Of a stretch of 64,000 nucleotides of DNA, positions 1 to 64,000 are shown piece after piece (the stretch's first letter is position 1; each line of letters starts with the position of its first letter). Source of the stretch: Rhodospirillaceae bacterium (GTDB lineage: Bacteria > Pseudomonadota > Alphaproteobacteria > Rhodospirillales > UBA2165); NCBI GenBank assembly GCA_018649725.1, contig JABIHH010000023.1, forward strand, positions 1 through 64,000, read 5' to 3'. The position numbers were made by a program, and so were the translations under genes. Under the pieces are notes generated by a model. The model saw only the letters and a list, made by a program, of their open reading frames with translations, was not told the origin of the DNA and searched no databases.

Positions 1-62
1 CATGCCCACAAAAGCGGTCATCACAAATCTAACTGGTCATGGCGGAAAATTTATTAGAAAAA

Positions 63-149
63 TGGTGCCCCCGGTCCGAATCGAACGGACACTCCCTTGC
101 GAGAACGGGATTTTGAATCCCGCGCGTCTACCAGTTCCGCCACGGGGGC
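63..149 (-). tRNA. tRNA-Leu (anticodon CAA)
   Basis: The complement folds as a class II tRNA: acceptor stem GCCCCCG/CGGGGGC, a D arm with AACTGGTAGAC, anticodon stem CGGGA/TCCCG around loop TTCAAAA (anticodon CAA, reads UUG), a long variable arm, and a T arm GTCCG/CGGAC with loop TTCGATT. The long variable arm plus CAA anticodon give leucine. Discriminator A and a genomically encoded CCA follow directly (63-66). A good promoter lies 35 bases upstream. Confidence 0.96.
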
Positions 150-184
150 TCTATATCCGTGTAGATATCTGGTTAACGGCGGCG

Positions 185-212
185 ATCATACAAAGAGTTT
201 TCGCTGGGTCAA
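185..212 (-). promoter_or_regulatory. Sigma-70-type promoter of tRNA-Leu
   Basis: On the minus strand a -35 box TTGACC (212-207) is followed after 16 bases by a -10 box TATGAT (190-185), placing the start about 25-30 bases before the tRNA 5' end. The -35 box overlaps the stop codon region of the upstream response regulator, so the tRNA may have its own transcription even though it follows that gene. Confidence 0.65.
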
Positions 213-1255
213 CCACTTGGGTTTAATTCGTGCGTTTTTTCTTTTTTCTTTTTAGCTGCGGCGGATTTTTTGCGGATTTTTTGCCTAATTATTTCATTTA
301 CTTCAGGGCTGTTTTCTTCCTGTTCGTCCTTGCCCTTCAGATAGCTTTCCACGGGTGGTAACTCTGATCGGTCGAAGCCGCGCTGTAAAATTTCACTTAA
401 TATACTAAGCAGTTTAATATCGCCCTTATTTTCGTCCGTCGTCCATTTATGAATATTATTAAGCATTCGATCCAGTGTGGTGGTCAGCCCACCAAGAGAT
501 TTATAATCGGTCAGGGCAATGCGTTTATTTAAATCAAAGGAAGTCGCGCGTAATTCATTCAATTTGCCGAGCGTCTTTTCCGTCCAATTCAATTTGGATA
601 TTGTCGGATGAAGTTCGGTGATCAGCTCAATTGATTTCTGCGCGTAGCTCTCTACCATTTGATTATTGATATGGGTGATGGCGGTATCGTTCGCCCGTTT
701 CGTGATGGCAAGGTCTTCAGTGCCAAAAGCCTTTATATAGAGCGGGTTTGGCACGCGAATGGTTTCCCGACCATCATTATCCTTGCGATTGCCTTGGCGG
801 CGTTCCGGTCCGACATAATCGGCGGTGACGGCAAATCTTTTCCGATGGTGGATTAGGCTTTCAATCCGTTCAATTAATTGTTCCGGCGTAAACGGTTTCA
901 CCACAATGGCATCTGGGCCACAGGCCATCATTTCACGTAAAGTTTCAGCCGTCGGATCGGAAATGAGTGTGATGACGATTAAAAATGGATTGCTGATGGT
1001 TTCGCCAAACCGCACGCTTTTTAACAGATCGCGAAGATCTCCTTCCGGCAAGACCGTATCGCAGATCAGCAAATCTAAGTCACCGATGGCCAGACGTTCG
1101 TGGACTTTATTCAAATTACCAGTTTGCTCGACATTTCGGAGACCAAACTCGTTGAGGGTGGTTGTCAGGTCGCGGCGAAGCTGTGTTCTAGGTTCTGCCA
1201 ATAGGACCTTAACCTTACCCAGTGCAAAACTTCGCTTTTCTATTTCTTTTAGCAT
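209..1255 (-). CDS. Response regulator with helical C-terminal region
   Basis: About 348 residues. The N-terminal half is a CheY-like receiver domain: phospho-acceptor Asp in LLICDTVLPEG and the conserved Lys in VVKPF are visible. After it comes the linker motif YVGPERRQ, which I have seen in other alphaproteobacterial receiver proteins, then about 170 residues that look alpha-helical and charged, ending in a Lys-rich tail (AAAKKKKEK). No DNA-binding helix-turn-helix or enzymatic output domain is recognisable, so the output is unknown. An open frame continues to 1294, but ATG at 1255 is preceded by GAGGTGG at good spacing, so I take that start. No sensor kinase lies beside it. Confidence 0.82.
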   Translation of the reverse strand: MLKEIEKRSFALGKVKVLLAEPRTQLRRDLTTTLNEFGLRNVEQTGNLNKVHERLAIGDLDLLICDTVLPEGDLRDLLKSVRFGETISNPFLIVITLISDPTAETLREMMACGPDAIVVKPFTPEQLIERIESLIHHRKRFAVTADYVGPERRQGNRKDNDGRETIRVPNPLYIKAFGTEDLAITKRANDTAITHINNQMVESYAQKSIELITELHPTISKLNWTEKTLGKLNELRATSFDLNKRIALTDYKSLGGLTTTLDRMLNNIHKWTTDENKGDIKLLSILSEILQRGFDRSELPPVESYLKGKDEQEENSPEVNEIIRQKIRKKSAAAKKKKEKTHELNPSG

Positions 1256-1408
1256 GTAACCCACCTCGCTTATATCGTTACACTTTAGCAACAAAAATAG
1301 CAGAGGAAGGTGATGGTGATCACAGAAAGGGCGTTATTATGCTGTTTGCCAATGTTACGCGAACCGGATAGTACCAAAAGATAAGGTTTGTTTTGGAGAT
1401 CATAATTA

Positions 1409-1990
1409 ATGTTGCGCCGCTTATATGATTGGACGTTGAGCCTCGCTGTTCACAAGCATGCGTTATTGGCTCTGGCATTAATTGCCTTGATTGAAAGTTC
1501 AATATTTCCAATACCTCCGGACATTCTGATTATTCCTATGGTTTTGGCGGCGAGAGATCGTGCCTGGCTTGTTGCCGGTGTTTGTACCGTAGCCTCGGTC
1601 ATTGGCGGGGTGTTCGGCTATGGCATTGGATTTTTCCTGTTTGAGCAAATCGGCAAGCCGGTATTGGAGTTCTATCACTACGCCGGCAAGTTCTCGGAGT
1701 TTCAGCAAACCTATAATGAGTGGGGTGCGTGGGCGGTCTTTTTTGCAGGCATCACGCCGTTCCCTTATAAAGTCATTACCATCCTGAGCGGGGTCACCGG
1801 CCTGAGCGTGCCGGTCTTTATCATTGCCTCTATATTGGCGCGGGGATTGCGGTTCTTTATCGTTGCGGCCTTGTTGTGGAAATTCGGGGAGCCGATCCGG
1901 GCTTTTATTGAGCGCCGCCTCGGGCTCCTCTTCATACTATTCGTCGTCCTGCTTATCGGCGGCTTTGTATTGGTTAAATATCTGCTCTAA
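1409..1990 (+). CDS. YqaA-family inner membrane protein (DedA/VTT-like)
   Basis: 193 residues, strongly hydrophobic, with about five membrane segments. The region ESSIFPIPPDILIIPM and the later GITPFPYKVITILSG match the paired re-entrant motifs of the SNARE-associated/DedA (VTT) superfamily, and the size fits the shorter YqaA branch. DedA relatives are linked to lipid carrier flipping and membrane homeostasis; the exact substrate here is unknown. GGAG lies 10 bases before the ATG. It leads a close run with dsbB, coq7 and an EamA transporter (gaps of 12, 7 and 0 bases), so co-transcription is likely. Confidence 0.85.
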   Translation: MLRRLYDWTLSLAVHKHALLALALIALIESSIFPIPPDILIIPMVLAARDRAWLVAGVCTVASVIGGVFGYGIGFFLFEQIGKPVLEFYHYAGKFSEFQQTYNEWGAWAVFFAGITPFPYKVITILSGVTGLSVPVFIIASILARGLRFFIVAALLWKFGEPIRAFIERRLGLLFILFVVLLIGGFVLVKYLL

Positions 1991-2002
1991 AGTGAGGCTG
2001 GA

Positions 2003-2500
2003 ATGATGAAATCGGCTGATAAACTGGTACTGAGGTTGTTACTGCTGGCGAGTATTGGCGCCTTGGCAACGGCTTTTATCGCGCAATTTATGTTCGGCCT
2101 GGAGCCCTGCATTCTCTGCAAATATCAGCGCATACCTTATTTCGCGGTCCTGCTCTTTGGCGCGATCGCTTTGCATATTGAGATGGCGGATCATGCCGGC
2201 ACAGCAAAGGTAATTGGCGTGATATTTTTACTGGGCGCCGCGCTGGCATTTTATCACAACGGTGTTGAGCAGCATTGGTGGGAAGCGGCCACCAACTGTA
2301 GTGGTGGTGGCGAGTCACTTTCGAATTTTCAGGATTTCAAAAAACAACTCTTAACCAAAATGCCAAAACGCTGCGACACAATCGACTGGACCTTGTTTGG
2401 TCTGTCGATGACCGTCTACAATGTCGCGGCATCTATTGCCCTCGCTTGGTTCAGCTTTTTCGGAGCTGGTCTGATTAAGAAAATGAAAATTGGAAGCTGA
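2003..2500 (+). CDS. dsbB: DsbB-family disulfide bond formation protein
   Basis: 165 residues with four predicted membrane helices. The first periplasmic loop has the redox pair in EPCILCKYQR (CxxC), and the second long loop carries a Cys in TNCSGG and another in KRCDTIDW, the arrangement used by DsbB to pass electrons from DsbA to ubiquinone. It is followed 7 bases later by coq7, a ubiquinone biosynthesis gene, which fits a quinone-dependent role. Two adjacent ATG codons (2003, 2006) are possible starts; GAGG lies 5 bases before the first. No dsbA gene is in the window. Confidence 0.9.
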   Translation: MMKSADKLVLRLLLLASIGALATAFIAQFMFGLEPCILCKYQRIPYFAVLLFGAIALHIEMADHAGTAKVIGVIFLLGAALAFYHNGVEQHWWEAATNCSGGGESLSNFQDFKKQLLTKMPKRCDTIDWTLFGLSMTVYNVAASIALAWFSFFGAGLIKKMKIGS

Positions 2501-2507
2501 GTAATTT

Positions 2508-3080
2508 ATGGCGCGCACGCAAAAAAGGTATGGCCGCCTGCCAGGTGATCCATCCAAGGATGAGATGATTGAACGCATCATTCGCGTCGATCAGGCGGGT
2601 GAATATGGCGCCAAACGGATCTATGAAGGTCAGCTTGCGATCCTCGGAGATACCAAAGATGGCCCCACGTTGCGTGAAATGGCCGCGGCAGAAGAGCGCC
2701 ACCTTGAAACCTTTAACAAAATGGTCGTCGAACGACAGGTGCGCCCGACGGTTCTGACACCGCTTTGGCATGTTGCGGGGTTTGCGCTTGGCGCCGGCAC
2801 GGCCTTGCTTGGCCGGGAAGCCGCAATGGCCTGCACGGTGGCCGTTGAAGAGGTCATTGAGGAGCATTATGCCGATCAGTCAGCCAAACTGGATGGTCTG
2901 CCTAAAAGTGAGAGCGAGCCAGAGCTTAAGCAGGTTATCGAAGAATTTAAGGCCGAAGAGGTTGAACACCGAAACACCGCCCTTGCCAATGATGCCGAGA
3001 AAGCACCCGGTTATCCGGTGCTGTCATCGGCGATAAAAACCGGTTCTAGATTGGCCATTTGGTTGTCGGAACGCGTCTAG
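2508..3080 (+). CDS. coq7: Demethoxyubiquinone hydroxylase Coq7
   Basis: 190 residues, close to the short bacterial Coq7 form. It should catalyse 5-hydroxylation of demethoxyubiquinone, the penultimate step of ubiquinone synthesis, at the membrane. Di-iron carboxylate ligands are visible: the Glu in QAGEYGA, EERH, then VEEVIEEHY and EEVEHR, giving the two Glu...ExxH repeats of the family. The N-terminal motif RVDQAGEYGA is typical. Stop TAG directly abuts the ATG of the next gene, indicating an operon. Confidence 0.95.
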   Translation: MARTQKRYGRLPGDPSKDEMIERIIRVDQAGEYGAKRIYEGQLAILGDTKDGPTLREMAAAEERHLETFNKMVVERQVRPTVLTPLWHVAGFALGAGTALLGREAAMACTVAVEEVIEEHYADQSAKLDGLPKSESEPELKQVIEEFKAEEVEHRNTALANDAEKAPGYPVLSSAIKTGSRLAIWLSERV

Positions 3081-3968
3081 ATGTCGCCATCAAATACCGC
3101 CGGTACAGCTTCCCTTGTTCAAGGCTTTGCCTGGATGTCTGGCGCAGTGTTTTCTTTTTTGTTTATGGCGATTGCCGGGCGCGAGCTATCGGATACCATG
3201 AACACTTTCGAGATTCTGACCTTTCGCAGCATTATAGCTCTTGCCATAACTGTGGCGTTTATCATGCGCTCGGGCTGGCATGAAATTAAAACCGACCGTC
3301 TCTCGTTTCATTTTATGCGCAATTTTTTCCACTTTGGCGGCCAGTTCGGCTGGTTCCTAGCGCTCTCGATGCTGCCGCTGGCAACAGTATTTGCGCTCGA
3401 ATTCACTATTCCCGTTTGGGCCGCCATGCTGGCCGTGGTTTTTCTGCACGAACGTATGCATCATGCGCGTATTATCGCCATCATCTGCGGGCTTTCTGGG
3501 GTTTTGATTATCTTGAAACCAGGTGTTGAGGTGGTTGATCCAGCCGGTCTTATTGTTATCGGGGCGGCGTTTTGCTATGCGGTCGCTTATATTTCAACTA
3601 AATCCATGGCAGCGACCGAGCGGCCTTTGGCGATCCTGTTTTATATGAACCTTATCCAGCTGCCCCTAGGGCTGGGTCCAGCGATCTTTACCTGGGTACC
3701 CCCTGTCATGGGCGACGTGCCATGGATCTTACTGGTTGGAGTAACCGGCTTGTCATCGCATTACTGTCTAACCCGCGCCTTTACCGTTGCCGATGCGCTA
3801 ACGGTCATACCAATCGATTTTCTGCGCCTGCCCTTGGTCGCGGTCATTGGCTACTTCTTTTATAATGAAGGTCTCGAGATCATGCTGTTCGTCGGCGCAA
3901 TCGTGATCTTCGCCGGCAATTATTACAACATTCGTTATGAAGCTAAGCTGATTAAAGAACGTGATTAA
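3081..3968 (+). CDS. EamA/DMT-family transporter
   Basis: 295 residues with ten predicted helices arranged as two EamA repeats (roughly residues 12-145 and 155-290), the drug/metabolite transporter fold. Proteins of this type usually export amino acids, nucleotides or other metabolites; the substrate cannot be read from sequence. Motifs such as LPLATVFALEFTIPVWAA and the second-repeat equivalent TVADALTVIPIDFLRLP mark the repeat structure. It starts immediately after coq7 with no gap. It converges on the peroxiredoxin gene with only 7 bases between, and no terminator hairpin is visible there. Confidence 0.88.
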   Translation: MSPSNTAGTASLVQGFAWMSGAVFSFLFMAIAGRELSDTMNTFEILTFRSIIALAITVAFIMRSGWHEIKTDRLSFHFMRNFFHFGGQFGWFLALSMLPLATVFALEFTIPVWAAMLAVVFLHERMHHARIIAIICGLSGVLIILKPGVEVVDPAGLIVIGAAFCYAVAYISTKSMAATERPLAILFYMNLIQLPLGLGPAIFTWVPPVMGDVPWILLVGVTGLSSHYCLTRAFTVADALTVIPIDFLRLPLVAVIGYFFYNEGLEIMLFVGAIVIFAGNYYNIRYEAKLIKERD

Positions 3969-3975
3969 TGTTGGA

Positions 3976-4458
3976 CTATAGTTGTTCTAAGAGAGCTTCG
4001 GCACTGCTCTTTTGAAATTGTCCGGGCTCTTCAATGTTGATGTGTTTTACAAAGCCATCGACGACAATCATCGAATAGCGTTGAGAACGATATCCCAAAC
4101 CAAAAGCCGAGCCATCTAGGCCAAGATCAGCGGAGGCGGTGAACTCGCTATTGCCATCAGCCAACATCAGAATTGCGTCACCGACATTCTGATCCTCGGC
4201 CCAGGCGGCCATAACAAAAGCATCATTGACTGACAGACAGGCAATTGTATCCACGCCTTTGGCTTTAATAGCCGCCGCTTGCTCGACATACCCTGGCAGG
4301 TGTTTGGCCGAGCATGTTGGCGTAAACGCACCCGGCACGGCAAATAATGCGACAGTTTTATTGTCAAAAACATCCGCTGTTGATACTTCTTCGACGCCAT
4401 TTTCGGTTTTTATCCGAAGCAAAACAGCAGGAATTTTATCCCCAATCGCAATTGTCAT
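3976..4458 (-). CDS. Peroxiredoxin (Prx5/AhpE-like thioredoxin fold)
   Basis: 160 residues, the usual size for the type II/Prx5 branch. The active-site block PGAFTPTCSAKHLPGY contains the peroxidatic Cys and the conserved Thr and Pro; the Arg needed to polarise the peroxide is likely in SQRYSM. A further Cys in IACLSVNDAF could be resolving but sits where single-Cys glutathione/glutaredoxin-dependent members also have it. It should reduce hydrogen peroxide or alkyl peroxides in the cytosol. A plausible promoter lies at 4500-4528, so it is probably transcribed alone. Confidence 0.93.
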   Translation of the reverse strand: MTIAIGDKIPAVLLRIKTENGVEEVSTADVFDNKTVALFAVPGAFTPTCSAKHLPGYVEQAAAIKAKGVDTIACLSVNDAFVMAAWAEDQNVGDAILMLADGNSEFTASADLGLDGSAFGLGYRSQRYSMIVVDGFVKHINIEEPGQFQKSSAEALLEQL

Positions 4459-4499
4459 TTGCTACCCTCAGAATCACTCTTTGATTTGTTTTATGAGGG

Positions 4500-4528
4500 C
4501 TTATACGCCGCCTTTTGTGCGAAAGCAA
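4500..4528 (-). promoter_or_regulatory. Candidate promoter for the peroxiredoxin gene
   Basis: Minus strand: TTGCTT (4528-4523), 17-base spacer, TATAAG (4505-4500), about 42 bases before the ATG. It matches the sigma-70 consensus at four and five positions. No OxyR-like site was recognised. Confidence 0.4.
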
Positions 4529-4565
4529 CTTAGAATTGTTAAAAATCATCGATTGTTACAATATT

Positions 4566-6746
4566 TTAGTTACCCGCAATAAGGGTTCCATTTGAGGCCC
4601 GGCTCAACCCCTCTAACACCAGATCCGTCGTAAGTAGCTCCGGCAAGGCTTCGCCGAGCGGAGCGCCAGGTCCATAAACGGCATTAAAGGGAATACCAAA
4701 CCGGCCAAAGCTTTTGAGATAGGCGGCAATTTTAGGATCCGGCCGTGTCCAGTCGCCCTGCATGGCAATCAGTTTGCCGCTGGTCAGAAGCTTATGAATT
4801 TGCCCACGGTTGAGCACTGTTGCCTTATTCACCTGGCAGGTGATGCACCATTCCGCGGTGACATCGACAAATACGGTTTTACCTTCGGCGACCAATTGCG
4901 GAATGGCGTTCGGCTCAAAGGTCCGCCAATAGGCTTCTTTCGAGTTGTTGATCGGGCCCGCCAATGGCGTGTAGGTGTAAGGAGTCCAAAAGGCCCCGAG
5001 GACAACAACGATAATGCCGAGCGACGCGAGCCGTTTCTGATTTTCAGGCAAGCGCTCACGGGCCATCAGGATAAGCCCCATTAAGATCATCAAGGCACCA
5101 ACGATCAGTGCGGCATTGGTGCTGAGCTGGATGGCTAACACCGACAGCAGCCAAATCGCCGTTAAAGCCAGGGCGGCACCCAGAATTTTTTTGACAGTGA
5201 TCATCCAGGTTCCCGGTTTTGGCATGCGTGACGCCAGGCTGGGGAAAGTGGCGATGGTCAGGAAGGGCAGTGCCATGCCGACACCCAGTGCAAAAAAGAC
5301 GGCAAATATATCGGCAATACCTCCGGCCAAAGCAAAGCCGACAGCTGTTCCTAAGAAAGGGGCCGAGCAGGGCGTTGCTAATAGTGTCGCGAACGCCCCG
5401 GTTGCGAAATTGCCGCTGAAGCTTTGATGGTCTTCCGCTTGTCCGGTGGAGCGGCTGGCCCGATCACTGATCCAAGCCGGTAGGCGAAGTTCAAACATGC
5501 CCCACAGATTGTAAGCGAAGAGCGTGACGATGACGCTGAGACCGACAATAAACCACGGGTGCTGAAACTGGATGCCCCAACCGACCGCAGAGCCGGCAAG
5601 CTTGAGGGCCACCAGCCCACCACCGATCGCCAGGAAGGAGAAAATGATACCCAGCGATGAGGCGATGAAACTTGTCCGGACGGTTTTATCTTCAGCCCCA
5701 CCATGGGAAACCACGCCTAATATCTTTAAGGAAATAACCGGTAGCACGCAGGGCATGAGGTTCAAAATCAGGCCACCCAGCAGTGCAAAGCCTAGAATTA
5801 GAGGGAGCGAGAAGGGTAGGGTTTTGGTGAGGGTTGGCGCTGATTTTCCGGGCGTGACCGTGAGGGTGCGCTCTGCCGAGCGTGCCCCGTCTTTGAGTGT
5901 CAGGCGTAGGCTGGCGGTGACAATTTTCGCTGTCTCTTCTTCGGTGACCGGCACGTTGATGGTTGCAACCGAGCTATCATGATTGAGGCTGACTGTCGGC
6001 GCACCGTAAAAGGTGAGCTCCGGCCCTTCGATAAAAACATCGGGCTTGGTAAAGGGTATGCCGCTTTTAGCTTTGATACTAATGAAGCCCTTGCGGACGT
6101 CTTTCTCAATTTCTTTAAAATCCCCTGTGGTTTCGACGCTTTCGATCGAAAGATTATGCGCTTTGCCATCGCCTGGGATCTTTGCTGTGTATTGACTGAT
6201 GAGGTGATAGTTCTGAGACATTGTGTCAGTTGTTATGCCGGCTGGCAGGTCGAAAGAGAGATTGGTTTTGTAGGGAATGCAGATGTCATCGCAGACCAGA
6301 TAGTTGAGATCTGCGCGCAGCTTCAAAGCTTGGGATTTGTCTTTGACGGTTGCGGTAATCGGGAAAACGACTTCCTTTTTGTAACCGAGTGTTTGTAGGT
6401 TTAAGACCTCAAACCGGTTGGGCAGGGGCCACCCGAAACTCGTTTTTTCTAAATTCTCAGATTTCTGCCAATTGAGATTTGGCGGGAACCCCGCATCACC
6501 CGGCGACCGCCAATATATTTTCCAGCCCTTTTTTAGTTTAAACTGGAGGCCTAGTTTGACGTCTTCTGCTTCGCCGATGGAAGAGCGGGCGGCAATAAGG
6601 CGGACAGAGGTTTGCTCTGTCTTAATCCAGGGTGAGGCGTCTTGATCGGCCAGGCTCGGCGGGCTGAACAAGGCCAAGGCCCCCATCGCCAAAATGGATG
6701 AAAGCAGGGCGACCGACCGCGAAAATTTGGAAACTGAAAAATTCAT
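4566..6746 (-). CDS. ScsB/DsbD-like transmembrane thiol-disulfide reductase
   Basis: 726 residues. After a signal peptide (about 1-33) comes a periplasmic immunoglobulin-like domain of the ScsB/DsbD-alpha type (about 40-310; WIKTEQTSVRLIAARS, YLVCDDICIPYKT with two Cys), then a CcdA/DsbD-beta membrane domain of about eight helices with the redox Cys in LNLMPCVLPVIS and LLATPCSAPFLG, and a C-terminal periplasmic thioredoxin-like domain with AEWCITCQVNK. The protein should carry electrons from cytosolic thioredoxin to periplasmic thiol proteins. The large N-terminal domain points to the ScsB branch rather than classical DsbD. Its start codon lies inside a perfect 12-base inverted repeat (see 6744-6834). 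Confidence 0.9.
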   Translation of the reverse strand: MNFSVSKFSRSVALLSSILAMGALALFSPPSLADQDASPWIKTEQTSVRLIAARSSIGEAEDVKLGLQFKLKKGWKIYWRSPGDAGFPPNLNWQKSENLEKTSFGWPLPNRFEVLNLQTLGYKKEVVFPITATVKDKSQALKLRADLNYLVCDDICIPYKTNLSFDLPAGITTDTMSQNYHLISQYTAKIPGDGKAHNLSIESVETTGDFKEIEKDVRKGFISIKAKSGIPFTKPDVFIEGPELTFYGAPTVSLNHDSSVATINVPVTEEETAKIVTASLRLTLKDGARSAERTLTVTPGKSAPTLTKTLPFSLPLILGFALLGGLILNLMPCVLPVISLKILGVVSHGGAEDKTVRTSFIASSLGIIFSFLAIGGGLVALKLAGSAVGWGIQFQHPWFIVGLSVIVTLFAYNLWGMFELRLPAWISDRASRSTGQAEDHQSFSGNFATGAFATLLATPCSAPFLGTAVGFALAGGIADIFAVFFALGVGMALPFLTIATFPSLASRMPKPGTWMITVKKILGAALALTAIWLLSVLAIQLSTNAALIVGALMILMGLILMARERLPENQKRLASLGIIVVVLGAFWTPYTYTPLAGPINNSKEAYWRTFEPNAIPQLVAEGKTVFVDVTAEWCITCQVNKATVLNRGQIHKLLTSGKLIAMQGDWTRPDPKIAAYLKSFGRFGIPFNAVYGPGAPLGEALPELLTTDLVLEGLSRASNGTLIAGN

Positions 6747-6834
6747 ATAACTACCAACCGTCTCATTTTATTTTTCTAATCTGTTTAGCATAAATATCTA
6801 TATAGCTAAATAATGCCTAAAAGGTAGTTATATG
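6744..6834. repeat. 12-base inverted repeat over the start codon of the ScsB-like gene
   Basis: CATATAACTACC at 6744-6755 is matched perfectly by GGTAGTTATATG at 6823-6834, 67 bases apart. The left copy contains the gene's start codon. In the leftward transcript the two copies would form a 12-base-pair stem pairing the start codon and the bases before it with an upstream stretch. The loop is AT-rich. Alternatively the two arms could be remains of a very short mobile element, but no target duplication flanks them. Confidence 0.7.
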
Positions 6835-7102
6835 CCGCAATATCACGCGAACTTTACCGATTGTGTTCGATTCGCAGCACTTTGATCTTTGACCGCTGTT
6901 AAGGTCAAAGTATGGCAAAGCGTGTATGCCCTAATATAGCCTAATTTCCCGGTGATATTGGGCAAAATAAAATTCGAAGCGACGCCAGCTTTGTTCGAAG
7001 ATACGCTGGTGATATAAGTGTGAGAGCCGTCACTTGTCTTAAAATTTTAAATTTTAACCCGATTTCTTGTTTATATAAGACCAAAAGGCCAACTATAATA
7101 AT
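6747..7102. other. Intergenic region between divergent scsB-like and yqgE genes
   Basis: 356 bases without a supported gene. It holds the inverted repeat at 6744-6834, a second inverted repeat at 6887-6910, and an AT-rich stretch from about 7035 to 7100. Both flanking genes read outward, so both must be promoted here. No clear sigma-70 pair was found for either, and yqgE lacks an evident ribosome binding site. Confidence 0.75.
6887..6910. promoter_or_regulatory. Inverted repeat CTTTGACC-N8-GGTCAAAG, possible operator
   Basis: Perfect 8-base inverted repeat (6887-6894 and 6903-6910) with an 8-base spacer, between two divergent genes. Not followed by a T-run, so not a terminator. The size suits a dimeric repressor or activator, but I do not recognise the family it would belong to. 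Confidence 0.4.
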
Positions 7103-7693
7103 ATGATGTTTAACAACGAATATTCTAATCCTTATTTCTCCGGACAGCTCTTGATTGCCATGCCGGGCATGCAGGATGAGCGATTTTATAAAACCGTCAT
7201 CTATATGTGCGCGCATACCGAAGAGGGCGCGATGGGATTGGTGTTGAACCAGGTGATGGATGGACTTTCTTTCCCCGATCTTCTCGAACAATTAGGCATC
7301 GATGAAGAAAGCGTTCCTGGCGGTGACGGCATTTCAGTGCCGATCCACTTTGGCGGGCCGGTTGAAGCGGGCCGAGGTTTTGTCCTGCATTCGGATGAAT
7401 ATCAACAAGATGCCACTTTAGAAGTCGATGATGGCGTTGCTCTGACCGCGACCGTCGATATCCTCAAAGCCATCGCGCGCGGCTACGGTCCGAGGCAAAG
7501 TCTGCTGGCCCTAGGTTATGCCGGCTGGGGGCCAGGTCAGCTTGATGATGAAATTCGCGCTAATGGCTGGCTCCAGGCGCCGGCGGATAGCGATCTTATT
7601 TTTGGGCCGGACCAGGAAAGCAAATGGGAGCGCTCTATCGCTAAAATTGGCATCGACCCCCGCATGCTATCTGGCGACGCTGGTCACGCCTAA
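7103..7693 (+). CDS. yqgE: YqgE/AlgH family protein (UPF0301)
   Basis: 196 residues, standard length for the family. Characteristic segments: [16 protein letters not shown] near the N-terminus, GAMGLVLNQ, then [15 protein letters not shown] and [14 protein letters not shown]. The family folds as a compact alpha/beta domain; its biochemical role is unsettled, although AlgH in Pseudomonas affects alginate regulation. Two consecutive ATG codons (7103, 7106) are possible starts, with only a weak AGG upstream. It stands alone, followed after 119 bases by the interrupted dienelactone hydrolase. Confidence 0.94.
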
Positions 7694-7812
7694 GTTTCTA
7701 ATATAACAAAGTTTTGAACACTCTCATGTCTTATTCTGAGTAGAACTGCGCTGTAATCTTTGCTACCGTTTCCTAGTTGAAGAAATTAACACGGGAAATG
7801 GGAGAATTGAGT

Positions 7813-8697
7813 ATGGACCGCAAAACTGCAGAAGATTTTGATTAAGAACTATTAGACCTCTATGACAGCTACGCACACGGCCTTATTGAGCGCCGGGAAT
7901 TTTTGACTAAGGCCGGGAAGTTTGCCGTCGGTGGCCTGACGGCCGTGTCATTGTTAGAAGCGTTGTCACCAAATTATGCGCTTGCTAATCAAGTCGAAGT
8001 CAACGACCCGCGCATTAAAGTTGAGAAGATCGAATACAACTCACCAAACGGCCATGGCAAAATCAAAGGCGATTTGGTGCGCCCAGCCGGCGGCGGTAAG
8101 CGGGGTGGCGTTGTTGTTGTCCACGAGAACCGTGGCCTAAATCCTTACATCGCGGATGTTGCGAGGCGGGTGGCTGCAGCGGGTTTTACCGCTTTGGCAC
8201 CTGACGGACTGACACCTGTGGGCGGCTATCCTGGAAATGACGCTGAAGGCAAAAAGATGCAGCGGACGCTCAACAAGGGCAAGCTGTTGCAGGATTTCTT
8301 TGCAGCCTACGACCACCTCAAGGCCGATGGTAACTCCAACGGTAAAGTCGGTGTGGTTGGTTTCTGTTATGGCGGCGGCGTTTCAAACGCGATGGCCGTT
8401 CGCTATCCAGACTTGGCTGCGGCAGCACCTTATTATGGCCGCCAAGCGAAAGCCGAAGATGTGCCGAAAATTAAGGCACCGTTATTGCTCCATTATGGCG
8501 CGCTCGATAAACGGGTAAATAAAGGCTGGCCTGCTTACGAAGCGGCTTTGAAGGCCAATGGCAAGAAATATACTGCGCATATCTACGAAGGTGCCAATCA
8601 CGGTTTCCACAATGATACGACACCGCGCTACAAAAAAGACGCGGCGGAACTCTCCTGGAAACGTACAATTGATTTTTTTAAGACGCATTTGTCTTAA
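7813..8697 (+). pseudogene. Tat-exported dienelactone hydrolase family protein, interrupted by in-frame TAA
   Basis: From ATG 7813 (GGGAG 7-8 bases upstream) the frame runs ten codons, meets TAA at 7843-7845, then continues open to 8697 with clear protein character: [19 protein letters not shown] precedes the hydrolase domain. Restoring CAA (Gln) gives a 294-residue protein with a twin-arginine signal (RREFLTK, Arg27-Arg28) and a hydrophobic stretch ending near NYALAN. The alpha/beta hydrolase body has the dienelactone hydrolase triad: Cys185 in GFCYGGG, Asp232 in ALDKRV, His263 in NHGFHND, plus the conserved Glu in VHENRG. A TTG at 7903 could restart translation but would lose the twin arginines, so export would fail. 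Either a nonsense mutation, a base error, or readthrough. A strong terminator follows. Confidence 0.8.
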
Positions 8698-8722
8698 ATT
8701 TAGAAAGCAATTTTTAAAAAAG

Positions 8723-8753
8723 GGCTGGCTGAGAAATCAGGCAGCCTTTTTTT
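8723..8753. terminator. Bidirectional intrinsic terminator
   Basis: Hairpin GGCTG-g-CTGA-gaaa-TCAG-g-CAGCC (8723-8746) followed by seven T on the plus strand; six A precede it, giving a T-run on the minus strand too. It lies between the ends of the converging hydrolase and Cys-rich genes, overlapping the latter's stop codon, and can serve both. Confidence 0.88.
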
Positions 8754-9204
8754 ATTGCTCAAACGGATCGGCAGTGGCGGCGAGCATATCAAGGGCTTGC
8801 TCGGTGAAAGGTTTGAGCTCTTCGATGATGGCGTCCGGCACATCGATTTCGATGGCGCGGTCGGGGTGGAGGTATTTTACCAATTGGAAGTAGACAATCG
8901 AGAATGTGTGGTACTGCACTTCCGCTATTTCCGGGGCGTTCATCCAGTTTTTTCCAAGTTCTTTAAACAAGGCTGTCACAGCTGGGCCACCGCCATAGCA
9001 ATCGAAGTCGCGGCAAAAGGTAAAGCCTTCCTCCTCAAGACGATCAAAAATAGGGCATCGGTTTTGCACTTGGTCAAGATGCTTACAGGCGATGCGGGGA
9101 GGCTTGTCGTAATTTGGTGTTTTAAACGTCGTAGCAACACAACAAAGCGCATCGCAATTTTCACAGTCAGGTTTGAGCTTCGATTTATCGAAAATTCTGA
9201 CCAT
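8752..9204 (-). CDS. Small Cys-rich protein, putative metal- or cluster-binding
   Basis: 150 residues, with Cys in CENCDALCC near the N-terminus, then ACKHL, RCPIF, and FCRDFDCYGGG. The spacing resembles the Cys-cluster domain of YkgJ-type proteins and the N-terminal domain found in some pentapeptide-repeat proteins (C-x2-C-x3-CC ... DCxGxG). Such domains are presumed to bind zinc or iron; function is unknown. The C-terminal half is helical and has no Cys. It starts 18 bases after the M16 peptidase stop codon on the same strand and probably ends the thrC-M16 transcript at the terminator. Confidence 0.72.
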   Translation of the reverse strand: MVRIFDKSKLKPDCENCDALCCVATTFKTPNYDKPPRIACKHLDQVQNRCPIFDRLEEEGFTFCRDFDCYGGGPAVTALFKELGKNWMNAPEIAEVQYHTFSIVYFQLVKYLHPDRAIEIDVPDAIIEELKPFTEQALDMLAATADPFEQ

Positions 9205-9222
9205 CAGTTTAAATCCAAATCT

Positions 9223-10479
9223 CTAATTTAGTCTCGCCATTAAGGTGTCGAAATCCTCAACCTTATCAATCGGACCTATTGCCGCGAAGGTCGGCTGGCT
9301 TTCGATCATGCGTTTGACGGTACGCTGGACAGCGGCAGCATCGACTTTTTCTATCTCGCCAATCACTTCCTCAATCGGCACCACGCGATCAAAGATTTGC
9401 AATTGGCGGGCCACTTGTTCGCTACGGGACGCAGTGCTTTCAAGGGTCATCAGGGTTGCGGCCTTAAGCTGAGCGCGGGCGCGGGCCAGTTCATCCTCGC
9501 CGACAGAGCTGGTGAGCTTTTGAATTTCATCACACATCACTGGAATAAGCTCAGTCACCTCGTTGCGGCCCGTGCCGGCATAGACGCCAAAAATACCACC
9601 ATCTTCGAAGCTTGAGGCAAAACTATAGATGCTGTAGACGAGGCCGCGTTTTTCGCGAATTTCCTGAAACAGCCGGGACGACATGCCGCCGCCCAGCAAT
9701 GTCGATAAGACCGACATTGGATAGTAGTCAGGGTCTTTATAGGCAATGCCCTCAAGCCCCATCACGACATGAACTTGCTCAAGCTCGCGCGCCTCACGGT
9801 ATTCACCGCCCCGATAGTGGGTCGGCTCATTGGTTACAATGCCTTCCTCCGGTAAATCACAGAACGCAGCTTCGGCGAGTTTGACGAAAACTTCGTGATC
9901 GACATTACCCGCCGCGGCGACGACAATCTTAGACGCCGAGTATTGACCCTTCATATAATCAATGACCGTTTCGCGGGCCACGCCTTCGATCAGGCTGGCT
10001 TCGCCCAGGACTGGTCGGCCAATCGCTTGATCGGGATAAGCGGTTTCCTGGAAGTGGTCAAAAATAATATCGTCTGGCGTGTCATACGATTGATGGATTT
10101 CCTGAATAACGACCTGGCGTTCGCGCTCCAGCTCTTCTGGCTCCATCGTCGCGTGTTGCAAAATATCGGCGATGATATCGACCGCCAAAGCGACGTCTTC
10201 TTTTAAGACTTTGGCAAAATAGGCAGTGTTCTCTCTGGACGTATAAGCATTGAGATGGCCGCCAACCGCTTCGATCTCTTCGGCAATAGCCAGCGCCGAG
10301 CGCCGCTTCGTACCTTTAAAAGCGAGATGTTCCAGGAGATGCGAAATGCCGTTTAATTCGGGCTTCTCATGGCGGGTACCGACTGCGACCCAGGCACCGA
10401 CCGAGGCGGTCTCAACTGTGCTCAAATAGTCTGTCGCAATCCGCAAGCCATTGGCGAGGGTGGTAACCTGGACGCTCAT
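9223..10479 (-). CDS. M16 family zinc peptidase (mitochondrial processing peptidase beta-like)
   Basis: 418 residues, one complete M16B subunit. The inverted zinc motif HLLEH appears in ISHLLEHLAFKGT with the downstream Glu of the ligand set in REQ/ENTAYFAKV region; the C-terminal half carries the Arg-Tyr substrate-binding segment around REIREKRGLVYSIYSF. Homologues are soluble proteases linked to peptide clearance and are the bacterial relatives of mitochondrial processing peptidase. Its ATG overlaps the thrC stop region by 4 bases (translational coupling), an adjacency common in Alphaproteobacteria. Confidence 0.94.
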   Translation of the reverse strand: MSVQVTTLANGLRIATDYLSTVETASVGAWVAVGTRHEKPELNGISHLLEHLAFKGTKRRSALAIAEEIEAVGGHLNAYTSRENTAYFAKVLKEDVALAVDIIADILQHATMEPEELERERQVVIQEIHQSYDTPDDIIFDHFQETAYPDQAIGRPVLGEASLIEGVARETVIDYMKGQYSASKIVVAAAGNVDHEVFVKLAEAAFCDLPEEGIVTNEPTHYRGGEYREARELEQVHVVMGLEGIAYKDPDYYPMSVLSTLLGGGMSSRLFQEIREKRGLVYSIYSFASSFEDGGIFGVYAGTGRNEVTELIPVMCDEIQKLTSSVGEDELARARAQLKAATLMTLESTASRSEQVARQLQIFDRVVPIEEVIGEIEKVDAAAVQRTVKRMIESQPTFAAIGPIDKVEDFDTLMARLN

Positions 10480-11882
10480 GCTGATTTTCTCATTTCGAGT
10501 TTATTGGTTATATAATCTTGGATTTGATCCAGCGCGTTAGGCATCTCATCCAAGCGTTCTTCGCGCTCAAACAAATCGGCCAGATGGGCGGGCAGTTCAG
10601 GGTGAACGCCGGAAGCCTCTTCGACAGCTGCCGGGAACTTTGCCGGATGTGCCGTCGCCAGGGCCACCATAATACTGTCAGGATCGCTGTGCCCCATTTG
10701 CCCGGCCTTCACTCCAATGATGCTATGCGGATCAAGCAACTCACCGGTGGCTTGGTAAAGCTCGTTAATGGCGGCCTTGGTTTCAGAATTGTTCACCCGG
10801 TAGCCTTCAAATATTTCACTGATCGCTTGCCAGCGGCCCTGACCAAAATCGACACTTTGATTGCTTCGGAATTCTTCCAGTGCTTGAGCAACTGCTTTGC
10901 CGTCCCGATCGTAATAGTCAAACAGCAGGCGCTCAAAATTGCTCGAGATTTGAATGTCCATACTTGGGCTCAGCGTTGGGACGACGGGCTCCATCGACAT
11001 TGTGCCTGTTGCCAGGAACCTGGTCAGGATGTCGTTTTCGTTGGAGCCAACAATAAATTTCTCAATCGGCAGGCCCATTTGCTTAGCCGCATAACCGGCA
11101 TAGACATTGCCGAAATTTCCGGTTGGGACAGCGTAGATAAACTTTCGGTCCGGCGCACCAAGCTCGACGGCGGTCCAGAAATAATAGACGATTTGCGCCA
11201 TGATGCGGGACCAATTTATCGAGTTCACAGCCGATAGATGATGCGCATCCCGGAAGGCCTCATCGGCGAATAAATTCTTCACCATGTCTTGGCAGTCATC
11301 AAATGTGCCATCAAGCGCGATGTTGTGCACATTGCCGGACAGCACCGTGGTCATCTGGCGGCGTTGTACGTCTGAGACACGGCCTTTTGGATGGAGGATA
11401 AAGATCTCAATCGAGTCCCGATCACGGCAGGCCTCAATGGCGGCTGATCCGGTATCGCCTGACGTTGCGCCGACAATGGTGACCCGCGCGCCACGTTTTT
11501 TAAGCACGTAGTCAAATAATCTGCCAACCAATTGCAGCGGGTAGTCTTTAAAGGCGAGGGTCGGTCCGTGAAAAAGCTCGCAAACCCATTGATTGGGCGC
11601 CAGTTCTTTTAAGGGCGCGACGGCCGGGTGATCAAAGCCGGCATAAGAGTCTTCAACCATCTGGCGGAAATCATCTTCCGGGATCGAGCCGCCCAAAAAC
11701 GGCAGCATGACTTTGACAGCAAGTTCGGCATAGCTCAGGCCACGAAGGGCGCGAATGTCATCGGCGGAAAATTGCGGCCAGCTTTCCGGCACGTAGAGCC
11801 CGCCATCTCGGGCCAAGCCGGCCAGCAAGACATCTTCAAATTCCAAAGCAGGGGCACCTGAACGGGTGCTGATATATTTCAA
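10476..11882 (-). CDS. thrC: Threonine synthase
   Basis: 468 residues from the chosen start. It converts O-phosphohomoserine to threonine with pyridoxal phosphate. The N-terminal YISTRSGAP, the PLP-lysine block GPTLAFKDYPLQL, SGDTGSAAIEAC and AVPTGNFGNVYAGY are all diagnostic. The frame stays open to 12029, but the added 49 residues are translation of noncoding sequence including a dispersed palindrome; TTG at 11882 has GGAG 8 bases upstream and gives the normal family length, so I take TTG. Coupled to the M16 peptidase gene by a 4-base overlap. Confidence 0.94.
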   Translation of the reverse strand: MKYISTRSGAPALEFEDVLLAGLARDGGLYVPESWPQFSADDIRALRGLSYAELAVKVMLPFLGGSIPEDDFRQMVEDSYAGFDHPAVAPLKELAPNQWVCELFHGPTLAFKDYPLQLVGRLFDYVLKKRGARVTIVGATSGDTGSAAIEACRDRDSIEIFILHPKGRVSDVQRRQMTTVLSGNVHNIALDGTFDDCQDMVKNLFADEAFRDAHHLSAVNSINWSRIMAQIVYYFWTAVELGAPDRKFIYAVPTGNFGNVYAGYAAKQMGLPIEKFIVGSNENDILTRFLATGTMSMEPVVPTLSPSMDIQISSNFERLLFDYYDRDGKAVAQALEEFRSNQSVDFGQGRWQAISEIFEGYRVNNSETKAAINELYQATGELLDPHSIIGVKAGQMGHSDPDSIMVALATAHPAKFPAAVEEASGVHPELPAHLADLFEREERLDEMPNALDQIQDYITNKLEMRKSA

Positions 11883-11974
11883 CAGTGGTTCTCCACATAT
11901 CTCAAAAAAGTTGGCGTACACTATCCTTTGGCAAACCCTGCGGCAAGGCGAGAGATGGTCAGAAATAGTGAAAG

Positions 11975-12005
11975 CTGGATACCCGGGTCGAGCCCGGGTA
12001 TGACG
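11975..12005 (+). repeat. Dispersed palindromic element, copy A
   Basis: Core stem ATACCCGGG / CCCGGGTAT (9 base pairs, loop TCGAG) inside the pattern CTGGAT...ATGACGG. Same family as 12024-12054, 47542-47570 and the pair at 56157-56225. Lies between the M32 peptidase end and the thrC start, in opposite orientation to copy B, so the two form a tandem inverted pair. Confidence 0.85.
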
Positions 12006-12023
12006 GAATTTGTTAAAACACCT

Positions 12024-12054
12024 CGTCATGCGCGGACTTGATCCGCGTATCCAT
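12024..12054 (-). repeat. Dispersed palindromic element, copy B
   Basis: CGTCAT...ATCCAT pattern on the plus strand, stem ATGCGCGGA / TCCGCGTAT with one G-T pair and loop CTTGA. It ends one base before the stop codon of the M32 carboxypeptidase, 18 bases from copy A, and may act as a 3' stabiliser or weak terminator. Confidence 0.83.
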
Positions 12055-12055
12055 C

Positions 12056-13549
12056 TTAGGTCAAATACCGGGTCTCTAAATGACGTTTGAAGATCCCCGC
12101 ATCCAGCTCTTTACCGGTGGCGCGCTTAATCAATTCAGGGGTCTCTAAAAGCGAGCCTTGACTGTGAATGTTTTCGGTCAACCAGCTATAGAGCGGCGTG
12201 AAGTTACCTTGGGCGATGGCGAGCAGAATATCTGGGTTTGCCTCCAGCGCCGCGTCAAAAAACTGAGCCGCGGTCATGGCGCCTAAACTGTAGCTCGGGA
12301 AATAGCCCCAAGCGCCATCGAACCAGTGGATGTCCTGCATGCAGCCGGTGGCGTGATCGGGTGGCGTCAGGCCAAGCAAGCGCTCCATACCGTCATTCCA
12401 GGCATCCGGTAGATCAGCCAAAGTCATGTCATCGGCGATGAGCGCGCGCTCGATGTTATAGCGCAAGATGACATGGGCTGGATAAGTGACTTCATCGGCA
12501 TCAACCCGGATCAGACCGGGCTCAACCGTGGTGTAAATCTGGTAGAGATTATCGACCTGCCATTCCGGGCCGTCACGCTTGAAAGCCTGTTTCATCAGCG
12601 GCGCGGCGTAGGTTAAAAATTCTTTTGACCGACACGCCTGCATTTCGATCAGCAAGGACTGGCTTTCATGGACGTCCATACCGCGGGCTTCGCCAACTGG
12701 CTGGCGGCGCCAATCTTTCGGCAGGTTTTTCTCATAGAGCGCATGGCCGGTCTCATGCAGAATACCCATCAGGCCGGAGGTAAAATCCTCTTCGTCGTAG
12801 CGGGTGGTAATCCTAAGATCATCCGGCGTGCCACCAGAAAAAGGATGCAAGCTGATATCCAAACGCCCCTGGCTGAAATCAAAACCGAGCGTGCCCATCA
12901 AAAGATGACCAAGCTCACGTTGCTGCGCTTCGGGGAACGGGCCTTTGGGTATAATCGGTTGCGGCGCGGCGGCTTGCTTGTCGAGCACAGCTTTTAAGAA
13001 GTCCGGCAGAAAGGCTTCGATGTCGCTGAAAATGGGGTCAACAATATCTTGTCGGAGGCCGGGGGTATATTCATCCATCAGCGCCTCATAGGGCGAACAT
13101 GCAAGCGCCTCTGATTTGGCGGCAGCGGATTCTTTGACCAGTTTGAGAACCTCAGCCAGCATTGGCTTGATGCCATTGAAGTCAGATTCTGCCCGGGCCG
13201 AGCGCCATTTGGTCTCGCAACGCATTGAGGCTTTGGAGAGGGCTTCAACAAGGTCTGAGGTGACGGCGGTGGCATGCACCCACATGTGCCGCATCTCTCG
13301 CAGATTGGCGGCTTGCCAAATATTGAGATCGTTCAGACCTTCTGCGTCATCCAATAGATCCGAGGTTTCACTATCTTCTAGAATGTCATGGCAGACCGTG
13401 CCGAGCGCCGCCAACTGTTCGCTCCGGGCTTCTGCACTTGATCCCCCTTCAGGCATCATGGTTGAGGCATCCCAATGCAGCACACCGGCGGCTTCACGAA
13501 GCGCAAGCAGGCGTCCGAAACGCTTTTCGAGTTTTTGATAAGATTTCAT
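12056..13549 (-). CDS. M32 family metallocarboxypeptidase
   Basis: 497 residues, the normal length of thermostable carboxypeptidase 1-type enzymes. Zinc motif HETGHALYE (HExxH) is present about two-thirds along, with the downstream Glu ligand in MDVHESQSLLIE; the family motif HPFSGG and RITTRY segments precede it. It trims C-terminal residues of peptides in the cytosol. Opening residues SYQKLEKRFGRL and VLHWDASTMMPEGG fit the family N-terminus, so the ATG at 13549 is secure. It lies 18 bases downstream of ctaB on the same strand. Confidence 0.95.
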   Translation of the reverse strand: MKSYQKLEKRFGRLLALREAAGVLHWDASTMMPEGGSSAEARSEQLAALGTVCHDILEDSETSDLLDDAEGLNDLNIWQAANLREMRHMWVHATAVTSDLVEALSKASMRCETKWRSARAESDFNGIKPMLAEVLKLVKESAAAKSEALACSPYEALMDEYTPGLRQDIVDPIFSDIEAFLPDFLKAVLDKQAAAPQPIIPKGPFPEAQQRELGHLLMGTLGFDFSQGRLDISLHPFSGGTPDDLRITTRYDEEDFTSGLMGILHETGHALYEKNLPKDWRRQPVGEARGMDVHESQSLLIEMQACRSKEFLTYAAPLMKQAFKRDGPEWQVDNLYQIYTTVEPGLIRVDADEVTYPAHVILRYNIERALIADDMTLADLPDAWNDGMERLLGLTPPDHATGCMQDIHWFDGAWGYFPSYSLGAMTAAQFFDAALEANPDILLAIAQGNFTPLYSWLTENIHSQGSLLETPELIKRATGKELDAGIFKRHLETRYLT

Positions 13550-13567
13550 AGGACGGAAGAGTAGACC

Positions 13568-14518
13568 TTAGAGGAAGCTTTGGACACCCCGGTCAACCAG
13601 CAAAATAACGAAGATTAAAAAGAGATGCAGGATCGAAAATTTAAACATCGAACGCGGTGCGTCAAAGCCTTCAGATTTCAAGACCACATAGGCATGGCGA
13701 ATGAACCACAGCCCAAGCGCGCCAATGACGGCACCGGCGGGTATGGATATCAATCCCGTGAAGGCGGGCGCGACGGTAATTGGCCACAGCAGGATGGTGT
13801 ATATCAGCATCTGCTTTTTGGTTTCAGGCACGCCGGAGACAGCGGGCATCATCGGCACACCGGCTTTTTCATAATCGCCGGAACGATAAAGCGCCAGTGC
13901 CCAGAAATGCGGTGGCGTCCACATGAATATAATTGCAAAGAGTATAATGGAATCGAGGGCAATTTCACCAGTGACGGCTGCCCAGCCGATCATCGGTGGT
14001 AGGGCGCCTGAGCCGCCGCCAATGACAATATTTTGCGGCGTCCGGCGTTTGAGCCAAACCGTATAAATCAGCACGTAATAGACAATTGTGCCAGCCAGCA
14101 AAGCAGCTGAGATGGCGTTAACCCAAAGCGCCATCGCGCCGACCGACAAAACCGATAGCACAACACCAAACCACAACGCATTGCCAGGCTGCATACGTCC
14201 GGCCGGGATTGGGCGGTCCATGGTGCGTTCCATCTGGCTGTCGATATCTCGGTCATACCACATGTTAATGGCACCGGACGCGCCTGCGCCGACACCGATG
14301 CACGCAATGGCGATCAAAGCTGTTGCCCAGCCGATTGAGCCGGGAGCCATGACGATGCCGACAACGCCGGTGAACAGAACCAGCGACATAACGCGGGGTT
14401 TCAGCAAAATGGCGTAATCAACAACGCGCGGATTTACCTCACCCGGAACGGGATCCGTGTTTTCGGCAACGTCGTCCAATGCTGATGTATCTGTAATTTG
14501 TTCTGCCATAACTTCCAT
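13568..14518 (-). CDS. ctaB: Protoheme IX farnesyltransferase (heme O synthase)
   Basis: 316 residues, UbiA-fold prenyltransferase with about nine membrane helices. The first Asp-rich motif NMWYDRDIDSQMERTMDRPI and the second region around FMWTPPHFWALALYRSGDY are those of CtaB/CyoE. It converts heme B to heme O, the precursor of heme A for the aa3 oxidase encoded divergently at 16867-20946. Possible starts: TTG 14530, ATG 14518 (GGG 7 bases upstream) or ATG 14509; I chose 14518 with limited certainty. It lies 33-45 bases after the oxidase-like gene. Confidence 0.94.
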   Translation of the reverse strand: MEVMAEQITDTSALDDVAENTDPVPGEVNPRVVDYAILLKPRVMSLVLFTGVVGIVMAPGSIGWATALIAIACIGVGAGASGAINMWYDRDIDSQMERTMDRPIPAGRMQPGNALWFGVVLSVLSVGAMALWVNAISAALLAGTIVYYVLIYTVWLKRRTPQNIVIGGGSGALPPMIGWAAVTGEIALDSIILFAIIFMWTPPHFWALALYRSGDYEKAGVPMMPAVSGVPETKKQMLIYTILLWPITVAPAFTGLISIPAGAVIGALGLWFIRHAYVVLKSEGFDAPRSMFKFSILHLFLIFVILLVDRGVQSFL

Positions 14519-14563
14519 ACTGTAACCCAAAAAGGATTATATTTGTGGGCTATCTTAGACTTT

Positions 14564-15874
14564 CTACAATGATCGCGAATTGATCTCGGGTAATTTTCGC
14601 AATAATGCTTTGAGTGCGACATAAATAAAGATAACGCCGCCTAAAATGGCCAAGCCACCGCCAAAATCCCTAATTCCTGCGGCTGCGACGGCGATGGAGT
14701 TGTCCATATCGATGGCTGTTCCCATCACTTTTCGAGCTGCGCCCATGCCGCCCGCGATAAACATGCCGACGATAAAAAGGAATTGGCCCACGGCATACAG
14801 AATGATTTGGCTTGTGACAAGCTTTCCTGTTGGCACGGCGCGGCCAAGCTTGGGTAGGAAGACGGTATAAAACAATCCGACAAAAGCAAGGTTTATACCG
14901 CCAATCACACCGTGATAATGGGCCGGCGTCCGGGTATCAGCACCATCGACAAAAAAGCCAAGCGCGCCGCCAGCTGCAAAAACAATGATCGACGACCACA
15001 GGCTCAGCATGGCCGGGTCTTGCCATTTGAAGTTCTTAAGCTGCCTGCCAAGTGTCGGCAAAAGGGCAGCGGCAAAAATCACCACGGGGGGGCCAAGCGC
15101 ATATTGCAGATCGGTAAAGGCTTGGGTTTGTTCTTCATCCATCACGCTCCAGAGCGTGTAAAAGCTGAGACCCACCAGACTTGACGCAATGAGCCAGAGA
15201 TTTGCCCAGCGATAAGGCGCATTACCATTGTTTAAATTACCAAGATAGTTCCAGGCGACCAAGAGGAGGGAGACATTGAGAAATTGCAGAAGATGCCCAC
15301 CACCCCAGAGCAAACGCTCATTGTAATCATGGTCCAATTCCCGATCACCCAATTGCATCTCAGCAATCGTGAAGGCGACAAGGGCTATGACATATATAAA
15401 GCCGGCGGCTTTTAAATCCGGTCCATCCGACGCGCCTCTAAAGGTGCGAAAAATTGCGGCTAGAATGCCGAGCGCTAGCAATACCAGGCCACTGTAATAT
15501 AGCGGATCAATAATCACCGGAATGTAATTGTTTAAGGTCGGCTCGCCGCGATCCAACAAAGAGGGGATCAACAGCAAAACTGTGCCGAGGGTCGCCAGGC
15601 CGAGACCAGCTTTATCGAGTAGTGCGCTTTCGCCATCGCCGCCAAGCTGAACCAGACAGCCCAGCACGGCGAGATACCAGACAGCAAACGATAAAACGAC
15701 ATGGGCGACCAGGCCTTTATGAAAAAAAGCTGTTGGCCAGGGGACAGCGTCTTCCATGCCAGGAATGCGCGATAGCACCAGCAAAATCGCAAACAATCCG
15801 GCTAAAGCCAGCGAGGCCACTGCAAGCAGGGACCACCCTCTCAAGAGTGACAAGCGTTGTTCGGAAAGTACCAT
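14564..15874 (-). CDS. Heme-copper oxidase subunit I-like membrane protein (divergent)
   Basis: 436 residues with about twelve membrane helices, the topology of oxidase subunit I. Three histidine blocks align with the superfamily: GLVAHVVLSFAVWY (helix II, low-spin heme), WGGGHLLQF (helix VI) and PAHYHGVIGG (helix X, HxH). The paired histidines expected in helix VII for copper B are not visible; that place reads LGPPVVIFAAALLP. The helix VI and X blocks resemble cbb3-type subunit I-like proteins I have seen in other Alphaproteobacteria, often annotated as cbb3 subunit I. It sits between DUF420 and ctaB, both linked to oxidase biogenesis, so a role in oxidase assembly, heme handling or an alternative terminal oxidase is inferred, not shown. 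Confidence 0.72.
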   Translation of the reverse strand: MVLSEQRLSLLRGWSLLAVASLALAGLFAILLVLSRIPGMEDAVPWPTAFFHKGLVAHVVLSFAVWYLAVLGCLVQLGGDGESALLDKAGLGLATLGTVLLLIPSLLDRGEPTLNNYIPVIIDPLYYSGLVLLALGILAAIFRTFRGASDGPDLKAAGFIYVIALVAFTIAEMQLGDRELDHDYNERLLWGGGHLLQFLNVSLLLVAWNYLGNLNNGNAPYRWANLWLIASSLVGLSFYTLWSVMDEEQTQAFTDLQYALGPPVVIFAAALLPTLGRQLKNFKWQDPAMLSLWSSIIVFAAGGALGFFVDGADTRTPAHYHGVIGGINLAFVGLFYTVFLPKLGRAVPTGKLVTSQIILYAVGQFLFIVGMFIAGGMGAARKVMGTAIDMDNSIAVAAAGIRDFGGGLAILGGVIFIYVALKALLRKLPEINSRSL

Positions 15875-15883
15875 CCTTAGACC

Positions 15884-16327
15884 TTACATCAGTTGCGCTG
15901 TTTTCAGCGGGTAGAGCTGATAGAGCATTAAATATACCAAAATGCCGGATACTGAGACATACATCCAAATCGGCCAGGTCCAGCGGGCTATTTTTTTATG
16001 CGCCGCGAATCGTTCTTTAAAAGCGCGGAGAACGGTAAACAGGACAAGCGGCACGATCGCCATTGCGAGTAACACATGGCTGACTAATAGGATGTAGTAG
16101 AAAATTTTAATCAGACCTTCGCCTTGGAATACAAAGATCGGTGTATAGAAGCGGAGCGTGACATAGCTGATCAAAAATAAGCCGGACACGATCAGCGCCG
16201 AAATCATGCAAAGGCGATGGGCAGATGAATTGCCGGATTTAATAAAAACGAAACCTGCCAATAAAAAACAGCCAGCAATTGCGTTCAGAATTGCGTTTAA
16301 ATGCGGCAGGAGGGCAACGCTCAACAT
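15884..16327 (-). CDS. DUF420 membrane protein
   Basis: 147 residues with four membrane helices and conserved histidines (PHLNAILNA, AHRLCM, VSHVLLA, AHKKIARWTWP), as in the DUF420 family usually encoded within oxidase and heme-synthesis clusters. Bacillus members (CtaM) are needed for heme A-type oxidase biogenesis; that role is an inference here. It precedes the oxidase-like gene by 9 bases and follows the 31-residue peptide gene by 23 bases, so the three likely share a transcript. Confidence 0.86.
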   Translation of the reverse strand: MLSVALLPHLNAILNAIAGCFLLAGFVFIKSGNSSAHRLCMISALIVSGLFLISYVTLRFYTPIFVFQGEGLIKIFYYILLVSHVLLAMAIVPLVLFTVLRAFKERFAAHKKIARWTWPIWMYVSVSGILVYLMLYQLYPLKTAQLM

Positions 16328-16350
16328 TCAAGGAGATCCTTTCGAATGAC

Positions 16351-16446
16351 CTAGGAAAGCCCGGTTTTGAGGATAATGCCAATATACATGCCAAGTGCAA
16401 TGATGCCCAAGATAACAGCGAAGGCTATTTTTTTGTTCTTTTCCAT
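16351..16446 (-). CDS. 31-residue single-helix membrane peptide
   Basis: A short frame reading MEKNKKIAFAVILGIIAL followed by GMYIGIILKTGLS and TAG. It has a positively charged start and one hydrophobic helix (about residues 7-27), and sits first in the leftward DUF420/oxidase-like/ctaB run. Small one-helix proteins accompany oxidase clusters in other Alphaproteobacteria, so it could be an accessory subunit or assembly factor. Support is compositional: charged head, uninterrupted helix, position 23 bases before DUF420. The ribosome site (GG in TCTTGGAT) is weak. Confidence 0.68.
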   Translation of the reverse strand: MEKNKKIAFAVILGIIALGMYIGIILKTGLS

Positions 16447-16866
16447 ATCCAAGACCTATTTTGGTTGATCTGCATAATCGTGCAGAAGATAGCTGACGAA
16501 TTAGCGCGCGGTGTATCATTGCTTCCCCAAAACAACAAGAGACTTCCATTGAACACCGAAATTACATCCCCATATATTTTTTACATCAAGCGATGGGATA
16601 AATCGCTAGTTTATAATGATTATTAGTTTTGTTTGGATTTCTGCGGAAAAATACCCATATTTTTTTTCAAGATGGCTTTACCGATTTATTCTGATCAGGT
16701 ATATGGGGTAAAATGTAAGGGGACCTAACCAAAGTTAGGACTGAATTTTCGAGATCGAGATTTTAAAAATTACGCGGACATAATTGTCCTAACGCAAACG
16801 AGATGAAGGCCTCTATAAGGTGTTTTGTAAAATAGGGCCGAAAATTGGTACACAGGATTGGTACAG
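16447..16866. other. Intergenic region between the two divergent oxidase gene runs
   Basis: 420 bases with no supported gene. Both the leftward assembly genes and the rightward coxBA-ctaG-coxC genes must start here. It is AT-rich around 16560-16700 and holds the small hairpin at 16724-16739. No convincing -35/-10 pair was found; TTTACC (from 16677) with TATATG 17 bases later is the best weak match for the rightward direction. Confidence 0.7.
16724..16739. promoter_or_regulatory. Short inverted repeat CCTAAC-CAAA-GTTAGG
   Basis: Perfect 6-base arms (16724-16729, 16734-16739) with a 4-base loop in the coxB leader, about 130 bases before the start codon. Could be an operator or an mRNA hairpin; too short to be sure, and no T-run follows. 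Confidence 0.3.
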
Positions 16867-17742
16867 ATGCAAAATTATCGCAAGTTTAATCTAGGGTTCT
16901 TTACGGCTGGAATGGCATTCCTCGCCACACTCTTTGCTACAGTGATGTCTAGTGGCGTAAATGCCGCTGAGCCAAAACCCTGGCAGATGAATTTTCAGCC
17001 TGCGGCAACGCCGGTCATGGAAAAAATTACTGATTTCCACAACCTGCTATTGATTGTCGAGGTTGCAATTGTTGTTTTCGTGCTGATTTTGATGCTGATC
17101 ATCATTGTTAAGTTCAATTCGAAAAGCAATCCAGAGCCATCAAAGACAACGCATAACACAGCGTTGGAAGTTGTTTGGACGGTGATACCAATCGTTATCC
17201 TGATTGTCTTGGCTGTGCCGTCGATGAAATTACTGTTCTTTATGGATAAAGCGCAAAACCCTGAGATGACTTTGAAGATTACCGGCCATCAATGGTATTG
17301 GTCTTATCAATATCCCGACAATGGTAACTTCGAATTCGACAGTAACATTGTTCCTGATGATGAGATTAAACCTGGTCAGCGTCGCTTGCTGGAAGTCGAC
17401 AATCAGGTGGTCATTCCGGTGAACACAGAAATTCGCTTGTTGATGACATCTGACGATGTGATCCACAACTGGGCGATTCCAGCCTTTGGTGTCAAAATGG
17501 ACACCGTGCCGGGCCGGACCAACGAATCATGGATTAAGGTGACCAAGCCGGGCGTTTATTACGGGCAATGCTCGGAGCTTTGCGGTATTAACCATGGCTT
17601 TATGCCAATCGCTGTTAATGTCGTATCCAAAGCAGATTTCAAAAAATGGACGGTTAAAGCCAAAAAAGAATTTGCCAAAGTTAACGATGGGCCTGTCAGG
17701 GTCGTCAAAATGAAATCTTCTGCGACCGCAGAAATTCGCTAA
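16867..17742 (+). CDS. coxB: Cytochrome c oxidase subunit II
   Basis: 291 residues. An N-terminal signal helix ends near VNAAEPKPW, two membrane helices span about 50-75 and 95-115, and the periplasmic cupredoxin domain carries the CuA site: CSELCGINHGFM with the preceding His in DDVIHNWAIP. The aromatic patch GHQWYWSYQYPD is the electron entry motif. It takes electrons from cytochrome c and passes them to heme a in subunit I. TTG at 16858 is also in frame, but AGGA lies 9 bases before ATG 16867, which I use. First gene of the rightward oxidase operon. Confidence 0.97.
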   Translation: MQNYRKFNLGFFTAGMAFLATLFATVMSSGVNAAEPKPWQMNFQPAATPVMEKITDFHNLLLIVEVAIVVFVLILMLIIIVKFNSKSNPEPSKTTHNTALEVVWTVIPIVILIVLAVPSMKLLFFMDKAQNPEMTLKITGHQWYWSYQYPDNGNFEFDSNIVPDDEIKPGQRRLLEVDNQVVIPVNTEIRLLMTSDDVIHNWAIPAFGVKMDTVPGRTNESWIKVTKPGVYYGQCSELCGINHGFMPIAVNVVSKADFKKWTVKAKKEFAKVNDGPVRVVKMKSSATAEIR

Positions 17743-17778
17743 CTTGGGCGAGATTAAGATTTAAGAGGTAGTTTAAAA

Positions 17779-19377
17779 ATGTCAGATACCGCACACGACC
17801 ATCACGATCATCGTCCAACTGGTTGGAAACGTTGGGTTTACTCAACCAACCATAAAGATATTGGTACAATGTACCTCGCCTTGGCGATGGTGGCGGCCAT
17901 TGTTGGCGCTGCAGCTTCAGTTGTGATCCGGATGGAATTACATCAGCCGGGAATTCAATTCATCACCGATTTTCAATTTTATAATGTCTTGGTGACGGCG
18001 CATGGCTTTATCATGGTTTTCTTTGTTGTCATGCCGGCCCTAATCGGTGGTTTTGGTAACTGGTTCATCCCCTTGATGGTGGGTACGCCCGACATGGCGT
18101 TCCCGCGGATGAACAACCTTAGCTTTTGGCTGGTTGCCGCAGGCTTGGTGTTGTTGGTGATTGCCGGCTTAATTGATGGCGGGCCAGGTACGGGTTGGAC
18201 GGTTTATCCGCCGCTTGCTAATGCCGATTATCATCCAGGTATGGCGGTTGATTTTGGTATTCTCGCCCTTCACTTAGCGGGTGCGTCTTCAATCTTGGGT
18301 GCGATTAACTTTATCACGACCATTATTAACATGCGTGCCCCTGGTATGACTTTCCATCGCATGCCTTTGTTCATCTGGGCCATGCTTTTGACAGCTATCC
18401 TGCTGCTCTTAGCTATCCCTGTATTGGCTGGTGCGTTGACCATGCTGTTGACCGATCGTAATTTCGGTACAGCCTTCTTCTCACCTGAGGGTGGTGGTGA
18501 TCCAATTCTGTGGCAGCACCTGTTCTGGTTCTTTGGTCATCCCGAAGTGTACATCATGATCATCCCGGCTTTTGGTGTGATCAGTGAAATCGTTTCAACA
18601 TTTTCTAAAAAGCCAATCTTCGGTTATCTCGGCATGGCTTATGCGATGGCGGCGATCGGTGTTGTTGGCTTCGTAGTTTGGGCTCACCACATGTATACGG
18701 TTGGCTTTAACGTTGAAACGCGGGCTTACTTTACGCTGGCGACGATGGTGATTGCTGTGCCGACCGGTGTTAAAATCTTCAGTTGGCTGGCGACCATGTG
18801 GGGTGGCTCGATCAAATTCGACACCCCAATGCTTTATGCCATGGGCTTCATCTTCCTCTTTGTGGTAGGTGGTGTTACCGGCGTGACCTTGGCGAATGCG
18901 GGTAGCGATATGGCGTTCCATGATACCTATTTCGTCGTTGCTCACTTCCATTATGTGCTGTCGATTGCCGCGATCTTTGCCATGTATGCCGGCTTCTTTT
19001 ACTGGATCGGCAAGATGTCGGGTAAGCAATATCCTGAAGGTCTCGCGCGTTTGCAGTTTTGGATTACCTTTGTTGGTGTCAATGTCCTGTTCTTCCCGCA
19101 GCATTTTGCCGGTATGGCTGGTATGCCGCGTCGGATCCCCGACTATCCGGATGCCTATGCAGGGTGGAATATGATTTCTAGCTATGGCGCTTATATCACA
19201 GCGATTGGCGGACTATTATTCTTTGTCGTTCTTTGGAAAACACTGACGTCGAAGGAAACCGTTGCAGCTAATCAATGGGGCGAAGGTGCAAGTACGTTGG
19301 AGTGGACTGTTGCCTCTCCGGCACCGTTCCACACGCACGAAGATACGCCAAAAGTTGGCTCTCAGCCGGCTGAGTAA
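17779..19377 (+). CDS. coxA: Cytochrome c oxidase subunit I (aa3 type)
   Basis: 532 residues, twelve helices. All catalytic landmarks of a type A oxidase are visible: [11 protein letters not shown] (helix II heme a His), [12 protein letters not shown] (copper B His and the cross-linked Tyr), WAHHMYTVG (copper B His pair), and [10 protein letters not shown] (heme a3 and heme a ligands); [13 protein letters not shown] precedes them. It reduces oxygen to water and pumps protons across the inner membrane. It starts 36 bases after coxB behind AGAGG. Confidence 0.98.
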
Positions 19378-19407
19378 GCAGATTAGATAGGACGATAGGT
19401 TTAGTTT

Positions 19408-20076
19408 ATGACCGACACTAAAGATAAAATGAAACTCCAGACGAGTGATATGCGTGAGCCAAAAACGCGCAATGGTGTCACGGCTGTGATTTTGTTTGGC
19501 TTGGTGGTGGGCATGACAGGCTTGGCCTTTGCGTCCGATCCGCTCTATCGGATTTTCTGTCAGGTTACGGGTTATGGCGGGACGACAAAAGTTGCAGAGG
19601 CTGTACCGGACTCTCAGATCATCGATCAGGTGGTTACCGTTCGGTTTGATGCCAATGTAAATAAGTCCCTGGCATGGCGCTTTAAGCCGGTACAGAATAC
19701 GATCAAGGTTCGCCTCGGTGAGCCTGCAATTGCTTTTTATGAAGCGACGAATGTTTCTGATAAGGCGATCGTTGGCACGGCGACGTTCAATGTTGCGCCC
19801 TTTAAAGCGGGCGAGTATTTCAGCAAAATTGAATGTTTCTGTTTTACCGAACAGGTTTTAAAGCCAGGCCAAACCGTACAAATGCCGGTCACGTTCTTTG
19901 TCGATCCGGCGATCTTAAAAGATCGAAATTCGGCAGATGTTAAAACCATTACGCTTTCCTACACTTTCTTTGCGAGCGATGATCAGAGCGAAGCACTAAA
20001 GCTCAAAACATTGCAAGTTATAAGCAAAGGGCAGGGCAGCACATTAAGTTCACGTGAGGTTATTCCGAAAGGGTGA
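19408..20076 (+). CDS. ctaG: Cytochrome c oxidase copper chaperone CtaG (Cox11)
   Basis: 222 residues: one N-terminal membrane anchor (about 25-47) and a periplasmic immunoglobulin-like domain containing the paired Cys in KIECFCFTEQ that bind Cu(I), followed by LKPGQTVQMPVTFFVDP, the Cox11 signature. It delivers copper to the copper B site of subunit I. The N-terminus is a little longer than usual. Located between coxA and coxC, the normal alphaproteobacterial order. Confidence 0.95.
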   Translation: MTDTKDKMKLQTSDMREPKTRNGVTAVILFGLVVGMTGLAFASDPLYRIFCQVTGYGGTTKVAEAVPDSQIIDQVVTVRFDANVNKSLAWRFKPVQNTIKVRLGEPAIAFYEATNVSDKAIVGTATFNVAPFKAGEYFSKIECFCFTEQVLKPGQTVQMPVTFFVDPAILKDRNSADVKTITLSYTFFASDDQSEALKLKTLQVISKGQGSTLSSREVIPKG

Positions 20077-20124
20077 TCTCATAATATTTGTTAACCATGA
20101 AGCAAACCGTGGGGAAAAATAACC

Positions 20125-20946
20125 ATGGCTACAGACGCAGCTAAAACACATCCGTGGCACATACCTGAGCCAAGCCCATGGCCAATTGTCGGCACCATTG
20201 CCGGCTTTATAATGGCCGTTGGCGGTATCTGGTATATGCATGAAGGTCCGATCTACCTATTTGGTGTCGGTGTCTTAATCTTGTTGTTCACTTTTTATGG
20301 CTGGTGGCGCCAAGTCATCATTGAGGCTAATACCGCTGGTGAGCATTCTGAAGAAGTGAAAGTCGGATTGCGTTACGGCTTTATATTCTTCATTGCCTCT
20401 GAGGTAATGTTCTTCTTTGCTTTCTTCTGGGCTTTTTTCCATTCGAGCCTGCCGATCCTGAGCAATGTTGCTCAAGTGTGGCCGCCTGAAGGAATCGAGT
20501 TGATCCCAGCTGGTGGCGTGCCGCTACTCAATACGTTGATCCTGTTGTCTTCAAGTGCAACGGTGACCGTCGCGCACCATGCTTTGATCGACGACAATCG
20601 TAAGAAAGCGATTACCTGGACATGGATCACGGCCATATTGGGGGCGATCTTCTTGTTCTTCCAGGCAGAAGAGTACATCGAGGCGACGTTTAAATTGTCT
20701 GATGGTATCTATCCGTCAACTTTCTATCTAGCGACCGGCTTCCACGGCTTTCACGTTTTTGTTGGAACCTGTTTCTTGATCGTCTGTGCATTGCGCCTGC
20801 AAAAGGGCCACTTCAAGCCAGACCATCATATTGGCTATGAGGCAGCTGCCTGGTATTGGCACTTTGTTGATGTTGTTTGGATATTCCTCTACATCAATGT
20901 CTATATCTGGGGTTCTTCCTCCTTCGGGCATATTACTGCCGGATAG
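20125..20946 (+). CDS. coxC: Cytochrome c oxidase subunit III
   Basis: 273 residues with seven helices. Motifs include HPWHIPEPSPWPI at the N-terminus, ASEVMFFFAFFWAFFHSS with the functional Glu, GFHGFHVFVGTCFL, and the C-terminal YWHFVDVVWIFLYINVYIWG. It stabilises the oxidase core and assists proton uptake. GGGGA precedes the ATG by 9 bases. Six bases separate it from the DUF983 gene. Confidence 0.97.
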   Translation: MATDAAKTHPWHIPEPSPWPIVGTIAGFIMAVGGIWYMHEGPIYLFGVGVLILLFTFYGWWRQVIIEANTAGEHSEEVKVGLRYGFIFFIASEVMFFFAFFWAFFHSSLPILSNVAQVWPPEGIELIPAGGVPLLNTLILLSSSATVTVAHHALIDDNRKKAITWTWITAILGAIFLFFQAEEYIEATFKLSDGIYPSTFYLATGFHGFHVFVGTCFLIVCALRLQKGHFKPDHHIGYEAAAWYWHFVDVVWIFLYINVYIWGSSSFGHITAG

Positions 20947-20952
20947 AAACAT

Positions 20953-21330
20953 ATGAGTGATCGCCAAGACGAACGATCCGGCGACTCACCTATCAAGTTT
21001 GCAACACTTGGCCGTTGCCCCCGCTGTGGGCGCGGCCATTTGTTTGCCGGCTATTTGCTGGTCGCTGATCAGTGCAGCGAGTGTGGGCTAGATTTGGGCG
21101 GTGAAGATGCAGCCGATGGTCCGGCCGTCTTTATTATGCTGATTGTCGGTTTTATCATTGCCGGAGCGGCACTATGGCTCGAGCTTAGCTTTGAGCCGCC
21201 GACCTGGGTGCATATGGTCATCTGGCCGCCGGTGATCCTAATTCTCTGCCTCGGCGCCCTCCGCCCTTTCAAAGGCGCCTTCATCGGCGCGCAATACAAA
21301 TACCGCTCGACCGACAAGTCAGAGCCTTAA
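20953..21330 (+). CDS. DUF983 zinc-ribbon membrane protein
   Basis: 125 residues: two Cys pairs (GRCPRCGRGHLF and DQCSECGLDL) form a likely zinc ribbon, followed by GPAVFIMLIVGFII and a second membrane helix. DUF983 genes follow coxC in many Alphaproteobacteria and are thought to help oxidase assembly, though no mechanism is established. It ends the rightward oxidase operon; a weak AT hairpin follows. Confidence 0.9.
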   Translation: MSDRQDERSGDSPIKFATLGRCPRCGRGHLFAGYLLVADQCSECGLDLGGEDAADGPAVFIMLIVGFIIAGAALWLELSFEPPTWVHMVIWPPVILILCLGALRPFKGAFIGAQYKYRSTDKSEP

Positions 21331-21353
21331 AAAATACATTAGGTGTACTTTTT
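21329..21353. terminator. Weak AT-rich bidirectional terminator candidate
   Basis: AAAAAATACA-ttagg-TGTAcTTTTT between the converging DUF983 and Mla lipoprotein genes. The stem is short with one bulge, and the A-tract/T-tract pairing gives T-runs in both directions. Weak GC content lowers confidence. Confidence 0.4.
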
Positions 21354-21360
21354 AAGCTCG

Positions 21361-21975
21361 TTATACCTTTCCCCGAAGATCGCTCAGAAACGCGCCGATG
21401 ATTTGATTGATGCCGGTGCTGAAAGCCTGGACGGCGGCTGTCACACTTGCATTTCTTGAAGGTGTTTCCACGGTATAGGTATTCAAATGAATGAGCTGGT
21501 CGAGCTTCGCGTTCTTGAGGCTAAGTTCAAGTGAGACGACCACTTTATTCTCTTGGCCGGTGATTTGTTCAAAGCGGAATATTTTACCGGCGAGAATAAA
21601 ATCCGGCTCAATTCTGAGATTGGGCGTGACGATCGACTTTGCCGCATTGCTCAGCTGTAATTGGGCCGCAAGCGCATTTTACAGCATGATTGAGGGTGGT
21701 TGTGACCAGAAATGGTAATGATAGGACTGTATCTCGGAGGATTTGGTGGAGCTGGTGAACAAAATTGGCCGGCTGTCCAAGAGGCCATCGGCGATTAGGC
21801 GTTCCACTTCAACAATGCCGTCGAGCTTTACTGTGGTGGCTTTTGAGCTGGAAGATAAATTGAGGCGATAATAATGATCATCCGGGACCGGCGCTTGGGA
21901 ACAGGCACTGAGCATCCCAACCAGGCCAGGAGCGAGGAAACCACGCGAAAGTTTTTTAAAAATTTGTTTCACCAT
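21361..21975 (-). pseudogene. Mla-type ABC transport auxiliary lipoprotein, interrupted by in-frame TAA
   Basis: The start ATG at 21975 (GGGGGAG 6 bases upstream) leads into a lipoprotein signal with lipobox in GMLSACSQ. The frame meets TAA at 21681-21679, the 99th codon, then continues in the same frame to 21361 with coherent protein (NALAAQLQLSNAAKSIVT, then AGKIFRFEQITG). Replacing TAA with CAA restores a 204-residue protein of the ABC-type transport auxiliary lipoprotein (PqiC/LptE-like) kind that normally ends mce/mla operons. Truncation would remove more than half of the mature domain. It follows mlaD with overlapping stop and ribosome site. Nonsense mutation, base error or readthrough cannot be told apart here. 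Confidence 0.8.
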
Positions 21976-21989
21976 TACAATCTCCCCCA

Positions 21990-23000
21990 TTATTTCTGGC
22001 CATCATTTTTTTGAGCTTTCTCAGCCGGTGCGGTGCCACCTAACAGCAATCCCGGGTTCTTTCTAATTTGGCGGCTAAACTCAAACATGTTGCGGCTGGC
22101 CCCTTCCAAATTTTGATTTATTGCACTGATGTGCCGCGAGATGGTTTCGACCGTGTGGCGCAAATCGACGACCGAGCGATCAACATCCAAGCGGTTGTCG
22201 GAGATAACCGAGCCGACATCCCCCATCAAGATATCGAGTGATTTCTGTGTCTTTGAAAACTCGACAGTGAGCTTGGCCAGATTACCGGTGGTGAGTTCCA
22301 TGTCGTCAATGATCGAATTTAAAGCCTCAACATTCTCCGGGTTTAAAACCTTGGAAAACTGATCAGCACTGACATTCAGTTTTTTGGAGAATCTGGCAAT
22401 GTTGTCGACAATCTCTGGCGTCTGTTCCGTCAAATCGCCGATTAAGAGCCTGACATCTTCAATAAGGGCAGCGCCCTTGGCATCCAGCAGGTCGCCGAAT
22501 GTTCCAACGGTTTTGTTCATGTTGGATAAAAGTGGCTTAATATCCGTTTCGGCCAAAGAACTGATATCGCGGGCAAGATTAGACACCGCTGCCATAACAT
22601 TGGCAGAGGGTGCGCTGATAATTTGAGAACCCGGTTCTAAATTATCCGTTGCTTTACCAGCGTTGAGGCTGATGGTGACTGCTGCTAAGAGACCCGAAGA
22701 TGCAATCTCGGCTTTGGTGTCGGCTGGAATTTTCCAGCCTTCGGTTACCGCAAGGTCAACGCGAAAGCGAATTCGGTCTTTCTCTTGGATCGGCTTAACT
22801 TGCTCGACTTGACCGATGGGGAAGCCTTCATAAAGCACGCGGGTGCCGAATTCAATGCCGGTGACATTGTCATAGACGGCATAATAGTCATCGGTGGCAC
22901 CGGTTCGCCCGGTTAACAGGGCAACCGATGTCACCACACCGGCGATGACCAGCAACACAAAAGTGCCGACAATCAGATAATTAGCTTTGTTGTTTTTCAC
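21990..23000 (-). CDS. mlaD: MlaD-like MCE substrate-binding protein
   Basis: 336 residues: one N-terminal anchor helix (about 8-30), then a single MCE domain (about 38-115; YDNVTGIEFGTRVLYEGFPIG, ITISLN), then a long helical tail up to residue 310 that probably forms a coiled-coil or tube as in longer MCE proteins. It should bind and pass lipids between inner-membrane MlaE and the outer membrane. It is longer than E. coli MlaD (about 180 residues), closer to TGD2 and PqiB-type tails. 30 bases separate it from mlaF. Confidence 0.9.
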   Translation of the reverse strand: MKNNKANYLIVGTFVLLVIAGVVTSVALLTGRTGATDDYYAVYDNVTGIEFGTRVLYEGFPIGQVEQVKPIQEKDRIRFRVDLAVTEGWKIPADTKAEIASSGLLAAVTISLNAGKATDNLEPGSQIISAPSANVMAAVSNLARDISSLAETDIKPLLSNMNKTVGTFGDLLDAKGAALIEDVRLLIGDLTEQTPEIVDNIARFSKKLNVSADQFSKVLNPENVEALNSIIDDMELTTGNLAKLTVEFSKTQKSLDILMGDVGSVISDNRLDVDRSVVDLRHTVETISRHISAINQNLEGASRNMFEFSRQIRKNPGLLLGGTAPAEKAQKNDGQK

Positions 23001-23030
23001 TTGATTATAATCCTCATCAGATTGTCATCC

Positions 23031-23870
23031 CTATAACGGCGTGTCGGTCTGGGGTCCGTAGTCGGTACCGGTAAGCCGCGCCAAATATTCATCGGCATCA
23101 ATTATTTCTTCTTCCGTGCGGCGGTTAAGAATATTTTGAATACGTTGGTTTGAGCTGCCGCGAATTTCATCGACCGTGCCACACATTAAAATATCGCCGC
23201 GATCCAATACGGTTATCCGATCGGCAATTTTAAAGGCACTGTCCAATTCATGGGTCACCACAACAATGCTCATCCGCATGGCATCGCGTAATTTTAGGAT
23301 CAAATCATCGAGCGCCGAAGCAACGACCGGATCCAGCCCGGCGCTGGGCTCGTCACAAAAGAGAATTTTTGGGTCCATAATGATGGCGCGTGCCATCGCC
23401 GCCCGCTTAATCATACCGCCCGATAGCTCTGACGGCATTAGATCTTCAAAACCCGCGAGGTCTACGACTTCGAGTTTCATCCGCGCCATAATATCCTGGG
23501 TCAAATCATCCAGCTTAGTGTGTTCTGCCAGGGGTAATTTAATGTTCTCGCCAACACTCATAGAGCTGAATAGTGCGCCGCTCTGAAAAGCCACGCCAAT
23601 TTTTTTGCTAAGCTCGGTGCGGCCTTTAACATCTAGTTCAGCGACATCCTGGCCCAATAATTTCATTGTACCAGCCGTTCTTTGCTCCAATGAAAGCAAA
23701 TGGCGCATGAGGGTGGATTTGCCGGAGCCACTGCCTCCCATGATCACCATGATCTCGCCTTCACGGACATCAAAGTCGATGCCGTTGAGGATTTTCCGGG
23801 GGCCGTAATGGGTGACGAGGCCGGTCACTTCAATTGCCAAGGGCGTGTCTGCTGTGAGTTCAGTCATCAT
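23031..23870 (-). CDS. mlaF: MlaF-like ABC ATP-binding protein
   Basis: 279 residues. Walker A GGSGSGKST, signature LSGGMIKRAAMARAI, Walker B ILFCDEPSAGLDPV and switch His in VVTHELDS are intact. The variant signature with MIKR instead of QQQR is typical of MlaF/Mkl proteins. It energises lipid transport with MlaE. ATG overlaps the mlaE stop by one base; a second ATG follows immediately. Confidence 0.95.
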   Translation of the reverse strand: MMTELTADTPLAIEVTGLVTHYGPRKILNGIDFDVREGEIMVIMGGSGSGKSTLMRHLLSLEQRTAGTMKLLGQDVAELDVKGRTELSKKIGVAFQSGALFSSMSVGENIKLPLAEHTKLDDLTQDIMARMKLEVVDLAGFEDLMPSELSGGMIKRAAMARAIIMDPKILFCDEPSAGLDPVVASALDDLILKLRDAMRMSIVVVTHELDSAFKIADRITVLDRGDILMCGTVDEIRGSSNQRIQNILNRRTEEEIIDADEYLARLTGTDYGPQTDTPL

Positions 23871-24697
23871 TATCTTGTCACCACAAAGGCAAATAGCATA
23901 TCGGTGACGACGATCGCTGAGATCGCCTGGACAACTGCCCGCGTTGTTACTTTACCGACACCTTCAGCACCGCCGGTCACAGAGGCACCATTTACGATAC
24001 CAATCAAGGTAATCAATACGGCGAAAATTGATGCCTTACCAAGTCCATGCCAAAGATCGCCAACAGAAAGGATCTCTATGGTCTGGCTCCAATAGGCCGC
24101 CTGGCTGATGCCGAGATCGAGCGACACGAAAATCCCAGCGGCATAAAGGGCAACTAGGTCAGACAAAAATGTCAACGAAGGCAGCATGACCATCATCGCA
24201 ATTAAGGAGGGCACGACCAGATAGCGTACTGGATGGATGCCCATAACGCGGAGGGCATCAATTTCCTGATTAATCTGCATGGTGCTGAGACGGGCGGCAA
24301 GCGCCGAGCCGGACCGCCCGGCGACCAAAATACCGGTAATGAGCGCAGAAAATTCACGGACGACAGATAATGAAATGCCGACAACAACCCGCGATTCCGC
24401 GCCAAAGGTTCTAAGTGTATGGATGCCTTGGATCGCCAGCATGACCCCGATCGTTGCTGAAAGCAGGGCGACAATCGGAATGGCGCGGATGCCAATTTCC
24501 ATCATTTGAGCGAAAACCGCATTTGTGCGGACGGGCTGCTTGAGCTTTGGACCTAAAAATAGCCAGTAAACGCTTTCGCCAATGAGCACGCCCCAATGAC
24601 CAAAGACTTCGATGGCACTGATCGTACCGCGCCCGATTTTTTCGGTGAAGCGGATCACCGTGCTTTCCTGGGCCTCATTACTTGAATCAGCTGGCAT
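23870..24697 (-). CDS. mlaE: MlaE-like ABC permease
   Basis: 275 residues with about five to six membrane segments and the MlaE/DUF140 signature region ALITGILVAGRSGSALAARL and EIDALRVMGI. The N-terminal amphipathic part begins after 30 polar residues. It forms the membrane core of the lipid transporter. It begins 3 bases after the STAS gene stop codon, so the two are translationally linked, as in E. coli where a STAS protein (MlaB) binds MlaF. Confidence 0.94.
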   Translation of the reverse strand: MPADSSNEAQESTVIRFTEKIGRGTISAIEVFGHWGVLIGESVYWLFLGPKLKQPVRTNAVFAQMMEIGIRAIPIVALLSATIGVMLAIQGIHTLRTFGAESRVVVGISLSVVREFSALITGILVAGRSGSALAARLSTMQINQEIDALRVMGIHPVRYLVVPSLIAMMVMLPSLTFLSDLVALYAAGIFVSLDLGISQAAYWSQTIEILSVGDLWHGLGKASIFAVLITLIGIVNGASVTGGAEGVGKVTTRAVVQAISAIVVTDMLFAFVVTR

Positions 24698-24700
24698 TAA

Positions 24701-25033
24701 TTAACTCTCACCTTTGATGCCATCGTCAATTGTTCCATAGATGGTAAAAACCTTATCAAGCCGGGCCAATTCCAATACCCGGAGCGCTGACTCGCTCACC
24801 TGAACGAGGCCGAAGCCTTTGCCAGTGGATTTTGCCGCCTGTAAGGTTTCCACGAGAGACGCAATACCGGAACTATCGATGTAATTAACCTCGGCCAGGT
24901 CAGCCAAGACGGGCATTTTCTTGTCGACGGCTGCCAGTAAAACTTCTCGGGCAATAGGCGAGCTTTCGAGATCAACATCGCCACTTAATGCGACAATGCT
25001 GACGCCGTCCTGTTCCGTAATCGAATGCTCCAT
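24701..25033 (-). CDS. STAS-domain protein (anti-sigma antagonist or MlaB-like)
   Basis: 110 residues, a single STAS domain with the phosphorylatable serine site NYIDSSGIASL. GGGAG lies 5 bases before ATG 25033; an in-frame TTG at 25054 is less likely. Position is ambiguous: upstream is a SpoIIE phosphatase fused to an anti-sigma kinase-like domain (partner-switching partners), downstream is mlaE, whose usual partner MlaB is also a STAS protein. The intact Ser motif favours phosphorylation control; MlaB-like binding to the ABC protein is the other option. Confidence 0.87.
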   Translation of the reverse strand: MEHSITEQDGVSIVALSGDVDLESSPIAREVLLAAVDKKMPVLADLAEVNYIDSSGIASLVETLQAAKSTGKGFGLVQVSESALRVLELARLDKVFTIYGTIDDGIKGES

Positions 25034-25043
25034 GTGTTCTCCC

Positions 25044-26753
25044 TTATTCTGCAATTATGCTTTTAACCATGCGCATGAGGTTGCCCTCATTATCATCTTT
25101 CGGCTCGAGGTAGTCGACCTCATCCATTATCTCATTAATAAAGTGGGTGCCAAGACCTCCCGGTTTTATATCTTCCAACGCCCGCGGCTTGATAGTTGAT
25201 ACATCAATGCGGGTTGCAAAGTCCCGCAAATATATCAACAATTCGTCAGCTTGTCGGATAATTTTGAGTTCAATATTCTGATCGCTGTTACCCCCATAGG
25301 CATGGCGAATGATGTTCTGGCAGGCCTCATCAATTGCTAAAACCACATCCTTTACCACTGCTTCTGGTAGCCCCGCATTTTGCAGCCAAGGCGAAACGCG
25401 AGCTCTGGTCTGCTTTAACTTTGATGCATGGGCACCAAAATCAAAGCTCAAAACCGCCTCCGAAGGCGATGCGGCATCTAAGCCCAAAATCGTAATGTCG
25501 TCATGGAGGGGTCCCTCACCGCGATTGACAGTATTTACCACGCTTTGAAGCCGAAAGGACAGGGGTTGGCCGCGATTTTCACTGAGCAAAGTCTCAATGC
25601 CACTGATCTCAAACCGCGAGCCATCTGCCATAACGCCTTCGGTCGCGCCATCGGTAAAGATATAAAGTGGGCCGTCTTTCAAAGACAGTTCAACCTCGAC
25701 ATAGCCGTCCTCGGGAACGGCTAATGTGGTAATGCCAACCGGAGGCGCTTCTGCCTCAATAGCAATGAACTCATTTTCACCAATATGGTGGAGTGGAGGC
25801 TCATGACCGGCATTGGCGAGGCGCACCAGCTTGGATTTTGGGTCATAAATGCCGCCGACCAGGGTCACAAACATCCCGCGTGTCGATGTTTCACAGATTT
25901 CTTCATTGATATGCGCCATAAGTTTTCCCGGGTGATCCGAAGTTTTACCGAGGCAGCGATAAAGACTGGCAGTCTTTGCCATTAAAAGAGCGGCGTTCAT
26001 GCCTTTGCCGGAAACGTCACCGAGACAAAAGGCAATTCGACCATCATTGAGCTCGAAAAAATCGAAAAAATCTCCAGACACTGTTCTCGCCGGAATATTG
26101 ATGCCTAATATCGGCCAGGAGGGGTCGGAAGCTGTCGGTAATAAATTACGTTGAATTTCGGCAGCAAGCTCCAATTCACGCTGGAGCTTTTCTTGTTCAA
26201 CCAAATCAGCCGCCATGCGGGCATTCAAAATCGCTAAGGCCGCTGAGTTCGATAGAACTTCCAACAAATGTAAATCGGTGTCGTCAAATAAACCGTTTTT
26301 CCCTTTCTTATTGATAAGTTCAATCGCCCCAATTTTCTCATCATTCACAGTAAGAGGAGCAACCAGAATTGATTTTGTTGTGTGGCCAGTTTGTTCATCA
26401 ACTGATTGATTGAAGTCAGTATCGTGCGAGACATCTTTGACGATCTCACCGGTATTTTGCTCAACGCAACGTCCTACAATGCCCTGATCGCTTGCGATCT
26501 CGATGCCGGTGATGTCGGTTTCACCCACACAAGCCTCACAGCGCAACTGGGTGTTTTCATTTTGCAGCAGAAAAAGTGCCCCACCTTCGGCCTCCAGGTG
26601 ATCCGTAATGCGTTCAATTGCGCGCTCTAATGTTGTATTGATATCGAGGGAAGCCGCAAACTCTCTGCCAAGTTCAGATAATAGGCTAAGTTGTTCAGAA
26701 ATATCGCTTTTTTCCAATATTTCGGGTTGGGCAGTTGTGGCTCGATTTGTCAT
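25044..26753 (-). CDS. GAF-SpoIIE phosphatase-HATPase fusion regulator
   Basis: 569 residues. After about 40 polar residues comes a GAF domain (about 45-190; LVAPLTVNDEKIGAIELINKK), a short helix, then a PP2C-like SpoIIE domain (about 205-425; GDFFDFFELNDGRIAF, CLGDVSGKGMNAALLMAK, FTDGATEG, LHDDITILGL) and a C-terminal HATPase domain of the RsbW/SpoIIAB type (about 440-565; AIDEACQNIIRHAYGG, PGGLGTHFI). It thus joins the phosphatase and the anti-sigma kinase of a partner switch in one chain. The frame opens to 26972 but ATG 26753 gives the first conserved residues. It lies 10 bases upstream of the STAS gene, its probable target. Confidence 0.9.
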   Translation of the reverse strand: MTNRATTAQPEILEKSDISEQLSLLSELGREFAASLDINTTLERAIERITDHLEAEGGALFLLQNENTQLRCEACVGETDITGIEIASDQGIVGRCVEQNTGEIVKDVSHDTDFNQSVDEQTGHTTKSILVAPLTVNDEKIGAIELINKKGKNGLFDDTDLHLLEVLSNSAALAILNARMAADLVEQEKLQRELELAAEIQRNLLPTASDPSWPILGINIPARTVSGDFFDFFELNDGRIAFCLGDVSGKGMNAALLMAKTASLYRCLGKTSDHPGKLMAHINEEICETSTRGMFVTLVGGIYDPKSKLVRLANAGHEPPLHHIGENEFIAIEAEAPPVGITTLAVPEDGYVEVELSLKDGPLYIFTDGATEGVMADGSRFEISGIETLLSENRGQPLSFRLQSVVNTVNRGEGPLHDDITILGLDAASPSEAVLSFDFGAHASKLKQTRARVSPWLQNAGLPEAVVKDVVLAIDEACQNIIRHAYGGNSDQNIELKIIRQADELLIYLRDFATRIDVSTIKPRALEDIKPGGLGTHFINEIMDEVDYLEPKDDNEGNLMRMVKSIIAE

Positions 26754-26984
26754 TTTACCACTATGCCGGTTTTTAGAAGGGTCGACAATTCTAACTAGTG
26801 GAAAATGGACAATAATTAATCCAGCCGGGCGATCTGAATTTCCAATAATCTTAATGTAAAATTTCGTAAAATGCCTTGAACGCGACGTTAAAATTATTAC
26901 GTATAGGAGAAGGGAATTATCAGCGGGCTGGGTTCTTTTGGGTGGCCCCAATATTTTATAAGGCAGAATCAAAGCTGAATTAGC

Positions 26985-28088
26985 ATGACTTTAGATGATC
27001 AAATATATGATGCTCGCGTTCTCATCGTTGATGACAAACCAGCAAATGTAGCTTTATTAGAAGCGATACTAAAAGGTGAGGGCTACACTAATGTTCATAG
27101 TGTAACCGATCCAAGGCTGGTTGAAGATCTCCATGAAAAAAATCAATTCGATATTATTCTGCTCGATATCAGGATGCCGCACATGTCTGGCTTTGATGTG
27201 ATGGCGCAACTGCAAGATAAAATTGTTGATGACTATCTGCCAATTCTCGTTTTAACGGCTCAATCTGATGTTGAGACGAAAATTCAGGCACTTGAAAATG
27301 GTGCCCGGGATTTTGTCACCAAACCGTTTGAGCGTATTGAGGTCACTCATCGTATTAAAAATATGTTGGAAGTGCGCTTGATGTACAACAGGCGGGGATT
27401 CGAGAAGGAACTCGTTGAGGCTCAGGTTGCCGAGCGAACTCAGCAACTTGCTGAAACTCAACTTGAGTTTATTCACCAGCTTGGCCGTGCAGGTGAATAT
27501 CGTGACAACGAAACGGGTATGCATGTTGTGCGGATGAGCATGGGTTGCAAGGCCCTGGCTTTGGCGACGGGACACTCGAAAGAATTTTCCGAGCTCATTT
27601 TGCAGGCTAGCCCGATGCACGATGTTGGCAAAATTGGCATTCCAGATCGTATTTTGCTGAAGCCTGGAAAACTAGAGGCCGATGAGTGGGAAATTATGAA
27701 AACCCATGTTGGGATTGGCGCCGAGATACTTTCCAACCACCCTGCTGAAATCATTCAGTTGGCGCGCTCTATTGCGCTTACCCATCATGAAAAATGGGAT
27801 GGCACAGGTTATCCAAATAATATTGCCGGTGCGAATATTCCTGTTCAGGGTCGCATTGCCGCGATCTCGGATGTGTTTGATGCCCTGACATCGGAGCGAC
27901 CTTATAAAAAGGCCTGGCCGATTGAAGATGCAACCTCATTTATCAGCGAGCAATCGGGGCGTCAGTTTGATCCGGTTTTAGCTTCTAAGTTTCTCGAAAT
28001 TCTGCCTGAAATCCTGGCCATCCGTGATGCCCATGCGGATGAAGAAGACGACGCTTTTGATCTCTATAAAATGGCGGCGGCAACCTAA
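26985..28088 (+). CDS. Response regulator with HD-GYP domain
   Basis: 367 residues: receiver domain (about 10-125; phospho-acceptor in ILLDIRMPHMSG, Lys in FVTKPF), a coiled linker, and an HD-GYP phosphodiesterase domain (about 155-340) with HDVGKIGIPDRIL, LTHHEKWDGTGYP, and ISDVFDALTSERPYKKAW. All the HD and GYP residues are present, so it should hydrolyse cyclic di-GMP in response to phosphorylation. It is divergent from the SpoIIE-STAS-mla operon with 231 bases between; no kinase is adjacent. Confidence 0.94.
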   Translation: MTLDDQIYDARVLIVDDKPANVALLEAILKGEGYTNVHSVTDPRLVEDLHEKNQFDIILLDIRMPHMSGFDVMAQLQDKIVDDYLPILVLTAQSDVETKIQALENGARDFVTKPFERIEVTHRIKNMLEVRLMYNRRGFEKELVEAQVAERTQQLAETQLEFIHQLGRAGEYRDNETGMHVVRMSMGCKALALATGHSKEFSELILQASPMHDVGKIGIPDRILLKPGKLEADEWEIMKTHVGIGAEILSNHPAEIIQLARSIALTHHEKWDGTGYPNNIAGANIPVQGRIAAISDVFDALTSERPYKKAWPIEDATSFISEQSGRQFDPVLASKFLEILPEILAIRDAHADEEDDAFDLYKMAAAT

Positions 28089-28106
28089 CGACCCGATATT
28101 TTCCCC

Positions 28107-28598
28107 TCACACAACGTGACGAGCCTTATAGGCAGGTAGGATGCTATCCGCGGCCGGTTGATAAGCGACTGAGAAAGCAAATATAGCTGCAATCGATTTC
28201 TGTACATCCTCCCCCGCTGACAACTCAAAGGCATCGAAGCCACAGCGATGTAGGAAGAAAAGCTGGTCCTGGATTACCTTTCCGACGGCCCGCAATTCTC
28301 CGTTAAAGCCATATCTCTCCCGCAACAATCTGGCATAAGAAAAGGCACGCCCATCGGGCAGGGCGGGGATATCCAAGGCGATGAGGTCAAAGCGCTCAAC
28401 ATCACCGGCAATATTGTCGGGCTTTTGGTTGCTTTCAAGGCGAATACCTAAGGGGCCATTTCGGCCGAGGAATTTCTTTTTTTCATCCTGCCAGCGCTTG
28501 AGCGAGACAATGACAGCTTCGTCGCCAGAGATTTCTTCATCATCGGCGACCAAGCGCCACGGGTTTTTAATGACCGCACCATTTCTAATGAGTGTCAT
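28107..28598 (-). CDS. DUF934 protein of the sulfite reductase cluster
   Basis: 163 residues from ATG 28598, which has a near-perfect ribosome site (AAGGAGG, 6 bases before). Family marks: FDLIALDIPALPDGRAFSYA and LRERYGFNGELRAVGKV, followed by QLFFLHRCGFDAF. DUF934 genes accompany cysI and DUF2849 in proteobacterial sulfate assimilation clusters. Biochemical role is unknown. Its start overlaps the end of cysI by 14 bases. Confidence 0.9.
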   Translation of the reverse strand: MTLIRNGAVIKNPWRLVADDEEISGDEAVIVSLKRWQDEKKKFLGRNGPLGIRLESNQKPDNIAGDVERFDLIALDIPALPDGRAFSYARLLRERYGFNGELRAVGKVIQDQLFFLHRCGFDAFELSAGEDVQKSIAAIFAFSVAYQPAADSILPAYKARHVV

Positions 28599-30240
28599 AA
28601 AGTGCCTCCTTAAATAATTCCTGGCCAATACGACGGTAGGTATCAATAAACCGTTCCTCGTCCTGCCGGTTGGATAGGTAAACGCCGACAACTTTTTCTA
28701 CGGCATCAATAATGTCACCTGAGGAAAATGCCGGCCCGATAATTTGGCCGATATCAGCATCCTCAGAAGAGGATCCACCTAACGTCACTTGATAAAATTC
28801 CTCACCGTTTTTCTCGACACCTAAAATGCCGATATGGCCGACATGGTGATGTCCGCAGGCATTAATGCAGCCCGAAATATTGAGGCGCATTTCGCCGATA
28901 TCCATCAATTTATCAAGCCCGCTAAAGCGTTCACTAAGGCGTTGGGCAATGGGGATAGAGCGGGCGGTCGCCAAGCTGCAATAATCCATGCCCGGGCAGC
29001 AGATAATATCAGAGATACGATCTAAATTCGGCGTCGCCAGATTGAGATTTATCAGCTCTTGCCACAAGGCGAGCAGTTCTCTTTTGGCAACATCCGCCAG
29101 GACAAGGTTTTGGCGATGGGTCGCTCTGATTTGACCAAAGCTGAATTTGTCAGCGAGGCCGGCGACGGCATCCATTTGATCTGAGGTAATATCGCCGGGT
29201 ACACCGCCGAGGGGTTTTAAGGTCAAATTGACAATCGCATAGCCGGTTTGTTTGTGAGGCGTGACGTTTCGCTGCAACCACTCGGCAAAGGCAGGGTCTT
29301 GCCGGGCGGCGTCGACAATTTCCGGTGCATTATTGGGTAGGTCGGCGTAATCCGGCGCTGCAAAGAAGGCGGCAATACGCTCTTCCTCGGACCGACCGAG
29401 AAAGAGAATGTCGTCTTCAGAAGATTTAAACTCTTCTTCAACCAAGCTTGAGAATCTCTCAATCCCTAACTCATGGACGAGAATCTTGATCCGTGCTTTG
29501 TAAAGATTATCCCGCCGGCCTTCGATATTATAGACGCGCAAAATTGCCTGGAGATAACGGATGAGATCATCTTTGGGAAGAAACTTCCGGATCACTTTGG
29601 CGATAAAGGGTGAGCGGCCAAGTCCGCCACCGACAAGCATACGAAAGCCAATGTCGCCGGCTTCATTTTTGATAATTTTTAAGCCAATATCATGGACGTT
29701 CGTTGCGGCGCGATCTTCCTCGGCGCCAGTAATGGCGATTTTGAACTTCCGGGGCAGCCAGGAAAATTCTGGATGCAGCGTAATAAATTGCCGGACAATT
29801 TCAGCAAAGGGGCGCGGGTCAATCACCTCATCAGGTGCAACACCCGCATAAGGGTCAGACGTTACATTGCGGTTTACATTGCCGCTGGTCTGAATAGCGC
29901 TCATCTCAACCGAGGCTAAATTCTCCAAAATGTCTGGCGTATCTTCAAGATTGGGCCAGTTGAATTGAAGGTTTTGGCGCGTCGTGAAATGGCCATAGCC
30001 CTTGTCATATTTCCGCCCAATATAAGCCAGCATCCGCAATTGATCTGCGGACATTAAGCCGTAAGGAATTGCGACCCGTAACATATAGGCATGCAATTGC
30101 ATGTAGAGACCGTTTTTGAGTCTAAGCGGTCGGAAATCGTCTTCCGAGATATTACCATCGAGGCGGCGCGCGACTTGATCGCGGTATTCGACAACGCGTT
30201 CTTTGGTTAAAGTGTGATCTGTCGGATCATATTGATACAT
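28585..30240 (-). CDS. cysI: Assimilatory sulfite reductase hemoprotein
   Basis: 551 residues: two ferredoxin-like half-domains plus siroheme/4Fe-4S domains. The cluster Cys are in IICCPGMDYC and LNISGCINACGHHHVGHIG; the substrate Arg and Lys lie in YGHFTTRQNLQFNW and GGGLGRSPF. It reduces sulfite to sulfide with siroheme and 4Fe-4S centres. I cannot separate NADPH-flavoprotein-linked from ferredoxin-linked use; no cysJ is nearby, favouring a ferredoxin or other donor. It is preceded by DUF2849 (20-base gap) and overlapped by DUF934. Confidence 0.93.
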   Translation of the reverse strand: MYQYDPTDHTLTKERVVEYRDQVARRLDGNISEDDFRPLRLKNGLYMQLHAYMLRVAIPYGLMSADQLRMLAYIGRKYDKGYGHFTTRQNLQFNWPNLEDTPDILENLASVEMSAIQTSGNVNRNVTSDPYAGVAPDEVIDPRPFAEIVRQFITLHPEFSWLPRKFKIAITGAEEDRAATNVHDIGLKIIKNEAGDIGFRMLVGGGLGRSPFIAKVIRKFLPKDDLIRYLQAILRVYNIEGRRDNLYKARIKILVHELGIERFSSLVEEEFKSSEDDILFLGRSEEERIAAFFAAPDYADLPNNAPEIVDAARQDPAFAEWLQRNVTPHKQTGYAIVNLTLKPLGGVPGDITSDQMDAVAGLADKFSFGQIRATHRQNLVLADVAKRELLALWQELINLNLATPNLDRISDIICCPGMDYCSLATARSIPIAQRLSERFSGLDKLMDIGEMRLNISGCINACGHHHVGHIGILGVEKNGEEFYQVTLGGSSSEDADIGQIIGPAFSSGDIIDAVEKVVGVYLSNRQDEERFIDTYRRIGQELFKEALYDTH

Positions 30241-30260
30241 AATTTTTGCTTTCTTACTTT

Positions 30261-30542
30261 TTATTCAGCAGCAGGGGCAAATATTGACGGACCCTTGGCT
30301 CTAATTTGTTCCCGAAAACGGAGCGGGCGAACAGAATTCCCAATAACTTCCACGTCGACCAGATACGGGGCGATTATGAATTGGTCTTGGACAGCCCTTT
30401 CGGCAGTCTCCATCAGCGCCCCCGTATTGGTGGGTTTAGAAGCCAGTCCCGATTCAATATTGCGGGTCCAGTCATTGTTTTTGGCCAAATAAACAACAGC
30501 GCCATCGTGCAATCTGTTGGCCGTTACAATTTGGTGGGTCAT
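30261..30542 (-). CDS. DUF2849 protein of the sulfite reductase cluster
   Basis: 93 residues from ATG 30542; earlier starts at 30560 and 30572 are in frame, and no clear ribosome site decides. Family marks: ANRLHDGAVVYL and WTRNIESG near the start, then VVGNSV/PLRFREQIRAKGPS at the end. Members are always found beside cysI/cysG in Alphaproteobacteria; the function is not established. It is first in the three-gene unit, about 135 bases downstream of a terminator-like hairpin. Confidence 0.85.
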   Translation of the reverse strand: MTHQIVTANRLHDGAVVYLAKNNDWTRNIESGLASKPTNTGALMETAERAVQDQFIIAPYLVDVEVIGNSVRPLRFREQIRAKGPSIFAPAAE

Positions 30543-30898
30543 AAGCCGTACTTTCTTCATCTTAATATACAAAAAAACGATGATAATTATATATATTACT
30601 CATAAAAAAATGTAAATATAAAAATATTAACAAAAAATAAATGTTAAATAAAGATTTAAATAGGGTTTTTTTGAATAAAAACCGCCGACAAGCGACGGAA
30701 TTTTAGCCTGAAGCCGTTAATCAGTCAGTGGTTTAGTTAGAATTTTAAAAGGGATAGTGCTCGTTCAACGCTTTTATGAGCGTAATAAGATGTTCAATTT
30801 TTTAGGAAAATTTTGAAATTGGGCATCGACCCGGCAATTTAGGTGGATATAGTGGTGGTGAACCCCGCCATTATCATTGGGATAATTGAACTACATTG
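30543..30898. other. AT-rich intergenic region between cys unit and ECF operon
   Basis: 356 bases, no supported gene; very AT-rich from about 30560 to 30680. It carries promoters for both divergent units and the hairpin at 30677-30698. I saw no clear ECF-type -35 (GGAAC) before the sigma gene. Confidence 0.7.
30677..30698 (-). terminator. Terminator-like hairpin in the cys-unit leader
   Basis: On the minus strand CCGTCG-CTTGT-CGGCGG (six pairs, one G-T) is followed by TTTTTATT. It lies about 135 bases upstream of the DUF2849 start and reads in its direction, so it could end antisense transcription from the ECF region or act as a leader attenuator for the cys genes. Confidence 0.45.
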
Positions 30899-31465
30899 AT
30901 GACAAATCCAACACCTGAATCCGACGCGGATTTATTACGCAAGATTAAAGCCGGTGACACCCAGGCTACCCGTTTATTGGTGGATCAGTATTTGGATAGA
31001 ATAGTCAATTATGGCACCCGCATGTTGGGTGATCGCTCTGAAGCGGAAGATGTTGCCCAAGAAGCGTTTTTGCGGCTGTGGCGCAATCTGGATAAGTGGC
31101 GGGCTGAAGCGCCGGTCATCCACTGGTTGCAGCGGGTGACTTACAATCTATGTATCGATCGACTGCGCAAAAAGAAGCCGGTCAATATTGACGATATCGC
31201 TGAGCCTGAAGACCCTTTTGAAAATCCAGCCAAATCGCTGCACGAAGTCCAGGTGTCGACAGCGGTCAATGCGGCGATCCAAAAATTACCGGAACGCCAA
31301 CGCGCCGCAATCGTCTTTGCTCATCAAGAAGGTCTCAGCAATATAGAGACGGCTGAAATTATGGAAATTAGCGTCGAAGCGGTGGAATCGCTGCTGTCAC
31401 GCGGACGTCGGGGGTTACGCGATCTACTGCAAGATCTGCGCCCTGAGTTACAAGGAGATGTCTAA
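30899..31465 (+). CDS. ECF-type RNA polymerase sigma factor
   Basis: 188 residues from ATG 30899 (a TTG lies directly before it). Region 2 (about 20-90) has MLGDRSEAEDVAQEAFLRLW and the DNA-melting aromatic residues WLQRVTYNLCIDRLRKKK; region 4 (about 125-180) has LPERQRAAIVFAHQEGLSNIE and a helix-turn-helix, ALSRGRRGLRDLL-like end. No region 3, so a group 4 sigma factor. It overlaps the next gene by one base (TAATG), suggesting that the downstream membrane protein is its anti-sigma factor or the start of its sensing chain. Confidence 0.94.
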   Translation: MTNPTPESDADLLRKIKAGDTQATRLLVDQYLDRIVNYGTRMLGDRSEAEDVAQEAFLRLWRNLDKWRAEAPVIHWLQRVTYNLCIDRLRKKKPVNIDDIAEPEDPFENPAKSLHEVQVSTAVNAAIQKLPERQRAAIVFAHQEGLSNIETAEIMEISVEAVESLLSRGRRGLRDLLQDLRPELQGDV

Positions 31466-31815
31466 TGGTTGAAGAAAACAAACATACCGATCAGGAGGAT
31501 TTTGAGTTTGTTCAAAATCTGTTCGATCAAGTGAAACCTGAATTGGCCTCCCCTGAATTGAAGGCTCAAATTTTGATGTCGGCGCCAAGTGGCAAAAGTG
31601 CCACGGGATTTGCCGAGTTGTTGGAGTATCTTTGGCCGTTCGGCGCCCTGTGGCGGCCGGCCGCGGGTCTCGCCATGGCGGCGATGTTTGGCATTGTGCT
31701 CGGTCTTTCCGACCCACTTGCCGCTCTGAGTTCGGTGGATGCAGAAGACGAGTTAACCGAAGAAATTGTGGCCTTCGCGATTGCGGCTGATGGTCAATTG
31801 GAGGAGATACAATGA
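31465..31815 (+). CDS. Small one-helix membrane protein, candidate anti-sigma factor
   Basis: 116 residues: a polar cytosolic N-terminus (about 60 residues), one hydrophobic helix (GLAMAAMFGIVLGLS), and a short acidic periplasmic tail. It lacks a zinc anti-sigma HxxxCxxC motif. Its place directly after the ECF gene with a one-base overlap, and directly before a Spy/CnrX-like protein with ATGA overlap, matches the arrangement in which the middle gene is an anti-sigma factor (compare cnrY-cnrX-cnrH). That is inference; I do not recognise the family. Confidence 0.75.
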   Translation: MVEENKHTDQEDFEFVQNLFDQVKPELASPELKAQILMSAPSGKSATGFAELLEYLWPFGALWRPAAGLAMAAMFGIVLGLSDPLAALSSVDAEDELTEEIVAFAIAADGQLEEIQ

Positions 31816-32330
31816 CCAAATTAACATCCCGCCGCTGGGCTATCATCTTTTTCATATCGCTAGCCCTGAACGTCTTTCTAGGTGGTTTATTCGTTGCCGA
31901 TAAATATTTCAAAGATAATCGCAGTCGCGGGTTCCGGGGAATGACCTATTCAGTACCCTGGGCCCGGCGCATTTTGGGTGATGAAGTACGGCCCATGGCG
32001 CGTGAGATTTTCCGTGAAAATCGTGAAAGTTTCAGAGGCACGCGTCAAGCCCGCTCCCGGCTTTATAAAAACGTCTCCGGCGCTCTGGCCAAAGAGCCGT
32101 TCGATAAAAATGAACTTGCCAAAGCGCTTACCGCCTTACAGGAAAATCTTCAAATTGGTCAGAGCCGTATGCACAATATGATGGTGGAATTTTCGGCCCG
32201 GCTGACCTCCGATCAAAGAAAAAAATTGGTGCAGGAAGTGGCGCGGATGCAGGAAAAACGCAAAGAACGCCGTGAGCGTCGCCGCAAGCGACGGCTAGAA
32301 CGGCAAAAAAATAACGAAAATACTAAATAG
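31812..32330 (+). CDS. Periplasmic Spy/CnrX-like helical protein
   Basis: 172 residues: an N-terminal anchor helix (about 10-28), then an all-helical periplasmic region with LTSDQRKKLVQE near residue 130, the LTxxQ motif of the Spy/CpxP/CnrX heavy-metal resistance superfamily. It ends in a highly basic tail (RRERRRKRRLERQKNN). Such proteins sense metals or misfolded proteins and transmit to an anti-sigma factor or histidine kinase. Overlap of 4 bases with the preceding gene and a gap of 11 bases to the adaptor gene make it part of the same operon. Confidence 0.85.
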   Translation: MTKLTSRRWAIIFFISLALNVFLGGLFVADKYFKDNRSRGFRGMTYSVPWARRILGDEVRPMAREIFRENRESFRGTRQARSRLYKNVSGALAKEPFDKNELAKALTALQENLQIGQSRMHNMMVEFSARLTSDQRKKLVQEVARMQEKRKERRERRRKRRLERQKNNENTK

Positions 32331-32341
32331 GGCCCGACGAA

Positions 32342-33961
32342 ATGCGCAAAACAATTCTCGTTGTTGGTCTCGCTGTCGTCGGATTGCTCGCCCTCGGCTC
32401 CTATTTGTGGAACGGCTCTGAGAGTACCGATGTCTCCTACCGGTTGGCCAAGGTCGAGCGCGGTACCATCCAAAAATCAGTTTCGGCTTCCGGTGAGCTT
32501 AATGCGGTGGTGACGGTTGAGGTTGGCTCTGAAATTTCAGGCCAAATCTCCGAACTTTCGGTCGATTACAATTCAGAAGTAAAAGCCGGGCAAATCATCG
32601 CGCGCATTGACCCTGAAAGTTTTGCAGCCCGGGTCACGCAGGCCGAAGCTGAGCTTTCGGTCGCCAAGGCTTTGGTCGCAACTAAAAGAGCGGGCGTTGC
32701 TCAGGCGGTGGCAAATCTTGGTAATGCAATTTCGGTTTTAGCGGCAGCCGGAGCAGACGTTTCTCGCGTCCAAGTGACGACGGCGGATCTAAAACAGGAT
32801 TATGGCCGCAAACAGGCCCTTCGCAAAAAAGGTGCTGTTGCCGTCAGTGCGGTCGATAAGGCGCGCGCCGCCTGGCAAGCGTCAGTAGCTCAGGTAAGTG
32901 CTGAAAAATCCCAATTAGCGGCGCAACGCTCGACGGTTGAAGCCAGAAAGGCGCAGGTTGCGATGGCCAAGGCCGAGGTCTTACACGCTGGCGCTCAGGT
33001 CGAACAAAAAATGGCCGCGCTCAATATTTCCAAGGTGAACTTTGAAAATACTTTTATACGCTCGCCGGTCGATGGTGTGGTGATTGGCCGGGATGTTGAT
33101 GTCGGCCAAACGGTTGCCGCCTCCCTGCAAGCACCGATCCTGTTTACCATTGCCCAAGATCTTCGCAAAATGCAGGTCGAAACCAATATTGATGAAGCTG
33201 ATATCGGCCAGATTAGACCCGGCCAGATCGCCAAATTCGGTGTAGATTCTTTTCCCGGCCGGGAATTCAAAGGCACGATAAAGCAAATCCGTAAAAAACC
33301 ACAGACGGTGCAAAATGTTGTCACATATACAGTAGTGATTGCTGCGGATAATGCGGATCTCAGGCTATTGCCCGGTATGACAGCAAATGTCCAGGTTGAG
33401 GTCAGCAATCGCCAAAATGTCTTGAAGCTGCCGAACCGGTCTTTGCGTTTTCAGCCGCCGGGTCAGGCCCCCAAGCCGGTCGCTGCTGCTGGCCCAGGGA
33501 GAGGTCCAGGAGGAGGCGGCCCGCCAAATATTGCCGCCCGCCGCGCTCAAGCCCAAGCACGCATGAAGCGGCTGGTCGATACGGTTGGGCTTAGTGAGGA
33601 TCAACAAGAACAGGTTCGGGAATTTGGCCAAAGTCTTCGTGGCCGAATTCGGTCCTTGGCACAAGCCGGTCGTGGTCCGGGCTTTCGCGATTCAATCCGC
33701 AAGCTGCGCGAGGAAAACGGCAAGCGTATTCTGACCATTTTAAATCCTGAACAAAAAGTCAAATACCGGGCCATGATCGCTGCCCGGCGCTCTAACCCGG
33801 CAACACCGGGCCGTGTCTGGGTGCTGGAAGGCGGTAAGCCAAAATCCATAGATGTGATGATCGGGGTTGGTGATGGCAGTGCGACCGAATTGATCCGGGG
33901 TGAACTGAAAGAAGGTCAGGAAGTGATCACGGGTACCAAACGACCTGCGCAGAGTTCTTAA
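32342..33961 (+). CDS. MacA-like periplasmic adaptor with internal Spy-like insertion
   Basis: 539 residues. Anchor helix at 5-22; biotinyl-lipoyl half-motif VSEISGQISELSV around 60-75; coiled-coil hairpin about 95-225; second lipoyl half at FIRSPVDGVVIGRDVDVGQ; beta-barrel about 275-360, ending LPNRSLRF (363-370). Between this and VWVLEGGKPKSI (492 on), where adaptors normally run straight on, sit about 110 extra residues: a Gly/Pro linker then helices with LSEDQQEQVREF (417-428) and LNPEQKVKYRAM (467-478), which look like two LTxxQ repeats. It should link the ABC pump to an outer-membrane exit. 11 bases from the Spy-like gene. Confidence 0.87.
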   Translation: MRKTILVVGLAVVGLLALGSYLWNGSESTDVSYRLAKVERGTIQKSVSASGELNAVVTVEVGSEISGQISELSVDYNSEVKAGQIIARIDPESFAARVTQAEAELSVAKALVATKRAGVAQAVANLGNAISVLAAAGADVSRVQVTTADLKQDYGRKQALRKKGAVAVSAVDKARAAWQASVAQVSAEKSQLAAQRSTVEARKAQVAMAKAEVLHAGAQVEQKMAALNISKVNFENTFIRSPVDGVVIGRDVDVGQTVAASLQAPILFTIAQDLRKMQVETNIDEADIGQIRPGQIAKFGVDSFPGREFKGTIKQIRKKPQTVQNVVTYTVVIAADNADLRLLPGMTANVQVEVSNRQNVLKLPNRSLRFQPPGQAPKPVAAAGPGRGPGGGGPPNIAARRAQAQARMKRLVDTVGLSEDQQEQVREFGQSLRGRIRSLAQAGRGPGFRDSIRKLREENGKRILTILNPEQKVKYRAMIAARRSNPATPGRVWVLEGGKPKSIDVMIGVGDGSATELIRGELKEGQEVITGTKRPAQSS

Positions 33962-34720
33962 ATGAGTAGCGAGCTGATAAAAACCATTGATCTCAGCCGG
34001 GATTATACGCTCGGCGATAACGTCGTTCATGCTTTGCGCGAGGTTTCGCTGACCATTGAGGAAGGCGACTTCCTGGCGATCATGGGGCCGTCGGGCTCGG
34101 GCAAATCGACGGCAATGAATTTGCTCGGCTGTCTGGATACACCGAGCTCGGGACAGTTCTTTTTTGACAGTGTCGATGTGGCCGGGCTCTCTGCCGACGA
34201 ACTGGCTGAAATTCGCAACAAAAAAATCGGTTTCGTTTTCCAAAGCTTTAATTTGCTGGCGCGCACATCGGCTTTGGAAAATGTCCAACTGCCGTTGATG
34301 TATAGCGGTGCCAACCGCCAAACCAGAATGGCGGCGGCGGAGCGGGTGTTGACAGAGGTTGGTCTGCAAGATCGCATGGACCATCATCCCTCGCAATTAT
34401 CTGGCGGTCAGCAACAACGGGTCGCGGTCGCGCGCGCCCTGGTCAATGATCCCTCGCTTATTTTAGCCGATGAGCCAACCGGCGCGCTTGATACCCGAAC
34501 CGGGATTGAGATCATGGCGCTGTTTCAAAGGCTCAACGAGGCCGGCATGACGGTTATTATTGTCACCCATGAGGCCGATGTCGCCCAATTTGCCCGCCGA
34601 ATTTTACGCTTCAAAGATGGCCGTATTGTCGAAGAAGAAAGAAATGAAGACAATGTCGATGCCGAGGCCTTACTGGCAGAGATAGATATTGCTCACCCGG
34701 CAGTGGAGGCCGCGCAATGA
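33962..34720 (+). CDS. MacB-type ABC ATP-binding protein
   Basis: 252 residues. Walker A GPSGSGKSTAMNLLG, Q-loop FVFQSFNLLART, signature QLSGGQQQRVAVARAL, Walker B LILADEPTGALD, H-loop VTHEADVAQ. The motif set and the length fit the MacB/LolD/FtsE group. Starts at the base after the adaptor stop; 4-base overlap with the permease, hence strict coupling. In MacB of E. coli ATPase and permease are one chain; here they are split. Confidence 0.95.
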   Translation: MSSELIKTIDLSRDYTLGDNVVHALREVSLTIEEGDFLAIMGPSGSGKSTAMNLLGCLDTPSSGQFFFDSVDVAGLSADELAEIRNKKIGFVFQSFNLLARTSALENVQLPLMYSGANRQTRMAAAERVLTEVGLQDRMDHHPSQLSGGQQQRVAVARALVNDPSLILADEPTGALDTRTGIEIMALFQRLNEAGMTVIIVTHEADVAQFARRILRFKDGRIVEEERNEDNVDAEALLAEIDIAHPAVEAAQ

Positions 34721-35949
34721 CGTATATGGATTCGTTACTTGCCGCCCTCGGCGCCATCCGGGTCAATGTCATGCGGAGCGTATTGACGGCGCTTGGTATC
34801 ATTATCGGTGTTGCTGCCGTGATTATTATGATCGCCGTTGGCGCCGGTGCCCAATCCAAAGTCGATAATCTGATCAAGAGCCTCGGCTCCAACCTCGTAT
34901 TGGTTTTGCCCGGCACAACGACGTCGGGCGGTGCCAGGGGCGCACGCGGCTCCCGGCCAACCATTACCGAAGATGACGCTATTGCTATTCAAAATGAGGT
35001 TGATTCGGTGATGGTCGCAGCGCCCATGGTGCGGGGCGGCGGTCAGCTGATCTATGGCAATCAGAATTGGTCGACGGTGATCTATGGCGTGACGCCGGAA
35101 TATCAAACGGCCAAGGAATGGCAGATGAAGCAGGGCCGCTGGTTTAACGTCGAAGAGGTTAAATCCGCTGCCAAGGTTGCGCTCGTCGGTGAAACCGTGA
35201 TCGAGAACATGTTCCAGGGCATCAACCCCGTCGGCGAGGTCATCCGCATCAAGCGCGTGCCGTTTAAAATTATCGGCACATTGGTTGGCAAGGGCGAGAC
35301 GCCGCTCGGCACAGATCAGGATGACACGGTAATCGTGCCGCTCTCGACGGCCAAGAAGCGCTTGCTTGGCGGTCGGCGGCTCAAGGGTAAGCTGGTCAGT
35401 GTGATGTTTGTGAAATCTTATACCGCCGCCGGCGTCGATGACACAGTGCGCGGCATGACCGAGCTTTTGCGCCAGCGCCATCGCATCCAGCCCGGCCAGC
35501 CGGATGATTTTTTTGTCCGCAATCTCAGCCAAATTCTTGAAGCCCGCGCCGATTCCTCTCGCGTCATGACGCTTTTGCTGGCCGCCGTTGCCTCAATTTC
35601 GCTGATTGTCGGCGGTATCGGCATTATGAATATCATGTTGGTCTCGGTCACCGAACGCACCCGGGAAATTGGTCTGCGCATGGCGATCGGTGCCAAAGGC
35701 AATGACATCTTGCTGCAATTTCTAATCGAAGCCGTGACTCTGTCGCTGATTGGCGGTGCGATCGGTGTTGCCATTGGCCTGGCAGGCTCGGTCGGTATCG
35801 CTGAGATCGGCGGCTGGCCTGCCATCATTCAAATAAAATCCGTCTTCCTGGCCTTCGGCTTCGCCGCCGCCGTTGGCGTCTTCTTCGGTTTTTACCCGGC
35901 AAGAAAAGCCGCCCGGCTTGACCCCATTGAAGCGCTTCGCTACGAATAA
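34717..35949 (+). CDS. MacB/FtsX-type ABC permease
   Basis: 410 residues: an N-terminal helix, a large periplasmic MacB_PCD-type domain (about 45-270) and three C-terminal FtsX helices (about 285-395) with SLIVGGIGIMNIMLVSV and RTREIGLRMAIGAK. The terminal PARKAARLDPIEALRYE is the usual FtsX end. With the adjacent ATPase and adaptor it forms a tripartite mechanotransmission pump, likely moving a periplasmic substrate. No TolC-like gene is present in the window. Confidence 0.93.
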   Translation: MTYMDSLLAALGAIRVNVMRSVLTALGIIIGVAAVIIMIAVGAGAQSKVDNLIKSLGSNLVLVLPGTTTSGGARGARGSRPTITEDDAIAIQNEVDSVMVAAPMVRGGGQLIYGNQNWSTVIYGVTPEYQTAKEWQMKQGRWFNVEEVKSAAKVALVGETVIENMFQGINPVGEVIRIKRVPFKIIGTLVGKGETPLGTDQDDTVIVPLSTAKKRLLGGRRLKGKLVSVMFVKSYTAAGVDDTVRGMTELLRQRHRIQPGQPDDFFVRNLSQILEARADSSRVMTLLLAAVASISLIVGGIGIMNIMLVSVTERTREIGLRMAIGAKGNDILLQFLIEAVTLSLIGGAIGVAIGLAGSVGIAEIGGWPAIIQIKSVFLAFGFAAAVGVFFGFYPARKAARLDPIEALRYE

Positions 35950-35984
35950 TCTAAGTTTAATAATAGAAATTTCGGGAGAGCATC

Positions 35985-37091
35985 ATGGATGTCAAAGCAG
36001 CCGTCGCCTTTAAAGCAGGGGATCCGCTCAGCATTGAAACGGTACAATTAGAAGGCCCCCGCGAAGGCGAGGTTCTGGTTGAGATCAAAGCCAGCGGCAT
36101 TTGTCACACCGATGCGTTCACGCTTTCCGGCGAAGACCCGGAAGGACTTTTTCCAGCTATCCTCGGCCATGAAGGAGCAGGCGTTGTGGTGGAGTGCGGG
36201 CCGGGCGTTAATTCGCTCAAAGCCGACGATCATGTCATCCCGCTCTACACGCCGGAATGCCGGGAGTGCGAATATTGCACCTCGGGGAAAACCAATCTTT
36301 GCCAAGCGGTGCGCGAAACCCAGGGCCAGGGCTTGATGCCGGATGGCTCGAGCCGGTTCTCGCTAGATGGTGAGAAAGTCTTTCACTATATGGGCACCTC
36401 AACTTTTGCCAATTACACCGTGGTGCCCGAGATTGCGCTCGCCAAAATTCGTGAAGACGCGCCGTTTGATAAGGTTTGTTATATCGGTTGCGGTGTCACG
36501 ACGGGCTTGGGGGCAGTGATGAACACGGCCAAAGTAGAGCCCGGCTCCAACGTCGTTGTCTTTGGTCTTGGCGGCATCGGTCTCAATGTCGTGCAAGGGG
36601 CTCGCATGGTCGGTGCGGACAAAATTGTCGGTGTTGATTTAAACCCCGGACGCAAAGCCTTGGCAGAAAAATTCGGCATGACCCATTTCATCGATGCCTC
36701 GAAGACCGATACGTTGGTCGCTGATATTGTTGATTTAACCAACGGCGGTGCCGATTACAGCTTTGAATGTATCGGCAATGTTGATGTGATGCGGGATGCG
36801 CTCGAGTGCTGCCACAAAGGCTGGGGCGAAAGCGTGATTATCGGTGTCGCCGGCGCGGGTCAGGAAATCTCCACCCGGCCGTTCCAATTGGTCACCGGGC
36901 GGGTGTGGCGCGGCACGGCTTTTGGCGGCGCTAAGGGCCGCACTGATGTGCCCAAAATCGTTGATTGGTATATGGATGGCAAGATCAACATTGACGATCT
37001 GATCACGCACACCATGCCGCTCGAAGAGATTAATGAGGGCTTCCATCTGATGCATGAAGGCGAGTCCATCCGTTCTGTTGTGACATTTTAG
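35985..37091 (+). CDS. frmA: S-(hydroxymethyl)glutathione dehydrogenase (class III alcohol dehydrogenase)
   Basis: 368 residues, typical length. Catalytic zinc region [12 protein letters not shown] and GHEGAGVV, structural zinc Cys in [18 protein letters not shown]-binding [13 protein letters not shown], and the class III marker Arg region near TAFGGAKGR. It oxidises the glutathione adduct of formaldehyde to S-formylglutathione, and may also reduce S-nitrosoglutathione. No formylglutathione hydrolase is adjacent. GGGAG precedes the start by 6 bases; 35 bases separate it from the ABC operon so it may be separate. Confidence 0.95.
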
Positions 37092-37219
37092 AGCCGATCA
37101 CAGCAGCGTGAGAAATCTTGAATTTACGCGAAACAGGATTGCAGCCGGCAGTCTCAGAGGGTAGGTTGCCGCTCAAAATTTGATAATTCGGGCCCAATTA
37201 GTCTCAGGAAATTTATACA

Positions 37220-38140
37220 ATGGATTTAGCGCAATTCGATTGGACGCTTTACTGGTTTATGTTCCCGGTCGCGATGTGTGTGGCAACAACGGCAATGCTG
37301 AGCGGCATCGGTGGTGCAGCGATGTTTGCGCCGATCTTTATGATTATCTTCCCAATCATGGGACCAGAATATCCATTTGAGAATATTGCCGCTGCCATCG
37401 GCGTTGCACTCCTAACCGAAGTGTTTGGCTTTTCCTCCGGCTTTGTTGGCTATTACCGTAAAAGGCTGATCGATTTTAAAAGCGCTATTCCCTTTATATT
37501 AGTCGGTGTGCCAATTGGTATCGTTGGCGCTATTTTGCTGACGACATTTAAAGAATTTGAAGAAGTTTTGCGTGGGTCTTATGCGCTGTTGATGCTTATT
37601 TTGTCCTATGAGCTGATCCGCCACCATGATCCTTTGCAGGAGATGCATCTGGATACGGAAAATGGCGATGCTGCGGAAAAAGCCCAGCGTCCAACCATGA
37701 CTATTACCGGGCGAGACGGCACGACCTACACCTATAAAAAACCACGCCAGGGCAAAGGTGCGATCGCCACTGGTATCGGCGGCTTTCTTACCGGTCTTTT
37801 GGGTGTCGGCATTGGCGAGGTTGTGATGCCGCAACTTGCCAAACGCAATGGCGTGCCGATCCCAGTTGCTGCGGCAACTTCGGTTTTTGTTGTGATTGTT
37901 GTTGTCGCGGCTGCGTCGTTTACACAGATTTCTTCCTTGGTAGCGCAAGGTGGTCTCAATGCGGTGCCGTGGAACGTTGTTGTCTATACCATCCCCGCCG
38001 TTATCATTGGCGGCCAGATTGGCCCCCGCCTGCAAGGCAAGGTGAGCCCGCGGACAATGGAGCGCGCCATTGGTTATCTGTTCCTGGTGATCGGAATCTC
38101 AATGTCTTATATTGCCATCCGCAATACGTTTTTTGTTTAA
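37220..38140 (+). CDS. TauE/SafE-family anion transporter
   Basis: 306 residues with about eight membrane helices in two halves, separated by a cytosolic loop of about 45 residues (HHDPLQEMHLDTENGD to KKPRQGKGAI). The repeated motif GIGGAAMFAPIFMIIFP and GIGGFLTGLLGVGIGEVVMP marks the TauE/SafE (DUF81) fold. Family members export sulfite, organosulfonates or related anions; the substrate here is unknown. 128 bases separate it from the dehydrogenase. Start ATG 37220 has GGA at about 10 bases. Confidence 0.9.
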   Translation: MDLAQFDWTLYWFMFPVAMCVATTAMLSGIGGAAMFAPIFMIIFPIMGPEYPFENIAAAIGVALLTEVFGFSSGFVGYYRKRLIDFKSAIPFILVGVPIGIVGAILLTTFKEFEEVLRGSYALLMLILSYELIRHHDPLQEMHLDTENGDAAEKAQRPTMTITGRDGTTYTYKKPRQGKGAIATGIGGFLTGLLGVGIGEVVMPQLAKRNGVPIPVAAATSVFVVIVVVAAASFTQISSLVAQGGLNAVPWNVVVYTIPAVIIGGQIGPRLQGKVSPRTMERAIGYLFLVIGISMSYIAIRNTFFV

Positions 38141-38220
38141 TCTCAGTCAATGATTTACTAGAGTTCCCCAGAGATTCTATGTGCGTTCATAGATCATGCA
38201 TTATTTTGGGGCATTAAAGA

Positions 38221-38913
38221 TTGGCAGACACTCCTCAGGCTAAGACTTTCTGGCAGGCACGGGTGCTTATTGTTGACGATGAGATATTCGTTCGCCGTCT
38301 CGTGCGGCGTATGCTTGCCGGCCTTTCTATTGCCGAAATTGTCGAGGCGGAAAGCGGGCAGGAAGCGCTTAAGCTGCTCCGACGCTTCAAAGCAGATATC
38401 GTCATTTGCGACCATCAGATGGAGCCGATAAACGGTTTGGAGTTTATCAAAACCATTCGCAGCGGTGAAGATCCGGATGTGCGCCGAGATCTGCCGATTA
38501 TTATGCTAACAGGTGATTCTGATGCTCATGTGTTTTCAACAGCCATGGCTTTGGACGTCGATGCTTTCGTTAAAAAGCCGATTGGCAAGGACACCTTTGA
38601 AGCTAAAATCCAGCGTTGCTTCGATGTGCCGCAATTGATTAAAGATGCGCATGTCTATGAAGTCATTAATCTGCTCGAAGAGAAAGTGGGAGACCCTGGT
38701 CAGGTTTTTGATCCTGATACTATGGTCAAAAAGACCATCAAGGAACTCGTTGTCGGTGAAATTGTTGCAATGGATTTGTTGTCATCGACGGGCACATTGC
38801 TTTTGGCGGCCGGTATGAGTATCAGCGCAACGTCAATCGGCCGGTTGGAAGATCTCGAAGGCATGAACGAAATTGAAATTGTTGTTGTTCGAAAGCCCGA
38901 TCCTGCAGACTAA
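38221..38913 (+). CDS. Response regulator with C-terminal HD-GYP-associated small domain
   Basis: 230 residues, starting at TTG 38221 with GGGG about 9 bases upstream. Receiver domain (about 10-135) with phospho-acceptor in IVICDHQMEPING and Lys in FVKKPIG. The C-terminal 60 residues (VVGEIVAMDLLSSTGTLLLAAGMSIS and on) resemble the small beta-rich domain often found with HD-GYP proteins, but no HD-GYP domain is present. Hence an output by partner binding is likely. It stands alone, converging on the unknown gene at 38917. Confidence 0.85.
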   Translation: MADTPQAKTFWQARVLIVDDEIFVRRLVRRMLAGLSIAEIVEAESGQEALKLLRRFKADIVICDHQMEPINGLEFIKTIRSGEDPDVRRDLPIIMLTGDSDAHVFSTAMALDVDAFVKKPIGKDTFEAKIQRCFDVPQLIKDAHVYEVINLLEEKVGDPGQVFDPDTMVKKTIKELVVGEIVAMDLLSSTGTLLLAAGMSISATSIGRLEDLEGMNEIEIVVVRKPDPAD

Positions 38914-38916
38914 TAT

Positions 38917-39525
38917 TTAGACCACAACGAAGGTCGCACAGGCGATTGAGCAATGGCCGTAGGCGTTGTTGAACTCAAGCTCAAACGTTTCAAGAATATC
39001 TTCATAAAACGGGCCCACCAGCGGATTGGTGGCAAATGATGTTTCTAAAATCGCACTGGCAAGTTCGGGGCCGAGGCCACGATTGCGCGGCGTATCCTCT
39101 TCCCGGTTGCCCATCGGTGCATTGAATATACCGTGCTCAACAAAATCGGTATCGCGCGCAATAATATTCGGAATGGCCGCCCGCGCTTCCATCAGGAAAG
39201 GGGTCGCATTTCGCTCAGCAGCGGTGGTTTCCATCTCGTCATAGAAGGCGTCTTTGATGTCTTCGAATTTCGGCTGCTTAGTCATGCTGAAGAACATCAG
39301 TTCCGCCAGGGCGACATACCAAGTTAGTTTAAAATGATCAATGTCAGCTTGCGGGAGCTGGCTGGCATCATATTCAGGATTGGCTTTGAAAATCTGTTTG
39401 TGTAGACGCGAGAGCGCAAAATCGCCCAAATCATCGAAAAGCTCGATAAGCCCTTCAATAAACTTCTCACAATCGGTCTCGACTTTTCCGCCATAATTGT
39501 GGCGGGTAATGTTGTGCTCGTCCAA
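38917..39525 (-). CDS. Unrecognised conserved-looking protein
   Basis: 202 residues, start TTG 39525 with GGGAG 7 bases upstream. Mostly alpha-helical and acidic, no membrane helix or signal. Visible features: GGKVETDCEKFIEGLIELF near the start, AELMFFSMTKQPKFEDI in the middle, and a Cys-containing end (GHCSIACATFVVV). I do not recognise the family. It lies 3 bases after the converging response regulator stop and 87 bases before a VOC protein gene on the same strand, with which it may be co-transcribed (VOC is downstream? no: VOC lies upstream). Function unknown. Confidence 0.65.
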   Translation of the reverse strand: MDEHNITRHNYGGKVETDCEKFIEGLIELFDDLGDFALSRLHKQIFKANPEYDASQLPQADIDHFKLTWYVALAELMFFSMTKQPKFEDIKDAFYDEMETTAAERNATPFLMEARAAIPNIIARDTDFVEHGIFNAPMGNREEDTPRNRGLGPELASAILETSFATNPLVGPFYEDILETFELEFNNAYGHCSIACATFVVV

Positions 39526-39612
39526 AAGGGTGCTCCCAATAAAAGTAGCTGCAATCAGGGATTAAGTAGACGTCTCAGACGTTAGAAACAAGTCCCGTTT
39601 TTAATGCATGCC

Positions 39613-40545
39613 CTAATGCATTCCAGGGCCGTCGAGGATTTCGAAGTTTGTCGGGAAGTCTTTTGGCTCGTTTGAGCCCCAGATCACCGTCTCTTCCTTG
39701 GTTGCCCAATCGACAGCTTCCCACTCAGCCCCTTCGGGAATGAAATCCATATCGGCGAAATATTCCACCACACCGTTCCACGGATCACGCATATAAAAGA
39801 ATACGTTTGAGCCCGGCCCGTGGCGTCCGGGGCCCCAGCAATGGATATAGCCTTTGTCCAACATTTGCCGTCCGCCCATGCCGACCTCGTCGGTGCTGCC
39901 AACTTCAAAGCCGACATGCTGTAGGCCGAAATCACCCGATTGCGCAATGGCTACAATATGGTGGTCGCTGCCTGCCGGGCTATAAAGGAAGTGGAGGAAA
40001 TCAGCGACCCGATCAGCCAATGATAGGCCAAGCACGTCAATATAGAATTGCTGTTTGCGGATGGCATCTTTGGTAAAAAGCACAACATGACCGAGCCGCC
40101 TCGGGCGCACCGGCGGGTCGGTGATAAGCTCGGTTCGCTTGCCAAGCCGGGGGCGCTCAGTCGGTGTATTAAAAGTTGGCGCGAGGCCTTCCTTCCAAGG
40201 TGTGTCTTCTGCAACGCAGATATGGGTCGGCATGCCATCAAAATCTTCAAACCAAATACCGTCCAGCGGTGTTTCTTTTGGCGCATCCATCAGTTTTATA
40301 CCGGCGGCTTCGATATTGGCAGCGATCTCGGGCAATTCATCTTCGGTCGTGCCAAAGCTGACATGATGCAGGCGTTTGCGTTGGCCTTCGGTCAAAATGA
40401 CTTGGTCCTGGTCGCGGCCAAAGCAGCGCAAGATGACATTGCCATCGCGCTCAGATGCCTCCAGGCCGAAATCAGTGAAGAATTTCTTGCCGACTTCCAG
40501 ATCCGGCACGGACATCGCATAATGTTGAATATTGCGAATAGGCAT
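39613..40545 (-). CDS. Two-domain VOC protein (extradiol dioxygenase-like)
   Basis: 310 residues: two vicinal-oxygen-chelate modules (about 1-125 and 145-270). In the second, metal ligands fit RRLGHVVLFT (His), LQHVGFEV (His) and GVVEYFADMD (Glu), the 2-His-1-Glu set of type I extradiol dioxygenases; the first module lacks a clean set. A C-terminal extension of about 35 residues follows. The likely reaction is ring cleavage of a catechol-like compound, but substrate is unknown. The open frame starts at GTG 40554, yet ATG 40545 is 9 bases behind GGGGA and is my choice. Divergent from the radical SAM gene. Confidence 0.86.
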   Translation of the reverse strand: MPIRNIQHYAMSVPDLEVGKKFFTDFGLEASERDGNVILRCFGRDQDQVILTEGQRKRLHHVSFGTTEDELPEIAANIEAAGIKLMDAPKETPLDGIWFEDFDGMPTHICVAEDTPWKEGLAPTFNTPTERPRLGKRTELITDPPVRPRRLGHVVLFTKDAIRKQQFYIDVLGLSLADRVADFLHFLYSPAGSDHHIVAIAQSGDFGLQHVGFEVGSTDEVGMGGRQMLDKGYIHCWGPGRHGPGSNVFFYMRDPWNGVVEYFADMDFIPEGAEWEAVDWATKEETVIWGSNEPKDFPTNFEILDGPGMH

Positions 40546-40682
40546 TTTTTTCACTCCCCAGTTGCTTTTATTATCGTGTCAGTCATAGCATGCAGTGCTA
40601 GATGTTACACGATTTTTTGAATTGGAATTATCGTTGCAAGTCCTTAGATTGATAACATTATAATTTTGGAAATACATTCATT

Positions 40683-41642
40683 ATGCCCGACGATCTTTCG
40701 ACAGCGCCTTTGCTTGATCCCCGCAAGTTTAAAAATCCGGATGTGACAGCGGATGGATCTGAGCGTGCTGTTGTCGGCCTCACCCATTTGCGGACGCTGT
40801 GGTTTAATACGGGCACGCTCTGCAATTTGACGTGCCAAAATTGCTACATCGAATCTTCGCCAAGCAATGATCGGCTGGTTTATTTGACGACGGGTGAGAT
40901 TGAAGCCTATCTCGATGAGATTAAATCAGAAGGCCTGAAAGTTGAGGAGATTGCCTTTACCGGCGGTGAGCCTTTCATGAACCCGGACATTATCCCAATG
41001 ATCGAAATATCGTTGGAGCGTGGTTTTGAAGTGTTGGTGCTGACCAATGCGATGAAGCCGATGCATCACAAAAAATCTGACTTGCTGGATTTAAAGAACC
41101 GATTTGGTGACAAGCTCAGCTTGCGGGTGTCGATTGATCACCACACTAGTGCGGGGCATGAAGAATTACGCGGGCCCGATAGTTGGAATCCGATGATGGA
41201 AGGCTTGAGCTGGGCCTCTAAAAGCGACCTGAATGTCGCGGCGGCAGGTCGGGCACGCTGGGGTGAGGGCGAAGACGAGGCGCGCGAAGCTTATGCTCAG
41301 CTATTTGCAAAAGCGGAAATCGGGATTGATACCAGTGATCCCTTAGCGCTGGTGCTGTTTCCAGAAATGGATGAAGGTTTAGATGTGCCGGAGATCACGG
41401 TCGCGTGCTGGGATTTGTTGGGCGTGCAGCCGGAGGCCATGATGTGCGCAACATCGAGGATGATTGTTAAGCGCAAAGGCGCCGCTGAGCCAGTTGTAAC
41501 GCCCTGCACGCTTTTGCCCTATAATACCCAGTTTGAGCTGGGTCACGGTTTGGCCGAAGCGGCAAATTCAGTAAAGCTTAATCACCCCCATTGTGCCCGG
41601 TTCTGTGTGCTGGGCGGCGGCTCGTGCAGTGTTGGCGACTGA
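40683..41642 (+). CDS. Radical SAM protein with C-terminal Cys cluster
   Basis: 319 residues. The 4Fe-4S/SAM motif is Cys47-x3-Cys51-x2-Cys54 in CNLTCQNCY; GGEPF at 94-98 binds SAM. The C-terminal third has six more Cys (242, 255, 275, 304, 308, 315; CARFCVLGGGSCSVGD at the end), suggesting an auxiliary iron-sulfur cluster as in SPASM/twitch proteins. Such enzymes modify peptides or small molecules. The stop region overlaps the next gene by 14 bases, so the two are translated together; see the finding on the pair. No precursor peptide gene was found nearby. Confidence 0.87.
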   Translation: MPDDLSTAPLLDPRKFKNPDVTADGSERAVVGLTHLRTLWFNTGTLCNLTCQNCYIESSPSNDRLVYLTTGEIEAYLDEIKSEGLKVEEIAFTGGEPFMNPDIIPMIEISLERGFEVLVLTNAMKPMHHKKSDLLDLKNRFGDKLSLRVSIDHHTSAGHEELRGPDSWNPMMEGLSWASKSDLNVAAAGRARWGEGEDEAREAYAQLFAKAEIGIDTSDPLALVLFPEMDEGLDVPEITVACWDLLGVQPEAMMCATSRMIVKRKGAAEPVVTPCTLLPYNTQFELGHGLAEAANSVKLNHPHCARFCVLGGGSCSVGD

Positions 41643-42456
41643 GCCGGTTCTGCTTTTTGGCGGGCCCTACAGTAATTTAGAGGCGACCAAGGCCGTGCTG
41701 GCGGAAGCCCGGCAACGCGACATTCCTTTTGAAAATATAATATGTACCGGCGATGTCGTCGCCTATTGTGCCGAGCCACAGGAAACCGTCGATCTTTTGA
41801 GAGATAATAATATCGCCGTCGTCATGGGCAATTGCGAGGAACAGCTGGGTGAAGGTGCCGAAGATTGCGGTTGTGGGTTCGAAGAGGGGACCGCGTGTGA
41901 TCTCCTATCTGACCAATGGTTCCGCTTTGCCTCGGCACATTTGGATGAAGCGGCGCTGAGTTGGATGCGAAACCTACCGCGCAAGATTGAGATGGAGATC
42001 GCCGGCTTTAAGTTCGCCGTCATTCACGGCTCGGTATCGAAAATCGCCCAATTTATCTTTGCCTCAACCGATGACGCGGTGTTGGGGGCGGAGATTAATT
42101 TATCGGGCTGCGACGGTATTATTGGCGGGCATTGTGGCCTGCCTTTTACCCGGCAAGTCGGCGCTAAGCTGTGGCATAATCCGGGGGTGATCGGCATGCC
42201 GGCCAATGATGGTACGCCGCGCGGTTGGTATAGCGTCCTGACACCGGGCGATAATATGTTGGAGATCCACCATGTTGCGCTCAGCTACGACCATCAAAGC
42301 GCGGCGCAAAAGATGCAGGGGAAAGCTCTGCCGCCAGGCTATGCCGATTGCCTAGAAAGCGGGCTTTGGCCGAGCCTGGACGTCTTGCCGGATATTGAAA
42401 GATCAGCGACCGGCCATGCTCTTGAACTTAGCCAACCCGTAATTTTCCCAAGATAA
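41629..42456 (+). CDS. Calcineurin-like phosphoesterase-fold protein with incomplete metal site
   Basis: 275 residues from GTG 41629 (an in-frame TTG follows). Fold blocks follow the metallophosphoesterase order: FGGPYSNLEAT (10-20), CTGDVVAYC (39-47), VMGNCEEQL (65-73), VIHGS (131-135), GGHCGLPF (166-173). Motif I should be DxH but reads GxY, and the final His of GHxH is replaced (Gly170), while GD, GN and HG are kept. A Cys block DCGCGF...C (79-90) is unusual. The start lies inside the end of the radical SAM frame. Function is unknown; catalysis with a normal di-metal site looks doubtful. Confidence 0.8.
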   Translation: MLATEPVLLFGGPYSNLEATKAVLAEARQRDIPFENIICTGDVVAYCAEPQETVDLLRDNNIAVVMGNCEEQLGEGAEDCGCGFEEGTACDLLSDQWFRFASAHLDEAALSWMRNLPRKIEMEIAGFKFAVIHGSVSKIAQFIFASTDDAVLGAEINLSGCDGIIGGHCGLPFTRQVGAKLWHNPGVIGMPANDGTPRGWYSVLTPGDNMLEIHHVALSYDHQSAAQKMQGKALPPGYADCLESGLWPSLDVLPDIERSATGHALELSQPVIFPR

Positions 42457-42565
42457 AACCTCAAGATCGCCTCTTTGCCGCCTTATTTGGCCATCCCTCT
42501 GCCTTGTTTGATTGCGATTTTGCCTCCCCTAAACGGCAAAACCATGACGACCGGGGAGAACGGCA

Positions 42566-43486
42566 ATGTTTAATACGATGCGTAACTTTACTTTAGGGGC
42601 AATGGCCCTGCTTTTATCAGCTTGCGGCGCGACTTTCGATAGCGAGGCGCTGCGTCATCAAACAGATGATCGGGGGAATTTTTCCGCCGAGCTCGGGCGC
42701 GCCTATAAAAAATTTGCAATTTCTGAAATAGATCAAATGGCGGATTGGATTGATGGCGCGCATTTTGGCGAGAAAGCTCAAATGGCCTTTGCCAATGATC
42801 TGCCAAAACCGGAACGGGTTGAAGATTGGTGGTTAACCGATGCGCAAAAGCAAACTTTCATAAGCGCGCGTGAACGGCTGCTTCATAGCCTGGACCGCAA
42901 CTCAAAAAGACAAATCCCCCGCGTGGCCGCTTCGGCGCAGGTGAATTTCGACTGCTGGATCGAACAGCAGGAGGAGAACTGGCAGCTTGGCCATATCGAA
43001 AAATGTCGCAACGGTTTTTATGCTGCGGTTGAGCGACTGGAAGAGGTTGCTGCTTTGGCCAAAAGTCGTTACTTGGCAAAACCTCAGGGCCAAATTATAC
43101 CGGCCCGCCAAACCCTCATTGATCCGCGCTCAGAAAACGAGACCAGGACTTACACGCTTTATTTCACACTGGATAAATCTGATTTGAATAATAGCGCTAA
43201 AAGCCAAATTGACCGCGTTGTAAGGGATTATCGCGCTGGAGCGCCGGTAACCATCGTGCTTGCCGGACATGCGGACCGCTCTGGTGGGCAGCCTTATAAT
43301 CTCAGTTTGTCTCGCTTGCGGTCTGAAGCTGTGCGCCGTCGATTGATCCAGCATGGCGTGCCGGTTCAAATGATAGAAGCGCAAGCCTTTGGCGAATCAC
43401 GGCCTAAAAAGCGGACCGGCGACGGTATAAAAGAGCCGCTCAACCGACGGGTGGAAATTACAATCGGGCCAGCGCCTGCGTTATAG
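42566..43486 (+). CDS. OmpA-family outer membrane lipoprotein
   Basis: 306 residues. Signal peptide with lipobox LLSACG (Cys about 20), a helical middle of about 170 residues, and a C-terminal OmpA peptidoglycan-binding domain (about 195-303) with YTLYFTLDKSDLN, LAGHADRSGGQPYNLSLSRLR and the Asp and Arg that hold diaminopimelate. It likely tethers the outer membrane to the wall. GGGGAG 7 bases before the ATG gives a secure start; a second ATG at residue 5 is possible. It stands between the phosphoesterase-like gene (109-base gap) and apaG. Confidence 0.92.
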   Translation: MFNTMRNFTLGAMALLLSACGATFDSEALRHQTDDRGNFSAELGRAYKKFAISEIDQMADWIDGAHFGEKAQMAFANDLPKPERVEDWWLTDAQKQTFISARERLLHSLDRNSKRQIPRVAASAQVNFDCWIEQQEENWQLGHIEKCRNGFYAAVERLEEVAALAKSRYLAKPQGQIIPARQTLIDPRSENETRTYTLYFTLDKSDLNNSAKSQIDRVVRDYRAGAPVTIVLAGHADRSGGQPYNLSLSRLRSEAVRRRLIQHGVPVQMIEAQAFGESRPKKRTGDGIKEPLNRRVEITIGPAPAL

Positions 43487-43583
43487 CACCTCCTATTTAA
43501 ATTCTTAAAAGATGTATTCCGATCTGTCGAATTGTGCTAAATACAAAAGGAACTGTAATTTAGTACAATTCGATGGATTGAAG

Positions 43584-43976
43584 ATGTATTCGGAAGTTAC
43601 TAACTCGATTAAGATATCTGTCGATCCGACCTTTATGGAAGATCAATCTGAGCCGGAAGACTTTCATTTTGTCTGGGCCTATCACATTTGCATAGAGAAT
43701 CAGGGTGACGATACGGTGCAGTTGATGCGCCGCCATTGGCATATAACGGATTCCCAAGGGCGTATTCACGAAGTGCGCGGCGAAGGCGTTGTCGGTGAGC
43801 AACCCGTTTTAGAGCCGGGTGAAAGCTTTGAATATACCAGCGGGACACCTTTGGCGACGCCGTCCGGCTTTATGGTCGGCAGCTATCAAATGGTTGATAA
43901 GGAGGGCGCGAGCTTTAGTGTTTCGGTCCCGGCTTTTTCTCTCGACTCACCCCATGATTTAACCTTGGTGAGCTAA
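43584..43976 (+). CDS. apaG: ApaG protein
   Basis: 130 residues, standard length. Immunoglobulin-like fold with the family signature HIRIENQGDDTVQLMRRHWHITDSQG-type segment (here YHICIENQGDDTVQ, RRHWHITDSQG) and PGESFEYTSGTPLATPSG. Its role is uncertain (linked to cobalt/magnesium phenotypes and to Ap4A metabolism). The frame opens to 43512 but ATG 43584 with GGA 6 bases before fits the family N-terminus. In many relatives apaG is next to hslO; here the two are 4 kb apart. Confidence 0.95.
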   Translation: MYSEVTNSIKISVDPTFMEDQSEPEDFHFVWAYHICIENQGDDTVQLMRRHWHITDSQGRIHEVRGEGVVGEQPVLEPGESFEYTSGTPLATPSGFMVGSYQMVDKEGASFSVSVPAFSLDSPHDLTLVS

Positions 43977-44183
43977 AAAAATCTTTAAATATCAATAGGT
44001 TGAAATGGTTTTTCGCTTCGGTCTGGTGAAAGCGGAAAAAATCGCTATGTTAGGCGCCAATAAGTAACCAAAAGACATGATTTGCCCCGCAGAAAAATAG
44101 ATCTTGGGATTTGGATGATTCGCATTTAGCGGGTCATTTATTCCTTAATGTAGGGCCTAAGAAGGTCATGAGAGGATAAAAAA

Positions 44184-44783
44184 GTGACGAATAATAAAAA
44201 ACCGAGCCGCGAAGAAGCTGAGGCAGCAGTCCGTACTTTATTGCAATGGGCCGGTGATGATCCGAGCCGCGATGGACTGATTGATACCCCCGCTCGAGTG
44301 GTGCGCGCCTATGAAGAGTATTTCAGCGGCTATGACGACGATCCGCAGAAAATCCTGGGTCGGAGTTTCGATGAGACCGAAGGTTATGACGAAGTTGTTG
44401 TCTTAAAAGACATTCCTTTCGCGTCTCACTGTGAGCATCATATTGCGCCGATCTTGGGCAAAGTTCACATCGCTTATTTGCCAAAATCTCGCGTTGTCGG
44501 CATCAGTAAGCTTGCGCGTTTGGTCGAAACCTATGGCCGCCGTCTACAAATTCAAGAAAAAATGACCGCGCAGATTGCCAATACGTTGAACGATGTCTTG
44601 GACCCGGTTGGTGTTGCTGTGGTGATTGAAGCGGCGCATGAATGCATGACGACCAGAGGTATTGATAAGCCCGGTGTTAATATGGTGACCAGTACCATGT
44701 TGGGAGCTTTTCGGGATGATCCATCGACCCGCCGTGAATTTATGGCGATCATTGGCAATCCAACCAACGGCCACTACGGCTGA
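44184..44783 (+). CDS. folE: GTP cyclohydrolase I
   Basis: 199 residues, GTG start with GAGAGG about 8 bases upstream. Zinc ligands in [12 protein letters not shown] (Cys, His) and HECMTTRG (Cys); GTP-binding segments [20 protein letters not shown] are intact. It converts GTP to dihydroneopterin triphosphate, the first step of folate (and queuosine precursor) synthesis. It stands alone; the 207-base space before it holds no gene and only weak inverted repeats. Confidence 0.97.
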
Positions 44784-44883
44784 GTAAGCCTCTCTTAAGA
44801 AAGTAGACCTATAAAATCAATTGGCCATTCCTGTTTGGATGAGGCATCGTATTTAAAAGCGATGAGAATTAGGACCATTTGAC

Positions 44884-46332
44884 GTGATAGACTTTCGCCC
44901 CATATTCCTGATCTTAGGCATCTTGCTGACCACTTTGGCAGTCATGATGTTGATCCCGGCAATTGCAGATATTGTTGCCGGCAATCCGGATTGGCAGGTT
45001 TTTGCTGTGGCCGCCGGCGTGACGCTGTTTATCGGTGTCTCCTTATCGCTGACCAGCCGGGCTGGGGGTGCGTCATTATCCGTGCGCCAGGCGTTTATTC
45101 TGACGACACTGAGTTGGATCGTGCTAACGGCATTTGCGGCGCTGCCGTTTGCTTTTTCCCAGCTTGATCTCAGCATCACCGATGCCTTCTTTGAGGCGAT
45201 GTCCGGCATCACGACAACGGGCTCCACGGTCATCACGAATTTAGACATCGCCCCTCCGGGCCTCCTGCTGTGGCGGGCTTTGCTGCAATGGTTGGGCGGC
45301 ATTGGTATTATTGTGATGGCGTTGGCTGTCATGCCGTTGCTGAGGGTTGGCGGCATGCAGTTGTTTAGGATGGAATCTTCCGATCAATCAGAAAAAGCTC
45401 TGCCCCGTGCGGCCCAAGTCGCTGCCGCTATTGGTGCGATCTATGTTGGTCTGACCATGATTTGGGTGGCGCTATTGTGGTTTGCCGGGATGAGTGGGTT
45501 CGATGCGGTGGCCCATGCGATGACGACAATTGCGACAGGTGGATTCTCGACCTATGACGGCTCCATCGGGCATTTCGATAGCGCAGCGATTGATGCGATC
45601 ATCACGGTTGGCATGGTGATCGGTAGTCTGCCCTTCTTGCTTTATCTGATGGCGCTGCAAGGTAAGCCAAAAAATTTGCTGCAAGATACCCAAGTTCAGT
45701 GGTTTCTCACCATCCTCGCCGTCATTATTGTTGTCATCGCTGGCTGGCTGTGGCTGAAAAATGGTGAAGATCCTTTGCAATCGTTGCGCATGGCGGCTTT
45801 CAATGTGGTCTCGATTATGACCGGTACCGGTTATGCGACGGCGGGTTTTGATAAATGGGGTAGCCTGGCGATCCCGGTGTTTTTCTTCATTATGTTTATT
45901 GGGGGCTGTGCCGGTTCAACCACTTGCGGCATTAAGATTTTTCGTTTCCAAGTGCTCTATGCGGCGGCCCGAACCCAGTTTCATAATCTGGCCCAGCCCC
46001 ATGGTGTCTTCATTCCGTATTATAATCGACGCCCGATCCCGGAAGAGGTTATCGGCTCGGTGATGAGTTTTTTCTTTATCTTTTTTGCGACCTATACCGG
46101 GCTCGCCATTGCCCTGGCCTTTTTGGGGCTTGATTTTATCACCAGCGTCTCCGCTGCGGCGTCCGCGATTTCCAATGTCGGTCCGGGTCTTGGTCCCGTG
46201 GTCGGGCCGGAAGGCAATTATGCCAGCCTGCCGGCTGCCGCTAAGTGGATATTATCGATCGGCATGTTGCTCGGTCGTTTGGAGCTTTTCACCGTCATGG
46301 TCCTCTTTACCCGCTCGTTCTGGAGAGCCTAG
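44884..46332 (+). CDS. trkH: TrkH-family potassium transporter subunit
   Basis: 482 residues, GTG start with AGGA about 10 bases upstream. About ten to twelve helices in the four-fold MPM arrangement; selectivity-filter loops are visible in MSGITTTGSTVIT, TTIATGGFSTYD, IMTGTGYATAGF and SAISNVGPGLGP. It moves potassium with a Trk-type regulatory partner (TrkA), which is not in the window. The argE gene starts directly after the stop codon. Confidence 0.95.
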   Translation: MIDFRPIFLILGILLTTLAVMMLIPAIADIVAGNPDWQVFAVAAGVTLFIGVSLSLTSRAGGASLSVRQAFILTTLSWIVLTAFAALPFAFSQLDLSITDAFFEAMSGITTTGSTVITNLDIAPPGLLLWRALLQWLGGIGIIVMALAVMPLLRVGGMQLFRMESSDQSEKALPRAAQVAAAIGAIYVGLTMIWVALLWFAGMSGFDAVAHAMTTIATGGFSTYDGSIGHFDSAAIDAIITVGMVIGSLPFLLYLMALQGKPKNLLQDTQVQWFLTILAVIIVVIAGWLWLKNGEDPLQSLRMAAFNVVSIMTGTGYATAGFDKWGSLAIPVFFFIMFIGGCAGSTTCGIKIFRFQVLYAAARTQFHNLAQPHGVFIPYYNRRPIPEEVIGSVMSFFFIFFATYTGLAIALAFLGLDFITSVSAAASAISNVGPGLGPVVGPEGNYASLPAAAKWILSIGMLLGRLELFTVMVLFTRSFWRA

Positions 46333-47493
46333 ATGGCCAAGCATTTGACTTCGGAAGAATTGCTGAGGTCACTGATCAGTTTTGCCACGGTGTCGGCTTA
46401 TTCCAACAAAGAACTCATTGCTTTTGTGCAGGACTATCTCGCAGAGTTTGGCATTATCTGCAATATCGCGCCCAACGAAGATGGCACCAAAGCCGATCTC
46501 ATCGCGACAATTGGGCCAATGGCCCCCGGCGGTATTGTGCTCTCAGGCCACACCGACGTGGTCCCCGTCGAGGGCCAGGATTGGCACAGTGATCCGTTCG
46601 AAATGATAGAAAAAGACGGCAAGCTCTATGGCCGAGGGGCCTGCGATATGAAGGGATTTATTGCGGTCGCGCTAGCTCTCGTTCCTGAGTTTCTTGCGCG
46701 TGACCTGAAAGTCCCGCTCCATCTGGTATTTAGCTATGACGAAGAAGTCGGCTGCCTGGGCGCGCCTGGGCTGATTGCCCGGATGTGCAAAGATATCCCC
46801 ATGCCCAAAGCAGCCATCATCGGTGAGCCGACCAGCATGAAGCTCGTCAATGCCCATAAGGGCGTGGCATTGTTTGAAACCACGGTAACCGGCCGGCCCG
46901 GTCACTCGTCGCAAACCCATATGGGCGTCAATGCGATTTCCTATGCCGCGGCCTGTATCCATCACATTGGCGAGATTGCCGAAGAGCTTAAAGTCAGCGG
47001 TGCCATTGATGCGCGCTTCGAGCCGCCACACTCAACAATTTCTCCAGGCACAATTGAAGGCGGCACGGCGCTTAATATTATTGCCGAAGAATGTAAATTT
47101 GTCTGGGATTGTCGGTCTATTTCGGGCGAAGACGGGCTCACTGCCCTGAGCAAATTTGAAGCCTATTGCGCTGAAAACCTGATCCCCAAAATGCGGGAGA
47201 TCGCACCGGAGGCAAATATTCAAACCATTACCCAAGTCTCCACACCGCCGCTGGTCGCCGCCGATGACAACCCCGCCGAAGCCCTGGTCCGCCAACTCAC
47301 CGGCCAAAACCAAGCCGGCGTCGTCGCCTTCGCCGCCGAAGCCGGCCTCTTCCAAGAAGCTGGCGTGCCCTCGGTGATTTGTGGCCCCGGCTCCATCGAC
47401 CAAGCCCACCGCCCCGATGAGTATGTCGAAATATCTCAGCTTAAAGAATGCGAAGACTTCCTCCGCAAGCTCGCCAATTGGGCAGCCGAGTAG
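46333..47493 (+). CDS. argE: Acetylornithine deacetylase
   Basis: 386 residues, M20 peptidase fold. Zinc-binding motifs: SGHTDVVPV (His, Asp), GRGACDMKGF (Asp), YDEEVGCLG (Glu, Glu) and the distal His in GSIDQAHRPDEY. Converts N-acetylornithine to ornithine. The substrate choice between acetylornithine and other acyl amino acids is from overall similarity. argD and argF lie 3 kb away on the other strand, supporting arginine metabolism. Starts at the base after the trkH stop. Confidence 0.92.
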   Translation: MAKHLTSEELLRSLISFATVSAYSNKELIAFVQDYLAEFGIICNIAPNEDGTKADLIATIGPMAPGGIVLSGHTDVVPVEGQDWHSDPFEMIEKDGKLYGRGACDMKGFIAVALALVPEFLARDLKVPLHLVFSYDEEVGCLGAPGLIARMCKDIPMPKAAIIGEPTSMKLVNAHKGVALFETTVTGRPGHSSQTHMGVNAISYAAACIHHIGEIAEELKVSGAIDARFEPPHSTISPGTIEGGTALNIIAEECKFVWDCRSISGEDGLTALSKFEAYCAENLIPKMREIAPEANIQTITQVSTPPLVAADDNPAEALVRQLTGQNQAGVVAFAAEAGLFQEAGVPSVICGPGSIDQAHRPDEYVEISQLKECEDFLRKLANWAAE

Positions 47494-47541
47494 GAATTCT
47501 ATTCGGTGCCTGGCACTTAACTATTTCCGTTTAAAAGAGAG

Positions 47542-47570
47542 CTGGATCCCGGATCAAGTCCGGGATGACG
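47542..47570 (+). repeat. Dispersed palindromic element, copy C
   Basis: CTGGAT...ATGACG with stem ATCCCGGA / TCCGGGAT and loop TCAAG (47546-47566). It sits between the converging argE and lipoprotein genes, 9 bases from the latter's end, in the position of a terminator. Same family as 11975, 12024 and the 56157-56225 pair. Confidence 0.85.
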
Positions 47571-47578
47571 ATTTGGGC

Positions 47579-48169
47579 TTAAAACAAATAGCCTTGGAGG
47601 TTTTTTTCAATGCTTTGCTGCATGGCGGCGTTGAAATCGACCATGAGTTTCTCGATCAGATTGTACCAAATTTTGCGGCGATCGGCGAGGGAGGTTGCTT
47701 CGGAAACCGAGATAGAGCGTTGGGCCTTGGCGGTTACCACGGCTTGGCGGATATTGCGTTCACTAAGAATTTCTAACTGCGCTTCAACAAAAGTATCATA
47801 GCGATGAGATTGCTGGTTTTTGAAGACATCTTTGAAACCGCGATCTAATTTGAGCTTAATCTCCTGGGCATCGGCGCGGGTGATGGTGAGCCGGGCGGTA
47901 TTTTTCTTGCCCGCAATTTGCAGGCGATCTTCGGCCCATCTGATTAATGCCTTTTCTGGAGAGATCGGAAACTTGTGGGCGACATGCGGTGCGTCAGTAT
48001 TGCGCTCGAAATTGGAGACCAATTGAATATCAACCACCCGCATCTGGATTGCAGGCAGATGCTTAAAGGTCATCTCGGGGAAATTTTCTTGCGGAATGTT
48101 AGCCTGACAGGCGGCCAGCAGGATCACTGTGCTCAAAATTACAAGATGTGAGGCGAGCTTTTTCATCAT
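47579..48169 (-). CDS. Predicted lipoprotein of unknown function
   Basis: 196 residues from ATG 48169; ATG codons at 48178 and 48166 are also possible. Signal peptide with lipobox LLAACQ. The mature part is mixed alpha/beta: MRVVDIQLVSNFERNTDAPH, then FPISPEKALIRWAEDRLQ, LTITRADAQEIKLKL and a helical end. It reminds me of a LptE-like or DUF-type outer membrane assembly lipoprotein, but I cannot name a family. It is alone and ends at palindromic copy C. Confidence 0.8.
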   Translation of the reverse strand: MMKKLASHLVILSTVILLAACQANIPQENFPEMTFKHLPAIQMRVVDIQLVSNFERNTDAPHVAHKFPISPEKALIRWAEDRLQIAGKKNTARLTITRADAQEIKLKLDRGFKDVFKNQQSHRYDTFVEAQLEILSERNIRQAVVTAKAQRSISVSEATSLADRRKIWYNLIEKLMVDFNAAMQQSIEKNLQGYLF

Positions 48170-48224
48170 GCCATCCATTATACTACGATTGAGGCATGAT
48201 GGGGCTAACTAATTAAAATAAGCT

Positions 48225-49145
48225 TTAGGAATTTCTTATCGCCGCCAGCGCGTCATCATCAAATTCATAATCGGTGCGGCAAAACTCACAAGTGGCAACC
48301 ACCAGACCCGCCTCAGTTTTCATATCGCTGAGTTCTTCGGCTGGGAAAGAGGCAAGCGTGGCGGCGACTTTCTCACCTGAACAGCGGCATTTAAATTTGA
48401 GCGGCTTATTGTCATAAAGCCGGACACCATTTTCATGATAAAGGCGATATAAGAGATCCCAGGAATTCAATTCGGGATCGAGCATTTCTTCTTTGGTCAT
48501 CGAACTCATCAGCACAACGGCGTTGCGCCAGCTCTCATCGTCTTCTTCTTCGCTTAAATTGAGGCGCTGTTCCGCCCCTTCACCGGCGGCCGGCATCTTT
48601 TGGATCATCAGCGCAGCGGCGCGTCCGTTCTCAGGATCGGCAGCCAACAGAAGCGCGGTCTCAAGCTGTTCGGATTGGCGGAAATAGCTTTGAGCACATT
48701 CAGCGAGGCTCGCACCTTCCAAAGCCGTAATACCTTGATAACGCTCCATATCCGGGCCTTGATCGACGGTGAAAGCGATGTGGCCTGAGCCCATGAGGCG
48801 GGGCACAATTGAGCTTGTATCCGTACTATCGCCAATTTTTTCGCTATCGTATTTAACATAACCGCGCATTGCGCCATCGCTGGTGATATCAACGACCATC
48901 ATGCCAACGGGGCCATCGCTTTGGGTTTGGAGAATAAACAACCCGTCATATTTGAGCGAGTCGGCCAAGGCCGCTGTCATTGCGGACAACTCGCCCATCA
49001 AACCGGCGACGATAGCCGGGTAGCTGTGAGAGCCTATGATATCGCCATAAGCCTGGTCCAAACGCACCAAACGGCCGCGCACATTGGCACTTTCGACACT
49101 AAAGGGCTGAACTTCACTTGCGAATTGGGCTTTATCCGACATCAT
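48225..49145 (-). CDS. hslO: Hsp33 redox-regulated chaperone
   Basis: 306 residues. C-terminal zinc Cys in FKCRCSGEKV and ATCEFCRTDYEF give the CxC...CxxC redox switch; the N-terminal domain has GPVGMMVVDITSDGAMRGYV. Oxidative stress releases zinc and activates the holdase. Two adjacent ATG codons start it. It follows argF by 9 bases on the same strand, the argD-argF-hslO order usual in Alphaproteobacteria. Confidence 0.95.
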   Translation of the reverse strand: MMSDKAQFASEVQPFSVESANVRGRLVRLDQAYGDIIGSHSYPAIVAGLMGELSAMTAALADSLKYDGLFILQTQSDGPVGMMVVDITSDGAMRGYVKYDSEKIGDSTDTSSIVPRLMGSGHIAFTVDQGPDMERYQGITALEGASLAECAQSYFRQSEQLETALLLAADPENGRAAALMIQKMPAAGEGAEQRLNLSEEEDDESWRNAVVLMSSMTKEEMLDPELNSWDLLYRLYHENGVRLYDNKPLKFKCRCSGEKVAATLASFPAEELSDMKTEAGLVVATCEFCRTDYEFDDDALAAIRNS

Positions 49146-49154
49146 GAGGAGGCG

Positions 49155-50075
49155 TTATATAACTTCCAGGCAATAGGCGAGAATACCTTTCTGGGCATGC
49201 AGGCGGTTTTCCGCTTCATCCCAGACGACGCTTTGCGGGCCATCTATGACGGTATCAGTAACTTCCTCGCCCCGATGCGCTGGTAGGCAATGCATGAACA
49301 GCGCGTCAGAATTGGCTCGCGCCATTAAGGCGTCATTGACCTGATAGGGGCTCAAAAGCTGAATACGCTTATCGCGTTCGGCATCGTCGCCCATGGAGAC
49401 CCAGGTATCGGCGACCACACAATCAGCACCCTCAACTGCAGCGTTCGCATCAGTTGTGACATTGACCGTGCTGCCTTCAGAGTGTGCCCACTCGACCAAA
49501 TGCGCCGGGAGTTGAAATTCCTCGGGCGTCGCGACATTGAGCGTGAAGTTAAATTTCACCGCTGCATGTAGGAAGCTCGCCGCGACATTATTTCCATCTC
49601 CGACCCAGGTTATTGTTTTGCCTTCGATCGGGCCGCGATGCTCCTCGAAAGTCATGATGTCAGCCATGATCTGGCAAGGATGGCTGTCATCGGTGAGGCC
49701 ATTGATTACCGGCACAGAGGCAAATTCTGCCAACCATTCAAGCCTTTGATGGGAATCCGTCCGGATCATGATCGCATCGGCAAAGCGCGATAACACGCGC
49801 GCCGTATCAGCAACGCTTTCGCCGCGCCCCAATTGCGAATCCTGACTGCCCAGGACAACAACCTCGCCGCCCAATTGCCGCATACCGACTTCAAAGGAAA
49901 CGCGGGTTCGGGTCGAAGACTTTTCAAAAATGAGAACCAGCGTGTGGTCGAGCAAAGGTTTAGCATGACCGCGTCCGGCTTTTTTGAGCGCGCTGGCTTT
50001 GTCCAGGATAGATCGCAAAGTTGCGCCATCAAACTGATCAATGTCGAGAAAATGCCGCGCAGGGGAACTGGCCAT
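49155..50075 (-). CDS. argF: Ornithine carbamoyltransferase
   Basis: 306 residues. Carbamoyl-phosphate motif [22 protein letters not shown], ornithine-binding DTWVSMG and the [13 protein letters not shown] block are intact. Makes citrulline from ornithine. ATG 50075 has GGAGGA 5 bases before; the frame upstream to 50147 is non-homologous. One base separates it from argD's stop codon. Confidence 0.97.
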
Positions 50076-50076
50076 T

Positions 50077-51252
50077 TTATCCTCCAAAGCCCTCACAAGC
50101 CTGATCAAAGAGGGCGAGCCCTTCATCGATTTCAGCTTCGGTGACAATCAGCGGTGGGATGATCCGAATAACATTGCCGCCGGCGGGGACGGTCAGCAGG
50201 CCTAACTCTTCGCCCGCTTTGACGATATCTAAATTGACGACGCTGTCATCACAAACGATGCCGACGAGCAGACCCTGGCCGCGCACGTCGCCCAAGAAGT
50301 CATGCTTAGAACTGATCGCTTCAAGCTGGCTCCGAAGATAGGCGCCGGTTTTTTGCACATTCTCCAAGAAACCATCGCCCAATACAATATCCAGCACCGC
50401 ATTGGCGGCTGCCGACGCCATCGGATTACCGCCATAGGTCGAGCCGTGGGTGCCAGGTGCCATGGCAGAGGTTGCCTTTTCATTGGCCAGGCACGCGCCA
50501 ACCGGGAAGCCACCACCCAGACCTTTGGCAACAGCCACAACATCTGGCTGCAGCTCCGCCCATTCATGGGCAAACAGTTTGCCGGTCCGACCAATGCCGG
50601 TTTGAACTTCATCCATAAAGAGCAGCAGGCCAAATTCGTCGGCGGTCTCTCTCAAACGCTTGAAGTAATCTGGCTCGGCATAATTGATGCCGCCTTCGCC
50701 CTGAATGGGCTCAATCAAAATGGCCGCGGTTTCATCCGTGATGGCATCTCTAAGCTCGTTCAAATTACCAAACGCAACTTGATCAAAACCGTCCAGCATT
50801 GGCGAGAAGCCGGCCATGTGCTTTTCATTTTTGGCGGCTGACAATGTTGCCAGCGTCCGGCCATGGAAGCTGCCGGTGCAGGTGATCACCCGGTATTTTT
50901 CCGGATGGCCATTTTCAGACTGAAAACGCCGGACAATTTTAAGTCCGCATTCAACAGCCTCGGCACCTGAATTACAGCAAAACACGGAGCTCGCAAAACT
51001 ATGATCGACAAGGCGTTGGGCGAGGCGCTCTTGGCCTGGAATTCGGTAGAGGTTGGAATAGTGCATAACCTTACCGGCTTGTTCCTGGATGGCTTGGACC
51101 AAATGCGGATGCGAATGGCCGAGCGCGCTGACAGCAATACCTGACCCAAAGTCGAGATATTTCTTGCCTTCTGTCGATGTTAGATAAACGCCATCACCCT
51201 GCTCAAAGGCAATGTCTGCCGGGGCATAGGTAGGCATGATTGCGGACGTCAC
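50077..51252 (-). CDS. argD: Acetylornithine aminotransferase
   Basis: 391 residues, GTG start at 51252 with AAGGAGAG 4-6 bases upstream. Class III aminotransferase: [41 protein letters not shown]-type segment ([13 protein letters not shown]), PLP lysine in [15 protein letters not shown]. Converts acetylglutamate semialdehyde to acetylornithine. A strong promoter lies at 51318-51346, heading the argD-argF-hslO run. Confidence 0.97.
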
Positions 51253-51317
51253 GATGCTCTCCTTTAAAAAAATTAAGGACGGCACTAAAATCAGTTAACC
51301 GTCCGGGAAAGCGGCGC

Positions 51318-51346
51318 AGTATCTGAATCTTACGCGGTTTTGTCAA
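51318..51346 (-). promoter_or_regulatory. Strong sigma-70-type promoter of argD-argF-hslO
   Basis: Minus strand: consensus -35 TTGACA (51346-51341), 17-base spacer, -10 GATACT (51323-51318), about 65 bases before the argD start. Independent of the upstream ABC permease genes. No ArgR-like operator was recognised. Confidence 0.7.
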
Positions 51347-51373
51347 TATAAATGGTAGAAAAATGGGGGGATT

Positions 51374-52171
51374 TTAGGATTTCAGTTTATAACCGCTGGC
51401 AAAAAGTTTGACGCAGGCGAGCCAAAAAAGGGCGATTAAAGATGTGAGAAGTATGATGCCTATGGTGAGATCGCCATCATGCAGACCCAGGAAGCCATAG
51501 CGAAATCCGTCGATCATGTAGAAGAACGGATTGAAGTGGGCGATTTTTTGAAACATCTCGGGCAGGTGCTGGGTCGAGTAAAAAGTGCCGGATAAAAATG
51601 TCAGCGGCAGGATAACGAAATTATTGATCGAAGCGACGTGATCTATTTTCTCTGCCCAAATGGCGGTGATGAGGCCCAGAACCGACATCAGCATGGAGGC
51701 GGCGACGGCATAAAATAGCACAAAGAACCAGGAATGGATCTCGATGCTAGTGAAAATCGCCATGCCGATGAGAACGGTGAGGCCGACCAACAAACCCCGT
51801 GTTGTGCTGGAGAGAACATAGCCTGCCGTAAGCTCGCCGGGTGACATCGGCGGCATCAATGTATCAACAATGGTCTCGACGACTTTCTCAAACATCAGGG
51901 AGAAAGAGGCATTGGCAAAAGCGGCTGTCATCATAGCCATCAAGGTGAGACCTGGTACCAGAAAGCGGATGAAGGGAATGTCACCGATTGAACGGCCTTC
52001 GCCGGCGAAGGCCAAATTGAAAATTGCTAAAAACAGCAGCGCCGTGATGACTGGCGCGAAAAAAGTCTGGGCGGCAATCTTGAAAAATCGCAGGACTTCC
52101 CGGCGATACAGCGACCAGGTGCCGAGCATATTCCAACGGCCTTGGCGGGGGCGGGTATCTATGATCTGCAT
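51374..52171 (-). CDS. ABC-2 type permease, third of three tandem paralogues
   Basis: 265 residues with six helices. Family landmarks: FLRFLVPGLTLMAM-like loop (IPFIRFLVPGLTLM), EKVVETIVDTLMPPMSP, SSTTRGLLVGL and FNPFFYMIDGFRYG. Exports a substrate such as polysaccharide, lipid or drug together with an ATPase, which is absent here. It follows the middle copy after 4 bases. See the finding on the tandem triplet. Confidence 0.88.
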   Translation of the reverse strand: MQIIDTRPRQGRWNMLGTWSLYRREVLRFFKIAAQTFFAPVITALLFLAIFNLAFAGEGRSIGDIPFIRFLVPGLTLMAMMTAAFANASFSLMFEKVVETIVDTLMPPMSPGELTAGYVLSSTTRGLLVGLTVLIGMAIFTSIEIHSWFFVLFYAVAASMLMSVLGLITAIWAEKIDHVASINNFVILPLTFLSGTFYSTQHLPEMFQKIAHFNPFFYMIDGFRYGFLGLHDGDLTIGIILLTSLIALFWLACVKLFASGYKLKS

Positions 52172-52175
52172 CCGC

Positions 52176-52982
52176 TCAATCCTTAATCTTATAGCCGGTT
52201 TTGAACATCACGTAGCATGTTGCCCACAATACTATGTTTACCGCCACAACAACGATCGCGCCAATCTCAATCGCACCATCGGTCTGGCCGGTAAAGCCGA
52301 AGCGCAAACCGTCGATCAGATAGAAAAATGGATTGTAATGGCTGATCATTTGCATGGTTTCGGGAAACCGCGTGATCGGAAAAAAAGTACCGCTCAAAAA
52401 GGACAGGGGGAGGATAATGAAATTGGTGATGGTCGAGACGTGATCAAATTTCTCCGCCCAAATGCCTGTCATCATGCCCATTGAACCCATCATAAGTGCC
52501 GCGCCAACCGCATAGAAAACGACCGCGCCAATATTGTGAATCTCGATCGGTACGACGAAGGAGAGGCTAACGCCAACGCCAATGGCAACCATGAGACCGC
52601 GGGTCGCGCCGCTCATGACAAAGCCAATGGTCAACTCCATCGGGCTCAAAGGCGGCATCAAGGTGTCGACGATATTCTCGTTGAGTTTTTGCTGGATGAG
52701 CGAAGTTGAGGTATTGGCAAAAGCGTTTTGCAAGATTGTCATCATGAGAAGGCCGGGGGCCAGGAACTCAACATAAGGCAGGCCATTGACCGTGCGCCCA
52801 CCACCGAAAGCGACCCCAAAGACGGTCAAAAAAAGCAACGTCGTAATGATTGGAGCCAGCAAAGTTTGACCGAAAATTTTAAGGTAGCGATGAACTTCCT
52901 TGGCATAAAGTGTCCACAAACCCTGCCAGTTGGTACTGGTCAGCACGGGGCGGATTTTAAGCGGAGTTTGTGGGCTCGCCAT
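52176..52982 (-). CDS. ABC-2 type permease, second of three tandem paralogues
   Basis: 268 residues with six helices, alignable over its full length with its neighbours: VEFLAPGLLMMTILQNAFANT, NIVDTLMPPLSPMELT, SGATRGLMVAI, YNPFFYLIDGLRFGF. The three copies share the order and spacing of these blocks but differ in detail, so the duplications are not recent. It lies 4 bases before the third gene and 4 bases after the first. Substrate unknown. Confidence 0.88.
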   Translation of the reverse strand: MASPQTPLKIRPVLTSTNWQGLWTLYAKEVHRYLKIFGQTLLAPIITTLLFLTVFGVAFGGGRTVNGLPYVEFLAPGLLMMTILQNAFANTSTSLIQQKLNENIVDTLMPPLSPMELTIGFVMSGATRGLMVAIGVGVSLSFVVPIEIHNIGAVVFYAVGAALMMGSMGMMTGIWAEKFDHVSTITNFIILPLSFLSGTFFPITRFPETMQMISHYNPFFYLIDGLRFGFTGQTDGAIEIGAIVVVAVNIVLWATCYVMFKTGYKIKD

Positions 52983-52986
52983 CGGT

Positions 52987-53820
52987 TTATGCCTTTAGCT
53001 TGTAGCCAGTGGCAAATAAGCGATGGCACCAGATCCATAGCACAATATTAACCCCGCACATGACAACAACACCTTGAATGACTGGGCTGTCCGACTGGCC
53101 AATAAAGCCAGCGCGCAAACCATCGATCGCATAGAAGAACGGATTGAACAAAGCGAGGGTCTGCAAAAATTCCGGCAGTCTTTCGATCGAATAGAACGTG
53201 CCGGAAAGAAAAGACAGCGGCGTTACGACAAAGCCCGTTATAACGGCCATCTGCTCATTTTTATCAGCCCAAATGCCGCCAATCACGCCGAGCATGGCCA
53301 TCATGTAAGACGCCGCAATCGCATGAAATAAGATGAGAAAAATATTGCTGGGCGCGACCGAGGTAAAAAAGCTCATCGCGATGGTCACCGCTACGCCGAC
53401 AGCGAGCCCCCGCGTTGCACCACCACTGGCATAAGCGAGCACAAGCTCGTGCGAGGTAAGCGGCGGCATCAAGGTATCAACAATATTGCCCTGCATCTTT
53501 GCGCCCATCAGCGAAGAAGTCGCATTGGCAAATGCATTTTGCAATATTGCCATCATGATCAAACCGGGCGCCAGAAACTGCACGAACGGCACGCCATTGA
53601 TATCGCCCCGTAAGCGGCCAATCGCAAGGGCGAAAATGGTCAGAAAAATGAGCGTCGTGATAACCGGTGCCAGCACCGTCTGAATATATACTTTGGAAAA
53701 GCGGCGCACTTCTCTGAGATAGAGCGTCTTAAGGCCAAGCCAATTTCGCCGGCCCGACGCCGGATTGGTTGCCGGACGATTTTCCAACATGGTGCGAATA
53801 TCTTGATGTGACTCAGGCAT
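52987..53820 (-). CDS. ABC-2 type permease, first of three tandem paralogues
   Basis: 277 residues from ATG 53820 (frame opens to 53979 but that part overlaps recX and is not homologous). Six helices; blocks VQFLAPGLIMMAILQNAFANA, NIVDTLMPPLTSHELV, SGGATRGLAVGV and FNPFFYAIDGLRAGF repeat those of the other two. A polar N-terminal tail of about 30 residues precedes the first helix. It is the promoter-proximal gene, divergent from recX with 109 bases between. Confidence 0.88.
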   Translation of the reverse strand: MPESHQDIRTMLENRPATNPASGRRNWLGLKTLYLREVRRFSKVYIQTVLAPVITTLIFLTIFALAIGRLRGDINGVPFVQFLAPGLIMMAILQNAFANATSSLMGAKMQGNIVDTLMPPLTSHELVLAYASGGATRGLAVGVAVTIAMSFFTSVAPSNIFLILFHAIAASYMMAMLGVIGGIWADKNEQMAVITGFVVTPLSFLSGTFYSIERLPEFLQTLALFNPFFYAIDGLRAGFIGQSDSPVIQGVVVMCGVNIVLWIWCHRLFATGYKLKA

Positions 53821-53929
53821 AATTAAATCTTTGCTCTCGTAAAGCACTCGTGTAATGGGGGCCGAGTTGGTATAAACGCCAGGACACGAAAACCCAAGCC
53901 CATTCCGACCGATTTGACGGAAAGTTATT

Positions 53930-54526
53930 GTGACAGAAGAATTTAAACGCGAGCCCCGCAAGAAGAAAGTACCGCGCAAGGTGACGCCTAAGTCACTGGA
54001 AAACGCAGCGCTGTATTATTTGCAGCGTTTTTCTTCATCAAGCGAAAATCTCAGGCGGGTGATGATGCGCCGCGTCTATCGTTCGGCCAAGCATCATGAC
54101 ACCGACCCCGAGGAGGGCGCCGAAATCCTCGATGCCCTGATTAAACGCTATAATGAGGTCGGGCTGCTGGATGACGCACAATTTGCCAAGGCGCGCGCCG
54201 GTGGTCTAAATCGGCGCGGCTCTTCGGCTCGGGCGATACGGGCAAAGCTTGCAGAAAAAGGCGTTGCCAAAGAGGTAATCGATGAAACCCTGGAACGCCT
54301 GAAAGACGAGGACCAGGATCCCGAGTTATCGGCGGCGGTTACGCTTGCTCGCAAACGGCGGTTGGGACCTTTTCGAGTAACGGATGATCGGCTTGAATTT
54401 AAGGAAAAAGATATGGCCATCCTGGCCCGCGCGGGCTTTAACTACAGTGTCGCACAGAAAATAATAGCAGCCGAAACTTCTGATGAGCTGGAAGAAGAGG
54501 TTGAAAAGAACATGTATGGCTCATAG
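53930..54526 (+). CDS. recX: RecX-family regulatory protein
   Basis: 198 residues, GTG start. Three-helix repeats typical of RecX: NAALYYLQRFSSSSENLRRVM, then YNEVGLLDDAQFAKARAGG, AIRAKLAEKGV and the C-terminal RAGFNYSVAQKII. It inhibits or modulates RecA filaments. A basic N-terminal stretch (KREPRKKKVPRKV) precedes the domain. recA is not in the window; the gene is alone. Confidence 0.92.
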   Translation: MTEEFKREPRKKKVPRKVTPKSLENAALYYLQRFSSSSENLRRVMMRRVYRSAKHHDTDPEEGAEILDALIKRYNEVGLLDDAQFAKARAGGLNRRGSSARAIRAKLAEKGVAKEVIDETLERLKDEDQDPELSAAVTLARKRRLGPFRVTDDRLEFKEKDMAILARAGFNYSVAQKIIAAETSDELEEEVEKNMYGS

Positions 54527-54590
54527 ATTGTCGCGGCGATTACCGCAGGGATTGCAGTAAATTTAAGATTGGTTGGAGTGTTAGTTTAAG

Positions 54591-55739
54591 ATGGAATTTA
54601 AGGTGGACGAATTTAGGGTTGTTTGGAATAGCGACTTTTTTGGTGTGACGGTCGGTGAAATGGCCATCGCCGCCATTGTCCTGTTCGTCTTCATACTGAT
54701 GCGTAAATTTTTTGCCCGCACGGTCATCGCGCGCCTGAAACGCTGGGCCAACCTTACTGAAACTGATGTCGATGACCAAATTATAGCGGCGCTTCAACAA
54801 CCGTTGATGTTCCTGTTTTTCATCATCGGCCTGTCCTTTGCCGTGCAGTGGATTTCCTTTGATGTGCAAACCGAAGAAATTTTAATTCGGATCGTAAAAT
54901 CCATGATCGCCTTCACGATTTTCTGGACGGGTTTCCGTCTGGTTGATCCGATCTCGATCTTTTTTGATCGCCTGTTGGTTAGGCTCGCTGGCCCTGTTGC
55001 CTCTGAAGTTAAAAACTATCTGCTAAAATTCTTGAAAATATTCTTATTTGGCTCCGGCATAGTTGCCGTGCTGGCGCAATGGGGCATTGACCCCTGGCCT
55101 TATTTTGCCGGTATTGGTGTGCTGTCTTTGCCCTTTGCTTTCGCTGCCAAAGATACTGTCTCCAATTTATTCGGCGGCATTAAGCTGATCCTGATTGACC
55201 GGGTGTTTGCAGTCGGCGATTGGATTGAAGCGCCCAGTATCGGCCAAGGCACGGTTGAAGCAATAACCCTGTCGACAGTTAAAATTAGAAAATTCTCCAA
55301 AGCCGTTCAAACGGTGCCCAATGGCATAATTGCCAATGAGCCGATCACCAATTGGACCCGGATGAGCAACCGTCGCATTAAGATGGATATTGGCTTGGTC
55401 TATTCAACGACATCGGAGCAGTTCGAGACCATATTGGGGAAAATTCGCGACTATATTGCCGCCGATGAGCGAGTTGATCACTCGGTCACCGAGATGGTTC
55501 ATATGGTCGCCTTTAATGCTTCCAGCGTCGATATCAATCTCTATTACTTCACGATTACCAAAGATTGGGTGGCCTGGCGTGATATTGTTGAGGAACATAT
55601 GCTGGTCTTTATGAAAATTGTCGAAGAAGCGGGTTCCAGCTTCGCCTTTCCGTCACAGTCAATTTATGTCGAAGGTCTTGAGGGTGATAATCTCAGCGTC
55701 GTAAATGCTGCCCTCGACCCCCAAGAAAGTAAAGTTTAA
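54591..55739 (+). CDS. MscS-family mechanosensitive channel
   Basis: 382 residues: about five membrane helices, then the MscS pore helix and beta domain (GIGVLSLPFAFAAKDTVSNLFGGIKLI, then RVFAVGDWIEAPS and GTVEAITLSTVKIRKF) and the C-terminal cytosolic region (about 245-370). It protects against osmotic downshift or senses tension. 64 bases from recX, and its stop abuts the ATG of the DUF6165 gene. Confidence 0.93.
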   Translation: MEFKVDEFRVVWNSDFFGVTVGEMAIAAIVLFVFILMRKFFARTVIARLKRWANLTETDVDDQIIAALQQPLMFLFFIIGLSFAVQWISFDVQTEEILIRIVKSMIAFTIFWTGFRLVDPISIFFDRLLVRLAGPVASEVKNYLLKFLKIFLFGSGIVAVLAQWGIDPWPYFAGIGVLSLPFAFAAKDTVSNLFGGIKLILIDRVFAVGDWIEAPSIGQGTVEAITLSTVKIRKFSKAVQTVPNGIIANEPITNWTRMSNRRIKMDIGLVYSTTSEQFETILGKIRDYIAADERVDHSVTEMVHMVAFNASSVDINLYYFTITKDWVAWRDIVEEHMLVFMKIVEEAGSSFAFPSQSIYVEGLEGDNLSVVNAALDPQESKV

Positions 55740-56147
55740 ATGTCAGCTGACTCTCCTGTTAAATCTATCCTGGTCGATGTCGCACCCGGAGAAATGATCG
55801 ATAAAATCACCATCCTCACGATTAAATCTGAGCGCATGGAGGATGCGGCAAAGCTGGTTAATGTGCGCCACGAGTTGGAAATACTATCCTCGACGCGCGA
55901 TAGGGAAATCCCAAGCTCATCCGAACTTGATGCGCTGACGACGAAGCTGAAAGAGGTCAATGAGGCGTTGTGGGAAATTGAAGACGACATTCGTGACTGC
56001 GAAGCGGCCAAAGACTATTCACAGAAATTCATCGACCTCGCCCGCGCCGTCTACATAACCAACGATGAACGTGCCGATCTCAAACGCGAGATCAACATGC
56101 TGTTGGGCTCTGACATCGTCGAAGAAAAATCCTATAAGGAATACTAA
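55740..56147 (+). CDS. DUF6165 family protein
   Basis: 135 residues, all-helical. Conserved start VAPGEMIDKITILTIKSER and central LKEVNEALWEIEDDIR match the family I know as DUF6165, often found near lipopolysaccharide or polysaccharide genes. No function is established. The ATG follows the MscS stop codon with no gap, so it is co-translated. An inverted palindromic pair follows at 56157. Confidence 0.85.
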   Translation: MSADSPVKSILVDVAPGEMIDKITILTIKSERMEDAAKLVNVRHELEILSSTRDREIPSSSELDALTTKLKEVNEALWEIEDDIRDCEAAKDYSQKFIDLARAVYITNDERADLKREINMLLGSDIVEEKSYKEY

Positions 56148-56156
56148 GGGGGTTTG

Positions 56157-56181
56157 TCATTCTGACGAAGTCAGAATCCGG
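56157..56181 (-). repeat. Dispersed palindromic element, copy E (degenerate)
   Basis: TCATTCTGAC-gaa-GTCAGAATCCGG, an 8-base stem with a shorter loop, in the opposite orientation to copy D. Sits 10 bases after the DUF6165 stop codon. Confidence 0.65.
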
Positions 56182-56197
56182 CATGCTTCAACTAATT

Positions 56198-56225
56198 CTG
56201 GATCCTGATCAAGTTCAGGATGACG
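56198..56225 (+). repeat. Dispersed palindromic element, copy D
   Basis: CTGGAT...ATGACG pattern with stem ATCCTGA / TCAGGAT. Forms with copy E an inverted pair between converging genes, as at 11975-12054, and may terminate both transcripts. Confidence 0.75.
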
Positions 56226-56266
56226 GCTTTTCTTATTCAGTAAATTGTCACTGAAACGCACCGAAA

Positions 56267-56722
56267 CTAAAACCGCCATTTTTTGGTCACTCCGGCAGCT
56301 GCGAATATTTGTTGAATATCGCGAACGCGTTTGAGCTTCACCAAATGAGATTGGCAGGTCGAACAATCTGAGCTGCCAAAACCGGGTACTGGAAATTCTG
56401 CGTTTCTCATCGCCGCCGCCTGTGCCACCAATGCACATTCGCTGCCGCCCGCGACAATTCCCAAGGCGATGAGACGTCCTTTGCTGGTAATGTGGTCAAT
56501 ATGCCAATGCAGGCTGGATTTGGGGCGAATGTGGCGACCCAGACGGGCTTTCAGTCCACCTGGCCCGTAAGCGCTGCCGCCATAGAAATAGAGCCCTTTA
56601 TTTAGGATAACCCGGTCAAATTTACCTATGTCGAGTTGAAGCGGCTCCTGAAGGCGTGTGACAAACCCGTAAGCACCCGGAGTATTTGGTATTTTATCAA
56701 TAATATCAGTGGGTTGAAGCAT
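56267..56722 (-). CDS. DUF123 (GIY-YIG-like) protein
   Basis: 151 residues from ATG 56722 (the longer frame to 56800 is non-homologous and runs into the neighbouring promoter). Motifs PGAYGFVTRL, LYFYGGSAYGPGGLKARLGRH and LHWHIDHI, plus the late Cys block SSDCSTCQSHL, fit DUF123, a GIY-YIG-related nuclease-like family often fused to endonuclease III. Catalytic function is unproven. Divergent from the cyclic-nucleotide-binding gene with 91 bases between. Confidence 0.88.
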   Translation of the reverse strand: MLQPTDIIDKIPNTPGAYGFVTRLQEPLQLDIGKFDRVILNKGLYFYGGSAYGPGGLKARLGRHIRPKSSLHWHIDHITSKGRLIALGIVAGGSECALVAQAAAMRNAEFPVPGFGSSDCSTCQSHLVKLKRVRDIQQIFAAAGVTKKWRF

Positions 56723-56813
56723 TATATATTTTAAGGCCAAAATCCCTAAATTGGCAACATAATTGCATTGTAATTGCAGTATTTCGTATTTTGGGCGCAA
56801 TAGGCTGCACGTT

Positions 56814-58688
56814 ATGGATAAAAACTATACGGATGGCGAGATTATTTTCCGCGAGGGCGATGCAAGTTCATCGGCCTTTGTGATTGTGTCTGGCCAGGTG
56901 GAGCTGCTTAAAAACACTTCTAGTGGTCCGGTCAATGGCATGGTTTGCTTGGCGATCCTGTCAGCTGGTGAGATCATCGGAGAAATGGGTATTGTCGACC
57001 GCTCCGCCCGTAGCGCAACCGCCCGGGCTGTTGGCTCGGTTACGTTGGATGTAATTGAGCGTGAGGGTTTTCTGGCCTCGCTGAAAGAGCAACCCGATGT
57101 CGCCCTGACGGTGATTGGTAATCTGGCTGAGCGCCTCCGCAATTCAAATGAAATGGCTGTCCGTCCCAAAGTCAGCAACGCCGCGCCGACGAAACTCGCT
57201 ACGCTTTCGACAGGCAGTAATCATTCTTCTTCTCATTCTTCTGCTGGTGCATTGACGTTATGGGATGCAATATTGAGCTTGTTTACCAAGCCGCTGGATA
57301 AAAGGCGTTTGCTTGAGTTTAGAGTGGCGCGTCTCGTCGGTGATGAAGATGGCAGCCAGACGAATTTGTTGGTCCGCGCGCTCTCCAATCAACCTGAATT
57401 GCGGGTCAAAGCCTATGAAGAGCCCTTGCCGGTAGAAGATACTGAAGAGAGATCGGCGTCGTTTCTGCAATCTGCTTTATCGACTGGGCGGCAATGGCTC
57501 GCTAAGGATAAGGCCGATCTGCTGATCTGGGGTGATGTCAATGAAGTTGGTACGGTCATTCATTTGCGTTTTGCCTCGCATGGCGGTGAAGCAGATCATC
57601 CAGGTGGGTTCCTGATATCTGACCGTCTCGCTTTGCCGACTAATTTCGATCCGGAATTTGGCAAGCTGCTCTATGCCGTTGCGGTTGCCGCGGTCGTGCC
57701 GCGCACCGAAGCGCAACGGCATTTGGTCAAGCCGCTTTTATTGCCGGCGCTTGAGGCGGCACAACAGGCCGAACAGGAGCCGCCCCATGAACTGGTGGCG
57801 AGAGATCAAGCGACGATCCAGGTTTGTTATGGTAATGTGACGGCCTTAATAGGTCACTACATGGGTGATCCAAATTGGCTCCGCAAGGCAGCGACGGCGT
57901 ATCAAGAGGTCTTGGAGGCAATTTCAAAGGATGCCGACCCAATAGCCTATGCGAATGTGCAATATCACCTCTACCGGATACGTCAGGTTCTGGGAGAGCG
58001 CGGCAGTGACCCAGAAATTTTGCAAGCCGCCGCCACGGGTTTTGAGGAACTTCTCGAGCTCTTTAGCTATGGAGATTTCCCCCGTGAATGGGCATGCCTG
58101 CAAAGCCGGATCGGCAGTTCGCTCTATCGATTGGATGCTATCAACGGTGAAACGGCCTTGTTGAAAAATTCGATCGCGGCCTATCAGTCATCGTTGCACG
58201 TCTTTACCAAATTAGACGCTCCGCTCAAATGGAGCGAAGTAAAAAACAACCTCGCCCAAGCTCTTCAAGTATGGGGCGATCTCGCCCGCAACACAGAAAT
58301 TCTCGAGCGCGCAGTCGCGGCCTGCCAGGAAGCTTTGCAAGTGCGCAATCGATTGGAAACACCGATGTTGTGGGCTGCCACCCAAAATAATTTGGGATCG
58401 GCACTCTTTTTGCTCGGTCGTTTGACGGAAGATTCGGAGCATTTAGAAGGTGCTGCCGAGTCTTTTGGCAAAGCGCTGGAGATATATCAGCTTTATGGCG
58501 CGGCGCGGTTGAGCCGGGTGACGGATCGTAACATGACCAAGGCTGAGAATTTATTGCGTGCTCGCCTGGCCAGGCGCGTTGCCAAAGTCTATTGGGATGG
58601 TGATGAAGTCGGTTCGAATGAAGAATTGTCGAAAAGCCGCCGCGATCAAATTTTTCGCAATGAGATCGAAAATCACGCTGTTTCATAA
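56814..58688 (+). CDS. Cyclic nucleotide-binding domain plus TPR-like helical repeat protein
   Basis: 624 residues from ATG 56814. N-terminal cNMP-binding domain (about 1-115) with the phosphate-binding cassette GEIIGEMGIVDRSAR and ATARAVG; a Ser/His-rich linker; a poorly defined central domain (about 150-330; GDVNEVGTVIHLRF); and a C-terminal all-helical region (about 335-600) of repeats such as AATAYQEVLEAISKD, NNLAQALQVWGDL and NLGSALFLLGRL. It has no DNA-binding helix-turn-helix, so it is a cyclic-nucleotide-responsive scaffold rather than a CRP regulator. No partner gene is adjacent; role unknown. Confidence 0.82.
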   Translation: MDKNYTDGEIIFREGDASSSAFVIVSGQVELLKNTSSGPVNGMVCLAILSAGEIIGEMGIVDRSARSATARAVGSVTLDVIEREGFLASLKEQPDVALTVIGNLAERLRNSNEMAVRPKVSNAAPTKLATLSTGSNHSSSHSSAGALTLWDAILSLFTKPLDKRRLLEFRVARLVGDEDGSQTNLLVRALSNQPELRVKAYEEPLPVEDTEERSASFLQSALSTGRQWLAKDKADLLIWGDVNEVGTVIHLRFASHGGEADHPGGFLISDRLALPTNFDPEFGKLLYAVAVAAVVPRTEAQRHLVKPLLLPALEAAQQAEQEPPHELVARDQATIQVCYGNVTALIGHYMGDPNWLRKAATAYQEVLEAISKDADPIAYANVQYHLYRIRQVLGERGSDPEILQAAATGFEELLELFSYGDFPREWACLQSRIGSSLYRLDAINGETALLKNSIAAYQSSLHVFTKLDAPLKWSEVKNNLAQALQVWGDLARNTEILERAVAACQEALQVRNRLETPMLWAATQNNLGSALFLLGRLTEDSEHLEGAAESFGKALEIYQLYGAARLSRVTDRNMTKAENLLRARLARRVAKVYWDGDEVGSNEELSKSRRDQIFRNEIENHAVS

Positions 58689-58810
58689 TTCCTATCCGAT
58701 GCAGATTAAATTTCACAACTTGTTGATATCATTGAGGCATTGATGCCATTGGAATTCTTGGCTAAGTTGCAATCAAGGACCTTAAAATTTTGAGAGTTGA
58801 AGAGTAATTT

Positions 58811-59215
58811 ATGACAGATCGTGCGGCGGTTCTATTTGCCAATGATGCGTTTTACGTTGCGTTTTTGAGTCATGATATCCAGGCTATGGATGACCTTTGG
58901 GCGCGAGGCCAGACGATTAGCTGTGTCCATCCGGGTTGGAATCACCTCTCGGGTAGAGATGTCGTTATGGAGAGCTGGGACGGCATATTGGCCAATCAAA
59001 ATGGCCCGATGTTTGAGATTAAAGGCGCGACCGTGAGCGTCTTTGAAGATACCGCTGTCGTCATCTGCTATGAAGTCTTTGAAGATACCACAATGGTCGC
59101 GACGAACGTCTTTGTCAGAGAAGACGGTGAATGGCGCCTCATGCATCATCAGGCAAGTGCGTCACCGCCACCGCCCGTTTCAGATGAAGTTGAACCGCCA
59201 AACACCATTCAATAA
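58811..59215 (+). CDS. NTF2-like (SnoaL-type) protein
   Basis: 134 residues, cone-shaped alpha+beta fold. Motifs FANDAFYVAFLSHDIQAMDDLW, VHPGWNHLSGRDVVMES and the strands ATVSVFEDTAVVICYE and MVATNVFVREDGEWRLMHHQAS fit the NTF2-like superfamily, close to the group with a C-terminal tail. Catalytic residues are not identifiable, so it may bind a small ligand. It is 122 bases after the cNMP gene, 186 bases before the tungsten oxidoreductase gene. Confidence 0.88.
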   Translation: MTDRAAVLFANDAFYVAFLSHDIQAMDDLWARGQTISCVHPGWNHLSGRDVVMESWDGILANQNGPMFEIKGATVSVFEDTAVVICYEVFEDTTMVATNVFVREDGEWRLMHHQASASPPPPVSDEVEPPNTIQ

Positions 59216-59401
59216 TCTCACACTATAATTTGGGTTAAAAACTTAACGGATTTCCTAAAATCGGGCTTGATTCAGCCGGACTGTTGGGAGACCATACAAA
59301 TTATACACATTCACTTAAAAACAATTGCGACTCCATCGATCAGAGCCATTTCTGCGTTGGTTTCGGTCGCAAATAACAATTTGACCTTAGGATGAGACGA
59401 C

Positions 59402-61114
59402 ATGCGCAAATATCTAAACATTAATCTTAGTGATCAATCAATTGAAACAGAAGAGCTTAATGGCTTGGATTCAATTCGGGTCGGTCGGCATTTCATTGCA
59501 AAAACCTTGCTTGAAAAGGGAGCCGCGACCGTTGATCCATTGGGGCCGGATAATCCGCTGATTTTCTCAGCCGGGCCTTTCGCTGGCTCAAACTTCTCAA
59601 ATGCTAATCGCATCAGTGTCGGCTGCAAAAGTCCGCTCACCGGTGGCATCAAAGAAGCCAATTCTGGCGGCACCTTTGCTTTTGCTTTGGGTCAGTTAGA
59701 AATTGCCGGCTTTACGCTAAATGGCCAGTCTGATGACTGGGTGGTGATCCGCATTCCGCAAGAAGGTGATATTTCATTTGAAGATGCATCACCCTATCTC
59801 GGCAAAGGCAATTTTGAAGTAAGCCGCATGCTGCATGAGAAATATGGCGACAAAGTCAGTCTCGGTATCTGTAGTCCGGTCGGCGAATATGGCGGCCTGA
59901 TGGCTGGTATTTCCTTCACCGATCCTGAAAAACGCCCGGTCCGAATTGCCGCCAGAGGTGGCGTCGGCGCTGTTATGGGCTCTAAGAAAGTCAAAGCTAT
60001 TGTTGTCGATCGCCACAAAATGCCGGAGTTCAGCGACCGTAAAAAATATATGGGCTCGGTCAAAGCCTACAGCAAAATGCTGGATGAGGACCCGGCGATT
60101 GACGCCTTCCGCAAATTAGGCACCGCAATGGTCGGTGACTTCACCAATAAAGTTGGTGGTCTGCCAACCCGCAATTTCAGCGCTGGCACGATTGTTGGCA
60201 AAGACGAGGGCCCGCTGAAGCTTGGTGGTCAATATATCCGTGAGGTAACTCTGGAGAGGGGTGGTGAGCCGACCCATGCCTGCATGCCAGGCTGCATGAT
60301 CAAATGTTCCAACATCTACGTCGATGAAGACGGCAAAGATATGGTGTCGCCTTTGGAATATGAAACCCTTGGTCTGGTGGGCAGTAATTGCGGCCTGACC
60401 GATCCCGATCACGTTGCTTTTTTGAACAATATTGCCAATGACCTTGGCATTGATACCATCGAAATCGGTGCGACCATCGGTGTGCTGATGGAAGCGGGCG
60501 AAGGCGCGTTTGGAGATCATGATTACATGGCAGGCGTGATGGAAGATATCCGCGATGGCAATGACAAAGGTAAGCTTTATGCGCAAGGTACCACCAGGGT
60601 AGGTGAGCACTTTAATGTTAAGCGTATTCCAGCGATTAAAAAGCAGGGCATCAGCGCCTATGATCCCCGCGAGATTGAAGTTACTGGTATTTCCATGATG
60701 GTAACCGCACAAGGGGCGGATCATACCACCGGTAATATTCCGACCTTCCAATGCAAAGACAAATCGACAGAAGAATTGGTCGCGGCCAGCTTGGACATCC
60801 AAGAAGATTGCGCGGCTGCCGATTCCTTAGGGCTTTGCCTGTTTGGTCGCTCGGTGACCAATATCAATCAAGATTTTATCGCCGACGCGTTGAACAGCGC
60901 TCATGGCACGGATCTGACCGAAGGCTTTATGAAAGAGCTCGGCCGGGAAACGCTCGCCATGGAATGGCAATTTAATAAAGACGCCGGCTTTACCGAAGAA
61001 GACGATGAACTGCCACAATTTTTCTATGATGAGATTCTGGCAGATAAAGACGTCGCTGCCCGGCATCACACAACAGAGGTCAATGCCGCTTTCCGCGCGT
61101 TGATCGAAAAGTAA
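59402..61114 (+). CDS. Aldehyde ferredoxin oxidoreductase family (tungsten/molybdopterin) enzyme
   Basis: 570 residues, the typical one-chain length. N-terminal pterin-binding domain (LIFSAGPFAGS, RISVGCKSP, ARGGVGAVMGSKKVKAI), and the 4Fe-4S ligands Cys294, Cys298, Cys302 (HACMPGCMIKC) and Cys479 (GLCLFGR). It should oxidise an aldehyde, carboxylate or aromatic acyl compound using a tungsten or molybdenum bis-pterin with ferredoxin-like electron acceptors. Start ATG 59402 lies 9 bases behind TTAGGA. It converges on a GltD-PyrK-like flavoprotein that could be its redox partner. Unusual in an aerobe; the substrate is unknown. Confidence 0.93.
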   Translation: MRKYLNINLSDQSIETEELNGLDSIRVGRHFIAKTLLEKGAATVDPLGPDNPLIFSAGPFAGSNFSNANRISVGCKSPLTGGIKEANSGGTFAFALGQLEIAGFTLNGQSDDWVVIRIPQEGDISFEDASPYLGKGNFEVSRMLHEKYGDKVSLGICSPVGEYGGLMAGISFTDPEKRPVRIAARGGVGAVMGSKKVKAIVVDRHKMPEFSDRKKYMGSVKAYSKMLDEDPAIDAFRKLGTAMVGDFTNKVGGLPTRNFSAGTIVGKDEGPLKLGGQYIREVTLERGGEPTHACMPGCMIKCSNIYVDEDGKDMVSPLEYETLGLVGSNCGLTDPDHVAFLNNIANDLGIDTIEIGATIGVLMEAGEGAFGDHDYMAGVMEDIRDGNDKGKLYAQGTTRVGEHFNVKRIPAIKKQGISAYDPREIEVTGISMMVTAQGADHTTGNIPTFQCKDKSTEELVAASLDIQEDCAAADSLGLCLFGRSVTNINQDFIADALNSAHGTDLTEGFMKELGRETLAMEWQFNKDAGFTEEDDELPQFFYDEILADKDVAARHHTTEVNAAFRALIEK

Positions 61115-61144
61115 GCTGAGCCATTAGCTTTATTGCTATTCAGT

Positions 61145-61181
61145 AAGGCCGATCTCGTTATAACAGCGAGATCGGCCTTTT
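61145..61181. terminator. Intrinsic terminator between converging genes
   Basis: Thirteen-base stem AAGGCCGATCTCG / CGAGATCGGCCTT (61145-61157, 61167-61179), loop of nine bases, followed by T-run to 61181 on the plus strand. Follows the aldehyde oxidoreductase by 31 bases and lies before the end of the flavoprotein gene on the other strand; the reverse T-run is short. Confidence 0.87.
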
Positions 61182-61231
61182 GTTGAAGAGTGTCCATTTT
61201 CTCAATTCAACGGGAATGTAATTTAAAACAA

Positions 61232-64000
61232 TTATGCGGCCTCGTCTTCCTGGTCAGTGGCACCTTTGTCGACAGGCTGCATCCGGCTTTCCCGTTGCCC
61301 GCTAATTTCCAGGCACCGATCTATCCATTGCGAGGTAAGCTTTTCCTGCACTGAATTCTGCCGCAAGCGCGCGCCGAGCAGACTAAAATTGACTTGCTCC
61401 AAGGGTTGATCCTGGTTTGAGCAGGAGAAGACGAGCGTTTGTTCGCCGGTCTCCTGATTGACATGGGTCTGCACACATTGACCGCAAATTTCTTTCATCA
61501 TGCATTGCATTGGTGAGTTGATGCTGGCGATGGCGTGGAAACGGTCTTTAATGTGAGGCAGCAATTTGCCGCGCAACGCGTCTGCGACGGCACCCATCAT
61601 GCCGTGCGAGCCAATGACAACGGCCCGGTCAACATCGCCAATTGGGATAATTGCCTGGCCGAGATTTCCTTCGGCATAATTCACCATCGCATCAATGATG
61701 TTGCCGACATAGGTTTTGTCCTGTGGCCGGTCCGGCACAAAGCCGGGTGCTTCATCACAGCACCAGATGATGGTATCAGCCGCGGCTTCAATCTCAGCGA
61801 CTTTGTAGCGATCAGTGATCGTCTTATAGCCGGCGAAATAAAGCACTTTAGAACCAGCAGCCCGCAAAGCCTGACCGATAGAGAATAAGACAGCATTGCC
61901 CAATCCACCGCCCGCCAGCAAAACCGTTTCACCCTCGGGGATCTCCGTTGCTGTGCCGGTAGGTCCCATTAAGACGATCGGCTCGCCCGGTTGAAGCTGG
62001 GCGCATAAATCTGAGGACCCGCCCATTTCAAGAACAATCATCGAGACCAGGCCTTCCTCTTTGTCGACCCAGGCACCTGTTAAAGCTAATCCTTCCATTG
62101 CCAATCGGGTTTCATCAACCATCGGCGCCAGAGTTTCAAAATTTTGCAGTCGATAAAACTGACCTGGCTGAAACTGGCGGGCAGCTTGTGGGGCCCGCAC
62201 GACAATTTCAATGATTGTATCATTCAACCTCTCAACTTTGTGGACGACAGCCCGCATTTCAGAATTCAAGCCGGCAAAGAAAACGTCATCTCCTTCCGTA
62301 TTGGCCGGTTTATTTTCCGCCAGTATTTTGCTGATTGCCGGGTAGCCTTGTAGGGCGCTGGCCATGGCGCTCACCACGTTGCCGGCAAACGAGGGGTGAA
62401 GATCGCCAAAGAAACTGACGGCGCGACCATCCTCTTCAATATGCGCTAAAACGTGTACGTCTTTGGGCTTTTTGATGCGTTCGGGCTCTACCGGGGTGCC
62501 ATCAAGGTCAAAGGCCTTGAAGTAACGGCCATCGAGTTCGAACCGCTTTTCATCTTCGCGGGCCAAGACGGTGTTGGGTTGCGTGCCGGCAGCGATCAAG
62601 ACGGCCCGGGCGGGAAGTTTTTCAACATTGTCCAGGGTCAGCCACGTGCCATCTCTGGTGAGGCGTTGTTTGTTAAGGGTGAGGTGGCTGACATGGCCAA
62701 ATTTATCGACCAAGGCCGTAATCGGCGAGAGACATTCAGCAATTGTAATGCCCTCTTCCAAGGCTTTTTCGACTTCTTCATGGTTGAGCGTATAGCTTGG
62801 GCTGTCCATCAAACGTTTGCGATAGGCAACCGTAACGCCGCCCCATTTCTTCAATAGCTCTAGGATATGAGGGTCGCGCTCTTCCATTTCAGCCACCGCC
62901 CGCTCAGCTCGAATTGCCTTTGCATGGCTGATGAACTCGTCTGCGATTAGACCTTCTTCCTCATCCCAGGCAGCGCGTATTTGGGTTTCACCTCGCTCTT
63001 TGACGAGTGTTTCATAGCGCTTTAGAAATTTTTCAACCTGCACGGGGTAATAGGCGAGCGCCTCTGTTGCGGTATCGATTGCGGTAAGACCTCCACCGAT
63101 TACGATAGCCGGCAGACGAAGCTGCATATTGGCGATTGATTCCGACTTTGCCGCACCGGTGAGTTGCAAGGCCATCAGAAAGTCTGAGGCTGCCCGGACG
63201 CCACGGACCAATCCACGTGGGATAGGGATGATTGTTGGCCGGCCGGCGCCGAGCGCCAAGGCGATATGATCGAAGCCGCGCTCGAACGCATTGTCCACGG
63301 TAAGCGTGCCGCCAAATCTGACGGCACCGAACATGGCGAATTGCTGCCGCCGTTCGACCAGGAGGCGAAGGATTTTTAGGAAATTTTTGTCCCAGCGAAC
63401 CGTGATGCCGTATTCCGCCACACCACCAAATCCAGCCATAACACGGTTATCCAGCTGCTCCTCAAGTTCTTTAATGTCTTTAATCGGCTTAAATGGCTGA
63501 CGTTTGCCGTGGGCATCAACGCCGGATATTTCGGCAGGTAATGGTTCCATTTTGAGACCATCAATGCCGACAACGGTATGCCCGTCATTCATGAGGTGGT
63601 GGGCCAAGGTATAACCGGAAGGTCCCATACCGGCCACGAGGACACGGAAGCCCGTAGGTGCCTTGGGAAGCGGGCGGGCGAGGTTGAGTGGGTTCCACCG
63701 AGTGAGCAGGCTATAAATCTCAAAACCAAAGGGGAGTGCCAGAACATCTTTTAAAATGCGGGTTTCAATTTCAGGGATGTTGACGGGATCTTGCTTTTGG
63801 TAAACGCATGATTTCATGCATTCATTGCAAATTCGATGGCCGGTTCCGGCTGTCATCGGGTTTTCGATCACCAAGGCAGCCAAGGCGCCAAGAGCAGACC
63901 CTTGCGCTTTCAGAATATTCATTTCCGAGATACGAACGCCCAGCGGACAACCGGTTAAAGGAACGCCAAAAGGACTATTAGCAAAGTCTGATTCTTCCTC
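61232..64000 (-). CDS. GltD-like/PyrK-like multidomain iron-sulfur flavoprotein (5' end outside window)
   Basis: The frame is open to the window edge, so the true start is beyond 64000; 922 residues are visible. Upstream part: a Cys region (TGCPLGVRISEM, then RICNECMKSCVYQ) like the 4Fe-4S domain of GltD. Next an FAD-binding GMGPSGYTLAHHL and an NAD(P) domain with GGGLTAIDTATEAL. From about residue 560 it becomes PyrK-like: FQPGQFYRLQNF, LMGPTGTA, LAGGGLGNAVLF, and C-terminal 2Fe-2S Cys (QCMMKEICGQC...FSCSNQ). It probably passes electrons between NAD(P)H and an iron-sulfur partner, perhaps the converging aldehyde oxidoreductase. Confidence 0.85.
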   Translation of the reverse strand, partial: EEESDFANSPFGVPLTGCPLGVRISEMNILKAQGSALGALAALVIENPMTAGTGHRICNECMKSCVYQKQDPVNIPEIETRILKDVLALPFGFEIYSLLTRWNPLNLARPLPKAPTGFRVLVAGMGPSGYTLAHHLMNDGHTVVGIDGLKMEPLPAEISGVDAHGKRQPFKPIKDIKELEEQLDNRVMAGFGGVAEYGITVRWDKNFLKILRLLVERRQQFAMFGAVRFGGTLTVDNAFERGFDHIALALGAGRPTIIPIPRGLVRGVRAASDFLMALQLTGAAKSESIANMQLRLPAIVIGGGLTAIDTATEALAYYPVQVEKFLKRYETLVKERGETQIRAAWDEEEGLIADEFISHAKAIRAERAVAEMEERDPHILELLKKWGGVTVAYRKRLMDSPSYTLNHEEVEKALEEGITIAECLSPITALVDKFGHVSHLTLNKQRLTRDGTWLTLDNVEKLPARAVLIAAGTQPNTVLAREDEKRFELDGRYFKAFDLDGTPVEPERIKKPKDVHVLAHIEEDGRAVSFFGDLHPSFAGNVVSAMASALQGYPAISKILAENKPANTEGDDVFFAGLNSEMRAVVHKVERLNDTIIEIVVRAPQAARQFQPGQFYRLQNFETLAPMVDETRLAMEGLALTGAWVDKEEGLVSMIVLEMGGSSDLCAQLQPGEPIVLMGPTGTATEIPEGETVLLAGGGLGNAVLFSIGQALRAAGSKVLYFAGYKTITDRYKVAEIEAAADTIIWCCDEAPGFVPDRPQDKTYVGNIIDAMVNYAEGNLGQAIIPIGDVDRAVVIGSHGMMGAVADALRGKLLPHIKDRFHAIASINSPMQCMMKEICGQCVQTHVNQETGEQTLVFSCSNQDQPLEQVNFSLLGARLRQNSVQEKLTSQWIDRCLEISGQRESRMQPVDKGATDQEDEAA

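Follow-up and report, generated by a model that had tools for sequence, protein, structure and literature searches.

Conserved pairing of a radical SAM protein with a calcineurin-fold protein suggests a so far unrecognised way for bacteria to make arsenic-containing sugars

Two overlapping genes of an alphaproteobacterium encode a radical SAM protein (RS) and a calcineurin-fold protein of the metallophosphoesterase type (MP), which together form a real, conserved two-part system. The window in which they lie is a 64,000-nucleotide stretch of Rhodospirillaceae bacterium DNA (assembly GCA_018649725.1, contig JABIHH010000023.1, positions 1 to 64,000). Placement of RS and MP in an arsenosugar-type pathway is well supported; the substrate, its reduction, the hand-over and the adenosyl transfer by the two proteins are what we infer. 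The best explanation, to which about an even chance is given, is that RS and MP each contribute one half of a single enzyme unit in an arsenosugar-type pathway, in which a Car1-like reductase (MP) would feed an ArsS-like radical SAM enzyme (RS). By membership tests the pair is neither Car1 nor ArsS; most likely it works like both joined. According to two papers, arsenic is adenosylated by a radical SAM enzyme in arsenosugar synthesis, and ArsS and ArsM act together in this process. No description of an RS–MP pair was found in the open-licence literature searched, a scope outside which most subscription papers fall.

The positions of both genes and of their conserved residues are given in Table 1. 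An earlier note on this DNA had reported a 14-base overlap between the genes, and this is confirmed with MP starting at GTG 41629, the best choice of start and the one on which the overlap depends. An identical 14-base GTG overlap is possible at two other loci (L001 and L002). RS matches Pfam Radical_SAM with an E value of 4.4e-15. Its best NCBIfam match is the Rv1681 family (NF049973) at 82.4 bits, far below the cut-off of 380, and its second is ArsS (TIGR04167) at 50.3 bits, where the cut-off of 300 is likewise not reached. The CX3CX2C motif and six C-terminal Cys residues that had been described are both present, and five of the six are conserved (C255, C275, C304 and C308 in all 19 aligned RS, with C315 nearly invariant), while the Cys of ACWD is not. 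MP matches Metallophos_2 with an E value of 2.8e-10. Neighbouring genes in the window, as judged by eye, encode an alcohol dehydrogenase, a TSUP-type protein, a response regulator and a dioxygenase-like protein, and no ars gene was recognised among them. Since these neighbours are common only to L001 and L002, and some of them also to L024, they are regarded as simple synteny.

Table 1. Features of the RS and MP genes, with positions counted in the 64,000-nucleotide window
Feature	Position	Strand	Basis
RS, radical SAM protein, 319 aa, ArsS-like by context	40683..41642	+	ORF; Pfam Radical_SAM
RS CX3CX2C (C47, C51, C54)	40821..40844	+	Invariant in 19/19 aligned RS
RS C-terminal conserved Cys (C255, C275, C304, C308, C315)	41445..41627	+	RS alignment, n=19
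RS stop / MP GTG start overlap, 14 bases	41629..41642	+	ORFs
MP, calcineurin-fold protein, 275 aa, Car1-related	41629..42456	+	Metallophos_2, AF2, SapH fold match, hhalign
MP altered motif I, G12-P-Y14-S-N16 (GGPYSN), DxH lost	41662..41676	+	MP alignment
MP G41-D42, bridging Asp retained	41749..41754	+	D42 in 60/60 MP
MP N68 (retained ligand) and C69 in GNC	41830..41835	+	N68 in 60/60; C69 in 55/60, V in 5
MP Cys block C80-G-C82-x7-C90 (DCGCGF...C)	41866..41898	+	C80 in 59/60, C82 in 60/60, C90 in 59/60
MP H133-G134, retained ligand	42025..42030	+	H133 in 60/60 MP
MP H168 retained, C169, G170 replacing last His (GHCG)	42130..42138	+	MP alignment

Matches of RS to several peptide-maturing radical SAM models, like those to models for molybdenum cofactor and heme d1 chemistry, all lie below the respective cut-offs. 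RiPP maturation is regarded as less likely rather than as the leading idea, given that no precursor peptide gene was recognised and that the genes recurring nearby encode transferases, transporters and oxidoreductases.

Residue counts for MP refer to 60 distinct sequences including that of the window, one of which is partly unreadable. The canonical two-metal set of the fold (DxH, GD, GNH, H, GHxH) was not found, as its D, its H and its last H are replaced in all readable MP. For instance, G12 stands where intact relatives have D (59 of 59 readable sequences) and Y14 where they have H (57 of 59, the others having C or A), while N16 is present in all 60. MP also lacks the His of GNH, the place of which is taken by C69 or, in five sequences, by V. 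In the final motif, H168 and G170 are each present in 59 of 59 readable sequences, with C (37) or S (20) at position 169, and a further residue, C39, occurs in 55 of 60. In the usual view of the fold, the residues lost here are ligands of one metal, and those retained are the ligands of the other metal plus the bridge. By its sequence, MP has thus given up one metal position while retaining the other (D42, N68, H133 and H168), beside the Cys block.

These counts bear out most of what had been read from the single sequence, namely the retained GD, GN and HG blocks, the GGPYSN form of motif I and the Gly in place of the last His of GHxH, and GxY was found to replace DxH in nearly all relatives with the Cys block retained (C82 in all 60). 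A non-canonical or non-metal role had also been proposed, but MP is not simply a non-metal protein, since the ligands of one metal position are kept in every readable sequence. No homologue with intact DxH and GHxH was found in the same overlap among the 60 distinct MP, and because both the losses and the kept ligands are common to all of these where they can be read, the pattern reflects remodelling rather than decay. The catalytic ligands are indeed lost, as they would be in a dead phosphoesterase that adjoins an unrelated gene by chance; that reading is nevertheless refuted by conservation (an identical pattern in 60 distinct sequences, fusion to RS and co-occurrence with it), and virtually no credence is left to it.

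The AF2 model of MP has a mean pLDDT of 94.9. Over most of its length it resembles PH1004 (2gju, Z 27.2), SapH (3qfm, Z 26.7) and a Sphaerobacter metallophosphoesterase (3rqz, Z 25.9), after which the matches drop to Z 16. PH1004 shares the fold at 14% identity and is a hypothetical protein whose title gives no function; SapH (Spr1479 Ap4A hydrolase) shares it at 22% identity and is a phosphoesterase by title. VPS29 is also among the fold matches. In a model of a fused MP–RS protein, residues 326–341, which hold the CX3CX2C loop, have a pLDDT below 50.

Scanning of genome contigs with MP yielded 36 loci, which are not independent cases, as near-copies occur among them (L025, L026 and L035). 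RS lies within the locus at 32 of the 36. At 28 loci, MP and RS share a single open frame with MP first, an arrangement also observed at L041. At three others (L001, L002 and L024) they are separate, adjacent genes in the order RS then MP, as in the window, and at one (L036) MP precedes RS with a masked stretch between them. The four loci without RS are L008, L009, L030 and L033, and three of those four genomes have RS elsewhere. Loci with RS preceding MP that were examined number 12, including the window; in all of them, the genes are consecutive and on one strand, and the MP start overlaps or closely adjoins the RS stop. Gene calls in high-GC loci were made with a position-specific GC filter and tblastn with chosen genes, the longest open frames having given antisense artefacts. 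A dedicated pairing is supported by these loci (28 of 36 fused, three adjacent, one with MP then RS and four lacking RS).

Several other features of these loci were observed. For example, a set comprising an MbnB/TglH/ChrH-type enzyme, DUF2063 and DoxX lies upstream of the MP–RS gene at L035:2-2425, where the families were tested, and gene clusters resembling it by blast are present at L003, L004, L007, L022, L025 and L028. In two streamlined genomes of 1.2–1.3 Mb (G098 and G297; L125, L126, L152 and L154), MP, RS and a TIGR04282-like gene below the cut-off occupy separate places, and RS adjoins a gene that matches part of a VTT/FAD oxidoreductase query.

Car1 is reportedly the subject of work by Shen et al. 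in 2024, and its reduction of arsenate is said to be coupled to thioredoxin. According to one paper (PMC12124457), Car1 of Rufibacter tibetensis is an arsenate reductase for which Cys74 and Cys76 are essential, and an ars-operon metallophosphoesterase in three arsenic-methylating isolates, including Paraclostridium dentum IIB4, is ~40% identical to Car1 and has Cys74/Cys76. A search for MP-like metallophosphoesterases on annotated plasmids gave 85 records, 30 of which were covered, none of them among the 43 Agrobacterium records, and one of them (H1) being itself an MP. Twelve of the other 29, which are ~24–28% identical to MP, were examined after being hand-picked for spread. Eight of the 12 stand beside ars genes (ArsR with ACR3, ArsC, ArsM or ArsA). 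A CGC block is present in seven of the 12, starting at residue 74 or 75, and all seven are in ars operons and have intact DxH and GHTH. At the five examined loci without CGC, ars genes were found at one (Flammeovirga) and not at the other four.

In a profile alignment (hhalign), DCGCGF of MP falls on the CGC block of the Car1-like set with an E value of 8.9e-37. Given this alignment and the presence of Car1 Cys74/Cys76 at the same place, MP carries a Cys pair of the arsenate-reductase type. MP forms a single clade with a long stem in the tree (100/100), which neither puts it within the CGC group nor resolves its sister; it is proposed to descend from, or to have a common ancestor with, a Car1-type metallophosphoesterase. 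Car1 and MP have in common the metallophosphoesterase fold, the Cys-x-Cys block at the Cys74/Cys76 place and an arsenic context. They differ in that the examined Car1-like relatives keep DxH and GHTH and lie in ars operons, whereas in MP the first metal position is missing, an additional Cys (C90) is present, and a radical SAM enzyme is the partner, either as a separate protein or by fusion. An ars operon context was not found for MP, the relatives of which are instead located in TIGR04282/TIGR04283 clusters. Overall, MP probably reduces arsenic compounds. The Cys block had been called unexpected in the family. That may hold for metallophosphoesterases in general but does not apply to the ars-operon relatives, seven of which have CGC. 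Similarly, the suggestion of a Cys-assisted site acting within a radical SAM pathway is supported, but the block itself is not novel, being common to the Car1-like type.

MP could also be non-catalytic, serving as a thiol-rich carrier or scaffold that would keep trivalent arsenic, or else a metal, for use by RS. In favour of this, MP lacks one metal position as well as the GNH His, VPS29, a match of the model, is a non-catalytic member of the fold, and fusion to RS would suit a carrier domain. However, all four ligands of the remaining metal position are retained in every readable MP, and the Car1 redox pair is present in 59 of 60, and a carrier role is considered unlikely.

Further variation was noted among metallophosphoesterases of this kind. 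That of Dolichospermum (L169:4974-5783) has CDC and a C replacing the Asp of motif I, and no ars genes accompany it; its cluster encodes GTP-binding proteins and FolE. The ars operons of Mucilaginibacter and Pedobacter include a second metallophosphoesterase without the Cys block, and in tandem metallophosphoesterases of two Bacteroidota ars operons (L160:4995-6487 and L161:4995-6506), CGC is present in the first only. Another metallophosphoesterase in the genome of the window has DIH and GHIH, lacks the Cys block and is encoded immediately upstream of an ArsM-like methyltransferase (L193:4866-6415, G000 contig C18).

The distribution of RS and MP was surveyed in 385 Alphaproteobacteria, with the same draw of genomes for each search. 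MP was found in 24 genomes, RS in 116 (a count that includes the two weakest matches, G116 and G355) and TIGR04282 in 157 (E <= 0.001), of which 109 are over its cut-off. TIGR04282 occurs in 113 of the 116 RS genomes and 44 of the 269 others (Fisher p 4e-56), RS in 21 of the 24 MP genomes and 95 of the 361 others (p 2.5e-9), and TIGR04282 in 23 of the 24 MP genomes and 134 of the 361 others (p 6e-9), with all three p values ignoring kinship. RS is adjacent to MP in 10 of the 24 MP genomes, elsewhere in 11 and absent from three. MP is dispensable for RS, as 95 of the 116 RS genomes are without it. The arsenosugar label of TIGR04282 and TIGR04283 is an NCBIfam name, and their roles are putative.

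At closer range, TIGR04282 is present at 13 of the 36 MP loci, 19 of which have an MFS transporter directly upstream, and seven of the 30 best RS loci have TIGR04282 or TIGR04283 within 1.5 kb of RS. All four genomes with an RS-less MP locus have TIGR04282 over the cut-off, as do six further added genomes, the loci of which were known beforehand to hold it. No biosynthetic gene had been seen beside the pair. This holds for the window, but elsewhere in its genome, on another contig (C4, L130), TIGR04283 and TIGR04282 are neighbours, both over cut-off. The statement that the substrate is unknown likewise no longer holds entirely, as the context suggests chemistry of the arsenosugar type.

The three MP genomes without RS bear directly on the role of RS. 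Two of them (G014 and G147, of a single genus) are the only ones of the 385 with ArsS (TIGR04167 over cut-off), which lies ~1.5 kb from MP in both; the third (G053, 87% complete) has neither RS nor ArsS. The gene order in G014 and G147 is TIGR04282, VTT/FAD oxidoreductase, ArsS, MTAP-like phosphorylase, TIGR04283, MP (opposite strand), PhnD, PhnE, PhnC and a TIGR03169-like gene, with the matches to TIGR04282, MTAP, TIGR04283 and TIGR03169, as tested in G014, being strong yet below cut-off. A Roseomonas plasmid cluster comprises RS, MP, PhnDEC, TIGR04282, TIGR04283, a second radical SAM protein and DUF547, and is paralleled by the ArsS plasmid cluster of B. glumae, with ArsS, TIGR04282, TIGR04283, MTAP, a radical SAM protein and DUF547. 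Based on this parallel and on the replacement in G014 and G147, RS stands where ArsS stands. As regards free variation of the radical SAM neighbour, which would have spoken against a dedicated system, RS is replaced in two of 24 genomes, and its replacement by ArsS supports a shared pathway.

ArsS and RS also have CX3CX2C in common, their C-terminal Cys look similar in order by eye (ending in HC..C...GSxC), and they share the company of TIGR04282, TIGR04283, MTAP, DUF547 and VTT/FAD oxidoreductase. In contrast to ArsS, RS is often fused to MP and falls far under the TIGR04167 cut-off. Alignment of the two by hhalign covers the core only, with no match past residue 216, leaving the C-terminus outside. 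Five ArsS plasmid regions were examined, that of Cupriavidus being without annotation, and no metallophosphoesterase was found in the annotated regions of B. glumae, Acinetobacter, Pseudanabaena and Hymenobacter plasmids.

A conventional function for MP would be that of a one-metal phosphoesterase acting on the sugar-phosphate from the MTAP-like phosphorylase. The fold and the D/N/H/H site are retained, and MTAP or MTAP-like genes adjoin ArsS or RS (L123, L124 and L067). Yet DxH and the last His are missing in all readable MP, the conserved Cys block is left unexplained, and it is the arsenate-reductase Cys pair that the intact relatives carry, so that such a function appears very improbable.

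The occurrence of ArsM was compared using two queries, with control genomes hand-picked from the survey rather than random. A Rubrobacter query matched in 8 of 24 MP genomes, 9 of 24 with RS only and 1 of 24 with neither, and an arsenosugar-type query in 0 of 24, 8 of 24 and 1 of 24, respectively. The scarcity of ArsM, the expected supplier of methylated arsenic, speaks against the best explanation. Since neither query had a match in G014 and G147, both of which have true ArsS, the absence of ArsM does not exclude an arsenosugar pathway. Methylated arsenic might, for example, be taken up via PhnDEC-type or MFS transporters. As a separate observation, some ArsM-like genes have an in-frame TGA followed by IAGGLPCAGW (L173 of G313, L174 of G194 and L176 of G093; G287 was also flagged), and this TGA looks like a selenocysteine codon.

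The same pathway position could, in principle, serve another element, with RS adenosylating a phosphorus or selenium compound imported by PhnDEC and MP preparing that compound. A PhnD-type binding protein is encoded beside or near MP at six loci (L005, L029, L032, L038, L123 and L124, with families tested at L038, L123 and L032) and is weakly like a putative selenate binding protein (TIGR04553). A TIGR03169-like oxidoreductase (N-terminal to SelD), below cut-off, is present at L038 and L123, and the small number of ArsM genes in MP genomes would favour a non-arsenic element as well. Against this, it is a true ArsS that replaces RS beside MP, and each of the seven CGC-bearing intact relatives examined belongs to an ars operon. 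A change of element is regarded as fairly unlikely.

If RS and MP do form an arsenosugar-type unit, MP would bind a methylated pentavalent arsenical at its single metal, and C80 and C82 would reduce it to a trivalent thiolate. The trivalent product would be handed to RS, which, with SAM, would place a 5'-deoxyadenosyl group onto the arsenic and so create a C–As bond. The nucleoside would then be converted to a glycosylated arsenosugar by the TIGR04282/TIGR04283 transferases together with an MTAP-like phosphorylase. As an idea only, the loss of one metal position in MP would suit a substrate with fewer oxygens than arsenate. A bolder reading, held to be possible rather than likely, is that RS is a second, unrecognised class of arsenosugar-type (5'-deoxyadenosyl-arsenic) synthase in ~30% (116/385) of the sampled Alphaproteobacteria, including streamlined genomes of 1.2–1.3 Mb. 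On this reading, MP would be a novel organoarsenical reductase relying on Cys residues and one metal; it would derive from an arsenate reductase and have been fused to RS so that the toxic trivalent intermediate passes directly from one to the other.

To our knowledge, bacterial arsenosugar-making enzymes are known only from the ArsM and ArsS of a few organisms. In a further paper, arsenosugars are described as dominating the arsenic of seaweeds (PMC8787705). If RS is truly equivalent to ArsS, arsenosugar-type chemistry would be widespread in Alphaproteobacteria and could be tested in culturable members such as Bradyrhizobium sp. BTAi1, Methylopila and Acidiphilium. If MP reduces methylated arsenic, a phosphatase fold would have given rise to an arsenate reductase, which was then re-specialised through the loss of one metal position. 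Together, RS and MP suggest that bacteria have a way of making arsenic-containing sugars that has gone unrecognised.
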